This document shows, one piece after another, positions 1 to 42,906 of a DNA stretch of 42,906 nucleotides (position 1 is the stretch's first letter; each line of letters opens with the position of its first letter). Source of the stretch: Paracoccaceae bacterium. GTDB taxonomy: Bacteria > Pseudomonadota > Alphaproteobacteria > Rhodobacterales > Rhodobacteraceae. Both the position numbers and the translations under genes were made by a program. The notes under the pieces were generated by a model. It ran no database searches. It worked only from the letters and a program-made list of their open reading frames with translations, and was not told the origin of the DNA. The stretch lies in contig JABDPT010000151.1 in NCBI GenBank assembly GCA_013042605.1, forward strand, positions 1-42,906, read 5' to 3'.

Positions 1-210
1 GCGCGGTATATCCCAGGAGTGGGCGACATAGCCTGGTGTCATCCAGCCCTGCACCGCCTGATCGCGGTGGGCTGGATCGGACCAATAGATCGCGAAAAAT
101 ACCATTCTCGTGCCGAAGAAGAGCGTAGCTATAATTGCCGCAACCAAACCGCCCACAAGCCAGGGATGGTGACGCCAGGCGTTGATGAAGGTCCTCATTG
201 GATAGGCCAT
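1..210 (-). CDS. Membrane-anchored hypothetical protein, 5' part only
   Basis: Reading leftward from ATG at 210, an open frame of 70 codons runs off the window edge. The product begins MAYPMRTFINAWRHHPW, followed by one hydrophobic segment (about residues 18-42) and then a soluble part with the phrase GWMTPGYVAHSWDIP. A short N-terminal anchor followed by a W/P/Y-rich motif reads like a conserved alphaproteobacterial hypothetical protein, but I cannot name a family. A second ATG at 198 (residue 5) is an equally possible start; neither has a clear ribosome-binding site. The frame has no stop inside the window, so it is easily missed by stop-to-stop ORF finding. No function is inferred. Confidence 0.6.
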   Translation of the reverse strand, partial: MAYPMRTFINAWRHHPWLVGGLVAAIIATLFFGTRMVFFAIYWSDPAHRDQAVQGWMTPGYVAHSWDIPR

Positions 211-426
211 TCGCAGAGGGTGTCAGGTTTCTGCATAGCTTCACCTTACGCGCTCTGTTTGACGGTATCCAACGCGGCATTTAATCTGTATGGATTGACC
301 TGCGTGATTGTCATGGAGCGATCTCAGTGTGGCGCCAACGGTGAGCGACGCAGCTTGAAATCGGCGTTTTCCCCGAAGAGAACAAGACGTATATGTGGGC
401 CGCAACGAATATCCGCTTGCCGACCA

Positions 427-909
427 TCACGACGAATGTTGTGCTTGGCACGTCGGCCATACTGTCGCCGGGTTTCTTTCTTCGCTGCGCGCGATCGCTT
501 GCTCCAGCACATCAAGCCGAGCCTCAAATTCGGCCACCTCGGTGACGCGCGAGTATCGCTCAATGATCGCCATTACGGATCCAGCTTCAGCGGGCGTCAG
601 ATCACCTGTGGCAACGGCACTAAGGACAGCTTTGGCTGCCTCGCCAGCGTCCTTGGCGTTCGCAATGTTTGGCATGTCAAATTGGACCGGGCTGTCCTTT
701 CGCGGCGGAACTAACCGCTCCAAGCAAAGCCGTAGAGCGGTGCTATCACCTCGAAGAGCCATCTCAATCGCTTTTCGGCCTAGCGCTTCCGCTTCTCTGT
801 CTAGCAGGGCCTCGGCCGCTCTTGTGGCCCGGTTGCGCGACCCAGGTGGACGGCCAGGATTGCCCTTTGAGAACTTGCCATCCGTATTTCGACCGTTGTT
901 TCGGGTCAT
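427..909 (-). CDS. DUF5681-type protein
   Basis: This 160-residue protein starts MTRNNGRNTDGKFSKGNPG and carries the basic Gly/Pro/Arg motif GNPGRPPGSRNRAT near residues 15-28, typical of DUF5681 proteins. A predicted helical body follows (LLDREAEALGRKAIEMAL, then ALRLCLERLVPPRKDSPV), and the C-terminus is alpha-helical and acidic. The family is common in alphaproteobacterial accessory regions and prophages and has no established function. The start at 909 was chosen because its ATG overlaps the stop of the upstream gene by four bases (ATGA), and because the motif-bearing part begins there rather than in the longer open frame up to 1041. It is the last gene of a small coupled leftward operon. 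The family call is from motif memory only. Confidence 0.72.
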   Translation of the reverse strand: MTRNNGRNTDGKFSKGNPGRPPGSRNRATRAAEALLDREAEALGRKAIEMALRGDSTALRLCLERLVPPRKDSPVQFDMPNIANAKDAGEAAKAVLSAVATGDLTPAEAGSVMAIIERYSRVTEVAEFEARLDVLEQAIARSEERNPATVWPTCQAQHSS

Positions 910-1103
910 GGCTCGTCTGGCACTATCTGAGCCTTTTTCAAAAGCTCGAGGTCTTTCGAATTGAGTCGGGTAAAATCTCCATCGGCATCGAGGACCCGCC
1001 GAAGCAAATCGGTCGGCAGAATGCTGAAGTCGTAGTTGCATGGCTCGGGCCCTGGGGGAAGCAAGTCTTCCAGCCTAGTGATCCGGCGCGTTAGGGCCTT
1101 CAT
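906..1103 (-). CDS. Small hypothetical protein upstream of the DUF5681 gene
   Basis: This 65-residue protein starts MKALTRRITRLEDLLPPGP and ends LLKKAQIVPDEP. The N-terminus looks like a short amphipathic or coiled-coil helix (TRRITRLEDLL), then comes an acidic segment with DADGDFTRLNSKDLELL. Its stop overlaps the DUF5681 start (ATGA) and its own start overlaps the stop of the next upstream small gene (ATGA at 1100-1103), so translation is probably coupled. GAGGA lies about seven bases before the ATG. Short MK..TRR..LE proteins next to DUF5681 genes are familiar in Rhodobacterales accessory regions, but I know of no assigned function. Confidence 0.62.
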   Translation of the reverse strand: MKALTRRITRLEDLLPPGPEPCNYDFSILPTDLLRRVLDADGDFTRLNSKDLELLKKAQIVPDEP

Positions 1104-1267
1104 GGTGCGTCCTCAGAGCGATTTGATCCCGTTGTGATCCTAATGCGGTCGCGTATGCCCACCCTTAACAGCTGGTCGAATCTCGGACTGGGCTTGTCGC
1201 TCAGCCTCGGACCCGTGGGGACCTTCAGGCGCTCAAGAAACTGGAATGCGCGGGTGAAAGGCTTCAT
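1100..1267 (-). CDS. Small basic hypothetical protein
   Basis: This 55-residue protein starts MKPFTRAFQFLERLK and ends TTGSNRSEDAP; it is rich in Arg and Pro and has no membrane segment. The start at 1267 is preferred over the in-frame ATG at 1291 because GGAGG sits five bases before it, an excellent ribosome-binding site. Its stop overlaps the ATG of the next gene (ATGA). The first dozen residues resemble those of the downstream gene (MKALTRRITRLED) and of two leftward frames further upstream, suggesting a duplicated start module. Function is unknown. The longer version from 1291 would begin with an ATGA overlap to another leftward frame. Confidence 0.45.
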   Translation of the reverse strand: MKPFTRAFQFLERLKVPTGPRLSDKPSPRFDQLLRVGIRDRIRITTGSNRSEDAP

Positions 1268-1287
1268 GCAAACCTCCACATTACTTG

Positions 1288-1638
1288 TCATGCGACAATG
1301 CGCAGAGTCCCGTTATGCCTATATTTCGGCCGTGAGAGGAGGCGTGCAAAATGTTGTGGAATGATATCTTCGATGGCTACTTGTGGGTTGGTCTGTTCAT
1401 GCTGACTTTCGGGATCGTAGCCCCCATCATTGGGATCATCGGTTTTCGGTGGGAGATCGACAATCGGGACCGGAACTGGGCGAAATCGCTCTGTGTGCTT
1501 GCCGTATTTGTCGGCGTTGTGCTTTGGAGTGCGATCCTCCTGCCATAAGCAAGAGCAATCATTAGTGTTGGTCAGCGGCCCTGTTCTAGGGATCATTGGT
1601 GGTTGCAGGAAGCGGATTGCGGCCGTGGCGGTCCTCAT
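1288..1638 (-). CDS. Questionable leftward reading frame with a repeated start motif
   Basis: This 116-codon frame begins MRTATAAIRFLQPP and is preceded by a GGGGGCG ribosome-binding-like stretch. Its TGA overlaps the ATG at 1291 (ATGA), and its own ATG overlaps the stop of the next leftward frame (ATGA at 1635-1638). Against it: the product is low in hydrophobic residues and rich in Pro, Asp and His, and it lies antisense to the well-supported small membrane gene at 1351-1548. It may be a real gene, a decayed gene with a still recognisable start, or chance. It is listed because the junction pattern is repeated. Confidence 0.25.
   Translation of the reverse strand: MRTATAAIRFLQPPMIPRTGPLTNTNDCSCLWQEDRTPKHNADKYGKHTERFRPVPVPIVDLPPKTDDPNDGGYDPESQHEQTNPQVAIEDIIPQHFARLLSRPKYRHNGTLRIVA
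1351..1548 (+). CDS. Small two-helix membrane protein
   Basis: This 65-residue protein has two hydrophobic segments (about residues 12-32 and 46-65) joined by a charged loop (FRWEIDNRDRNWAK). This clean helix-loop-helix layout is hard to explain as a shadow of a gene on the other strand. GAGAGGAGG lies shortly upstream of the ATG, one of the strongest ribosome-binding sites in the window. The gene lies on the strand opposite the DUF5681 cluster and overlaps the antisense frame at 1288-1638. A TATATT at about 1320-1325 could be a -10 element. No family recognised. Confidence 0.55.
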   Translation: MLWNDIFDGYLWVGLFMLTFGIVAPIIGIIGFRWEIDNRDRNWAKSLCVLAVFVGVVLWSAILLP

Positions 1639-2060
1639 TGTGTCGCCCCCAAGACATGCCCGTGGCGGCGACCCATAAAGAAACCTCGAAGAATTCTTTC
1701 TTTTGTCGCGCAATCGCCAGCGTGGGTTCCGATATCTTCCGGTGCGTAGCGAGTTCGAAGGGCTTCGCCCCCGACGGGGATCTCCGTCCCCAGATGTACC
1801 AGTCGATTTTCAGAAATTGCCGACTTTCGGGACGTTCTTTCCCGAATTCGACCAAGCTTAGAGCCGTGGAGCGCCCCCACCTGAAACGGTTCACCAAGCT
1901 GACACGGTCGGCAATTGGCCGCGGGCATCACGGTATGTCCGCGGCCGCATACCGCGAAAGCGTGACCTTTCTCGAATTTTCTTGGATCAAGGAGACGGAT
2001 TGCAGCGGTGGAGGGCTTCATGCGAGCCTCGCCGCAGTTATAGGTTCCGAGGATATTGCA
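1549..2060. other. Stretch without a confident gene
   Basis: Between the small membrane gene and the exported protein there is no frame on either strand whose translation looks clearly like a protein. The stretch contains the two copies of an imperfect 26-nt repeat (1613-1638 and 1996-2021, 21 of 26 identical), each covering the start of a leftward frame. Another leftward frame (1586-1897, containing IDWYIWGRRSP) is open but has no good start signal. No tRNA, transposase or terminator was seen. Confidence 0.5.
1635..2021 (-). CDS. Questionable leftward reading frame with a repeated start motif
   Basis: This 128-codon frame begins MKPSTAAIRLLDPRKF and has GCGAGG five bases before the ATG. It ends in an ATGA overlap with the next leftward frame, and its start overlaps the stop of a further frame (2018-2515). 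The first 26 nt (1996-2021) match 1613-1638 at 21 positions, and weaker similarity continues for roughly 20 nt. The product is basic, has CGRGH and CRPC but no recognisable fold, and may be a remnant. No convincing gene is on the other strand here apart from the start of the exported-protein gene further right. Protein-level support is weak. Confidence 0.27.
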   Translation of the reverse strand: MKPSTAAIRLLDPRKFEKGHAFAVCGRGHTVMPAANCRPCQLGEPFQVGALHGSKLGRIRERTSRKSAISENRLVHLGTEIPVGGEALRTRYAPEDIGTHAGDCATKERILRGFFMGRRHGHVLGATQ

Positions 2061-2393
2061 TTGCCCGTTAGACTGTTGATTGCCATTTTCATGGTGTACG
2101 CTCCGCACATCGCCCAAGCGGCGGAAGTGCAGTGCTCGCACACCTCCGGGCAGGTCACGTTCTTTTTCTCGGGGAGTGGCGGAAACGGTCCCGGTATTTT
2201 ACGGGTCGGCGACACTAGGTTCGCAATGGAATGCCGCAGTTTTGTTTGCGTTGCGGAACCACGCGACGGCATCGCGATTGGAGCCAAACTTGAATTCACA
2301 CCTTCCCCCGAGCTTGTGTTCGCCAGGGTAGGCTCCCCAGAGCGGCCGTATTTCGATGTGCAGCGGTATTCCGTCGATTGTGAGATCTCGTAG
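2061..2393 (+). CDS. Small exported cysteine-containing protein
   Basis: The start is taken as TTG at 2061, with CGAGGA seven bases upstream; the open frame extends further left, but only from here does the product look like a protein. The N-terminus (residues 1-20, ending APHIAQA) is a classical Sec signal peptide, with predicted cleavage AQA/AEVQC. The mature part is about 90 residues, beta-rich by appearance, with four cysteines (in AEVQC, AMEC, SFVC and SVDC) that could form two disulfides, and it ends YSVDCEIS. It is probably periplasmic. No family recognised. It overlaps only weak antisense frames. Confidence 0.55.
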   Translation: MPVRLLIAIFMVYAPHIAQAAEVQCSHTSGQVTFFFSGSGGNGPGILRVGDTRFAMECRSFVCVAEPRDGIAIGAKLEFTPSPELVFARVGSPERPYFDVQRYSVDCEIS

Positions 2394-2705
2394 ATTTCGC
2401 ACAGCGCGAAAGCTTGACCCCGCTCCGCGCGCCCTCCCCAAGCGAGAATTGCCGGCATTGGGACCACTTTCTCTGTGGCAAGGGCCGTATCCAGCCGTTT
2501 CATTTCGAGTTCCAAGGCTTCACCTTTCGTCTGAGGTGCCGGGCGCTCGCCACAGCTCCCAGCGTCCGAACACTAGACCCGGCGTCCAAACACTAGACCA
2601 GTCGTCCAACGGACTAAACGCGCCACGAAAGGGGGATATTTGAGGGGATATGAAAAGTCAAAAATATATTTTTTAACTTAAAAACAATATCTTACTTTTT
2701 CTTTG
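2394..2705. other. Gene-free stretch with repeats and an AT-rich patch beside tRNA-Phe
   Basis: No convincing gene was seen. The stretch contains a degenerate 20-bp tandem repeat at 2562-2620 and, from about 2640 to the tRNA 3' end, a strongly AT-rich patch that stands out from the GC-rich chromosome. The patch includes the 14-bp palindrome AAAAATATATTTTT (2660-2673) and TTTTTAA-C-TTAAAAA (2670-2684). This is the position where an element integrated into the tRNA 3' end would have its attachment site, but no integrase gene is in the window. Confidence 0.5.
2562..2620. repeat. Degenerate 20-bp tandem repeat, three units
   Basis: Two units differ by few bases: GCGTCCGAACACTAGACCC and GCGTCCAAACACTAGACCA. 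A third, weaker unit (TCGTCCAACGGACTAAACG) follows with the same 20-bp spacing. The phase of two helical turns is what direct-repeat protein-binding sites show. The third unit contains the palindrome GTCC-AAC-GGAC. Function unknown; possibly a regulator, replication or recombination protein binding array. Confidence 0.7.
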
Positions 2706-2780
2706 TGGTGCCCGGGGGCGGAATCGAACCACCGACACGAGGATTTTCAATCCACTGCTCTACCCCTGAGCTACCCGGGC
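2706..2780 (-). tRNA. tRNA-Phe (GAA)
   Basis: On the minus strand the sequence folds as a 75-nt cloverleaf including an encoded CCA. The acceptor stem is GCCCGGG/CCCGGGC, followed by D-arm GCTC/GAGC, anticodon loop TTGAAAA with anticodon GAA, T-loop TTCGATT, discriminator A and CCA at 2708-2706. The anticodon stem GTGGA/TCCTC has one T-T mismatch. The gene lies downstream of yacG on the same strand, and its 3' end faces the AT-rich accessory stretch. Confidence 0.97.
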
Positions 2781-2867
2781 ACGGGTTCGGCGGGCGCGGG
2801 GGCCTGCCGTGGTTCGCGGTGTTCTAGACGTGGTCCGGGGCACTGTCCAGAGGAAATGGGGGCTCTT

Positions 2868-3053
2868 TCAATGCTCTGTCGGGGTGTCGCCGTCGCCGGG
2901 GCGCGCGGGCGCTTCGGGGCGGTCATCGTCGTCCTCGGCGGGGATCGCATAGCTGCCCAGCATCCAGCGCCCAAGGTCGATATCGGCACAGCGGCGCGAG
3001 CAGAAGGGGCGGAAGTCTTTTTGCGTGGGTTCGCGGCAGATCGGGCAGGTCAT
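2868..3053 (-). CDS. yacG: DNA gyrase inhibitor YacG (zinc-binding)
   Basis: This 61-residue protein has the family's zinc site C3-x2-C6 ... C18-x3-C22 in the first 22 residues, then the conserved CADIDLGRWMLGSYAIP stretch, and an acidic, disordered tail. YacG proteins bind zinc and GyrB and inhibit gyrase in E. coli. The ATG overlaps the stop of the RNase E/G gene (ATGA at 3050-3053), so it is the last protein gene of the infA-maf-RNase-yacG run. Length and motif match the family. Confidence 0.93.
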   Translation of the reverse strand: MTCPICREPTQKDFRPFCSRRCADIDLGRWMLGSYAIPAEDDDDRPEAPARPGDGDTPTEH

Positions 3054-4198
3054 CTGTGCATCTCTGTCAGGGGGCGGCGTTCGCGTTTGCGCTGTAGTTC
3101 GAACAGTCCAAGGTTGGTCCAGCCGACCAGCGCGGTTTCGATCGGATCGTCGCGAAACGCCTTTTTCAGCGCTTCTTCCAACGTGCGGCGCTGGCCCTTC
3201 GGCATCGCCGCGAAATCGACGATGATCTGACCGCCAAGACCGCGCAGGCGCAACTGCCGGGGCAGGTCGCGCGCGGCGGCGAGGTTGATCTTGAGCCCGG
3301 CCGCGGGCGAAAAGTCACCGCCGGTATTCACATCGACCGCGACAAGGGCACGGGTCGGTTCGATGACCATGGACCCGCCGCCAAGCGGCACCTCAGGGGC
3401 GCTCAGGCGGGCGATTTCGTCGTGCAGGCCGAAGGCGGCAAAGGGGTCATCCTCACCGTGCAACAGCGGCAGGAACCGCTCATCGCCCCAGAACTCCATC
3501 GCCTCGAACGGCGGTTCGGGTTTCGACAGAACGCGCGCGAGTTTCGGCGAGACGAGGATTTGCTGCGGCATCGGAAAGAGCCATTCGGTCAGCGCGATAT
3601 CAAGCGCACTTGTCCCGCCCCCCACGGCGTTGTCCCGGCTGCGCAAGACCTTGTACTGGTTGGCCAACCCTTCGAGTTCAGCCCTCAGGTGCCGGGCCTC
3701 TTCGCCCCTTGCCGCGCTTCGAACGATGGCGCCCACGTCCTCGTCAAGGCCGTAAGCGTCGCGCACATCCTCCATCGCCTCGGTTACGGCGGATTTGAGC
3801 CGCTGGGCCTCGTCGGTATCGCGAATCTGGCGGGATACGTTGATGCCCGCAGCATGGTGGGTAAGGATCAGGCGCGGGCCCTTGAAAAGCACACGTTGGG
3901 TGACCGTCGGCGCCTTGCCATGTTCCGGCAGGCTGACGACCTGAACCAAAAGCGTGTCGCCGGATTTCAGCCCCTTGGCCTGTCGCAGGTATCCCTCAAG
4001 CGCGCCGCGTGCGCAAAACGCGCCGCCACCGCCCGGCAATTTGCGGGTGATCTTCCCCGTCCAGACCTGGCCCGACAGCGGGGGATAGGTGTCGTTTGGC
4101 GGGTCAAGGATAAAGTCCTGCAGTTTGCCATCCTCGACAAGGGCCGCCGCAAAGCCGCGATCCTCGGGCATATCGATGACAATGACGCGGCCCTTCAC
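3050..4198 (-). CDS. Ribonuclease E/G family protein (short form)
   Basis: This 382-residue endoribonuclease should act in RNA decay or rRNA processing. An S1-like segment lies near residues 40-90 ([19 protein letters not shown]). The catalytic DNase I-like part has the metal-binding aspartates in [13 protein letters not shown] and [11 protein letters not shown], both conserved in RNase E/G. The protein ends soon after this and shows no CPxCxG zinc-link or small domain, so it is shorter than RNase G or RNase E. Such short forms accompany a full RNase E in Rhodobacterales. The start is GTG at 4198, overlapping the maf stop (GTGA). A longer frame to 4288 lies inside maf and was not used. Confidence 0.88.
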
Positions 4199-4788
4199 GG
4201 CCGATGCCCCAGGCCCGCCGCGGCCAGCAGGGTCGCGGTTTCGGCCAGGGGCAAGCCCATGACGGCCGAATAGGACCCTTGAATCCAAGGGATGAATGCG
4301 GCCGCCGGCCCCTGAATTGCATAGGCGCCGGCCTTGCCGTGCCAGTCGCCAGTCTCGAGATAGGCGGTAATGTCGGCATCGCTCAGCCGTCGCATGCGCA
4401 CGGCGGTTACGACATCGCGTTCCCAGATGCGGCTTCCCCGGCGCACCGCCACGGCGGTGATTACTGTATGCCGCCGCCCCGACAGAAGCTGAAGGAAGGC
4501 CCGCGCTTCGTCGCGGTCTTCAGGCTTGCCCAGAATGCGGCGGCCCACGGCCACGGTGGTGTCGGCGCAAAGCACGATATCGCCCGGATCGGGGGCAAGG
4601 CTCTCGGCCTTTTGCCGCGCGATACGCTGGCAATAGGGGCGGGGGCGTTCGCCCGGTTCCGGCGCCTCGTCGATATCGGGGGAGATTACGGCGTCGGGCA
4701 CAAGGCCCAATTGCGCCAGCAGTTCAAGCCGTCGCGGGCTGGCCGAGCCAAGCACAAGCCGGCCCGGGCCCTGTGCGTCTTGGGTCAC
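4195..4788 (-). CDS. maf: Maf-like nucleoside triphosphate pyrophosphatase
   Basis: This 197-residue protein carries the Maf N-terminal motif [18 protein letters not shown] at about residues 11-28, then the [12 protein letters not shown] region, the conserved ARQKAE, and [20 protein letters not shown] with catalytic acidic residues, and later [16 protein letters not shown]. Family members hydrolyse non-canonical nucleoside triphosphates to monophosphates. The start is GTG at 4788, overlapping the infA stop (GTGA); the end overlaps the RNase E/G start. The infA-maf-RNase-yacG order is typical of Rhodobacterales. Confidence 0.94.
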
Positions 4789-5003
4789 TTGAAGCGATAG
4801 TTGATCCGGCCCTTGGTCAGATCATACGGCGTCATCGCGACCTGAACCTTGTCACCCGCGAGCACGCGAATGCGGTTCTTGCGCATTTTTCCCGCCATAT
4901 GCGCGAAAACTTCATGGCCGTTTTCCAGCTCGACCCTGAATGTCGCGTTCGGCAGGAGTTCCTTCACGACACCGGCAAATTCGAGCTCTTCTTCCTTGGC
5001 CAT
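4785..5003 (-). CDS. infA: Translation initiation factor IF-1
   Basis: This 72-residue OB-fold protein starts [20 protein letters not shown] and contains the hallmark [20 protein letters not shown] and the terminal [12 protein letters not shown]. It binds the 30S A-site during initiation. AAGGAGA precedes the ATG by a few bases. The 116-nt gap before it, back to the phosphatase gene, is the widest inside this cluster, so infA may have its own promoter; the downstream genes overlap successively. No unusual residues seen. Confidence 0.98.
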
Positions 5004-5119
5004 GTTGTCTCCTTCTCAAACACCCGTCTGTATCCGGGCGATGATTAAATGAGGGGTGAGGCGGGTTTTTTCAAGCGAAATTATCGGGTCAGGGCGATTC
5101 TACGCTTTGCGTTGCGGCC

Positions 5120-5578
5120 TTAACCCTCTTGTGGCGGGCCAAAGCGTTCGATCATGCGGGTTGAGATCTGGTCGCGGGCGGCGCGATAGCTTTGCAGCTT
5201 GGCCTGACGGCTCTCACCCAGGCCGGACGGGTCCATGATCGGCCAGTATTCGACCTCGAGATGGTAGATGCGGGTAAGTTCAAGGGCCATCCGCTGCGAT
5301 GCCGGCGACAGCGCCACGACAAGGTCGAAACCCGACAGGTCGTCGCCCCATTCCTGCATCTCGTCGAAGGACCGCGCGCGGTGGCGATGAAGTTCGATCC
5401 CCACCTCGGCGCAGACGGCAATGGCAAAGCCGTCTATTTCCATGTCTCCCTTGACGCCGGCAGACTGGACATAGGCACGCTGGCCATAGAACTTTTTCAT
5501 CAAACCCTCAGCCATGGGCGAGCGTATGGCGTTGTGATCGCAGCAAAAAAGAACCGAGCTTGGGAAGTCGCCGGTCAC
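5120..5578 (-). CDS. Low-molecular-weight protein-tyrosine-phosphatase family protein
   Basis: This protein of about 152 residues has the phosphatase loop C13-DHNAI-R19-S20 (FCCDHNAIRSPMAEG) right after the N-terminus. A later MDPSG holds the general-acid aspartate region of the LMW-PTP/arsenate reductase fold. The exact substrate is unknown. GTG at 5578 is preferred because it lies just after the UPF0262 stop and gives the usual short N-terminus. An upstream GTG at 5602 would add eight residues inside the previous gene. It sits between UPF0262 and infA, as commonly seen in Rhodobacterales. Confidence 0.87.
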   Translation of the reverse strand: MTGDFPSSVLFCCDHNAIRSPMAEGLMKKFYGQRAYVQSAGVKGDMEIDGFAIAVCAEVGIELHRHRARSFDEMQEWGDDLSGFDLVVALSPASQRMALELTRIYHLEVEYWPIMDPSGLGESRQAKLQSYRAARDQISTRMIERFGPPQEG

Positions 5579-5579
5579 A

Positions 5580-6062
5580 TTAGCCACCGAAATGCAAGAC
5601 ACAGATCAGGGTGAAAAGCCGCCGCGCGGTGTCGGTATCAAGCGTGGCCTTTCCCTCTAGCCGCTCTTGCAACACCCGCGCGCCTTCGTTGTGGATACCG
5701 CGCCGCGCCATGTCGATCGCCTCGATCTGGCTGGGCGGCAGTTTCTTGACGGCGTCGAAATAGCTTTCGCAGATCTGGAAATAGTCTTTGACGACCTGCC
5801 GGAACGGCCCAAGAGACAGGTGAAACTCGGTGGCGGGGTCGCCGGTTTCGGTCTGAAGCTCGAACACCAATCGCTTTTCGCGGATCGCGAGATTAAGCCG
5901 GTAGGGGCCTGGCGGGGCAGGGCGGTCGTCCCGGCCGGGCAGCGCGAAAGAGTTGTCTTCAAGCAGGTCGAAGATCGCCACCTTGCGCTCTTGCTCGATC
6001 TCGGGCGTGGGGGCGGGCAGGCCCGCATCGTCTATATTGATCTGGCACAGGCGGTCGGTCAT
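5580..6062 (-). CDS. UPF0262 family protein
   Basis: This 160-residue protein begins MTDRLCQINIDDAGLP and contains the family phrases ERKVAIFDLLEDNSF and SLGPFRQVVKDYFQICESYFDAV and a C-terminal MARRGIHNEGARVLQERL. UPF0262 proteins are conserved in alphaproteobacteria, typically beside hisD, with no established function. The ATG overlaps the hisD stop (ATGA at 6059-6062). It has no signal peptide or membrane segment and is predicted cytoplasmic. Confidence 0.93.
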   Translation of the reverse strand: MTDRLCQINIDDAGLPAPTPEIEQERKVAIFDLLEDNSFALPGRDDRPAPPGPYRLNLAIREKRLVFELQTETGDPATEFHLSLGPFRQVVKDYFQICESYFDAVKKLPPSQIEAIDMARRGIHNEGARVLQERLEGKATLDTDTARRLFTLICVLHFGG

Positions 6063-7369
6063 TTCGGGGCCTCGTTAAGCCTGTCCAGCCGCGCGCGCAC
6101 GCTTTGACCATGCGCGCCAAGGCTTTCGGCCTTGGCCAGCCGTTCGGCGGCGGGCCCGATGGCCTGCAACGCGCCGGGGGTCATGCGAGCAAGGGTGGTG
6201 CGTTTGAGGAAATCCATCACGCTCAGCCCGCTGGAAAACCGGGCCGAGCGGGCCGTGGGCAGCACGTGATTGGGGCCGCCTATGTAATCGCCGATGGCCT
6301 CGGGTGTCCATTGGCCAAGAAAGATCGCGCCGGCATGTTTGATCTGCCCCGCCAGCGCGTCGGGGTCGGCCACGCACAGTTCCAGGTGCTCGGGCGCGAC
6401 GCGGTCGGAAAGGGCCGCCGCTTCGGCCAGATCGCGAGCCACGATCACCGCGCCGAAATCGCGCCAGCTTGGCCCGGCGATGGTACGCCGTTCGAGCGTT
6501 TCAAGCTGGGTCTCGACCGCTTGCGCCACCGCCGCGCCGAAGGCGGCATCCGTGGTGATCAGGATCGATTGCGCGCTTTCGTCATGCTCCGCCTGGCTCA
6601 GAAGGTCGGTGGCGATCCAATCGGGGTCATTGTCGGCATCGGCGATCACCAGAATTTCCGAAGGCCCCGCGATCATATCGATGCCCACCTGTCCGAAGAC
6701 CCGGCGCTTGGCGGCGGCCACAAAGGCGTTGCCGGGGCCGGTGATCTTGTCGACAGGGGCGATGGTGTCGGTGCCATAGGCCAGCGCCGCCACGGCCTGT
6801 GCTCCGCCGATGCGGTAAATCTCGGTGATACCGGAAATCTGTGCGGCCAGCAGCACAAGCGGGTTGGCCACCCCGTCCGGTGTGGGGGCGACCATTGCCA
6901 ACCGTTCTACGCCGGCGACCCGCGCCGGGATCGCGTTCATCAGCACGGAAGACGGGTAAGAGGCCAAGCCCCCCGGCACGTAAAGCCCGGCAGAGGCCAC
7001 CGCTGACCAGCGCCAGCCCAGCGTCGCGCCGGTTTCATCCGTCCAACTTGCATCCTCGGGCATCTGCCGGTCGTGATAGGCGCGGATACGCGCGGCCGCG
7101 AGTTCCAGCGCGGCGCGGTCTTCGTCCGGAACCTTGGCGCATTCCGCCGCAATCTCGTCTTCCGAGAAGGCCAGCGTCTCGGGCGTCAGCGCCATACGGT
7201 CAAAGCGTTCGGTCAGCTCAATCACCGCCGCATCGCCGCGTGCGCGCACATCCGCGATGATCGCGGCCACCGTGTCATCGACATCGGGCGCATCCTCGCG
7301 CTTCATGGTCAAGAGCGCGGCAAAGCGCTGCTCGAAATCGGGATCGGTCGTGGAAAGAAACTGCGGCAT
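6059..7369 (-). CDS. hisD: Histidinol dehydrogenase
   Basis: This 436-residue enzyme carries out the last two steps of histidine biosynthesis, oxidising L-histidinol to L-histidine with NAD and zinc. Clear family landmarks in order are GLYVPGG, the IDMIAGPSEILVIAD stretch, LLSQAEHDESAQSILIT with zinc-site Gln/His, the catalytic-region VAPEHLEL, and GPNHVLPT. ATG at 7369 has AGGAGTG just upstream and matches the normal N-terminus; the longer open frame to 7417 was rejected. It is followed by UPF0262 with a 4-nt overlap. Confidence 0.98.
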   Translation of the reverse strand: MPQFLSTTDPDFEQRFAALLTMKREDAPDVDDTVAAIIADVRARGDAAVIELTERFDRMALTPETLAFSEDEIAAECAKVPDEDRAALELAAARIRAYHDRQMPEDASWTDETGATLGWRWSAVASAGLYVPGGLASYPSSVLMNAIPARVAGVERLAMVAPTPDGVANPLVLLAAQISGITEIYRIGGAQAVAALAYGTDTIAPVDKITGPGNAFVAAAKRRVFGQVGIDMIAGPSEILVIADADNDPDWIATDLLSQAEHDESAQSILITTDAAFGAAVAQAVETQLETLERRTIAGPSWRDFGAVIVARDLAEAAALSDRVAPEHLELCVADPDALAGQIKHAGAIFLGQWTPEAIGDYIGGPNHVLPTARSARFSSGLSVMDFLKRTTLARMTPGALQAIGPAAERLAKAESLGAHGQSVRARLDRLNEAPK

Positions 7370-7432
7370 CACACACTCCTGCCCGGGTGACATAGCCGCA
7401 GGACGGCGCAGCCTCAAGCGCCTCTGACGGGG

Positions 7433-7912
7433 CTATTCGGGGTGATAGGGCGCCTTTCGCGACGGTGCGACATAGGGCCGGGTCACATCGCGCAAGGTAA
7501 CCTCAAGCGCTTCCACGTCGACGCCGATCGCGCCATCGCCCGCCAGCGTCAATATCACGCGGCCCGTGCCATCCTCGCCCGGTTCGAACCCGACCGAGAG
7601 AAGCGACAAGACCATGTCCTTGTCTGACCGGTCGATGCCCTGTGTGACCACCTTTTGCACGTCTTCAATCGCCAGAACCGACTGCACCCGTTCAAAGGCC
7701 CGCCCGCGTCGTTCCGCGACACTGGCATCTTCCCACCGAAAGCGGTTGAGCAAGAGAGCAAAGCGCCGCTGGTCGCGTTGCCAGCGCATTTCGGTGATCG
7801 GAAAGACCGCATCCTGCACGATTGACGAGATCACGTTCAGGTCGTCGCCATCCAGCGCCCGCAACCGCAGGGGGGCCTCGCCCCCGTCTTCAAAGCGGGC
7901 GTCGTTGCTCAT
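7433..7912 (-). CDS. DUF2948 family protein
   Basis: This 159-residue soluble protein begins [20 protein letters not shown] and contains [38 protein letters not shown] and [29 protein letters not shown], the conserved layout of DUF2948. It is usually found between murA and hisD in Rhodobacterales. Function unknown. Its ATG overlaps the murA stop (ATGA at 7909-7912), implying coupling to peptidoglycan precursor synthesis at least in expression. Confidence 0.92.
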
Positions 7913-9177
7913 TGTCCCTGCACCCGCTCGATTCTTGCGCCGCAGGCGGACAGCTTTTCTTCGACCCGCTCATAACCGCGATCAAGGTGATAGACGCGGT
8001 TGACCAGCGTTTCTCCCTCCGCCGCCAGTCCCGCGAGGATCAGCGAGACCGAGGCGCGTAGATCCGTGGCCATCACCGGCGCGCCCTTGAGCCGCTCGAC
8101 ACCCGTCACGGTGGCGGTGCCGCCATGCACGTCGATCTCCGCGCCCATCCGCATCAGTTCGGGCGCATGCATGAAGCGGTTTTCGAAGATCTTCTCTTCC
8201 AGCACGCTGGTGCCTTGCGCGGTGCAAAGCAGCGCCATCATCTGCGCCTGAAGGTCGGTTGGAAAGCCCGGGAAGGGAGCGGTTTCGACATCGACGGCGC
8301 TGACCCGCCCGTTCTTGCGCGCCACCTTCAGACCACGCGACGTTTCCTCCACGTGAATGCCCGCGGCATCGAGCCGTTCGGCAAAAGCCGCGACCAGTTC
8401 CAGTTTGCCGCCGAGGCATTCGACCTCACCGCCGGTGATCGCCGGGGCGAGCATATAGGTGCCAAGTTCGATGCGGTCGGTCACGACCGGGTGGGTCGCG
8501 CCATGCAGCGCATCCACCCCCTGCACCTCGATCGTGTCGGTGCCTTCGCCTTCGATCTGCGCGCCCATCGCCCGCAAACAGCGCGCCAGATCGACGATCT
8601 CGGGCTCGCGCGCGGCGTTTTTCAGCACGCTTGTCCCCTTGGTGAGTGTCGCGGCCATCAGCACGTTTTCCGTGGCCCCGACCGAGACGAAGGGAAACTC
8701 GACCACGCCGCCGCGCAACCCGCCGGGGGCCGAGGCGTGCACGTAGCCATCCTTCAGTTCAAGTTGCGCCCCAAGTGCCTCAAGCCCCTTGAGGTGCAGA
8801 TCCACGGGCCGCGCGCCGATCGCGCAGCCGCCGGGAAGCGACACGACCGCGTGCCCATGCCGCGCCAGAAGCGGTCCCAGCACAAGGATCGACGCACGCA
8901 TCTTGCGCACGATGTCGTAATCGGCGCGGTCGCTATTGAGGTCATGCGACGACATCGCCAGCACCCGCCCGTCCTGCAGGGCCGACACCTCGGCCCCCAG
9001 CGACTGCAACAGCACCGTCATCGTGCGGATATCCGACAGGCGCGGGGCATTGGTCAGTGTCAGCGGGTCGTCGGTCAGCAGAGTCGCCGGCATCAGCGTA
9101 AGGCATGCGTTCTTGGCCCCCGCAATGGGAATTTCGCCGCGAAGCTCTGCCCCGCCTGTCACAAGAATTGAATCCAT
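7909..9177 (-). CDS. murA: UDP-N-acetylglucosamine 1-carboxyvinyltransferase
   Basis: This 422-residue enzyme transfers enolpyruvate from PEP to UDP-GlcNAc, the first committed step of peptidoglycan synthesis. The N-terminal [10 protein letters not shown] holds the conserved Lys-Asn (residues 22-23). The catalytic cysteine is C118 in the loop [15 protein letters not shown], i.e. the fosfomycin-sensitive Cys form. Length is standard for the EPSP-synthase fold. It heads the leftward run DUF2948-hisD-UPF0262 and is preceded by a 45-residue protein. Confidence 0.98.
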
Positions 9178-9187
9178 TTGCCTGCCT

Positions 9188-9325
9188 TTAGCTCTTGCCC
9201 GTGTCCTTGCGCACCCGCGCCTGCGCCTTGCGCCGCTGAAGATTGGCCTTCAGCGCCGCTTTCAGCCTGTCTTCGCGGGTTTCAGCCGGTTTTGCGGGAC
9301 CGGATTTTCCGGTATTCTTATTCAT
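9188..9325 (-). CDS. Small highly basic protein ahead of murA
   Basis: This 45-residue frame begins [20 protein letters not shown] and continues with [20 protein letters not shown] before TAA. The composition is basic and helical, and small Lys/Arg/Ala-rich proteins of this form are regularly annotated just upstream of murA in Rhodobacterales. It ends 10 bases before murA. It may bind nucleic acid, judging only from charge; no function is established. It is short enough to be omitted by many gene finders. Confidence 0.72.
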
Positions 9326-9412
9326 GCGCCCTGTCTACCGCAGCACGCGCGGGCCGTCCAGAATCGGCTTGCGTGACCGCAGATTTGCCAGTATCCCGCC
9401 CGCGGACCTAAG

Positions 9413-9487
9413 GCCGCAGTAGCTCAGTGGTAGAGCGCACCCTTGGTAAGGGTGAGGTCGGGAGTTCAATCCTCCCCTGCGGCACCA
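9413..9487 (+). tRNA. tRNA-Thr (GGT)
   Basis: This is a 75-nt cloverleaf with encoded CCA. Acceptor stem GCCGCAG/CTGCGGC, D-arm GCTC/GAGC, anticodon stem CACCC/GGGTG with loop TTGGTAA (anticodon GGT), T-loop TTCAATC, discriminator A. It stands alone on the plus strand between the murA cluster and the winged-helix gene. Confidence 0.97.
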
Positions 9488-9566
9488 TCTCACGCAAAAG
9501 CGCCTCAGTCCCGCAAACCTTGTCCTTCGGGCGCGGGCCTCCGACGCGAACGCGCCGCCCCCAATC

Positions 9567-10766
9567 TCACCCCTCCCGCATCCATCCATCGGCGAATGCG
9601 ACCCTCTCGGCCCCGGCCAGGGCGCGGACGCGGTCGAGTTCGGAGTGCAGGCCGGCACTGCGGGCCTTGCCCATCCGTATTCCGGCTTCCGGCCAGAAGG
9701 CGCGCACCTCGATGCTGTCGCCTGCGCGTTTGGCGTCGATCCTGCCGATCACCCGGTCGCCTTGCAGCACCGGAAAGACATAGTAGCCATAGCGCCGCTT
9801 GGCTTCCGGTACGAAGATCTCGATCCGGTAGTGAAAGCCGAAAAGGCGCTCTGCGCGCGCCCGGTCCCGTAAGGCGGGATCAAACGGTGACAGAAGGCGC
9901 ACGCGGGAAGAGAGGTCGGGCAGGGACGACACCGTGTCGAGTATGGCGGCGGTCGTGAAGCTGCACCGGCGCGATCCGTCGGCCATCTCGATGTCCGCCT
10001 CGATGATGCGGCCCTCTGCCAGCGCCTCCGCACACCAGCGTTTCGCTTCCTCCCGTGTCACGATCTCAAAGAACGCGGCCAACTCTCCGCTCGTGCCGAA
10101 GCCCAGCCGATCCAGCGCCTCGGACATAGCCCAGTCCACGATTTCCTCGTCGTCAAATCGTCGGTTGAGGTGCTCGGGTGGAATGACCCGCTCTGCCAGG
10201 TCATAATACTTCCGGAAACCCCGCCGATGACAGATCGCCAGTTGGCCGGACCGCCAGAGGAATTCCAGCGCGGTTTTGGACGGGTGCCAGTCCCACCAGC
10301 CGGACGACCCCTTGGCCTCGTCCCCGCCGACATCGCGCGAGCAGATCGGGCCGCCATCGGAAACATGCCGAAGCACGGTCTTGATCTCGTCCTCCCACCC
10401 CTCGCGACGCTCTTCGGACCACCGTGCCCGCATGCGGCTTTCATCGCGTTCGAATTTCAGCCGCCACATCGGGTGGAACTGCACGGGGATGATAGCGGCG
10501 TCATGGGTCCAGCCTTCGAAGGCGGTCCGGTGCCGCGCGACTAGGGCCTCCAGGGCGCGTGGCCGGTACTGACCACGGCGCGACCACAGGATCAGGTCAT
10601 GCGCGCGGGCAAGCGTGTTGACGCTGTCGACCTGCACGAAGCCCAAGGTATCCAGCACGCCGTCAAGGTCTTCGCCCCGGCCGGTACCCGCCCCCGACCG
10701 CAACAAGAGGTGGCGGTCCAGAAACAGGCGGCGGGCGGGCAGGTTTTCCAAAAGCGGGCGTGTCAT
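9567..10766 (-). CDS. YcaQ/AlkX-like winged-helix DNA glycosylase family protein
   Basis: This 399-residue protein starts MTRPLLENLPARRLFLDRH and contains GFVQVDSVNTLARAHDLILWSR, the QxD-type motif of the AlkZ/AlkX (YcaQ, HTH_42) family, some members of which excise interstrand crosslink adducts. Later parts (ALEFLWRSGQLAICHRRGF and AVLLSPFDPALRDR-like stretches around LLSPFDPALRDRARAERLF) fit the tandem winged-helix layout and C-terminal beta-barrel. The start at 10766 was chosen over the open frame to 10820. It appears to be a single-gene unit after tRNA-Thr. The activity is inferred from the family. Confidence 0.87.
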   Translation of the reverse strand: MTRPLLENLPARRLFLDRHLLLRSGAGTGRGEDLDGVLDTLGFVQVDSVNTLARAHDLILWSRRGQYRPRALEALVARHRTAFEGWTHDAAIIPVQFHPMWRLKFERDESRMRARWSEERREGWEDEIKTVLRHVSDGGPICSRDVGGDEAKGSSGWWDWHPSKTALEFLWRSGQLAICHRRGFRKYYDLAERVIPPEHLNRRFDDEEIVDWAMSEALDRLGFGTSGELAAFFEIVTREEAKRWCAEALAEGRIIEADIEMADGSRRCSFTTAAILDTVSSLPDLSSRVRLLSPFDPALRDRARAERLFGFHYRIEIFVPEAKRRYGYYVFPVLQGDRVIGRIDAKRAGDSIEVRAFWPEAGIRMGKARSAGLHSELDRVRALAGAERVAFADGWMREG

Positions 10767-10863
10767 CAGGTCGTGGTATCGCCGATCCGGCACCCCGAAC
10801 GCAACGGTCACTTGGGGCACGGGACCTCAAGGCCAAGACCGAACGCCGCGACAGGCAGGAAAC

Positions 10864-11988
10864 CTACCGGCCCGCCGTGATCGACCGGCGGAAGAAGAAC
10901 AGGCTGATGGCAAGAAATACCGCCCCCAGCCCCGCCATGTTAAGCAAGACGGGCCAGACGGCGTTCAGGTCGGCCCCACGAAAGACGACCGCCTGGGCAA
11001 ACTCCATGAAATGGCGTGACGGCAGAAGCCACGTGAAGGGTTGAATATAGTCCGGCTGGCTTTCGATGGGGCTCATGCCGCCCGAGAGCATGATGATCGG
11101 GATAATCGCCATGACGGTGAGCAGGGCGAATTGCGCCATGGTTCGGGCCATCGTGCCAAGCAGAATACCGATGGCCGCGGCGGCGAAAAGATAAACCGCG
11201 GCCCCAAAGACCAGAAGCGTTCTGGACCCGGCCATCGGTACCGCGAGAACCTGTTCGGCCATGATCAGCATCGACAGCGTGAAGGCGATGAGGATGATCA
11301 GGCCGTTGGCCCAGACCTTGGCCATGGCAATCTGGAAAGCGTTGAGCGGCATGACCAGAAGATGCTCGATCGTGCCATGTTCCCGCTCGCGCAGCAGGGC
11401 CGCACCGGTCAGCAGGATCGCAATCATCGAAAGGCTGTTCAGGATCGAATTGACCGCGAGAAACCACGCATCCGTGCCGTTGGGGTTGAACGCGCGGCGC
11501 AGGGTAAGATCGATGGGTGGCGACAGGTCATCGCCGTTCGATCGGGCGAATTGCGCGACCTCGTCATTGATGATCGCTTGAAGATAGCCCGCACCCTGCG
11601 CGGCCTGACCGACGGCGGTGGCGTCGATGTTGAGCTGGACCTGTGGTTGCTCACCGCGCCGGATGTCGGCTTCGAAGTCCGCCGGGATGACGACCACGAA
11701 CATGTACCGGCTTTTATCCATCAGCACGTCGATATCCCGCGCGGCGATGTAGTCCGGCGGCTGGAAATAGGGCCTGTGCAGCGCCCCGGCGATTGAGCGT
11801 GAGAGTGTCGACACATCCTCGTCGACAAAGGCGACCGAGGCATTGTTGACCGCCTCGGAGCTTCCCGTCGCCTCGCTGTAAACGGAAAACGAGAACGACC
11901 AGATCAGGAAGGCCACCATCACCGTGTCGCTCAGAAAGCTTCGCAATTCCTTGGTGCCGAGCCAGAAGATGTTGCTGAGCGCCCGCAT
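10864..11988 (-). CDS. ABC-2 type permease, YhhJ-like
   Basis: This 374-residue membrane protein has one N-terminal transmembrane helix (about residues 20-40), a large periplasmic domain, then five C-terminal helices beginning near LNSLSMIAILLTGAALL. The cytoplasmic motif REREHGTIEHLLVMPLNAFQIAMAKVW is the ABC-2 coupling signature. It follows the RbbA-like ATPase/permease by three bases, so the two should form one exporter with the frameshifted HlyD-like gene upstream, as in the E. coli yhiI-rbbA-yhhJ locus. Substrate unknown. Confidence 0.92.
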   Translation of the reverse strand: MRALSNIFWLGTKELRSFLSDTVMVAFLIWSFSFSVYSEATGSSEAVNNASVAFVDEDVSTLSRSIAGALHRPYFQPPDYIAARDIDVLMDKSRYMFVVVIPADFEADIRRGEQPQVQLNIDATAVGQAAQGAGYLQAIINDEVAQFARSNGDDLSPPIDLTLRRAFNPNGTDAWFLAVNSILNSLSMIAILLTGAALLREREHGTIEHLLVMPLNAFQIAMAKVWANGLIILIAFTLSMLIMAEQVLAVPMAGSRTLLVFGAAVYLFAAAAIGILLGTMARTMAQFALLTVMAIIPIIMLSGGMSPIESQPDYIQPFTWLLPSRHFMEFAQAVVFRGADLNAVWPVLLNMAGLGAVFLAISLFFFRRSITAGR

Positions 11989-11991
11989 CCC

Positions 11992-14760
11992 TCAACGCTC
12001 CTGTTTGCGCAGGAATAAGGCTGCGATAAGTGTGAAAAGCGGGGCGTAGATGAGCAGTGCGATAAGGTCGCCCGAGAGTTCTTCGAACCCGAGGCTCTTG
12101 GTGAAAGCGCCGATGCTCAGATGCACGAAATACCCGGTCGGCCAGAGCGAACCGATGACCTGTGCCGAGCCTTCAAGCGTAGAGATCGGCTGCATCATGC
12201 CCGAGAATTGCGCGGTTGGAACCATGGCGATGATCGCCGTCACGAACACGGCCGCGACCTGCGTGCGTGTTATGGCCGACATCAAAAGACCAAAGCCCGT
12301 GGCCGCCGTCACATAAAACAACGCCCCCACCATCAGCGGCAGCACGTCGCCCTTGAGAGGCACCCCAAGCACGATCACGGTCAGCAGGGCCATCCCCAAG
12401 AAATTGATGAACCCGATCAGGATGTAGGGAATTTGCTTGCCGACAAGAAACTCCAACCGCCGCGTGGGCGTCACATGGAAATTGGTTATCGTGCCGATCT
12501 CTTTTTCGCGCACGACGCTGACCGCCATGAGGATGGCCGGGAAGAGCATGAGCAGGATCGCCGGGGTCGAAGGGCCGATGGCATTGATGCTCTCGAAGCC
12601 CGGATTGTACCGATACCGGGTTTCGATATCGACAGGTTCCAAGACGTCCGGGTCATATCCGGTTTCCCGCATCATTTGGCCGATAAGCGAATGATGTGCC
12701 GCCGAAACATAACCTTCGATGGTTCCCGCACGTTGCGTGTTCGCACCATCGATCCAGAAGGAAACCTCTGGGCCGACGCCGCGCTTCGCGTCCCGTCCGA
12801 ACCCGGGCGGTATCTCGATGGCCAGCGTGATGTCATTGGTGACAAGCCGGCGTTCGAGGTCATCAAGGCTGCGCGCTTCGTCCGTTTCCACAAAGAACCG
12901 GGAACCGGACAGATTGCGGATATAGCTTCGGCTCTCTGCGGTCTGATCGAGGTCCAGCGCGGCAAAACGCAGGTCTTCGACGTCGTGGGAAATGCCGAAG
13001 GCAATCATCAAAAGCAGCATCATGCTGCCCAGAAAGGCAAAGGCAAGGCGCACCGGGTCGCGCAGAACCTCGACGAATTCGCGGTGACTAAGCGCAAAGG
13101 CGCGCCGGAAGTCGAAGGGAAGCAGGGTTGGCTTGGGCGCGTGGCTGATCGGCGTCCAGTCCGCGCTGCCAAGCAGGTCGTCGGCTGCGCCAGCATTTCC
13201 GGAGTCCTTGCCGATCTGGTCTTCGATATACTCGATGAAGGCCGCTTCCAGATCCGTCTTTCCCTTTCGTTCCAGAAGTTTGTCCGGCGTGTCGGCGACA
13301 AGGACCTGCCCGTCATGCATCAGGGATATCCGGTCGCATCGCATCGCTTCGTTCATGAAATGGGTCGAGATGAAGATGGTCACCAGATCGCGGCGCGACA
13401 GTTCGATCAGAAGCGCCCAGAACTCATCCCGCGCGACCGGATCGACGCCGGATGTCGGCTCATCGAGGATCAGCATCTCGGGCTCATGGATGATCGCGAC
13501 GGCCAGCGACAGCCGTTGGCGGATGCCCAGCGGCAGCGATCCCGCGTTGACGTCGGAATAGTCCGTCAGCGAAAACCGCTCGGTCAGCTCCGCGATGCGC
13601 ACTTGCGTCCGCTCGGCGGGAAGGTCGAACAGACGGGCGTGCAGAACAAGGTTCTGCGTCACCGTCAACTCGCCATAAAGCGAAAAGGATTGCGACATGA
13701 AGCCGACACGCTCACGCGCCCGAAGGCTCGTGGTATCCACGGGCGTCCCGAAGACGAACGCCTGACCTTCGGACGCCGGCAAAAGGCCGGTGAGCATCTT
13801 CATCGTTGTCGTCTTGCCGCAGCCGTTCGAGCCGAGAAACCCGAAGATCTCCCCAACCCCGATCTCAAAGCTCACCCGATCAACGGCGGTGAAATCGCCG
13901 AACCGGCGGGTCAAGCCTTGGGCAAGGATCGCGGTTTCCCGGTCTTCAGTCTTCAGCGACGGGATCGAAAGCTCGGCATGCCCGCGGCGTCGTTCCTCGG
14001 GCAGAAGCCGGATGAACGCGGCCTCGATGCTTTGGGTGCCGGTCCGCGCCTTCAGTTCGGCCGGCGTGCCGGTGGCAAGAACGCGCCCCGCATCCATCGC
14101 GATAAGTTCGTCAAAGGCCTCGGCCTCGTCCATATAGGCGGTCGAAACGATGATGCACATCTCCGGACGACGCCTGCGGATCGCTGCAATCAGCTCCCAC
14201 AATTGCCGCCTCGACAGAGGGTCGACGCCGGTCGTCGGCTCATCAAGGATCATCAGGTCGGGGTCGTGGATCAACGCGCAGCAAAGCCCCAGCTTCTGTT
14301 TCATACCGCCCGAAAGCTTACCCGCGGGCCGGTCCAGAAAGGGGTGCAGCCCGGTGGCCTTCGTCAGCTGCTCGACCCGTGTTTCAAGATCGTCGTGGTC
14401 CAGTCCGAACATCCGCCCGAAGAACTCAAGGTTCTCGCGAATGCTCAGCGCTTCATAAAGGCTCTTGCCCAGGCCCTGCGGCATATAGGCGATGCGCGGG
14501 CTTACTCTTGTGCGGTGACGCGACGACCGCATGTCGCCACCCAGGACCTCAAGCGTGCCGTCCTGCAAACGCCGCGCGCCTGCGATCAGGCCAAGAAGCG
14601 TCGATTTGCCGACGCCGTCCGGCCCGACAACGCCGACCATCCGACCGCTGGCGAAGTCGAACGACACGTCGTCCAACGCGACGACCTTCTTATACGCGTG
14701 GCTTACCTTGCTCACAGGCGCGACGGTCGGGGCCGTTTGGGTATTTGTCTCAGGGTTCAT
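11992..14760 (-). CDS. RbbA-like fused double ABC ATPase and ABC-2 permease
   Basis: This 922-residue protein has two nucleotide-binding domains and a C-terminal permease. NBD1: Walker A GPDGVGKST at 46-54, signature LSGGMKQKLGL, Walker B LMILDEPTTGVDP. NBD2: Walker A GSNGCGKTT, an atypical signature LPLGIRQRLSL, Walker B MLILDEPTSGVDP. The permease contains VVREKEIGTITNFHVTPTRRLEFLVGKQIPY. This is the RbbA/YhiH arrangement. E. coli RbbA associates with ribosomes, but in this operon export is the likelier role. ATG at 14760 was chosen over 14853; it overlaps the end of the HlyD-like gene. Confidence 0.93.
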   Translation of the reverse strand: MNPETNTQTAPTVAPVSKVSHAYKKVVALDDVSFDFASGRMVGVVGPDGVGKSTLLGLIAGARRLQDGTLEVLGGDMRSSRHRTRVSPRIAYMPQGLGKSLYEALSIRENLEFFGRMFGLDHDDLETRVEQLTKATGLHPFLDRPAGKLSGGMKQKLGLCCALIHDPDLMILDEPTTGVDPLSRRQLWELIAAIRRRRPEMCIIVSTAYMDEAEAFDELIAMDAGRVLATGTPAELKARTGTQSIEAAFIRLLPEERRRGHAELSIPSLKTEDRETAILAQGLTRRFGDFTAVDRVSFEIGVGEIFGFLGSNGCGKTTTMKMLTGLLPASEGQAFVFGTPVDTTSLRARERVGFMSQSFSLYGELTVTQNLVLHARLFDLPAERTQVRIAELTERFSLTDYSDVNAGSLPLGIRQRLSLAVAIIHEPEMLILDEPTSGVDPVARDEFWALLIELSRRDLVTIFISTHFMNEAMRCDRISLMHDGQVLVADTPDKLLERKGKTDLEAAFIEYIEDQIGKDSGNAGAADDLLGSADWTPISHAPKPTLLPFDFRRAFALSHREFVEVLRDPVRLAFAFLGSMMLLLMIAFGISHDVEDLRFAALDLDQTAESRSYIRNLSGSRFFVETDEARSLDDLERRLVTNDITLAIEIPPGFGRDAKRGVGPEVSFWIDGANTQRAGTIEGYVSAAHHSLIGQMMRETGYDPDVLEPVDIETRYRYNPGFESINAIGPSTPAILLMLFPAILMAVSVVREKEIGTITNFHVTPTRRLEFLVGKQIPYILIGFINFLGMALLTVIVLGVPLKGDVLPLMVGALFYVTAATGFGLLMSAITRTQVAAVFVTAIIAMVPTAQFSGMMQPISTLEGSAQVIGSLWPTGYFVHLSIGAFTKSLGFEELSGDLIALLIYAPLFTLIAALFLRKQER

Positions 14761-15767
14761 TCGCACTGGCCGAAACTTCGGGCAACGCCTCGGGCGGCAT
14801 CGCGGGCAGAAGGGCGGTCCAGTCGGGGTCGGGGAAGCCATCGAGATGAACATAGGCCACGCCGCGCAGGCCGGCCTTAACCCGTTCTATGTTGTGTGTG
14901 ACAAGCTCCTGATCGGGCCGAATCTTGACCCGGAACATCAGCTTGTCGCGCTCGGACTCGGTCTCGACCTGTTTCGGCGTAAACTGCGATTCAGGCGAAA
15001 CGAAACTCACCCGCGCCGGTATCCCGAAGTCCCAGATATCGAGTTTCAGGCGCGCGTCGCTTCCTACGTTCACCAGGTGGGCCTGATGGGCGGGCAGGAA
15101 GATCTCCATGTAAATGTCCTCGTAGTTCACGATCGTAAGCACCTTGCCACCGCTGCCCACGACCTCTCCGGGCTCGGAAAGGCGATAGAGCACCCGCCCG
15201 AAGACCGGCGAGGTCAGCTCCGCATCCGCGATCTGGGTGGCGATTTCGTTGACCACCGCCTGCGCCGCATCCACGCCGCGCAGGGACGATCGGAAGTTGG
15301 CTTCCGCCCCTGCGACGTCAGCCTGCGCCACATCGCGTTCCGTCACCTCGATGTCATAGGTTTCCCGGCTCACACTGCCCCGATCAAGCAACTCTTCAGT
15401 GCGGCTAAGCTTTTTCTTCGCAAGTTCAAGCCGGTAGCGCGCCATTATCTCCTGTGCCTGCGCCGCAGCGACCTGGCTTTTGGCGCTCTCTGCGTCGGCG
15501 CGCGCGCATCAATTGCGCTTCAAGCTGTGCGACGTCCATTCTGGCAACCACGTCGCCAATGTTGACGAGGTCGCCTTCGCGGACAACGACTTCGCTGACC
15601 CTGCCGGGGATCTTGGTCGATACGTCAACCTGAACGGCTTCGACACGCCCGTTGCCCACGACAATGCCTTCGGGCAGCAGGTCTTCGCCGGGGCTGGCAA
15701 GAAAGTAATATGCAGCGCCCGCCACCAAAACGATTGCCGCAACGATCGAGAGTCTGTTCCCGAGCAA
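14750..15767 (-). pseudogene. HlyD/YhiI-like membrane fusion protein gene, frameshifted
   Basis: Two leftward frames together encode one HlyD-type protein of about 338 residues. The 5' part gives a transmembrane anchor (LSIVAAIVLVAGAAYYF) and the first lipoyl half (VSTKIPGRVSEVVVREGDLV). The 3' part gives the coiled-coil, second lipoyl half (AELTSPVFGRVLYRLSEPGEVV) and barrel. The frame breaks at the (GC)5 tract at 15498-15507; adding two or removing one base restores MRA-R-ADAESAKSQVAAAQ. The downstream frame has a TGA just before the break. The start is taken as TTG at 15767, after AAGGGGGG; the upstream TTG at 15863 lies beyond the FNR-like box. It could be a sequencing error, a decayed gene or a switchable tract. 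Confidence 0.82.
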
Positions 15768-15843
15768 TTTTCTGCCCCCCTTAGGCGCGTTCAATCCGTC
15801 AAATCCAATGGCGCAAGACTGAACCAAAAAGCCGGGAACGGGA

Positions 15844-15857
15844 TTGACTTTAATCAA
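15844..15857. promoter_or_regulatory. FNR/FnrL-type box, likely for the YhiI-RbbA-YhhJ operon
   Basis: TTGACTTTAATCAA matches TTGAT-N4-ATCAA at nine of ten fixed positions (C for T at position five). Its centre lies 83 nt upstream of the proposed TTG start at 15767, so a class II promoter would start near 15809. The -10 region there is weak. Known family behaviour: FNR-type regulators activate under low oxygen at about -41.5. Confidence 0.65.
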
Positions 15858-15899
15858 CGGCAACCGCGTGGCCGGCAGATTTCTTCCGATTTCTCAGGG

Positions 15900-15913
15900 T
15901 TTACGCACATCAA
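15900..15913. promoter_or_regulatory. Possible weak FNR-type half-matching box
   Basis: TTTACGCACATCAA has a good right half (ATCAA) and a left half with mismatches to TTGAT. It lies between the two better boxes of the same divergent region, so it may be a secondary or repressing site. Confidence 0.35.
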
Positions 15914-15940
15914 CCCGGCAAACGGGCCGGTTCTTGCCGA

Positions 15941-15954
15941 TTGATGCGCGTCAA
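15941..15954. promoter_or_regulatory. FNR/FnrL-type box with matching -10 element
   Basis: TTGATGCGCGTCAA is an inverted repeat close to the FNR consensus (G for A in the right half). TATAAA at 15976-15981 lies exactly where a -10 element should be (-13 to -8) if the box is centred at -41.5, giving transcription from about 15989, 21 nt before the ATG at 16010. This is a textbook class II FNR promoter layout for the rightward membrane-protein gene. Confidence 0.75.
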
Positions 15955-16009
15955 TCAGTCTCCGCGCCCAAGGGTTATAAAGACAGCGCCTCATGCAAAG
16001 GGATCGCGC

Positions 16010-16720
16010 ATGAGTGCTGAATCCTACCTTTCCGATCAGAACCTGAGCGCCCTTCGATGGGGTGGCTGGGCTGGCATGCTTGGCAGCTTTATTCTGCTTT
16101 TCGTCTTTGGCTTTCTTGCGGTTCTGGTCGGGCTGGACACCTTGGACATCGAAGCCGAGATACTGCGCTACCCCGACATCAGGGCCGCGCGCGTTATCGA
16201 AAACACCCTTTACCTCGCTGCGACGGCATTATGGATGGTCCATGCCGTGACGCTATTGATCTCTCTTCGCAGAACCGCGCTTGCGCCGGCACTGGCCGGA
16301 TGTGTGTTCATGGGGCTTGGCCTCGTGATCCTCGCAACCGGCGCGATCCCGCATACGATGACGGACCCGGTCGCCGATCTGTATCATGCGCCGGGCGCAA
16401 CACCGGAAGGCCAAGCGGTTCTGGTCAGCATCTGGCACGCGATACAAGGCATCGTCGATACGCTGGTCATCACCGGCATCGCTTTGACGTCCGTAGGGAT
16501 GGGGTTTCTCAGCGTCGCGATGCTGCGCAGCCCGGGCTATGGGGCGTGGACCGGCACGGTGGGCATATTGCTGGCCGTGGCAGGGACCGGAAGCGCGATC
16601 ATGTCGCTCATCGACCCCTCGGACATCATCGCCGTCGGGGTCTTCGCACTGATCTTTTTCCAGATTGCCGCCGGTTGGAAGACACTGAGGTTCGCGGGAT
16701 TTTCAGCAGGCACCGCGTGA
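16010..16720 (+). CDS. Multi-pass membrane protein of unknown family
   Basis: This 236-residue protein has about six hydrophobic helices: near residues 22-45, 70-88, 95-115, 142-170, 180-200 and 205-225. Loop motifs include GAIPHTMTDPVADLYHAPGATPEGQ and WHAIQGIVDTLV, with conserved-looking histidines. AAGGGA precedes the ATG. I do not recognise the family; a DUF4386-like topology is possible. It lies alone between the export operon and the V-ATPase operon, facing the latter, and its promoter carries an FNR-type box with an ideal -10 spacing, so it is probably induced at low oxygen. Confidence 0.82.
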   Translation: MSAESYLSDQNLSALRWGGWAGMLGSFILLFVFGFLAVLVGLDTLDIEAEILRYPDIRAARVIENTLYLAATALWMVHAVTLLISLRRTALAPALAGCVFMGLGLVILATGAIPHTMTDPVADLYHAPGATPEGQAVLVSIWHAIQGIVDTLVITGIALTSVGMGFLSVAMLRSPGYGAWTGTVGILLAVAGTGSAIMSLIDPSDIIAVGVFALIFFQIAAGWKTLRFAGFSAGTA

Positions 16721-16744
16721 GCCAAGCGGATGGGTGAGGGGCCC

Positions 16745-16802
16745 GGTCCGAGGCTGGCTTCAAGGACGTTTCAAAGAAACGATAGCCGCTTAGAGTCGGA
16801 CC
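16745..16802. terminator. Nested inverted repeats between convergent genes
   Basis: The outer arms GGTCCGA (16745-16751) and TCGGACC (16796-16802) enclose an inner hairpin CGTTTC-AAA-GAAACG (16767-16781). It lies between the 3' ends of the membrane-protein gene and the V-ATPase D gene, so a bidirectional terminator is plausible. There is no strong T-run on either side. Confidence 0.45.
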
Positions 16803-16810
16803 GCCACCTC

Positions 16811-17404
16811 TCAACCCGCCGCGATCCGAACGCGTATCGCGTCTTCCATTTCGTTGGCCTCGAGTTGCGCCTCGATCCGTTTCAAATCCGCGACGATTTC
16901 CGGGATCAGCACGTTTTCAAGCGCCTTTGCCCGCCGCTCGGTGCGTTGATACTCGTCCGCCAGCCGGTAGAGGTTTGCCAAGACAAGCGCCATGTCCGCC
17001 AGGACGGCATGCAGATGCGCGAAGGCCGTCGCGACGGCGCCATCTTCGACGTTTGCGTCACCCGGTGTGTTGGACGTGTCGCGCCCGTTTGGAGACAACG
17101 CCAAAAGCCGAGCGCCAAGAAAACGAACGGGAATGACCTTGGGGTCCTGCGCTTGCAGGGACGTCGGCCGGAACTGCACCGCCTCAAAGCCGATCCGGCG
17201 TATCTCTGCACCCAAAGCCTCTCGCGCCGCCGCAAGCGCGGCCTCTTGCCGGGTCTCAAGCCGCCGCCAATCGGCAAGCCGCGTCATGATCTCGCCCGCA
17301 AGGATCACCCGTTTCTCGTCGAGAAACTCATACCCCTGTTCGACAAGCCGTTTTTCCTCGGCAAGCGACATGGCTTCGGCCCGGGTCATCGGTCGCTCAG
17401 TCAT
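16811..17404 (-). CDS. V/A-type ATPase subunit D
   Basis: This 197-residue protein begins MTERPMTRAEAMSLAEEKRL and is almost wholly helical. The first stretch (LVEQGYEFLDEKRVILAGEIM) and the last (YQRTERRAKALENVLIPEIVADLKRIEAQLE) match the two ends of the D-subunit coiled coil, the central rotor shaft of V/A-ATPases. ATG at 17404 overlaps the end of the B gene by eight bases; the frame to 17425 was not used. It is the last gene of the operon. Confidence 0.92.
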   Translation of the reverse strand: MTERPMTRAEAMSLAEEKRLVEQGYEFLDEKRVILAGEIMTRLADWRRLETRQEAALAAAREALGAEIRRIGFEAVQFRPTSLQAQDPKVIPVRFLGARLLALSPNGRDTSNTPGDANVEDGAVATAFAHLHAVLADMALVLANLYRLADEYQRTERRAKALENVLIPEIVADLKRIEAQLEANEMEDAIRVRIAAG

Positions 17405-18803
17405 CGAGTGTCTCCTGCTCTGCACGGGGCTCTTTCAGGTGCCGCTCGATCTGCTCATCGGACAGCCGCATAAGCTCTGCACCGGGCAGCTTTCGCAGCA
17501 ACTCCCACGCAATCCCGAAGCTTTCCTCAAGGCCGCGCCTGCCGTCCTGATGCACAAGCTGCTTTTCAAAGAGGTCAGCGAAATCAAGGTGTTGCTGATC
17601 GCTTTCGGTCAACCCGTCACGGCCGACGACCGAGGCCAGCACGCGGGTCCGCACGGCTTTCGAATAGCTCGCGAAAAGCTGATGCGCGAGGGCAGGGTGG
17701 TCGGCGTCGGTATACCCGTCGCCGATCCCCTGATCGATCAGACGCGAGAGGCTGGGCAAGACATTGATCGGCGGATAGATGCCCTTGCGGTCGAGAACGC
17801 GGTCAAGCACGATCTGACCCTCGGTGATGTATCCGGTCAGATCGGGGATCGGATGGCTGATATCATCCGATGGCATGGTCAGGATCGGCACCTGCGTCAC
17901 GGTTCCCGCGACACCGGTCATCCAGCCCGCCCGTTCGTAAAGCGTCGCCAGATCGGAATAGAGATAGCCGGGATATCCCTTCCGGCTCGGGATCTCTCCG
18001 TGACCCGCCGAAACCTCGCGCAGCGCCTCGCAATAGTTGGTGATGTCCGTCATCACGACAAGCACGTGATGCCCAAGTCCGAAGGCAAGGTATTCGGCCG
18101 CCGTCAACGCATAGCGCGGGGTCAGGATGCGCTGGGCAGAGGGATCATTGGCCATGTTCAGAAACATCACCGTGTGCGCCAGAGCGCCGGTTTCGTCCAT
18201 CACATGCCGGAAACTCGCCGCCGTGTCGTATGAGATGCCGATCCCCACGAAGACGATCGAAAACGTCTCTCCCGCATCGCTGCGCAGCCGGGCTTGCGTG
18301 GCGATTTCCATTGCCAACCGGTCATGCGGCAGCCCGCCGCCCGAGAAGATCGGCAGCTTCTGACCGCGCACAAGAGAGTTCATCAGGTCGATGGCCGTCA
18401 CGCCGGTTTCGATGAAGTCGGTCGGCAAGGCGCGCAGGGCCGGGTTCAGAACCTCACCGTCGATGCGCCGGTTTTCGGCTGCGGCAATGGGCGGGCCACC
18501 GTCGATGGGACGGCCGATACCGTCAAGGACACGGCCAAGGATGTCGGGACCGATCTGGAAGGTAAGCGGTTCGCCCCGCACGCGAAGGCGAATGTCGGAC
18601 AGGGCAAGGCCCGCGGTGCTTTCAAGAACCTCGACGACCATGCTGTCGTCGTCCAGCGCGGCAATGCGTCCGAACCTGCTGGTGCCGTCCTGCGCAATGA
18701 CGTCAACAGCCTCGTTCAGCCCGATATCGACATTTCGCCGAAGGGTCAGCAGCGGGCCCTCGATGCTGCGGCCGGTCCCGTTCAGCGTGATCTCAGCTCG
18801 CAT
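17397..18803 (-). CDS. V/A-type ATPase subunit B (non-catalytic)
   Basis: This 468-residue protein has the degenerate nucleotide-site loop SGGGLPHDRLAMEIATQA in place of a Walker A, the family's TMPSDDISHPIPDLTGYITEGQI, and PSLSRLIDQGIGDGYTDADH with the conserved Arg facing the catalytic site. Alternating with A subunits, it forms the hexameric head. The 3' end overlaps D, and the 5' end overlaps A by 11 bases. Length is typical. Confidence 0.97.
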   Translation of the reverse strand: MRAEITLNGTGRSIEGPLLTLRRNVDIGLNEAVDVIAQDGTSRFGRIAALDDDSMVVEVLESTAGLALSDIRLRVRGEPLTFQIGPDILGRVLDGIGRPIDGGPPIAAAENRRIDGEVLNPALRALPTDFIETGVTAIDLMNSLVRGQKLPIFSGGGLPHDRLAMEIATQARLRSDAGETFSIVFVGIGISYDTAASFRHVMDETGALAHTVMFLNMANDPSAQRILTPRYALTAAEYLAFGLGHHVLVVMTDITNYCEALREVSAGHGEIPSRKGYPGYLYSDLATLYERAGWMTGVAGTVTQVPILTMPSDDISHPIPDLTGYITEGQIVLDRVLDRKGIYPPINVLPSLSRLIDQGIGDGYTDADHPALAHQLFASYSKAVRTRVLASVVGRDGLTESDQQHLDFADLFEKQLVHQDGRRGLEESFGIAWELLRKLPGAELMRLSDEQIERHLKEPRAEQETLDD

Positions 18804-20514
18804 GGGGCACCTCTTCGCTCAGGTGGGCGAAGGCCCGTTCAAGATCGCGGCCCAGCCGATCGAACGCCGCTGGATCATCTTCGGCAATATCCTCTCCCAT
18901 CCGTTTCAATTGGCGCAGGACCGGCAAGCTGGCGATATCCTGCGGGGCGACACCGGCCTCTAGTGCGGCGTTACCCAAGTCGATGGCCCGGATGACAAGC
19001 CGAAGCATCCGGGTCTGGCGCGCAGGCGAGCAATAGCGATCGTTCTCCGAAAACGCGGACTGGCGCAGGATCGCTTCGTTGATAAGGTCCGCCGCCGTGA
19101 TCACCATTTGCTGTGACGGCGGAAGCGCATCCTTGCCGACGATGCGGGTCATGCGTTCCAGCCGGGCCTCTTCTTCAAGCAGCGTCAGCATCATTCGCCG
19201 CTGCGCGTCCCATTGGTCGTTGCCCTTGGCGGCCCACCACGCGGCGAAGGCTTCTGCATCTTCCGAATAGGATTGAAGCGGGTGGATCGCGGGGTAAAAG
19301 CGCGCCTGCGCCCGCTCGCGGTCAAGGCCCCAGAAGCTTCTGACGTAACGCTTCGTGTGGCTTGTTACGGGTTCGGAAAAATCCCCGGCGGGCGGACTGA
19401 CCGCACCGATAAGCGTGAGCGACCCTTCCGCACCTGAAAGCGTTTCGACGCGCGCCGCGCGTTCGTAGAACTCGGCCAGACGCGAACTGAGATAGGCCGG
19501 ATAGCCCGCCTCGGCGGGAAGCTCGCCCAGACGCCCCGACACCTCGCGCAGGGCCTCGGCCCACCGCGACGTGGAATCCGCCATCAGCGCCACGTGCAAA
19601 CCCTGATCGCGGAAGTACTCTCCGACCGTCACGGCGGTATAGATACTGGCCTCGCGCGCCGCGACCGGCATGTTCGACGTGTTGGCGATGACGACAGTGC
19701 GCTCCATCAGGGGGCGACCCGTGCGCGGATCGAGCAGTTGGGGAAACTCGTGCAGGACTTCGGCCATCTCGTTGCCGCGCTCACCACAGCCCACATAGAC
19801 GATGATGTCGGCATCGCACCATTTGGCGAGCGTTTCCTGTAGCACCGTCTTGCCGGTTCCGAACCCGCCGGGGATCGCGGCCTTGCCGCCGCGGGCCACG
19901 GGAAAGAGCGAGTCGAGAATGCGCTGTCCGGTCACCATCGGTCGGTTCGGGACAAGACGGCGCTGGATCGGACGTGACCGCCGGATCGGCCAGATTTCGA
20001 GCATCCCGAGGCCGTGAACCACCCCATCTTCGCCCCGGACCTGCGCAACCGGGTCCGCCATGGGGTAGGTCCCTGCGGGCAAGATCGTCTCAATCGTGCC
20101 GCCCAAGCCGGGTGGTGTCGGGATCTGCCGTTTGGTCCCGTTCTCGACGACCGCACCGATGGATTGGCCCGGAAGAATGGTGTCGCCCAACGAAAGACCC
20201 GGTTCAAAGACCACCGATCGGTCCGTGGGGTCGTCGCCCACTAGCGGCCGCAAAAGCCCGTCGAATATCCCCCCCAGAAGATGCGGCCCAAGCGTCACGG
20301 AAAGCGCCCGGCCCGTACCCTCCAGCCGCGTTCCGGGGCGCAATCCTGTCGTGTCGCCATAGATCTGCGCGACAATGCGGTCATGGGCGACCCGGATCAC
20401 TTCGCCAAGCAACTGCGTGTCCGATACCGTGATCGCCTCGCCCACCGCGAAAGAGCCCTTCGGGCGACCGTGGACAATCGGTCCGCCAACCCAACTGATC
20501 ACGGCGTCAGCCAT
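18793..20514 (-). CDS. V/A-type ATPase subunit A (catalytic)
   Basis: This 573-residue catalytic subunit has the P-loop GGFGTGKT at about 216-223, GERGNEM at 244-250 with the catalytic Glu, and DSTSRWAEALREVSGRLGELPAEAGYPAYL. The A-subunit insertion (non-homologous region, about residues 120-195) is present, which separates it from F-type beta subunits. ATG at 20514 overlaps the end of the E gene by eight bases. With B, D, E, F, G, C, I and K nearby, a complete rotary ATPase is encoded. Whether it makes ATP or pumps ions cannot be read from this subunit. Confidence 0.97.
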   Translation of the reverse strand: MADAVISWVGGPIVHGRPKGSFAVGEAITVSDTQLLGEVIRVAHDRIVAQIYGDTTGLRPGTRLEGTGRALSVTLGPHLLGGIFDGLLRPLVGDDPTDRSVVFEPGLSLGDTILPGQSIGAVVENGTKRQIPTPPGLGGTIETILPAGTYPMADPVAQVRGEDGVVHGLGMLEIWPIRRSRPIQRRLVPNRPMVTGQRILDSLFPVARGGKAAIPGGFGTGKTVLQETLAKWCDADIIVYVGCGERGNEMAEVLHEFPQLLDPRTGRPLMERTVVIANTSNMPVAAREASIYTAVTVGEYFRDQGLHVALMADSTSRWAEALREVSGRLGELPAEAGYPAYLSSRLAEFYERAARVETLSGAEGSLTLIGAVSPPAGDFSEPVTSHTKRYVRSFWGLDRERAQARFYPAIHPLQSYSEDAEAFAAWWAAKGNDQWDAQRRMMLTLLEEEARLERMTRIVGKDALPPSQQMVITAADLINEAILRQSAFSENDRYCSPARQTRMLRLVIRAIDLGNAALEAGVAPQDIASLPVLRQLKRMGEDIAEDDPAAFDRLGRDLERAFAHLSEEVPHAS

Positions 20515-21148
20515 CGTGCCGCTCCTCGCCCCGGCCAAGCACGGCCAGATACTCGCCCGCGCTATGTGCGCGGTCGATCATAAGCCCGGTGGGCGTCGCA
20601 TCGAGACAGGCATGCTCGGACCGCAATCGCACGCCGACCCGAAGCGTCGGATCCGGACGCAAGCTCGGGGACCTGCACTTGGCGTCGGACATCGCCTTGA
20701 GAATGACGGCGCGCAATGTCTCGGGCAGTGGATCGGGGTGCTCGAGCGTAAACCGCTCGATGTCACCCAAACGGGCACAGGCCAGTGCGATGGCATTCCG
20801 GCACCACGCCGCGCCGGTCTTTGGATCGTTCCAAAGCTCGGACAGGCGGGCCTCGATATCGGCAAGCCCGGCCTCCACAAGCCGCGCATTCTCGGCCAGA
20901 AATACCTGATGGCGGGCGCGTGCGGCCTTGGCTTGTGCTTTGGCAAGTGCTGCGGCGCGTTCATTCCGAAGCTGGGCCGCCGCCGCGCGGAAACGCCGCC
21001 TGCTGCGACGGCGGGCTTGCGCGACGATCTCCGCCGCGTCGGAATTGGCCTGCTCAAGCAGCGCGCCAACCTCGCTGGCAACCTCGGCGTCAAGCGCTTC
21101 GACCAGCGGGTGCGGCGTGGTCGCGGCAGAGTTCACGGTCTCGCTCAT
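20507..21148 (-). CDS. V/A-type ATPase subunit E (peripheral stalk)
   Basis: This 213-residue protein has a long basic N-terminal helix (about residues 20-85; LEQANSDAAEIVAQARRRSRRRF and EAAALAKAQAKAAR-like repeats) and a globular C-terminal domain. That is the E-subunit layout, which pairs with G to hold the head against the a-subunit. Its position between F and A supports the call. The ATG overlaps the F stop (ATGA at 21145-21148). Confidence 0.85.
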   Translation of the reverse strand: MSETVNSAATTPHPLVEALDAEVASEVGALLEQANSDAAEIVAQARRRSRRRFRAAAAQLRNERAAALAKAQAKAARARHQVFLAENARLVEAGLADIEARLSELWNDPKTGAAWCRNAIALACARLGDIERFTLEHPDPLPETLRAVILKAMSDAKCRSPSLRPDPTLRVGVRLRSEHACLDATPTGLMIDRAHSAGEYLAVLGRGEERHDG

Positions 21149-21447
21149 GTTTCAAGCCCCAAAAGGCCCAGGATCTCTTTCTCGACATCCGGCGGCGCGC
21201 CACGCCGGTTGATATCCGGAACAATCATCACCAGCGGATCGGCCTCTCGAAACGCGGCTTGCAGCATCGTCTCGGGGATCATTTCGGCGACCTCTGGCGT
21301 CAGATAGATCAGCGACGCGTTCTCTTGCGCCTCGCGATAACACCGCGCGGCCTCGTCCGGGTCGGGTACAAAGACCCGAAGCCCGGCAAGGCGAAACCCG
21401 GCCGCCGTCGCTTCGTCCCCGATGAAATAAACGTTTCGGTCCTGCAT
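21145..21447 (-). CDS. V/A-type ATPase subunit F
   Basis: This 100-residue protein begins MQDRNVYFIGDEATAAGFRLAG and contains LIYLTPEVAEMIP and PLVMIVPDIN, matching the Rossmann-like F subunit that binds the central shaft and can regulate rotation. It lies three bases from the K gene and overlaps E. Length is normal for the family. Confidence 0.92.
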   Translation of the reverse strand: MQDRNVYFIGDEATAAGFRLAGLRVFVPDPDEAARCYREAQENASLIYLTPEVAEMIPETMLQAAFREADPLVMIVPDINRRGAPPDVEKEILGLLGLET

Positions 21448-21450
21448 CGC

Positions 21451-21801
21451 TCAGCCCGCCCGGTTGAGGATGAGGATCGCCACGATCAGACCATAGATCG
21501 CGATGCCTTCCGCCAGACCGACAAGAATGACCACACGGCCCAGAAGCTCGGGCTTCTCGGCGATGGCGCCGACCGCTGCGCTGCCGACGGCGGCCACGGC
21601 ATAGCCCGCGGCAAGCGTGGCGAGCCCTGCGGCGATGGCAGCCGAGATCAACGCCCATTTCGCAACCTCCGGGTCGGTGCCGTCGGTGGCGCCATGTTCC
21701 TGAGCCACGGCGAATTCAGGGATGACGACAAGCAATGTAAGGGCGGCAATCGCAAGCGCGAAAACTCCCAAGACGCGAATAACGGTGAACTTGTCGGGCA
21801 T
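21451..21801 (-). CDS. V/A-type ATPase subunit K (membrane rotor ring)
   Basis: This 116-residue protein has an N-terminal hydrophobic segment ending EFAVAQEH (about residues 8-33), then one hairpin of two helices: WALISAAIAAGLATLAAGYAV and GRVVILVGLAEGIAIYGLIVAI. The ion-binding glutamate is E98 in GLAEGIAIYG. The first segment may be a cleaved leader, leaving an 8-kDa two-helix c subunit. No clear sodium-binding Gln is seen in the inner helix, so the coupling ion is undecided. ATG at 21801 shares one base with the stop of subunit I (TGATG). Confidence 0.93.
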   Translation of the reverse strand: MPDKFTVIRVLGVFALAIAALTLLVVIPEFAVAQEHGATDGTDPEVAKWALISAAIAAGLATLAAGYAVAAVGSAAVGAIAEKPELLGRVVILVGLAEGIAIYGLIVAILILNRAG

Positions 21802-23636
21802 CAGAGGGCCTCCTTGAAGGTGTTGTGCGGGTGTCCCGGCGGAACAAGCGGGCGAAACTTGCGCCCGCCGCCCGTGAGGAAACGGATGAAAAATTCGAAA
21901 AGAAGCAGGCGCGTCGTCTGGATGCTGACGACCAGCCCCTCGAGGGCGAGGACAAAGGCATTCCCAAGTGCCAGGACCAGCCAATAGAAAACCGGACCAG
22001 AGGCGTCGGAAAGGCCGACGATGGCGACCGACAGGCCCGCATGTGCCAGTGCGAAGGCCCCGGCCCGTGCGAATGAAACGGTGTTGACCAGAAGCTGCAG
22101 AACCGTCTCGACCAGTTCACCAATCGCTCTGGCCGCGGCCGGCGCACCCCCGCCCGGAACGGCCCCAAGAACGAACCAAAGCGCGCCGATCGCCGCGATG
22201 GCCAACGCCGGTGTGCCCCAGATGAAGACAGCAAGCAGACCCAGATAGCACACCACCAGCCCGGCATCGCCCGCCAGCCAATCCTGCCAACGGCCCTGCC
22301 ACCGCATCTGAAGCGCCTGAAGCGTCAGACCGGTCAGAAGGATCACCGCACCCGCAGCAACGCTGACCAGAAGCAGAAGGATCGGCTGGTCGAGCGGATG
22401 CAGCCAGAGAGCGGGGATCACGTCCTCTCGCCCGAAGACGCTTCCGAACAGCACACCGAAAATCATCGACATCGCACCGCCGGGGATCAGGATGGCGAGC
22501 GGTGGGAACCTGCGGCGCAGCAAAACCCCGGCGAGCAGCAGGACGAAGCCTTGCCCGACATCTCCGAACATGAACCCGAACAGAAGCGGGGCGATAAGGG
22601 CGACGACAATCGTCGGATCCGCCTCGCCCGCGCCGGGCATCCCGATCATCTGCGTCAGCGCCTCAAAGCGCCGTGCCCAGGCGGGGTTGAACAGCACGAC
22701 CGGCGGGTCCGTGTCGTTCGGGGGCGTTGGGAAGGCCAGAACATGAAACACCCCGCAGCCGGACAGACCGGTTTCCAACCGGTCGAGCTCTGGAACCAGG
22801 GCCCAGCCGGTGATCCGCGCCAGCCGGGCGCTTTCGCCGACCTCGCGCGCGCAGCCCAAAAGCCATTGGATCTGTTCGATCGTGCCAAGCACGTCCGCAA
22901 GGTGAAAGCGGTCGTGAAGCACCCCGAGTTCGTCTTCGCAGCGCCGGCCTTGCTTGCGGGACCGGTCAAGCCGGGTCCGGATTTCGCCCAGGGCATCGTC
23001 CGCCCTGTCAGGCAGCCAGCGTGGCAGGTCCAGAATGCGCCACCCGGCGCCCTCGGCCTGGGCTGCGAGGTTCCGGATATCTTCGGCAGAGCCCATCGCC
23101 AGAACAAAGTCATTGGCCGCCCCCGTCGCCCAATCGACCGGCAGTCCATCGGGGGTCTCGGGCGGATCCGTTCCAAGCGGGGCATAACCGACGAAGGAGG
23201 CCAGCCGCGGCCCGATCTTGGAAAGATGGCCAAGATCAGGGACCTTTTCCTGCACGGCTGTAAAGAGATCTTCGAGCACCACGAGGTCCGCAATCGCCGC
23301 CCGCGCCGATTTGAGGTCTTCGACGATCTGCTCTGCGCGCCGGGCCCATGCCTCAAGCTGATCGACCGCAGTGCAAAAGCGGTCGGCGACTTCGGTATCG
23401 TCCCGGAACGGTCCATAGGCAACGGGCGGCCAATAACCTTCGAACCGGACCCGGATGGCCTCGTATCGCGCCTGTTCGCCTTCAAGCTGCACCCGTGCGG
23501 CTTGAAGGGCACCGGCGCTTGGCGTCCGCGCTTCCAATTGCACGATACGCGTCTGCGCAACGCAATCCATGGCCCGCGCGAGGTCCTTGCGCAGGACGAT
23601 CAACTCAAACCAGACCGTGGGAACCGGGCGCAGCAT
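21801..23636 (-). CDS. V/A-type ATPase subunit I (a subunit)
   Basis: This 611-residue protein has a soluble N-terminal half (about 330 residues, coiled-coil and two lobes) and a C-terminal half with about seven to eight membrane helices. Key motifs are FGFMFGDVGQGFVLLLAG, LQLLVNTVSFARAGAFALAHAGLS, and LEGLVVSIQTTRLLLFEFFIRFL, which carry the essential Arg residues of the ion path. ATG at 23636 overlaps the stop of the C-like gene (TGATG). The frame to 23687 was not used. It forms the stator ion channel against the K ring. Confidence 0.95.
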   Translation of the reverse strand: MLRPVPTVWFELIVLRKDLARAMDCVAQTRIVQLEARTPSAGALQAARVQLEGEQARYEAIRVRFEGYWPPVAYGPFRDDTEVADRFCTAVDQLEAWARRAEQIVEDLKSARAAIADLVVLEDLFTAVQEKVPDLGHLSKIGPRLASFVGYAPLGTDPPETPDGLPVDWATGAANDFVLAMGSAEDIRNLAAQAEGAGWRILDLPRWLPDRADDALGEIRTRLDRSRKQGRRCEDELGVLHDRFHLADVLGTIEQIQWLLGCAREVGESARLARITGWALVPELDRLETGLSGCGVFHVLAFPTPPNDTDPPVVLFNPAWARRFEALTQMIGMPGAGEADPTIVVALIAPLLFGFMFGDVGQGFVLLLAGVLLRRRFPPLAILIPGGAMSMIFGVLFGSVFGREDVIPALWLHPLDQPILLLLVSVAAGAVILLTGLTLQALQMRWQGRWQDWLAGDAGLVVCYLGLLAVFIWGTPALAIAAIGALWFVLGAVPGGGAPAAARAIGELVETVLQLLVNTVSFARAGAFALAHAGLSVAIVGLSDASGPVFYWLVLALGNAFVLALEGLVVSIQTTRLLLFEFFIRFLTGGGRKFRPLVPPGHPHNTFKEAL

Positions 23637-24322
23637 CAGGCAACCCCCTCCACCTTCGCGACGCGATCCAGAACACGCCGAACACAAAGCTCTCCGCGCA
23701 TGTCCATCAGGTCGCTGGCGACACAGGCCAGATGCGCAAGAACCCGTCCGAAGGGGTGCTTTGCGCGTCGGAACAGCCGTTCCGCGGTCTCGCGCAGGCG
23801 GGCCGCATCCGGACCATCACCCCTGCCTGAGGCGATCAATCTGTCAAGCACATGCGCCGCCTCTTGCCGCTCCGGCTTGCCCGGAAGCGCCGACAGGAAC
23901 GATGCGCGCCACGCATCCAGCGTGGCCTCGGCATGTAAAGGGGGCTCTTCATGGGTCTGCGCCGCACCCGCCAGCCAGACAGGGTGCGGTTCGCCACGGT
24001 CGAGAAAACTTCGCGCCGGCAAGTCGGGCAATTCAGCGAGAAGCCGGAACGCTTTTGAAAACGCATCCCCATGCCAGGATCCGATTTCCGCGACATATCC
24101 TTTCCAGGTCTCGCGAAAGTGGCGTTCAACCATATGAACATCGGCATCGACAGCCAGGTTGGCGGCAAAGCCGGCCAGAACCGTGCCGTTCAAGGCTTGA
24201 AGGTAACCGCGAAAATCCTCGTAGGCCGCAAGCTGCCTCCAGACCCTATTGTCCACCCGGTCGCCTTGTCGTGCATGGACCCGGGCCAAGACATAATGTG
24301 CATCTGTTGCGCCTTGTCTCAT
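23636..24322 (-). CDS. Probable short V/A-type ATPase subunit C
   Basis: This 228-residue soluble helical protein starts MRQGATDAHYVLARVHARQGD. It shows the C-subunit style of a short N-terminal stretch with ARVHARQG followed by LAAYEDFRGYLQALNGTVLAGF and VERHFRETWKGYV. Classical bacterial C subunits (the AC39/d-type socket between shaft and rotor ring) are about 320 residues, so this is shorter and divergent. The call rests mainly on its place between G and I and on the lack of another C gene. An operon-specific assembly factor is an alternative. The ATG overlaps the stop of the stalk gene (ATGA). Confidence 0.62.
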   Translation of the reverse strand: MRQGATDAHYVLARVHARQGDRVDNRVWRQLAAYEDFRGYLQALNGTVLAGFAANLAVDADVHMVERHFRETWKGYVAEIGSWHGDAFSKAFRLLAELPDLPARSFLDRGEPHPVWLAGAAQTHEEPPLHAEATLDAWRASFLSALPGKPERQEAAHVLDRLIASGRGDGPDAARLRETAERLFRRAKHPFGRVLAHLACVASDLMDMRGELCVRRVLDRVAKVEGVA

Positions 24323-24675
24323 TCGGGAAGTCCGATCAGGCGCCGTGCCATACGCGTGGCTGCCTCGCCTGTCCTGTCACTGGAAACAGGTTTTCGCGCC
24401 GACGTGACCTCGCCCCCGTCTTGGTCCGCAATCGCTTGCGCGCGGGCCTGGGTCTCTGCGCTGTAGAGACGCCGACGGGTCTCAAGCCGGTCGTCGGTCT
24501 TGCGTTCGACGGCTTGCGCGCTTGCACGGGCGCGGTCGATGATTTCATCCCTGTGCTTGCGCGCCTCGGTCAGCCTGTCTTCTGCGTCACGTTCGGCGCG
24601 CAGCACCCGTTCAAGAAGACCGTCGGGACCATTCGAGGTCCGGGACCGGTCCGATGTGCTCGAATGATCTCCCAT
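24319..24675 (-). CDS. Probable V/A-type ATPase subunit G/H (peripheral stalk)
   Basis: From ATG at 24675 the product has 118 residues. A Ser/Asn-rich start precedes a long charged helix (GLLERVLRAERDAEDRLTEARKHRDEIIDRAR...) and a C-terminal RMARRLIGLPE. This resembles the G/H stalk subunit that pairs with E. It is the first gene of the operon. The start at 24675 leaves a leader of about 33 nt after the transcription start predicted from the FNR-type box at 24743-24756. The longer open frame to 24789 would run through that box and is unlikely. Confidence 0.72.
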   Translation of the reverse strand: MGDHSSTSDRSRTSNGPDGLLERVLRAERDAEDRLTEARKHRDEIIDRARASAQAVERKTDDRLETRRRLYSAETQARAQAIADQDGGEVTSARKPVSSDRTGEAATRMARRLIGLPE

Positions 24676-24742
24676 AGACGCGGCTTCCCTTCCGGGGCTT
24701 GTGAAATATGCAGGAGTCTGAATCTGTTTCGGCGCGATCTCG

Positions 24743-24756
24743 TTGATCTTTGTCAA
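24743..24756. promoter_or_regulatory. FNR/FnrL-type box for the V-ATPase operon
   Basis: TTGATCTTTGTCAA is an uninterrupted FNR-like palindrome (TTGAT-N4-GTCAA). Centred at -41.5 it would start leftward transcription near 24708, 33 nt before the first ATG; the matching -10 position reads CAGACT, a weak hexamer that would depend on an activator. Confidence 0.72.
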
Positions 24757-24803
24757 TCCCACGGTGCTCTGCGACTTTGGCGTCGCCACAAAACAAACCG
24801 CCC

Positions 24804-24817
24804 ATGATCGATATCAA
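24804..24817. promoter_or_regulatory. Second FNR-like box, between V-ATPase operon and macA
   Basis: ATGATCGATATCAA differs from TTGAT-N4-ATCAA only at the first base. It could serve macA (start 24992) or act with the box at 24743. A well-placed rightward -10 was not found, so its role is uncertain. Confidence 0.5.
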
Positions 24818-24991
24818 TGCCCGCGTCCGTCAAACCGGCGATCCTGCGCCGGCAACCCGGACCGAGTGGCAATTCAGGCTGCTCATCCCGGTCGTGCGAG
24901 GGTCTTGGCCGGGTTCGCGCGGTCTTTCTCGTACGATGACCCCGTGAAACCAGCCCGCGACCGCAACACAGCGCAGACAGGAGAGTGCGCG

Positions 24992-26219
24992 ATGACAGAT
25001 ACGCCCGATGACGTCGCCAGGACACTTGGCCTGAACGCCGGGGGCAGGCACAAATTCCGCCGGTGGGTCTTGGGCGCTGCTGCGGTTCTTGCCGTTGCGG
25101 TCATGGCCTACTGGGCCTTCGGGCCCAACGCCGAAACGCCCATTCAATACGAAACAACCAAGGTCGCGCGTGCCGATCTGACCATCACGGTCAGCGCAAC
25201 AGGCACCGTCGAACCCACCAACCTTGTCGAAATCTCAAGCGAGCTTTCGGGCACGCTCGAGGCCGTGAATGTCGATTTCAACGATGTGGTAGAGGAAGGC
25301 ACGGTGCTGGCCACCCTCGACACCACCAAATTGCGCGCCCAGCTTGACGTCAGCCGCGCGTCGGTCAGTTCGGCCAAGGCCCGCGTGGCGATTGCGCAGG
25401 TCTCTCTGAACGAGGCGCAGGAACTGTTTCGGTCCGCACAGGAGCTTGATACCCGCGGGGTCATCACGCACGAGGCGTTCATATCCCGGAAAGCGACCTT
25501 CGAGCGGGCGCAGGCGGAACTTGCCTCGGCGCGCGCGGAACAGGAACTGGCCGAAGCGACGCTTCAGATGCATCAGGCCGAACTTGACCGCGCCTGCATC
25601 TGTTCCCCGATCAGCGGTGTCGTTCTCGACCGCACGGTCGATCCCGGCCAGATCGTGGCCGCTTCGCTTTCCGCGCCGGTTCTTTTCACCTTGGCCGAGG
25701 ATCTGTCGAAGATGGAGTTGCAGGTCGATATCGATGAAGCCGATATCGGACGTGTCGCGGTTGGCAATGCGGCCCAGTTCACGGTCGACGCCTATGACGA
25801 CCGCCGCTTCCCGGCCAAGATAACCGAGATCCGCTTTGCGCCGGAAACGATTGACGGCGTCGTCACCTACAAGGCCGTTCTCAACATCGACAATTCGGAC
25901 ATGCTGCTGCGTCCGGGCATGACGGCGACAGCGGACATCACCGTCGACTTCATCGAGGATGCGCTCGTCGTGCCGAACGCCGCCCTGCGTTACGCGCCCC
26001 CAACCGAAGCCGAAGGGGGCGAGCGAAGCGGGCTTCTTGGCATGCTGATCCCCGAAGCGCCGCCACAGGCCCGGGTCACCGACAGCCGCAGCGTCTGGGT
26101 CCTGCGTGAGGATGCACCTGCTCAGGTCGCCGTCCGCACCGGACCAAGCGATGGCAATCTGACCCAGATCGTCGAGGGTGCACTTGACGTGGGCGACAGC
26201 GTCATCACGGACCAGTCCG

Positions 26220-26227
<8 letters not shown>
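24992..26227 (+). CDS. MacA-like periplasmic adaptor of an ABC exporter
   Basis: This 411-residue HlyD-family protein has a cytoplasmic start, one membrane anchor (WVLGAAAVLAVAVMAYWAF, about residues 28-46), a lipoyl domain (VSATGTVEPTNLVEISSELSG and CICSPISGVVLDRTVDPGQIV), a coiled-coil hairpin, and beta-barrel and membrane-proximal domains. This is the MacA plan. The ATG follows AGGAGAG. Its end overlaps the ATPase gene by eight bases, and a permease gene follows. No outer-membrane TolC-like gene is in the window. Substrate unknown. Confidence 0.92.
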
Positions 26228-26927
<700 letters not shown>

Positions 26928-26928
26928 G

Positions 26929-28137
26929 ATGCTGTGGGAAACGTTCTTGCTGGCCCTGCAAGCCATCCTGCGAAACTCGATGCGGTCCTTCCTGACGGTG
27001 TTGGGGATCGTGATCGGCGTCGCGGCCGTCATCGCCATGGTCACGGTGGGTCAGGGGTCCGCCGATCAGGTCACGGCGGATGTCGAAAAGCTCGGCAGCA
27101 ATATCGTCATGGTCATCCCCGGTCAGGACGCCATGCGCGGCGGGCCGTCGGGCCTTGCGCCGCAACCCTTTTCGATGAAGGACAACGATGCCGTCGAAGC
27201 ATTGTCGCCGGTCGCCGTCGCCGCCCCGATCAGCCAGGGCCGCGAGCGTGCCGTCTTCGGAAACGAGAACTGGCGCACCGACATCACCGGCACCGACAAC
27301 CGCTATTTCGAGGCTGCACAATGGGAGCTTGAACGCGGGCGTCTCTTCGAAGACGGAGAGATCAAGTCCGGCAAGGCCGTTTGCGTGATCGGCGAGACGG
27401 TGCGCGACAAGCTTTTCGGCAATGCCGATCCACTGGGCGAGACGATCCGCATCAAGTCGATGTCCTGCGAGGTGATCGGGCTGACGAAGTCCAAGGGCGC
27501 ATCGACCTTCGGCAGCGATCAGGACGATTTCGTGATCATGCCGATCAAGACCTATTTCCGGCGCGTGGCGGGCAATAACGATGTTGGCCTTATCTTCGCA
27601 TCCATCCGCGACGGCGCGTCGATCCCGGATGCAATGGACGACGTCAGCGCGCTGATGCGCGAACGCCGCCTTATCGGGGTCGGCGAGGAAGACGATTTCG
27701 AGGTGATGGACATGGAGCAGCTGACCACCATGCTGACCGGCATCACCGGTATTCTCACCGGGCTTCTTGCGGCCGTGGCCGCCGTCAGCCTGCTGGTCGG
27801 CGGGATCGGGATCATGAACATCATGCTGGTGTCGGTTACCGAGCGGACCCGCGAGATTGGCATCCGTCTTGCCGTCGGCGCGCAGGCGCGTCAGGTGCTG
27901 ATGCAGTTTCTTGTCGAGGCAATCGTGCTGTCGCTCTTCGGCGGCCTGATCGGGATTTTTCTGGGCCTTGGCCTTGGCCTCTTGGGGTCGAGCTATCTGA
28001 ATGTGCCCTTTCAGCCGCAAGTGTCGATCATCCTGCTGGCCTTCGGCTTCTCGGCGGCGGTCGGCGTCGTGTTCGGCTATTTCCCGGCACGGCGCGCCGC
28101 GCGGATGAGCCCGATCGACTCCCTGCGCCACGAATGA
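26929..28137 (+). CDS. MacB-like permease (FtsX/MacB core domain)
   Basis: This 402-residue protein has an N-terminal helix (residues 20-45, FLTVLGIVIGVAAVIAMVTVG), a periplasmic MacB core of about 220 residues, and three C-terminal helices starting at ILTGLLAAVAAVSLLVGGIGIMNIML. The motif SVTERTREIGIRLAVGAQ is the FtsX signature. With the preceding two genes it completes a MacAB-type exporter. It ends nine bases from the end of the converging importer operon. Confidence 0.95.
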   Translation: MLWETFLLALQAILRNSMRSFLTVLGIVIGVAAVIAMVTVGQGSADQVTADVEKLGSNIVMVIPGQDAMRGGPSGLAPQPFSMKDNDAVEALSPVAVAAPISQGRERAVFGNENWRTDITGTDNRYFEAAQWELERGRLFEDGEIKSGKAVCVIGETVRDKLFGNADPLGETIRIKSMSCEVIGLTKSKGASTFGSDQDDFVIMPIKTYFRRVAGNNDVGLIFASIRDGASIPDAMDDVSALMRERRLIGVGEEDDFEVMDMEQLTTMLTGITGILTGLLAAVAAVSLLVGGIGIMNIMLVSVTERTREIGIRLAVGAQARQVLMQFLVEAIVLSLFGGLIGIFLGLGLGLLGSSYLNVPFQPQVSIILLAFGFSAAVGVVFGYFPARRAARMSPIDSLRHE

Positions 28138-28146
28138 CCCAAACTC

Positions 28147-29412
28147 TTACTCCTTGACGTAAGGCTTGCCGTCGGCGGCAGGGGGCCGCGCCCGCCCGAT
28201 CAAACCCGCAACCACGATGATCGTCGCGATATAGGGCGCCATCGCCAGAAACTCGGACGGGATCGGGGTCTGCAGCAAGGCCAGTTTCTGTTGCAGCGAG
28301 TCGGTGAAGCCGAAGACCAATGCCGCCATCAAGGCGCCGACCGGGTGCCAGCGCCCAAAGATCATCGCCGCCAGCCCGATGAAGCCGCGCCCGCCGGTCA
28401 TGTTCTCGTCGAACCGGCCAACCGTGCCCAGTGTGAACCAGGCACCCCCAAAGCCCGCGATCATGCCGCCAATGGTCACGTGCACATAGCGCGTCCAGTA
28501 AACGTCTATGCCAAGCGTGTCGGCCGCCCGCGGATGCTCGCCCACGGCGCGGGCGCGCAGCCCCGACGCGGTGTGAAACAGGTAATAGGTCGAGATCGCC
28601 ACCATCATCAGCGCGCCATAGACAAAGATGTTCTGGTTGAACAGCATCGGTCCGATCACGGGGATATCCCCAAGGATGGGGATCTTCCACGACCGGAAAA
28701 CAGGCGCGTTGTTCAGATGCCGCATTTCGGCAAAGACCTGGCTTGAGACATAGCTTGTCAGGCCAAGCACGAAGAGGTTGATCACCACGCCTGCGATGAT
28801 CTGGTCCATGCGATAGGTGACGACAAGCGCGGCGAGCGTGAAGCCGAAAAGCCCGCCGACCGCGACCGCCGCAATCAGCCCGCCCCATCCGCCGATGACC
28901 GACCCCATCAGCGCGCCGGTGAACGCACCGGCCAGCAGAATGCCCTCGACCGCGATGTTCACCACGGCGACCCGCTCGCACATTGTGGCCGCCAGCCCGC
29001 CAAGCGCGATGGGCACTGCGCGCACCATCGTCGCCTGCAACATCCCGGTGAGCGAGAACGCCTTGTCCGCCGTGGCCCAGACCAGAAACGCCATCACGAA
29101 AAGCCCAAGCCCGATCCCAAGCGACAGGGTGGTCCAGCGTCCGCCCCCGCGCAGAAACTGCCGCGCGCCAAGGAACGCCACCAGCGCGGCGGCGATATAG
29201 ATGAAGGGCTGCGCCGGTACGACAAGATTGGGCAGCACCCAGGCATCGCGCGGCCGCGACAGGCGGAAGGTGGCATCGCCCGGCGCGTCGCCGAACACCA
29301 GAACAACGAAAAGCGCGAGCCCAAGCAGGATCGCACCGGTTATGCGCGTGCGCCGCTGCGATCCAAGATCGACCGTTGCGCGGTGCGGGGTTTGCGGTTC
29401 GGCAATGGCCAT
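28147..29412 (-). CDS. BMP-type ABC importer permease 2 (nucleoside/purine class)
   Basis: This 421-residue protein has about ten membrane helices and contains VAVVNIAVEGILLAGAF and GRGFIGLAAMIFGRWHPVGAL, typical of the second permease of BMP-family (YufQ/NupQ-like) importers. ATG at 29412 shares a base with the stop of permease 1 (TGATG). It is the last gene of the operon. Members import nucleosides, purines or related compounds; the exact substrate is unknown. Confidence 0.92.
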   Translation of the reverse strand: MAIAEPQTPHRATVDLGSQRRTRITGAILLGLALFVVLVFGDAPGDATFRLSRPRDAWVLPNLVVPAQPFIYIAAALVAFLGARQFLRGGGRWTTLSLGIGLGLFVMAFLVWATADKAFSLTGMLQATMVRAVPIALGGLAATMCERVAVVNIAVEGILLAGAFTGALMGSVIGGWGGLIAAVAVGGLFGFTLAALVVTYRMDQIIAGVVINLFVLGLTSYVSSQVFAEMRHLNNAPVFRSWKIPILGDIPVIGPMLFNQNIFVYGALMMVAISTYYLFHTASGLRARAVGEHPRAADTLGIDVYWTRYVHVTIGGMIAGFGGAWFTLGTVGRFDENMTGGRGFIGLAAMIFGRWHPVGALMAALVFGFTDSLQQKLALLQTPIPSEFLAMAPYIATIIVVAGLIGRARPPAADGKPYVKE

Positions 29413-30548
29413 CACGAACCCCCTTTCTCGACACGGCGGAAGCCCCACGGGAAGATCGCGCGCACCAGAAGCGGCGCGGCGATAAAGACGATGATCAGCG
29501 CCTGGATGATGCCGATAAGGTCGATCGAGACCCCGGCATCGACCTGCATCTGGCGCCCCCCGGCCTCGAGCGCGCCGAAGAGAAGCCCGGCGAAAAGCAC
29601 GCCGACCGGGTGCGAGCGGCCAAGAAGCGCCACGGCGATGGCGTCAAAACCAAGCCCGGCCGAAAAGCCGGGTGTCGCGCGACCCAAGACGCCCAGCACC
29701 TGGTTCGCGCCGCCCAGGCCCGCCAGCGCGCCGGCGATGCACATGGCCAGCACGATGATCAAGGACGCCCGCATGCCAGCGTACCGCGCGGCATCGGGAT
29801 TGGCGCCGCTGGCCCGAAACTCGAACCCAAGCTTGGACCGGAAGAGCAGCCAGTACACGACCCACACCGCGAGAAGCATCACGAACACCCCGGCATGAAC
29901 GCGCAGGTTCGGGTCGAGCCATTCAAGTAGGCGCGGCAGTTCTGCATTTTCCGGGACAGAGCGCGACACCGGGTCCGACCGCCCCTCGCGCTGGACCCAT
30001 TCGAGGCTGAGCATGTAGTCCAGCAACCGGTAAGAGATGAGGTTGAGCATGATCGTCGAGATCACCTCATGCGCGCCGGTGGCCGCGCGCAGATAGCCCG
30101 CGATCCCGGCATAAAAGGCCCCCATCAGCGCCCCGGCCAGAAGCGACAGGGGCATCAGAAGAACGAAGGGCAGGCCAGAGAAGGTGAACCCGAAGATCAC
30201 CGCCGCCAGCCCGCCCATCAAAAGCTGACCTTCCGCCCCGATGTTGAAAAGCCCCGTCCGGAAGCCAAGCGCAAGGCCAAGCCCGGCGAACACAAGGGGA
30301 ATGGCGGCGGTCAGCGTCTCTGAAATCGCGTTGACGGACCCGACCGACCCCTCAAGCAGCGCCACATAAGACCGCCCGATGGTTGGCATGTCGACGCCGG
30401 TCGCCAGCATCGTCAGCGCGCCAAGGACAAGGGCCACGACCACCGCAAAAAGCGGGACAACCACCAGATCCTCGAATTCCGTGCGTCCGGGGGCGGCCCG
30501 GGCCAAAAGCTTGTCGCGCGCCGTATCGAGGCTTTCGTTCAGGCTCAT
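29412..30548 (-). CDS. BMP-type ABC importer permease 1
   Basis: This 378-residue protein has about nine membrane helices, with LALGFRTGLFNIGAEGQLLMGGLAA as the family's binding-protein-dependent permease motif and GFDAIAVALLGRSHPVGVLFAGLLFGAL near the end. It corresponds to YufP/NupP-like proteins. Its ATG overlaps the ATPase stop (ATGA at 30545-30548), and its stop is shared with permease 2. Confidence 0.93.
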   Translation of the reverse strand: MSLNESLDTARDKLLARAAPGRTEFEDLVVVPLFAVVVALVLGALTMLATGVDMPTIGRSYVALLEGSVGSVNAISETLTAAIPLVFAGLGLALGFRTGLFNIGAEGQLLMGGLAAVIFGFTFSGLPFVLLMPLSLLAGALMGAFYAGIAGYLRAATGAHEVISTIMLNLISYRLLDYMLSLEWVQREGRSDPVSRSVPENAELPRLLEWLDPNLRVHAGVFVMLLAVWVVYWLLFRSKLGFEFRASGANPDAARYAGMRASLIIVLAMCIAGALAGLGGANQVLGVLGRATPGFSAGLGFDAIAVALLGRSHPVGVLFAGLLFGALEAGGRQMQVDAGVSIDLIGIIQALIIVFIAAPLLVRAIFPWGFRRVEKGGS

Positions 30549-32065
30549 GCCGCCACCTCCGCTCCGCCGGCCATGGCAAGGCCGACCGCGCCCTTGTCGG
30601 GCGGGCCGGTGCTGGCGTCGAACTCGGCCACGATCCGGCCCTTGAACATCACGACGATCCGATCCGACAGCGACAGGATCTCGTCGAGTTCGGACGACAT
30701 GATCAGAACGCCGTCCCCCTCGGCCCGCGCAGCCATCAGTTGGCCGTGGATGTATTCGATGGACCCCACGTCAAGCCCGCGGGTCGGCTGTGCGGCGATC
30801 ACAAGCTTGGTGTCGCGCATCAGTTCGCGGGCCACGATCAGCTTTTGCTGGTTCCCGCCCGACAGATGCCCGGCCTCGGCAAAAATGCTGGGCGTGCGCA
30901 CGTCGAATTTCACCGCAGCGGTCGCAGACCAGTCGTTGACCGCGTCCCATTCCACCTGCGGACCGCGCGAAAACCGGTCGGAGTAATAGCTGTCGAGCAC
31001 CATGTTCTCGGCCACCGTGAAGTCGGTGATCAGGCCCATGCGCTGCCGGTCCTCGGGGATATGCGCTATGCCCATGCGGTGCCGCGCCCGGGGGCTGGCG
31101 TGGGTGATGTCCTCGCCGTCGAACGCGATAGAGCCCGCCGCCGGATTGCGCAGCCCGGTGATCGCCTCGATCAATGCCGACTGGCCGTTGCCCTGAACCC
31201 CGGCAATGCCCACGACCTCGCCCGCATGCACGGTCAGGCTGACGTCGTCGACGGCCACCTTGTCATCGTCGCGCAGCACGGTGAGGTTGCGCACGTCAAG
31301 GCGCGGCGCGCCGGGGGTGAATGCGGTCTTCTCGACCTCAAAACGCACCGGCCGGCCCACCATGGTCTCGGCCAGTTCGGCGCGGGTCATCACCTTGGGG
31401 TCGCCTTCGCCCACGATGCGACCGCCCCGCAGAACGCTGATACGGTCGGCGATTTCGATGATCTCGTTGAGTTTGTGGGTGATGAATATGATCGCCTTGC
31501 CGCTGTCGCGAAGCGATCGGACGATGCCGAAGAAGTCGTCCACCTCTTGCGGGGTCAGGACGGCCGTTGGTTCGTCGAGGATCAGCACGTTGGCCGATCG
31601 AAAAAGCACCTTGATGATCTCGACCCGCTGCTGAAGACCCACAGGCAGCGTCTCGATCAGTGCGTCGGGATCGACCGTCAGCCCATAGGCCTCGCCGATC
31701 TCACGCACCTTGGCGCGCGCCTGTGCAAGGTCGAGATGGTTCAACCGCCCCGTCGGCTCGACACCCAGAACCACGTTCTCGGCCACGGTAAAGACGGGCA
31801 CCAGCATGAAGTGCTGGTGCACCATGCCGACGCCCGCCTCGATGGCATCGCCGGGACCGTCGAACGAGACGGGCTTGCCGTCGATCAGGATCTCGCCCGC
31901 ATCCGGGCGGTAAAGCCCGCAGAGCACGTTCATCAAGGTCGATTTCCCGGCCCCGTTTTCGCCGAGAAGGCCCAAGACCTCCCCGGCGCGGGCGGTCAGG
32001 TTGACGCCCTCGTTGGCGACCACTGGCCCGAAACGCTTGGTGATGCCGCGCAACTCGACGTCCAT
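30545..32065 (-). CDS. BMP-type ABC importer ATPase (two domains)
   Basis: This 506-residue protein carries two nucleotide-binding domains in one chain. Domain 1: Walker A GENGAGKST at 35-43 and Walker B LILDEPTAVLTP. Domain 2: the usual degenerate Walker A GVQGNGQSA, signature LSGGNQQKLIVAREL and AAQPTRGLD. This is the YufO/RbsA-like layout of nucleoside and simple-sugar importers. It is followed by the permeases and preceded by the binding protein. Confidence 0.95.
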   Translation of the reverse strand: MDVELRGITKRFGPVVANEGVNLTARAGEVLGLLGENGAGKSTLMNVLCGLYRPDAGEILIDGKPVSFDGPGDAIEAGVGMVHQHFMLVPVFTVAENVVLGVEPTGRLNHLDLAQARAKVREIGEAYGLTVDPDALIETLPVGLQQRVEIIKVLFRSANVLILDEPTAVLTPQEVDDFFGIVRSLRDSGKAIIFITHKLNEIIEIADRISVLRGGRIVGEGDPKVMTRAELAETMVGRPVRFEVEKTAFTPGAPRLDVRNLTVLRDDDKVAVDDVSLTVHAGEVVGIAGVQGNGQSALIEAITGLRNPAAGSIAFDGEDITHASPRARHRMGIAHIPEDRQRMGLITDFTVAENMVLDSYYSDRFSRGPQVEWDAVNDWSATAAVKFDVRTPSIFAEAGHLSGGNQQKLIVARELMRDTKLVIAAQPTRGLDVGSIEYIHGQLMAARAEGDGVLIMSSELDEILSLSDRIVVMFKGRIVAEFDASTGPPDKGAVGLAMAGGAEVAA

Positions 32066-32101
32066 GCTGTCAGCCTCCTTTCGACCGGTTCGTGGCGGTC
32101 A

Positions 32102-33124
32102 TTACTGACCGCCGACCGCGATAGAGCCGTCGATGATGCCCGCGCGGACCTCGGTCAGTTCGGCCTTCAGTTCAGCGGGAATGGCACCTTCGAAATCGTG
32201 GAAGGGCGCGAGATCCACGCCGCCGTTTTCCAGGGTGCCAACGATCAAGCCGCCCTCGAATTCGCCTGCCATCGTCTGTTCGATCACCTGGTAAACGGTG
32301 GAGTCCATGCGCTTCATGATCGACGTGAGATAGACATGGCCGCGCTCGGGGTCGGTAAGGTAAAGGTCGGCATCGACGCCGATGATCTTCAACTCATCCG
32401 TCCCCAACTCATTGGCCAGCGCCGCAGATCCAAGCCCCACCGGACCGGCCACGGGCAGAACGATGTCGGCCCCTTCGTCATAAAGGTTCTGGGCGAAGGC
32501 CCGGCCATCGTCGAGCGACTCGAAGTTGTTCGTGAAAAGCCCCTCGCGCGCCTCCGGATCCCAGCCCAGCACGGAGACCTCGGTTCCGTGGACGCTGTTG
32601 TAATGGTCCACACCCCAGGCAAGGCCATCCATGAAGATGGTCACCGGCGGAATGTTGATGCCACCGAAGACGCCAATCACATCCGTCTCGGTCATCCCGG
32701 CGGCAAGATACCCGGCCAGAAACGCCGCCTGGTCGGTCGCGTAAACCTGACCCAGAACGTTTTCGAGCGGCGGGTCATAGGCAAAGTCGACGATAGAGAA
32801 AAGCTGATCGGGGTTGGCCGCGGCGGCTTTCTGGGTCGCGTCGCCGAGAAGGAACCCGATCGTCAGGATGATGTCGCATTGCCCCCCAAGCAGCGAATTG
32901 AGGTTGGCCTCGTAATCCGTCTCTGCCTGAGATTCGAGGAACCGCCCCTCCACCCCAAGGCTTTCCTGCGCGTCCAGTACGCCCTGCCAGGCGGTCTGGT
33001 TAAAGCTGTTGTCGTCGATCCCGCCGGTATCGGTGACCTGACAGGCCGAAAATGCCGCTGCCGAAGTTGCAAGGCCCAGAGCCAGGGGCAGGCTGAGCCA
33101 GGCCAGTTTCCTAGAAATCATCAT
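32102..33124 (-). CDS. BMP family substrate-binding protein
   Basis: This 340-residue protein has a signal peptide (residues 1-23, ending ATSAAA) and the BMP/Med-like pattern VTDTGGIDDNSFNQTAWQG, CDIILTIGFLLGDATQ and GVDADLYL. The first mature residues include a Cys, but AFSAC is not a good lipobox, so it is probably periplasmic rather than a lipoprotein. ATG at 33124 has GGAGG nine bases upstream. It binds the ligand for the importer; the ligand class is inferred as nucleoside or purine. Confidence 0.93.
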   Translation of the reverse strand: MMISRKLAWLSLPLALGLATSAAAFSACQVTDTGGIDDNSFNQTAWQGVLDAQESLGVEGRFLESQAETDYEANLNSLLGGQCDIILTIGFLLGDATQKAAAANPDQLFSIVDFAYDPPLENVLGQVYATDQAAFLAGYLAAGMTETDVIGVFGGINIPPVTIFMDGLAWGVDHYNSVHGTEVSVLGWDPEAREGLFTNNFESLDDGRAFAQNLYDEGADIVLPVAGPVGLGSAALANELGTDELKIIGVDADLYLTDPERGHVYLTSIMKRMDSTVYQVIEQTMAGEFEGGLIVGTLENGGVDLAPFHDFEGAIPAELKAELTEVRAGIIDGSIAVGGQ

Positions 33125-33174
33125 ATCTCTTGTCCTCCAGATTGCGCTTGTGACCCTGTGGGGCCGCGCAGGTT

Positions 33175-33522
33175 TCAATTCGAACCATTGGCCGCGCCAA
33201 TCGGTCGTTCGAGCGAGGCGATGTACGCCACCAGATCGTCAACCGCCTCAAGGTCGAGGATCAGACCGATCCGCGGCATCCCGTGATGCGGGGCAGGCAG
33301 TGAAATCCGGGAAAAGATCTGCTCTTCAGAGCGATAGACCGCCACTGCCGCAAAGCTGGGCGGATCAAGCTTGAACGCGCCATTGGCCGACACGTCATGG
33401 CATTCCGAACACCACTCTTTGGCCAAGGCGCGCCCCTGATCCGGGTCACCCGCAGCGAACGCGGGCAGGGCGGTAAGCGCCACACCCAGCGAATACACCA
33501 ATATCCGCCGCCTTTCCGACAT
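33175..33522 (-). CDS. Small periplasmic c-type cytochrome
   Basis: This 115-residue protein has a signal peptide (residues 1-24, ending FAA) and one haem site C38-SE-C41-H42, with M82 in HHGMPRIG as the likely sixth ligand. It belongs to class I c-type cytochromes. ATG at 33522 was chosen over the open frame to 33627 because the signal peptide begins here. It ends 50 bases before the binding-protein gene on the same strand. Its electron partner is unknown. An FNR-like box lies upstream. Confidence 0.9.
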   Translation of the reverse strand: MSERRRILVYSLGVALTALPAFAAGDPDQGRALAKEWCSECHDVSANGAFKLDPPSFAAVAVYRSEEQIFSRISLPAPHHGMPRIGLILDLEAVDDLVAYIASLERPIGAANGSN

Positions 33523-33579
33523 ACGAGGGTTCCCCTCCCGATTTCGGGGTTGAGTATTGGCGATTCGTTGTGGCCCCGG

Positions 33580-33593
33580 TTGATCTGCGACAA
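33580..33593. promoter_or_regulatory. Possible FNR-like box upstream of the cytochrome gene
   Basis: TTGATCTGCGACAA has a perfect left half and a right half GACAA. If centred at -41.5, the -10 position on the minus strand (33558-33553) reads AATACT, four of six to TATAAT, and transcription would start near 33545, 23 nt before the ATG. The spacing supports it, the right half does not. Confidence 0.42.
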
Positions 33594-33763
33594 TCCTTTG
33601 CGCTCGATACGCGTATTCGGCGCTCAAGCCGTGGTTCTGCTGATGCGCCTACGCTCTTTTGTTTCCAGTGATGGCACGCGACGGACCAAGGTCGCGCGAA
33701 GTTGACCAACCAAATGGAATACGCTGATTTGGCACGCGAATTATTCCGGCATAGACTTCCTCA

Positions 33764-34768
33764 ATGGGTCAGATCACATCCCTTTTCGCGCGAAAGATGG
33801 TTGCGGCTGCCGACGATGCAGTGAATGCGCGCGACATGCTTGCCGTCGCGGGGCTTGACGCAGACGCGCCGTGGGACCCGAAGGTGATGATCTCGGACGA
33901 AGCCTATTACGCCATGCTCGAAACGATGGCGTCGCAAATGGATGTGACCGCCTTGCCGGTCAAGGTGGGCGCGTCGATGCGCTGCGATGAATACGGCGCG
34001 CTGGGGTTGGCATGGAAAGCCGCGCCCAACCTGCTGGGCTCGGTGTCCCGGGTAGAGCGCTATGCTCGCCTCTGGACAAGTGTCGTCGAGTACGAACTGC
34101 GTCCGGCCCCGCGCGGAATGCTGTTCATCCTGCACCGCGCCGGACCGCGCCGCCTTGGCCTGCGCCTGTCGAATGAGGCGACGCTGGCCAGCGCCGTGTC
34201 CTTGGCCCGGCAGGTCTCCCCGGTGCCCGTCGCACCGCTCGAGGTGATGCTGAAGCATGCGGCGCCCAAGTCGCTGGACGCGCATGAGGCCTATTTCGGC
34301 TGTCCGGTGCGCTTCGACGCCGAGCTTGATGCGCTGCTCTTTTCGACCGAAAGCCTGGAGCGCTCCAATATTCTGGGCGACGAGGGGATCACCCATTTCC
34401 TTTTGTCGCATCTTGATGCCGAACTGGCCGGGCTGAAAGACGACGCGTCGCTGGTGCGAACCACCAAGGACGCCATCGCCCGCGCGCTAAGTGAAGGCTT
34501 GCCAAAGATGGCCGATATCGCGCGCGGTCTGGGGTTGAGCGCCCGGTCCTTTCACCGGCGGCTGGCCGAGCATGGCGTCAGCTTCCAGACCCTGACCGAA
34601 GACACAAGACGCGAACTTGCCTTGGCCATGCTGCGCGATGAACGCTACTCGCTTTCCGAGATTGCCTTTCTCACCGGCTTTTCCGAACAAAGCGCCTTCA
34701 CCCGTGCGTTCAAGCGCTGGATGGGACAAACCCCGGCAAATTACCGCAAAGAGAATTTGAGCCGGTAA
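33764..34768 (+). CDS. AraC family transcriptional regulator
   Basis: This 334-residue protein has an N-terminal effector domain of the arabinose-binding-domain type (about residues 15-205) and a C-terminal double helix-turn-helix (about 235-330; MADIARGLGLSARSFHRRLAEHGVSF and SLSEIAFLTGFSEQSAFTRAFKRWMGQTPANYR). It lies directly upstream of the NmrA-like and DUF1772 genes on the same strand and probably controls them; the inducer is unknown. It is divergent from the cytochrome gene. Confidence 0.94.
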   Translation: MGQITSLFARKMVAAADDAVNARDMLAVAGLDADAPWDPKVMISDEAYYAMLETMASQMDVTALPVKVGASMRCDEYGALGLAWKAAPNLLGSVSRVERYARLWTSVVEYELRPAPRGMLFILHRAGPRRLGLRLSNEATLASAVSLARQVSPVPVAPLEVMLKHAAPKSLDAHEAYFGCPVRFDAELDALLFSTESLERSNILGDEGITHFLLSHLDAELAGLKDDASLVRTTKDAIARALSEGLPKMADIARGLGLSARSFHRRLAEHGVSFQTLTEDTRRELALAMLRDERYSLSEIAFLTGFSEQSAFTRAFKRWMGQTPANYRKENLSR

Positions 34769-34872
34769 CCTCCGTTTGGCCGCGACGGTCAAAAGGCTGG
34801 CAATCTCGGTCAATACCCGGGCCCTGTCCGCCGCCTATCCCTTGGCCATCAACTCAGCCAAGGAGCAAACCC

Positions 34873-35700
34873 ATGCAAACCGATCCCATCCTCGTCATTG
34901 GCGCCACCGGCAAGACCGGCGCGCGCGTCGCATCCCGCCTTGAAGCCAAGGGCCTGCCCGTCCGCCATGGAACCCGCCGCGCGGCGATCCCGTTCGATTG
35001 GGAAGCACCCGAAACATGGGCGCCCGCGCTTGAGGGCGTTTCCAAAGCCTACGTGACCTATTTCCCCGATCTGGCCTTCCCGGGCGCGGTCGAAAAGCTC
35101 GCGGCCCTCTGCGAGGTCGCCAAATCCACCGGTCTTGATCACATCGTGCTCTTGTCGGGGCGCGGCGAACATCACGCGAAACTGGGCGAAGAGGTGGTGC
35201 GCGCTTCTGGCATCGACTTCACCCTAGTGCGCTCATCCTGGTTCGCGCAGAACTTCAGCGAAGGCTACCTGCGCGACCCGATCCTTGCCGGTGTCCTGCC
35301 GATGCCCGGCGGTGCAATCGAGGAACCCATCATCGACATCGACGATATCGCGGACGTGGTCGTCGCGGCCCTGACGGAAGAGGGGCACAAGGGCGAGCTT
35401 TACGAAGTGACCGGCCCGCGCCTTATGAGCTTTGCCGATATGGCCGCGGTCCTGTCACAGGCCACCGGTCGCCCGATCCAGCACATCCCGATCAGCTTTG
35501 AGGAGTTTCACGCGAATGTCGCGGCTTCTGGCGGTGATTTCGTGGCCGATGTCTTTACCGCGATTGCCCGCGAAACGCTTGATGGCCGCAATGCCAGGGT
35601 CTGTGACGGTGTCCAGCGCGCCCTTGGGCGTCCACCCCGCGATTTCACCGAATACGCCGCCGGTGCCGCCAAATCCGGCGCATGGTCCAGTGCCGCCTGA
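34873..35700 (+). CDS. NmrA-like NAD(P)-binding protein
   Basis: This 275-residue protein has the dinucleotide motif GATGKTG at residues 10-16 and the short-chain/NmrA pattern of AYVTYFPDL, HIVLLSGRGEHHA, VRSSWFAQNFSEGYL and IIDIDDIADVVVAAL. The family includes redox sensors and quinone or ketone reductases; no specific reaction can be assigned. It follows the AraC gene by about 100 bases and precedes a DUF1772 gene, a common pairing. Confidence 0.9.
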   Translation: MQTDPILVIGATGKTGARVASRLEAKGLPVRHGTRRAAIPFDWEAPETWAPALEGVSKAYVTYFPDLAFPGAVEKLAALCEVAKSTGLDHIVLLSGRGEHHAKLGEEVVRASGIDFTLVRSSWFAQNFSEGYLRDPILAGVLPMPGGAIEEPIIDIDDIADVVVAALTEEGHKGELYEVTGPRLMSFADMAAVLSQATGRPIQHIPISFEEFHANVAASGGDFVADVFTAIARETLDGRNARVCDGVQRALGRPPRDFTEYAAGAAKSGAWSSAA

Positions 35701-35712
35701 TCCCGCAACCTT

Positions 35713-35736
35713 GGCAGCAGGTCAAACCCTGCTGCC
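35713..35736 (+). terminator. Perfect intercistronic hairpin
   Basis: GGCAGCAGG (35713-35721) and CCTGCTGCC (35728-35736) form a nine-pair stem with loop TCAAAC, 12 bases after the NmrA-like stop and before the DUF1772 ribosome-binding site. No T-run follows, so it may be an RNA-stability element or a leaky terminator rather than a full stop. Confidence 0.6.
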
Positions 35737-35764
35737 ACCCTCTCAACTCGTTGGAGACAAGCAA

Positions 35765-36274
35765 ATGTCCACCTCCATGTTCCTGCTCATGCAGCTTTCC
35801 ATTCTCGCCTATGCGCTTGTCGCGGGCGTTTTCCTCGCCTTCTCGGATTTCATCATGCGTTCACTGGCCATCACCGGCGGCGTGGGCGGTGTCGAGGCCA
35901 TGCAGGTGATCAACCGCGAAGTGTTTCGCTGGGTCTTCATGACCCTGTTCCTTGGCATGGCGGCTTTGTCGGTCGTCATCGCCGCCTATGCCTGGATGGG
36001 CGTCAACGGCCCGGCGGGCATGCTGATCCTGGCCGCCGCGCTGATGTACCTTGTCGGCTGTTTCGGGGTTACGGTCGTGTTCAACGTGCCGATGAACGAA
36101 GCCCTGGCCGTTATGGACCTGTCCTCGGACGCGACCCGTGACTATTGGCGTCAGACCTATGTGCCCCGCTGGACGTTCTGGAACTCTGTCCGTACCGCCG
36201 CCGCCGCGATCTCGGCCGCCCTGCTTCTCTTCGCGCTGCTCTGGATGACGCAAAGCCAGTCACAGCAGATCTGA
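35765..36274 (+). CDS. DUF1772 (anthrone oxygenase-like) membrane protein
   Basis: This 169-residue protein has four membrane helices (about residues 5-27, 53-75, 80-105 and 140-160). The motifs AGVFLAFSDFIMRSL, MQVINREVFRWVF and VVFNVPMNEALAV are characteristic of DUF1772. ATG at 35765 follows GGAGAC. The frame extends upstream across the hairpin and the NmrA-like end but is non-coding there. The role is unknown; family members are loosely called anthrone oxygenases. Confidence 0.9.
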   Translation: MSTSMFLLMQLSILAYALVAGVFLAFSDFIMRSLAITGGVGGVEAMQVINREVFRWVFMTLFLGMAALSVVIAAYAWMGVNGPAGMLILAAALMYLVGCFGVTVVFNVPMNEALAVMDLSSDATRDYWRQTYVPRWTFWNSVRTAAAAISAALLLFALLWMTQSQSQQI

Positions 36275-36286
36275 ACCGCAAAACGC

Positions 36287-36317
36287 TCGGGCGGACCCAT
36301 GACAAAGGCCCGCCCGA
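36287..36317. terminator. Hairpin between convergent genes
   Basis: TCGGGCGG (36287-36294) and CCGCCCGA (36310-36317) are perfect inverted arms between the end of the DUF1772 gene and the end of the leftward P-loop gene. It could terminate both. There is no marked T-run. Confidence 0.5.
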
Positions 36318-36322
36318 TCACG

Positions 36323-36820
36323 TCATTCGATCCCCTCATACATCACCAGATCAAAGCCTTCCTCCTCCGTGGGCGGCACGAAATACTTCGAGACCTTGTG
36401 AAATTCCGCCTCGGTCACCGCGAAAGGATGCGTCCCCGACGCGTTCCGCGCGCGCAGCCGTTCCAGGCAGACCTCATCCGGCGGCACAAGCACGTGAAGC
36501 TGATGGCTTGCGGTAGTCTGATCTAGGATGCCCCGCATCCACGCGCGGCTTTCGACCGTGTTGGCCTGAAAATCGAGCACAACCGAAACACCCGCGTTCA
36601 GGACCGACACGATATGCGGCCCCAGGACACTACGAAGCTTCGCCGCGCACCGCATATAGTCGCGCGTGCTTTGCATCTCATCCGCGAAAAGGGCGCTCAG
36701 CCAGTCATCCTCGGCAAACAGAAGCGTGGCCTCGTTATCGGCAAGCCGGGACGCAAGCGTGGATTTCCCGGCGGCGATCTTGCCACAAAGCATGTGAAGC
36801 GTTGGTGTCGTATCCGGCAT
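36323..36820 (-). CDS. P-loop kinase-like (AAA_33/zeta-toxin-like) protein
   Basis: This 165-residue protein has a Walker A GKIAAGKST at 13-21, AEDDWLSALF (probable substrate or metal-binding acids near 36-38), VVLDFQANTVESRAW, and PPDEVCLERLRARNASGTHPF with a lid-like Arg pair. This resembles small ATP-dependent kinases of the zeta-toxin/chloramphenicol phosphotransferase superfamily. No antitoxin partner lies next to it. ATG at 36820 follows GGGAAGAG. Confidence 0.85.
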   Translation of the reverse strand: MPDTTPTLHMLCGKIAAGKSTLASRLADNEATLLFAEDDWLSALFADEMQSTRDYMRCAAKLRSVLGPHIVSVLNAGVSVVLDFQANTVESRAWMRGILDQTTASHQLHVLVPPDEVCLERLRARNASGTHPFAVTEAEFHKVSKYFVPPTEEEGFDLVMYEGIE

Positions 36821-36897
36821 GATCTCTTCCCGTGTCCGGCGTGGTCCGGCCAGGCGAACCCCTGCTGCGGCGATGGCGGCGGGGCACGAAAACCCGG

Positions 36898-37269
36898 CTA
36901 GGTCGCGACATCCTCTTCCGGCACATCGAGTGTCGACCACGTACCGTCTTTCGGCGGCGAGGGCGGCGTCTCGCAGGCGCGGCGGTGGATATTCACCTTG
37001 GCAATGAAATTCGCCGAAATCGGAGCGGTGACGAAAAGGAAGGCCATGATCAAAAGCTCATGTGTGGACGGTTTGCCGATATCGAAGGAATGGATGATCG
37101 ACGCAAGAAGCAACATGCCGATCCCGACCGTCCCGACCTTCGTCGGGGCATGCAGCCGGGTCATGGGATCGTTGAATTTCAAAAGCCCGATCACGCCCAC
37201 AAGGATGAACCCCGATCCGATGATCAGCGACAGGCTGACGATATAGGTGCCGATAATGACAAGGGTCAT
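36898..37269 (-). CDS. mrpG: Cation/proton antiporter subunit G
   Basis: This 123-residue protein has three membrane helices and the MnhG/PhaG motif GVIGLLKFNDPMTRLHAPTKVGTVGIGM, then a soluble tail ending VPEEDVAT. It is the last gene of the Mrp/Pha operon and overlaps mrpF by four bases (ATGA). The complex exchanges Na+ or K+ for protons. The tail after IAKVNIHRR is longer than in many G subunits. Confidence 0.94.
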   Translation of the reverse strand: MTLVIIGTYIVSLSLIIGSGFILVGVIGLLKFNDPMTRLHAPTKVGTVGIGMLLLASIIHSFDIGKPSTHELLIMAFLFVTAPISANFIAKVNIHRRACETPPSPPKDGTWSTLDVPEEDVAT

Positions 37270-37553
37270 TCGATGATATCCCCCCGCAAGATGAACCGCG
37301 CCAGGGCGACGGTCGAGACAAAGCCAAGCATCGCAATGAGGAGCGCCACCTCGAAATAGATCTGCACGCCCTGATGGATGCCCAGCACGACCACCAGCCC
37401 AAGCGCGTTGATCACCATCGTATCCAGCGCAAGGATCCTGTCACCGGATGTTGGCCCCAGAACCAGCCGTACCATCGACAGGATCTGACCCAGCGCCAAG
37501 GCAATAAACGTGATCGCCAGCGCAATGTTGAGAAACTGCGTCGCAAGTATCAT
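37266..37553 (-). CDS. mrpF: Cation/proton antiporter subunit F
   Basis: This 95-residue protein has three membrane helices with LGQILSMVRLVLGPTSGDRILALDTMVINALGLV, the family hallmark. It overlaps both neighbours by four bases. It is part of the hetero-oligomeric antiporter. Confidence 0.95.
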   Translation of the reverse strand: MILATQFLNIALAITFIALALGQILSMVRLVLGPTSGDRILALDTMVINALGLVVVLGIHQGVQIYFEVALLIAMLGFVSTVALARFILRGDIIE

Positions 37554-38050
37554 GTGAATATCTCCAATAGGCGGGCCTCGTACCGGGTCTCGATGTCGTC
37601 ACGAACGCCGTCCGGGTCATCGGTGTGAAGCACATGAACCAACAGGCTGTGGCCCTCATCCGACAAATCCGCCGAGACGGTTCCGGGGGTCAGGGTGATT
37701 GTTCCGGCAAGCATCGTGATCGCCTCGGGTTCGCGCAATTTCAGCGGCACCACGATCCAGGCTGGCTTGAGCTTGGCGGTCGGCACCGTCAGCACGATCC
37801 ACGCCACCTGGATGTTGGCGATGATGATGTCCCAGATCACCACGAGGCTGTAGCCGATCATCTTGGCCGGCCGGAATCCCCTCGGTGTATCGGGCCACCA
37901 GATCGACGTACCCCACGGAATGATGATCCCGAGGATCAATCCGAACACGACCATCCCGGCCGACAGTTCGTTTTGAAGAAGCATCCAGACAAATGTCAGG
38001 ATCACCGTCAAAAGCGGGTGTGGCACCAACCAATGGAACGCGCGTGCCAT
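37550..38050 (-). CDS. mrpE: Cation/proton antiporter subunit E
   Basis: This 166-residue protein has two to three N-terminal helices (LTVILTFVWMLLQNELSAGMVVFGLILG) and a cytoplasmic domain with AITMLAGTITLTPGTVSADL and LLVHVLHTDDPD, matching MnhE/PhaE. It begins one base after the D gene ends and overlaps F by four bases. Confidence 0.95.
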   Translation of the reverse strand: MARAFHWLVPHPLLTVILTFVWMLLQNELSAGMVVFGLILGIIIPWGTSIWWPDTPRGFRPAKMIGYSLVVIWDIIIANIQVAWIVLTVPTAKLKPAWIVVPLKLREPEAITMLAGTITLTPGTVSADLSDEGHSLLVHVLHTDDPDGVRDDIETRYEARLLEIFT

Positions 38051-38051
38051 G

Positions 38052-39593
38052 TCAATGACCCTCCGTCGGTTCGCTGAGTTTACCGGGCGTGTCCACCACG
38101 GTCGAGATATAGGGTGCGGGTTCGAAAAGCTGGGCGGCGATGGCGGTCGTGTAGCTGTGGACCTGACCCGCGAAAACCGTATGCGCGGCCAAAAGCGTGA
38201 TCAGCCCGCCCGCGGCCACGAAGGACATCGTGGCGGGCGGCGCTTTGGGCACGGCGTCTTGCGGCGGCGCGATACTCTGCGCCTTCCAGAAGAGGACGCT
38301 TCCCGCACGCGCAAATCCGACAATGCTGATCAGGCTCGACCCGAGCACGACAACCCATGTCCAGACCATCAGATCGGTTCCATAGGCCGCATCCAGAACC
38401 AGCAGCTTGCCAAGGAACCCCGACAGCGGCGGCAGCCCGCACATCGCAATCGCGCTGATGAAGAACAGGCCCGCCGTGATGGTTGCGCCGGCAACCGGGG
38501 GCTGCGGTGTCAGGTTCAGATCGGCACGGCCCGTGCGCACCAGATCCGCGACCAGAAACAGCACGGCCCCCGCAAGGGTCGAATGCACGATGTAATAAAG
38601 CGCGGCGGCAATTCCTTCCGGGCTGAAAAGCGCGATGGACACCATCACCATCCCCATAGAGCCGATGATCGAAAACGCCACAAGCCGGTCCAGCCGTTTC
38701 GCCGCCAATACCCCGACCATGCCGATGGCCAGAGACAGAAGTGCCGCCGGCAACAGCCACACATCATGCAGCCCCGAGGTCACCGACAGATCGGTCGGGA
38801 AGATCAGCGTATAGACCCGGATGATCGCATATGCCCCGACCTTCGTCATGATCGCGAAAAGCGCCGCGACCGGGGCGGGCGCCTCGGCATAGCTTGAGGG
38901 AAGCCAGAAATGCAGTGGCACAAGGGCCGCCTTGATCGCGAAGACAAGCAGCAACAGAACCGCGGCCACCCGGATACCCACCGTTTCCCCGGCGTCGATC
39001 AGGTCGACCCTATTGGCCAGATCGGCCATGTTGAGCGTCCCGGTTTCCGCGTAAATGGCCCCAAGCGCAAACAGGAAAAGCGTCGATCCGATCAGGTTGA
39101 AAAGCACGTACTGCACGCCCGCGCGCAGCCGCTCATTACCGCCCGCGTGGATCATCAGGCCGTAGGACGCGATCAACAGCACCTCGAAGAACACGAAAAG
39201 GTTGAACAGGTCACCGGTCAGAAACGCGCCAAGGATGCCCATGAGCTGAAACTGAAAGAGCGCATGGAAATGCCAGCCTCGGTCGTCCCAGCCCGAACTG
39301 ATCGCGTAAATCAGAACGAAAAGCGCCAGAACCGCCGTCAGAAGGACCATGATCGTCGACAGCTTGTCGCCCACCAGAACGATCCCGAAGGGTGCCGCCC
39401 AATCGCCCAGTTGATACAGCAGGACCGTCCCGTCCGACGCCGCCCAGGCCAAGCCGCCCGCAATGGCGATAAGCGTCAGAACGCCAACGATCGAGAAGAC
39501 ACGCTGAATGCCGATGTGAAAGCGCGCGGCCAGAACGATGAACGGGGCCAGCATCGCGGGAAGCACGACCGGCGCAATAAGCCAGTGGGTCAA
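38052..39593 (-). CDS. mrpD: Cation/proton antiporter subunit D
   Basis: This 513-residue protein has about 14 membrane helices and belongs to the NuoL/M/N family. It contains FNLFVFFEVLLIASYGLMIHAG with the membrane Glu, LPSSYAEAPAPVAALFAIMTKVGAYAI with the key Lys, and VAFSIIGSMGMVMVSIALFSPEG. It should form one of the two antiport channels. The C-terminus ends KLSEPTEGH. It overlaps C by four bases. Confidence 0.95.
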   Translation of the reverse strand: MTHWLIAPVVLPAMLAPFIVLAARFHIGIQRVFSIVGVLTLIAIAGGLAWAASDGTVLLYQLGDWAAPFGIVLVGDKLSTIMVLLTAVLALFVLIYAISSGWDDRGWHFHALFQFQLMGILGAFLTGDLFNLFVFFEVLLIASYGLMIHAGGNERLRAGVQYVLFNLIGSTLFLFALGAIYAETGTLNMADLANRVDLIDAGETVGIRVAAVLLLLVFAIKAALVPLHFWLPSSYAEAPAPVAALFAIMTKVGAYAIIRVYTLIFPTDLSVTSGLHDVWLLPAALLSLAIGMVGVLAAKRLDRLVAFSIIGSMGMVMVSIALFSPEGIAAALYYIVHSTLAGAVLFLVADLVRTGRADLNLTPQPPVAGATITAGLFFISAIAMCGLPPLSGFLGKLLVLDAAYGTDLMVWTWVVVLGSSLISIVGFARAGSVLFWKAQSIAPPQDAVPKAPPATMSFVAAGGLITLLAAHTVFAGQVHSYTTAIAAQLFEPAPYISTVVDTPGKLSEPTEGH

Positions 39594-39946
39594 GACGAAC
39601 CCTCCGAGCGGTCTTGCGGGGGGTCGGGTTGGTCATTCACCTGGTCATCGTCTGACCCCAGAAACGCCCCGAGCGAGATCATCACGATCACCGCCGTCAT
39701 CCCGAACGAGATCACGATGGCAGTCAGAACCAGCGCTTGCGGAAGCGGGTCGGTATAGGTGGTGATGTCGTCACGCAGGACCGGCGGCGCGCCAACCCTG
39801 GCCCGACCGGACGTGAACAGAAAAACGTTCACGGCGTAGGTAAGCAGCGAAATGCCCAGGATCACCGGGAAGGTCCGCAAGCGCAGGACAAGGTATATCC
39901 CCGCCGCCGTCATGATGCCGATGGCCGATGCCAGAATAAGCTCCAT
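39590..39946 (-). CDS. mrpC: Cation/proton antiporter subunit C
   Basis: This 118-residue protein has three membrane helices of the NuoK-like type (ILASAIGIMTAAGIYLVLRLRTF; LGISLLTYAVNVFLFTSG; DPLPQALVLTAIVISFGMTAVIVMI) and an acidic soluble tail. It starts one base after the A/B gene ends and overlaps D by four bases. Confidence 0.95.
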   Translation of the reverse strand: MELILASAIGIMTAAGIYLVLRLRTFPVILGISLLTYAVNVFLFTSGRARVGAPPVLRDDITTYTDPLPQALVLTAIVISFGMTAVIVMISLGAFLGSDDDQVNDQPDPPQDRSEGSS

Positions 39947-39947
39947 G

Positions 39948-42821
39948 TCAGCTGCCCTCCGGTTTCATCTGAACGTCCGGCGGGTCCGTTCGGGATGGAT
40001 CGATATCCATCGGGTGAAGGCTTTCGGGCGTTTCCGCCCGCCGCGCGAGGCGCGAGAAGCTTTCAAGTGACAGCATCACCGCACCGACGACCGACAGGAA
40101 GACGCCGACATCGAACAGCGCCGCCGTGGCCAGTTCGAACTTTTCGAAGGGCGGGATGCGCACATAGGTGAAGTCCGAGGTCAGGAAGGGTTTGTCGACA
40201 AACCACGACCCGATACCGGTGAACCCGGCAACCAGAACACCCGCCCCGATGACCCCGTGATAGGGGTATTTCAGCCGCGCAGAGGTCCAGGCGAACCCGC
40301 TTGCCATATATTGCATCACAACGCCGATCGACACGATCAGACCGGCGATAAAACCGCCTCCCGGTTCGTTATGGCCGCTCAGGAAGATATAGAAGCCGAC
40401 CATCATCACGACGGGCATCATCCCCCGCGTCAACACGACCATCATCATCGGATGCCGGTCACCGGCCCGCGGCTGATCCGGCGTGCGGTTCAGCAGACGC
40501 GCGCGCACCGGGCCGTCCAGCAAGGTCTCGGTCAGCGCATAGATCAACAGGGCGGCAATGCTCAGCACGATGATTTCACCGAAGGTATCGAACCCGCGGA
40601 AGTCGACCAGAATGACGTTGACGACATTGGTGCCGCCGCCGCCCTTGTAGGAATTGGCCAGATGAAACTCCGAGATCGGCGCCCCGACCGGATCGCGCAG
40701 CAGATAGTGATAGGCCAGCGCGAAACTCGCCAATCCGCCCGCAGTCGCCACCCCGGCATCGCGCGTGCGGCGCAGGACCGAGCTTTCGATGGGCGTCCGG
40801 TTGGGCAGGAAATTCAGCGCCAGAAGCATCAGGATGATCGTCACCACTTCGACGGTGAACTGGGTCATCGCCAGATCCGGCGCGCTCAGGAACACGAACC
40901 CGATTGAGACCATCAGACCCACGATCCCGATCAGGATAAGCGACAGGAAGCGGTTGCGATGCAGGAACACCATCCCAAGCGTCGCCGCCACCAACATGCA
41001 CCAGCCCGATATCAGAACCGGGTCGGCCGTCTGCATCGCATATGTCGGCGCGCCGATCGTGCCCGTCGCCCAGGCGTAGTAGCCGGCGATCACAATCGCG
41101 ATAGTGCCGATTGCGGCATAGCGCGAGAACGACCCGTTATGCAGCGGCAGGATCAACAGTTGCGCCAGCCGCGCAGAGCTCTCGACCAGCCACTCGAAGA
41201 TCACCTTCGCCTCGGGGCGGCGCGCGTTTTCCCACAACCGCAGCGCGGGATTGAAGATCGCCAGCATGCCCAGACCGCCGACAACCGCGATGATCGACAT
41301 GTAAAGCGCCGGGACCAGCCCGTGCCAGATCTTCAGATGCGCCGATGGCAAGTCGGCCGCAGTGCCCAGAACGGCCGCTGTCACCAGCTTGACGAAGGGT
41401 TCCGCCACAAAGGGCGCCACCCCGATGACAATGACCGGGACGATCAGAAGGGCCGGGGGCAGCCACAGCCCCGCTCCGGGGTCATGGGGCTTGGCGGGAT
41501 AGTCATCGCGCACAGGGCCAAGGAAGACATGCCCGATCAGGCGGAAACTATAGGCGGCAGAGAAAAGCGATCCGACCGTCGCCAGAACCGGCACCAGCCA
41601 CGGACTGCCGAATAGCTTTGTGTGGTTGGCCTCTTCCAGCATCATCTCTTTTGAGAGAAAGCCATTGAGCAGCGGGATCCCCGCCATCGACAGCGCCGCA
41701 AGGCACACGATCACGAAGGTCACCGGCATCAGCGTTCGCAACCCGCCAAGCCGCCGGATATCGCGGGTATGCGCCTCATGGTCGATGATCCCGGCGGACA
41801 TGAACAAGGCCGCCTTGAAGGTCGCGTGGTTGAGGATGTGAAACACCGCCGCCATCGCGCCAAAGGCGGTGCCGGTGCCCAAAAGCATCGTGATCAGCCC
41901 CAGATGGCTAACGGTCGAAAAGGCGAGCAACGCCTTCAGGTCATGCTTGAAAAGGGCAATCACCGCGCCCAGAACCATCGTCACCAACCCGGCCGTTGTC
42001 ACGATCACGAACCATTCCGGCGTGCCCGACAGAACCGGCCACATGCGCGCCATCAGGAAGATGCCCGCCTTCACCATGGTCGCCGAATGAAGATAGGCGG
42101 ACACCGGCGTCGGCGCGGCCATGGCATGCGGTAGCCAGAAGTGGAACGGAAACTGCGCCGACTTCGTGAAGCATCCCAGCAGGATCAGGATCAGCGCCGG
42201 CAGATACAATGGATCGGCCTGGATAAGCTCGCGGTTCTGAAGGATCACGCTGAGGTCATAACTCCCCGCGATCTGGCCAAGGATCAGCATGCCGGCAATC
42301 ATCGCCAAACCGCCCATCCCCGTGACCGTCAGGGCCATCCGCGCGCCTTGGCGACCCTCGGGCAAATGCTTCCAATACCCGATCAGCAAAAAGGACGATA
42401 GCGACGTCAGCTCCCAGAATATCAGCAAAAGCAGTATGTTATCGCTCAGGACAATCCCGACCATCGCGCCCTGAAAGAGCAGGAGATAGGTGAAAAATTC
42501 TCCCATATGATCGTTGCGGCTCAGGTACTGGCGCGCATAGGCGATGATCAAAAGACCGATGCCGAGGATCAGAAGGGCGAAGAAAAAGCCCAGCCCATCC
42601 AGCATCAGCGTGAAGTTCAAACCAAGCGCAGGCATCCAGTCGACCCGCGCCATGACGATATCACCGGCGATGATCGCCGGCAGGTTCGTCAGCAAGCCAA
42701 CGAACGCCGCCAGCGTGATCGTAAAGGTGACACCCGCACAGGCGGACCGGCCAGCGGAATTCATCAACCCGGGCAGAAGAGCGCCGAAGAAGGGCAAGGC
42801 AACGATGAAGAAGAGAGACAC
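39948..42821 (-). CDS. mrpA: Fused cation/proton antiporter subunits A and B
   Basis: This 957-residue protein begins with a NuoL-like A part (about 780 residues and about 20 helices; FWELTSLSSFLLIGYWKHL, LPHAMAAPTPVSAYLHSATMVKAGIFLMARM, FNHATFKAALFMSAGIIDHEAHTRD-like stretch), then the MnhB part with GHNEPGGGFIAGLIVSIGVVMQYMASG (about residues 830-860). The A-B fusion is the group 2 (Pha/Sha type) layout. GTG at 42821 follows AGGAG. It is the first gene of the operon. With C to G, a complete antiporter for pH or Na+/K+ homeostasis is encoded. Confidence 0.95.
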   Translation of the reverse strand: MSLFFIVALPFFGALLPGLMNSAGRSACAGVTFTITLAAFVGLLTNLPAIIAGDIVMARVDWMPALGLNFTLMLDGLGFFFALLILGIGLLIIAYARQYLSRNDHMGEFFTYLLLFQGAMVGIVLSDNILLLLIFWELTSLSSFLLIGYWKHLPEGRQGARMALTVTGMGGLAMIAGMLILGQIAGSYDLSVILQNRELIQADPLYLPALILILLGCFTKSAQFPFHFWLPHAMAAPTPVSAYLHSATMVKAGIFLMARMWPVLSGTPEWFVIVTTAGLVTMVLGAVIALFKHDLKALLAFSTVSHLGLITMLLGTGTAFGAMAAVFHILNHATFKAALFMSAGIIDHEAHTRDIRRLGGLRTLMPVTFVIVCLAALSMAGIPLLNGFLSKEMMLEEANHTKLFGSPWLVPVLATVGSLFSAAYSFRLIGHVFLGPVRDDYPAKPHDPGAGLWLPPALLIVPVIVIGVAPFVAEPFVKLVTAAVLGTAADLPSAHLKIWHGLVPALYMSIIAVVGGLGMLAIFNPALRLWENARRPEAKVIFEWLVESSARLAQLLILPLHNGSFSRYAAIGTIAIVIAGYYAWATGTIGAPTYAMQTADPVLISGWCMLVAATLGMVFLHRNRFLSLILIGIVGLMVSIGFVFLSAPDLAMTQFTVEVVTIILMLLALNFLPNRTPIESSVLRRTRDAGVATAGGLASFALAYHYLLRDPVGAPISEFHLANSYKGGGGTNVVNVILVDFRGFDTFGEIIVLSIAALLIYALTETLLDGPVRARLLNRTPDQPRAGDRHPMMMVVLTRGMMPVVMMVGFYIFLSGHNEPGGGFIAGLIVSIGVVMQYMASGFAWTSARLKYPYHGVIGAGVLVAGFTGIGSWFVDKPFLTSDFTYVRIPPFEKFELATAALFDVGVFLSVVGAVMLSLESFSRLARRAETPESLHPMDIDPSRTDPPDVQMKPEGS

Positions 42822-42846
42822 GGGAACTCCTGTTGGCGTTCTAAGA

Positions 42847-42904
42847 CCTTTGCAGAACTTCCAAAAATCTGCAAAAGGTGATTTGCCACCGCGTCAATAT
42901 TGAC
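42847..42904 (-). promoter_or_regulatory. Inverted repeats upstream of the Mrp operon
   Basis: CCTTTGCAGA (42847-42856) faces TCTGCAAAAGG (42868-42878) with about 11 bases between the arms, and the exact palindrome GTCAATATTGAC lies at 42893-42904 near the window edge. Both sit just upstream of mrpA and could be operator sites, or in the first case an RNA hairpin. The promoter may lie outside the window. Confidence 0.45.
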
Positions 42905-42906
42905 AA

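Follow-up and report, generated by a model that had tools for sequence, protein, structure and literature searches.

Results

Near the left end of the window, by which we mean the whole 42,906-nucleotide stretch of DNA that was analysed, six minus-strand frames start at 2515, 2021, 1638, 1291, 1103 and 909 and run leftward, each joined to the next by an ATGA. Direct reading confirmed the claim of the preliminary description that all six are open and that five such junctions (TCAT on the plus strand) lie at 2018–2021, 1635–1638, 1288–1291, 1100–1103 and 906–909; the first frame starts with TTG at 2515, and an ATG is also present at 2503. When ATG-started ORFs of at least 55 amino acids linked by ATGA were counted, a six-ORF chain appeared in 0 of 100 simulated 42.9-kb windows (simulated maximum 2–4), chains of at least five ORFs occurred in only 2 of 77 real related loci, and the window outside 906–2515 held no other chain longer than three. 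The five junctions and the repeated start module reported with them are real and above chance. Pfam and PHROGs searches with the six minus-strand frames returned DUF5681 as the sole match, and when the entire stretch was compared at nucleotide level with relatives, plasmids and phages, only the DUF5681 gene and short pieces were recovered.

Recurrence of the start module holds, at the DNA level, for three copies in the stretch; the fourth supposed copy (MKALTRRITRLE) belongs to another small protein, of RLE type. A pattern derived from the module has exactly four exact occurrences in the 3.5-Mb genome, three in the stretch and one at the start of an intact large-terminase gene (terL) on contig C140, terL identity being given by PHROG_9 (E = 6e-56) and Pfam TerL domains. 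The module is thereby recognizable as the first 12–46 codons of phage terL, and its copies align with the verified TerL N-terminus from its start codon, copy 2 weakly. Copy 1 (1983–2030, minus strand; MKPSTAAIRLLD..., ATG at 2021) is 87% identical over 38 bp to the C140 terL start (E 1e-5, local search). Copy 2 (1600–1638, minus strand; MRTATAAIRFLQ, ATG at 1638) is 74% identical over 39 bp to copy 1 and, taken alone, weakly similar to C140 terL (77% over 35 bp, E 0.09; terL N-terminus HMM, E = 0.013). Copy 3 (1136–1267, minus strand; MKPFTRAFQFLERLKVPTGP...), detected by tblastn and the N-terminus HMM (E = 8e-7), covers the initial ~46 residues of a terL that is truncated today; it is 72% identical over 72 bp to C140 terL (E 1e-5, local search) and matches the terL starts of about 80 loci in tblastn (best E = 9e-6). 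The stretch contains 5' ends only, with no intact ATPase/nuclease terL, and similarity stops after ~46 residues. Junctions of the chain are supplied by the terL start, ATGAAG. The earlier suggestion of a multiplied small-gene operon or of decayed copies of one gene was right in that one thing had been copied and the junctions are meaningful, but the thing copied is the 5' end of terL rather than a small gene.

Upstream of these copies lies a conserved element, here called X (2397–2488, minus strand), a candidate cos-type packaging site and leader that matches C140 4791–4882 over 94 bp at 69% identity. Its core GGTCCCAATGCC is exact at 2454–2465 and its tail AAGCTTTCGCGCTGTGCG lies near 2397–2415; a search for the core followed by a TTCGCGCTG tail upstream of a terL start found 2402–2465 on the minus strand. 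Directly after terL copy 1, part of the X tail is repeated (GGTCACGCTTTCGCGGTATGCG; 1946–1967, minus strand; 86% over 22 bp to 2398–2419). The AFALCE peptide encoded by X was also considered as a dispersed repeat and rejected, since matches in the other family genomes were due to chance and the genuine copies are those of the window and C140.

The first minus-strand frame (2018–2515) enters through X (VPMPAILAWGGRAERGQAFALCE), crosses a plus-strand gene antisense and ends at the ATGA of copy 1; we refer to such frames as bridges and to the reversed genes as cargo. Cargo A (2061–2393, plus strand, start TTG) encodes a 110-amino-acid, secreted-type small protein with a signal peptide and starts 39 bp from the terL-like ATG of copy 1, as in relatives; its homologues were sought in 119 other family genomes and none was found. 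Opposite it, bridge 1 is open with p = 0.005–0.009 (synonymous resampling, window). Bridge 2 (1635–2021, minus strand) continues from the copy 1 start across segment B as far as the copy 2 ATGA and is open for 128 codons, with weaker evidence; its product has no family match in Pfam or PHROGs. Segment B (1639–1945), to which no strand is assigned, is presumed to be a second cargo, perhaps decayed, and has a long open frame on the plus strand too. Bridge 3 (1288–1638, minus strand) runs from copy 2 opposite cargo C and on to the ATGA at 1291, in frame with copy 3; it is open, which alone is not improbable (resampling p = 0.25). Cargo C (1351–1548, plus strand) is an ORF for a 65-amino-acid transmembrane protein, reversed like cargo A relative to terL, with a third-position G+C of 0.68 and only sub-threshold family matches in Pfam and PHROGs. 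The two plus-strand genes noted earlier look real, and it is the frames opposite them that form bridges. The array is weak at copy 2 and segment B, and cargos A and C lack detected homologues. No consensus promoter above chance was found in 900–2700, so the idea of a promoter within terL is one of position only.

Left of the array lie an RLE-type small protein gene (906–1103, minus strand), ATGA-joined at both ends and without a family match in Pfam or PHROGs, and a phage-type DUF5681 gene (427–909, minus strand; PF18932, E = 1e-6, above cutoff; PHROG_9747, E = 3e-9) with a 54% identical homologue in locus L022. Similar RLE genes adjoin a DUF5681 gene in L005 and L022, and the two read as an ordinary-looking small phage-type gene pair. 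Their membership in the terL element was considered and rejected: L022, which carries DUF5681, has no X, and DUF5681 has no significant match in the terL loci. Read as a whole, the region is recognizable as a remnant array of X, antisense cargo, terL 5' copy, segment B, copy, antisense cargo and a copy of truncated terL, followed by the RLE and DUF5681 genes.

Among 149 TerL relatives examined, 121 have X (~66 bp conserved) before terL, at a distance of 75–99 bp in most and with a spacing that is a multiple of 3 in 105 of the 121. The 12-mer core is read as VPMP in some clades and as GPNA, in a different frame, in another, so X is conserved as DNA; this conservation and the position beside the terminase gene indicate that X is probably a packaging (cos-type) site. 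In about 30 distinct loci X is pushed 0.2–0.8 kb away from terL by an inserted gene, nearly always on the opposite strand (about 25 cases), whose start codon then lies 15–75 bp from terL. Antisense genes that had been taken for later arrivals at this locus therefore occupy a slot filled recurrently in related elements. Same-strand inserts (L028, L149) end at terL in ATGA or its equivalent. Loci L129, L131 and L136 are 98–99% identical upstream and 100% identical in X, with inserts unrelated to one another and terL at 81–90%; L147 and L163 share the identical X, with different upstream DNA and no insert. From such comparisons it is clear that cargo genes are swapped in the X–terL slot, usually reversed. 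The anatomy of the window's array is repeated before an intact terL in viral contig L227, which was found through a split TerL match and then read by hand; a tandem-array search with the terL N-terminus HMM recovered the window only.

In 24 of 26 distinct loci, the frame that reaches terL in ATGA was open through the complement of the cargo, compared with 4.8 expected from resampling the cargos' own, already biased, codons (P about 5e-24; some cargos are homologous to one another, and the 26 tests are not fully independent). The other two frames opposite the cargo were open in 1 of 52. Openness was seen in all three relative phases. Where cargo and bridge are codon-aligned (12 cargos), the 146 Leu and 86 Ser codons include no TTA, CTA or TCA. 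Usage of these codons is normal in the 11 cargos that lie in another phase (35/145 and 19/105), yet none stands at the bridge offset. Stop-generating codons are therefore absent only in the bridge phase, which argues against openness by chance from composition. Between homologous cargos, differences are concentrated at cargo third positions and the bridge product is less conserved than the cargo protein, so that ribosome passage, not the product, seems to be selected. Frames end exactly at the ATGA of terL in 46 loci. There were two exceptions: a stop interrupts L042 at −205, although another frame, beginning at −245, does reach the ATGA, and in L254 the open frame lies in a different phase. 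The preliminary description had proposed that the window's junctions would be coincidental if the first three minus-strand frames lacked homologues and only the plus-strand proteins were conserved. This holds by half: past the short module no product of the frames is conserved, yet their openness and ATGA ends are strongly constrained in the family.

Discussion

We consider it probable that these frames are translated bridges, in which the stop-free complement of the cargo lets ribosomes cross to the terL start, and that an integrated phage-like, satellite-like element of Rhodobacterales, ~10 kb long and with capsid, protease, portal and terminase genes, left the region behind as a remnant. 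In the basic arrangement, a short leader frame through X ends in the ATGA of the terL start. With a reversed cargo in the slot, ribosomes on the packaging-operon mRNA that had translated X would continue over the cargo antisense and terminate on the terL start, which would couple terL translation to upstream translation and avoid an untranslated stretch inviting Rho-dependent termination. The cargo units of the window were probably added in succession, and each would have kept part of the terL 5' end at the side of its promoter. Stacked units that kept terL start copies in this way would account for the ATGA chain, giving a relay from X over bridge 1, copy 1, bridge 2, copy 2 and bridge 3 to copy 3, where terL is now truncated after about 46 codons. 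It is also reasonably likely that cargo genes are selected to be readable "through their back" whatever the antisense product, their complement having to lack stops in one particular phase, and that tandem stacking of cargo can give a translational relay.

Bridge translation might instead serve only to block Rho-dependent polarity, with terL initiated from its own ribosome-binding site. An inverted gene of ~500 nucleotides in an operon would leave an untranslated stretch, and many terL starts keep Shine-Dalgarno-like GGAGG or GGGGG, so that coupling may not be needed for initiation. We regard this purely transcriptional constraint as possible but unlikely, since termination mostly at the terL start codon itself is finer than polarity needs. 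A functional protein encoded by the bridge, with the X peptide as its conserved N-terminus and the terL coupling incidental, is a good deal less probable. The peptide MPxF..GGYAFALC does stand at the head of every bridge, and E. coli offers documented cases of antisense overlapping genes (PMC7103648, PMC9927249), laoB and pop among them (PMC5810103, PMC7103648). Past X, however, the product is a mere complement of unrelated cargo genes that varies where cargo third positions change, and the X core is kept even in the clade that reads it as GPNA. The bridges resemble laoB and pop, and ATGA-type coupling, in having a long frame opposite a gene and an overlapping stop and start, but there the antisense product is the gene, whereas here openness alone is conserved and recurs opposite unrelated cargos.

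Coincidence of composition is very improbable. One phase of a gene's complement is often free of stops (across terL itself, 25% of codon-aligned antisense frames are open at these lengths), terL copies do supply ATGA, and L131, L156, L188 and cargo C are individually unremarkable. Against this stand the excess of open bridges over resampled cargos, its occurrence in all three phases, and a window chain longer than any simulated; coincidence is statistically refuted for the family, and the refutation is weaker for the window alone. Least credible are decayed copies of one small gene joined by later, unrelated antisense genes, the alternatives first raised for this locus. Repeated start modules and frames without conserved products would fit them, but what is repeated is the 5' end of terL, the normal cargo slot is where the antisense genes sit, and L227 has a matching arrangement beside an intact terL. 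We therefore retain the translated bridge as the preferred explanation.

Long antisense frames are usually either put down to chance or taken for overlapping genes. Translated bridges would provide a concrete, testable reason for such frames in compact phage genomes; that openness goes without product conservation is shown by the statistics on some 25 cargos, most of them unrelated, in every phase. The literature searched contained no description of the X–terL element or of a bridge. Phage morons are cargo genes with their own expression signals that lie between genes of phage operons, for example in lambdoid phages. Like morons, the cargos are single small accessory genes, often for membrane or secreted proteins, that replace one another at a set position and point against the late operon; unlike in morons, the complement is kept clear of stops and leads into the next gene, the slot is bounded precisely by X and terL, and tandem units bear copies of the terL 5' end. 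The X core together with terL offers a search rule for this exchange slot of small membrane or secreted proteins in widespread alphaproteobacterial elements, and its cargos may include superinfection or defence factors.

TerL has homologues in HK97 (about 30% identity) and in Rhizobium phage 16-3 (about 28%), which have the order cos–terS–terL at the left genome end, the end lying just upstream, with terS at 46–535 and terL at 523/542. Unlike in these phages, no terS was found in the slot, where X stands immediately before terL or has cargo between itself and terL. Capsid-forming phage satellites of the cf-PICI type carry integrase, replication and head/packaging modules in about 10 kb, without tail genes. 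The elements described here are likewise small (IMG/VR contigs of about 10–12 kb) and have their own terminase, major capsid protein (MCP), protease, portal and head-closure genes; they differ in their alphaproteobacterial hosts and in the order terL–Hc1–MCP–protease–portal. Attachment of the remnant at tRNA-Phe was considered and rejected, as the L090 element at tRNA-Phe has terL toward the tRNA, opposite to the window. The head module was found in L131 and C140 and an integrase in L033, and the absence of tail genes applies to the ORFs scanned.

Identity of the repeated start module

The preliminary description reported a minus-strand run (~906-2515) of six open frames joined by five ATGA junctions, and direct reading of the window sequence confirmed both the junction positions and the openness of the frames. 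A chain of six ATGA-joined ORFs, each of at least 55 aa, was reached in 0 of 100 simulated windows, and chains of at least five occur in only 2 of 77 related loci. A DNA search of the same genome located a further copy of the start module on contig C140, where it opens the gene of a 504-aa protein (MKPSTRAIRFLQTLCIPTGPKAG...) that is a phage large terminase (terL; PHROG_9, E 6e-56; Pfam TerL_ATPase and TerL_nuclease). A module-derived pattern has exactly four matches in the 3.5 Mb genome, three in the window and one at the C140 terL, and the frame at 1291 resembles about 80 terminases over their first ~46 residues, from the start codon on (best E 9e-6). The claim that the start module is repeated therefore holds for these three terL 5' copies, whose likeness extends beyond residues to DNA (copy 1 versus copy 2, 74% over 39 bp; copy 1 versus copy 3, 73% over 44 bp). 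It was rejected for MKALTRRITRLE, which falls outside the set; at the left end lie two genes, one small and of RLE type and the other coding for a DUF5681 protein. At L005/L022 (7835-9043), two RLE-type genes come after a DUF5681 gene, with a 4-base overlap at the second; this group is an ordinary coupled phage-type operon.

A conserved element upstream of terL

TerL relatives were gathered from genomes and IMG/VR. Among the 149 loci lined up first, 121 carry a conserved stretch, X (core GGTCCCAATGCC, tail TTCGCGCTG), 5' of the terL start. X-terL spacing is bimodal (79-120 or 264-813 bp; 72-120 and 181-813 bp in a larger locus set) and divisible by 3 in 105/121 loci. The core is read as GPNA in one clade, in frame with an extended TerL, and as VPMP, in another frame, in the other clade; the use of two reading frames indicates that it is conserved as DNA. 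Members of the GPNA clade (L046, L053-L055, L058, L062, L065, L068, L085, L087 and others) have the core fused in frame to the extended TerL N-terminus (DLFxxGPNAATL...EFSIFAPG). An exact core lies at 2454-2465 in the window, and C140 also has one. X is plausibly a cos-type site: two phages with distantly homologous TerLs, HK97 and Rhizobium phage 16-3, have the opening 0.5 kb of their records taken up by terS, with terL next.

Where there is an X-terL gap, it holds one small gene (the cargo), nearly always on the opposite strand. This gene usually stops just past the X tail, and 15-75 bp separate its start codon from the terL ATG. Cargos belong to several unrelated families, including signal-peptide proteins and a transmembrane family with QMGxAQIATAENT; one has a weak staphylococcal-nuclease match (E 0.002, under the Pfam cut-off). 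The QMGxAQIATAENT cargo recurs in the same slot at C140 (L020 4301-4768), L034, L110, L117, L129 and L136, diverged to 35-55% identity. In L129, L131 and L136 the upstream DNA is 98-99% identical and X identical, while the insert is unrelated (31-40%) and terL 81-90% identical; L147 and L163 have an identical X, other upstream DNA and no insert. These comparisons show that cargo is exchanged at the edges of X. The cargo start is so near terL that the cargo promoter probably extends into the 5' part of terL, and terL pieces would travel with cargo for this reason; a promoter scan was empty.

The complement of the cargo is kept open

In cargo-free loci the X frame typically either stops at the TGA within the ATGA of the terL start or continues in frame into TerL; across all loci it ends at that base in 46 (C140 and the window included) and is fused in 38. 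Of 26 distinct loci in which an antisense cargo intervenes, 24 have an X frame that crosses the complement of this unrelated gene without a stop, forming a bridge. When the codons of the cargos themselves are resampled synonymously, 4.8 open bridges are expected among the 26 (P about 5e-24, treating loci as independent although some cargos are mutually homologous). In the two remaining frames 1 of 52 cases is open, and the average number of stops is 6.1. In the 12 cargos codon-aligned with the bridge, TTA, CTA and TCA are absent (0/146 Leu, 0/86 Ser); 11 cargos that lie in a different phase use these codons normally (35/145 Leu, 19/105 Ser), yet none of them falls at the bridge offset. Complements of terL itself, as a control, are open in 25% of cases in the codon-aligned phase and in about 4% in other phases. 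Because loci were picked by TerL similarity and not by openness, the family test is free of bias from the choice of window. Two loci are exceptions: in L042 a second frame replaces the first, and in L254 another phase is open; the same-strand inserts of L028 and L149 themselves end at the terL start. Homologous cargos differ from each other chiefly in the third positions of the cargo codons, with the complement peptide less similar than the cargo protein; the selected protein is the cargo's, and the bridge is merely kept open. In L073 (5273-5964), two antisense cargos with a few-base overlap share one slot, and the bridge is open over both (813 bp).

The openness of the bridges and their exact end at terL are computational results. 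In our preferred reading, ribosomes would translate the bridge, and this translation would be coupled to that of terL. Bridge translation may also act alongside coupling by averting Rho-dependent polarity. Morons are known, and so are ATGA coupling and antisense frames, each on its own; the literature searched, which included few subscription papers, gave no account of a cargo complement that stays free of stops so that ribosomes can travel on to the following gene.

Organization of the array

The window array can be read in these terms. On the minus strand, bridge 1 runs from 2515 to 2018 via X and across cargo A (2061-2393, plus strand), ending in the ATGA of terL-5' copy 1 (resampling p 0.005-0.009, a value biased by the choice of window). 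A partial X tail (1946-1967, minus strand) follows copy 1 directly, and the copy 1 frame continues through segment B (1639-1945, no assigned product) to copy 2. From copy 2 the frame reads across the strand opposite cargo C (1351-1548, plus strand) to an ATG in frame with copy 3, a truncated terL. Taken singly, the evidence for copy 2, for segment B and for the bridge across cargo C is weak. The same relay precedes an intact terL on the viral contig L227, where an X tail is followed by an antisense signal-peptide cargo, ATGA with a drifted terL-5' copy, a second such cargo, and ATGA with the true terL; both bridges are open.

The window X adjoins tRNA-Phe, in the orientation opposite to that of the tRNA-Phe element L090. 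Elements of this kind adjoin various tRNA genes, namely tRNA-Asn (L034, L039, L041, L073, L116), tRNA-Cys (L035) and tRNA-Phe (L090), and in these the tRNA is always on the strand opposite terL. At 2558-2597 and 2653-2699 in the window, beside the tRNA-Phe 3' end, lie a 20-nt direct repeat, GCGTCC[GA]AACACTAGA, and an A+T-rich inverted repeat. In L033, a second capsid/protease gene (39-1484; PHROG_4523, E 7e-129) lies directly upstream of the element's integrase and is perhaps part of a tandem neighbour element. The contig-end fragment at 1-126 of the window is 72-81% conserved in family genomes G006, G010 and G012, and its first 54 bases recur at the end of contig C156.
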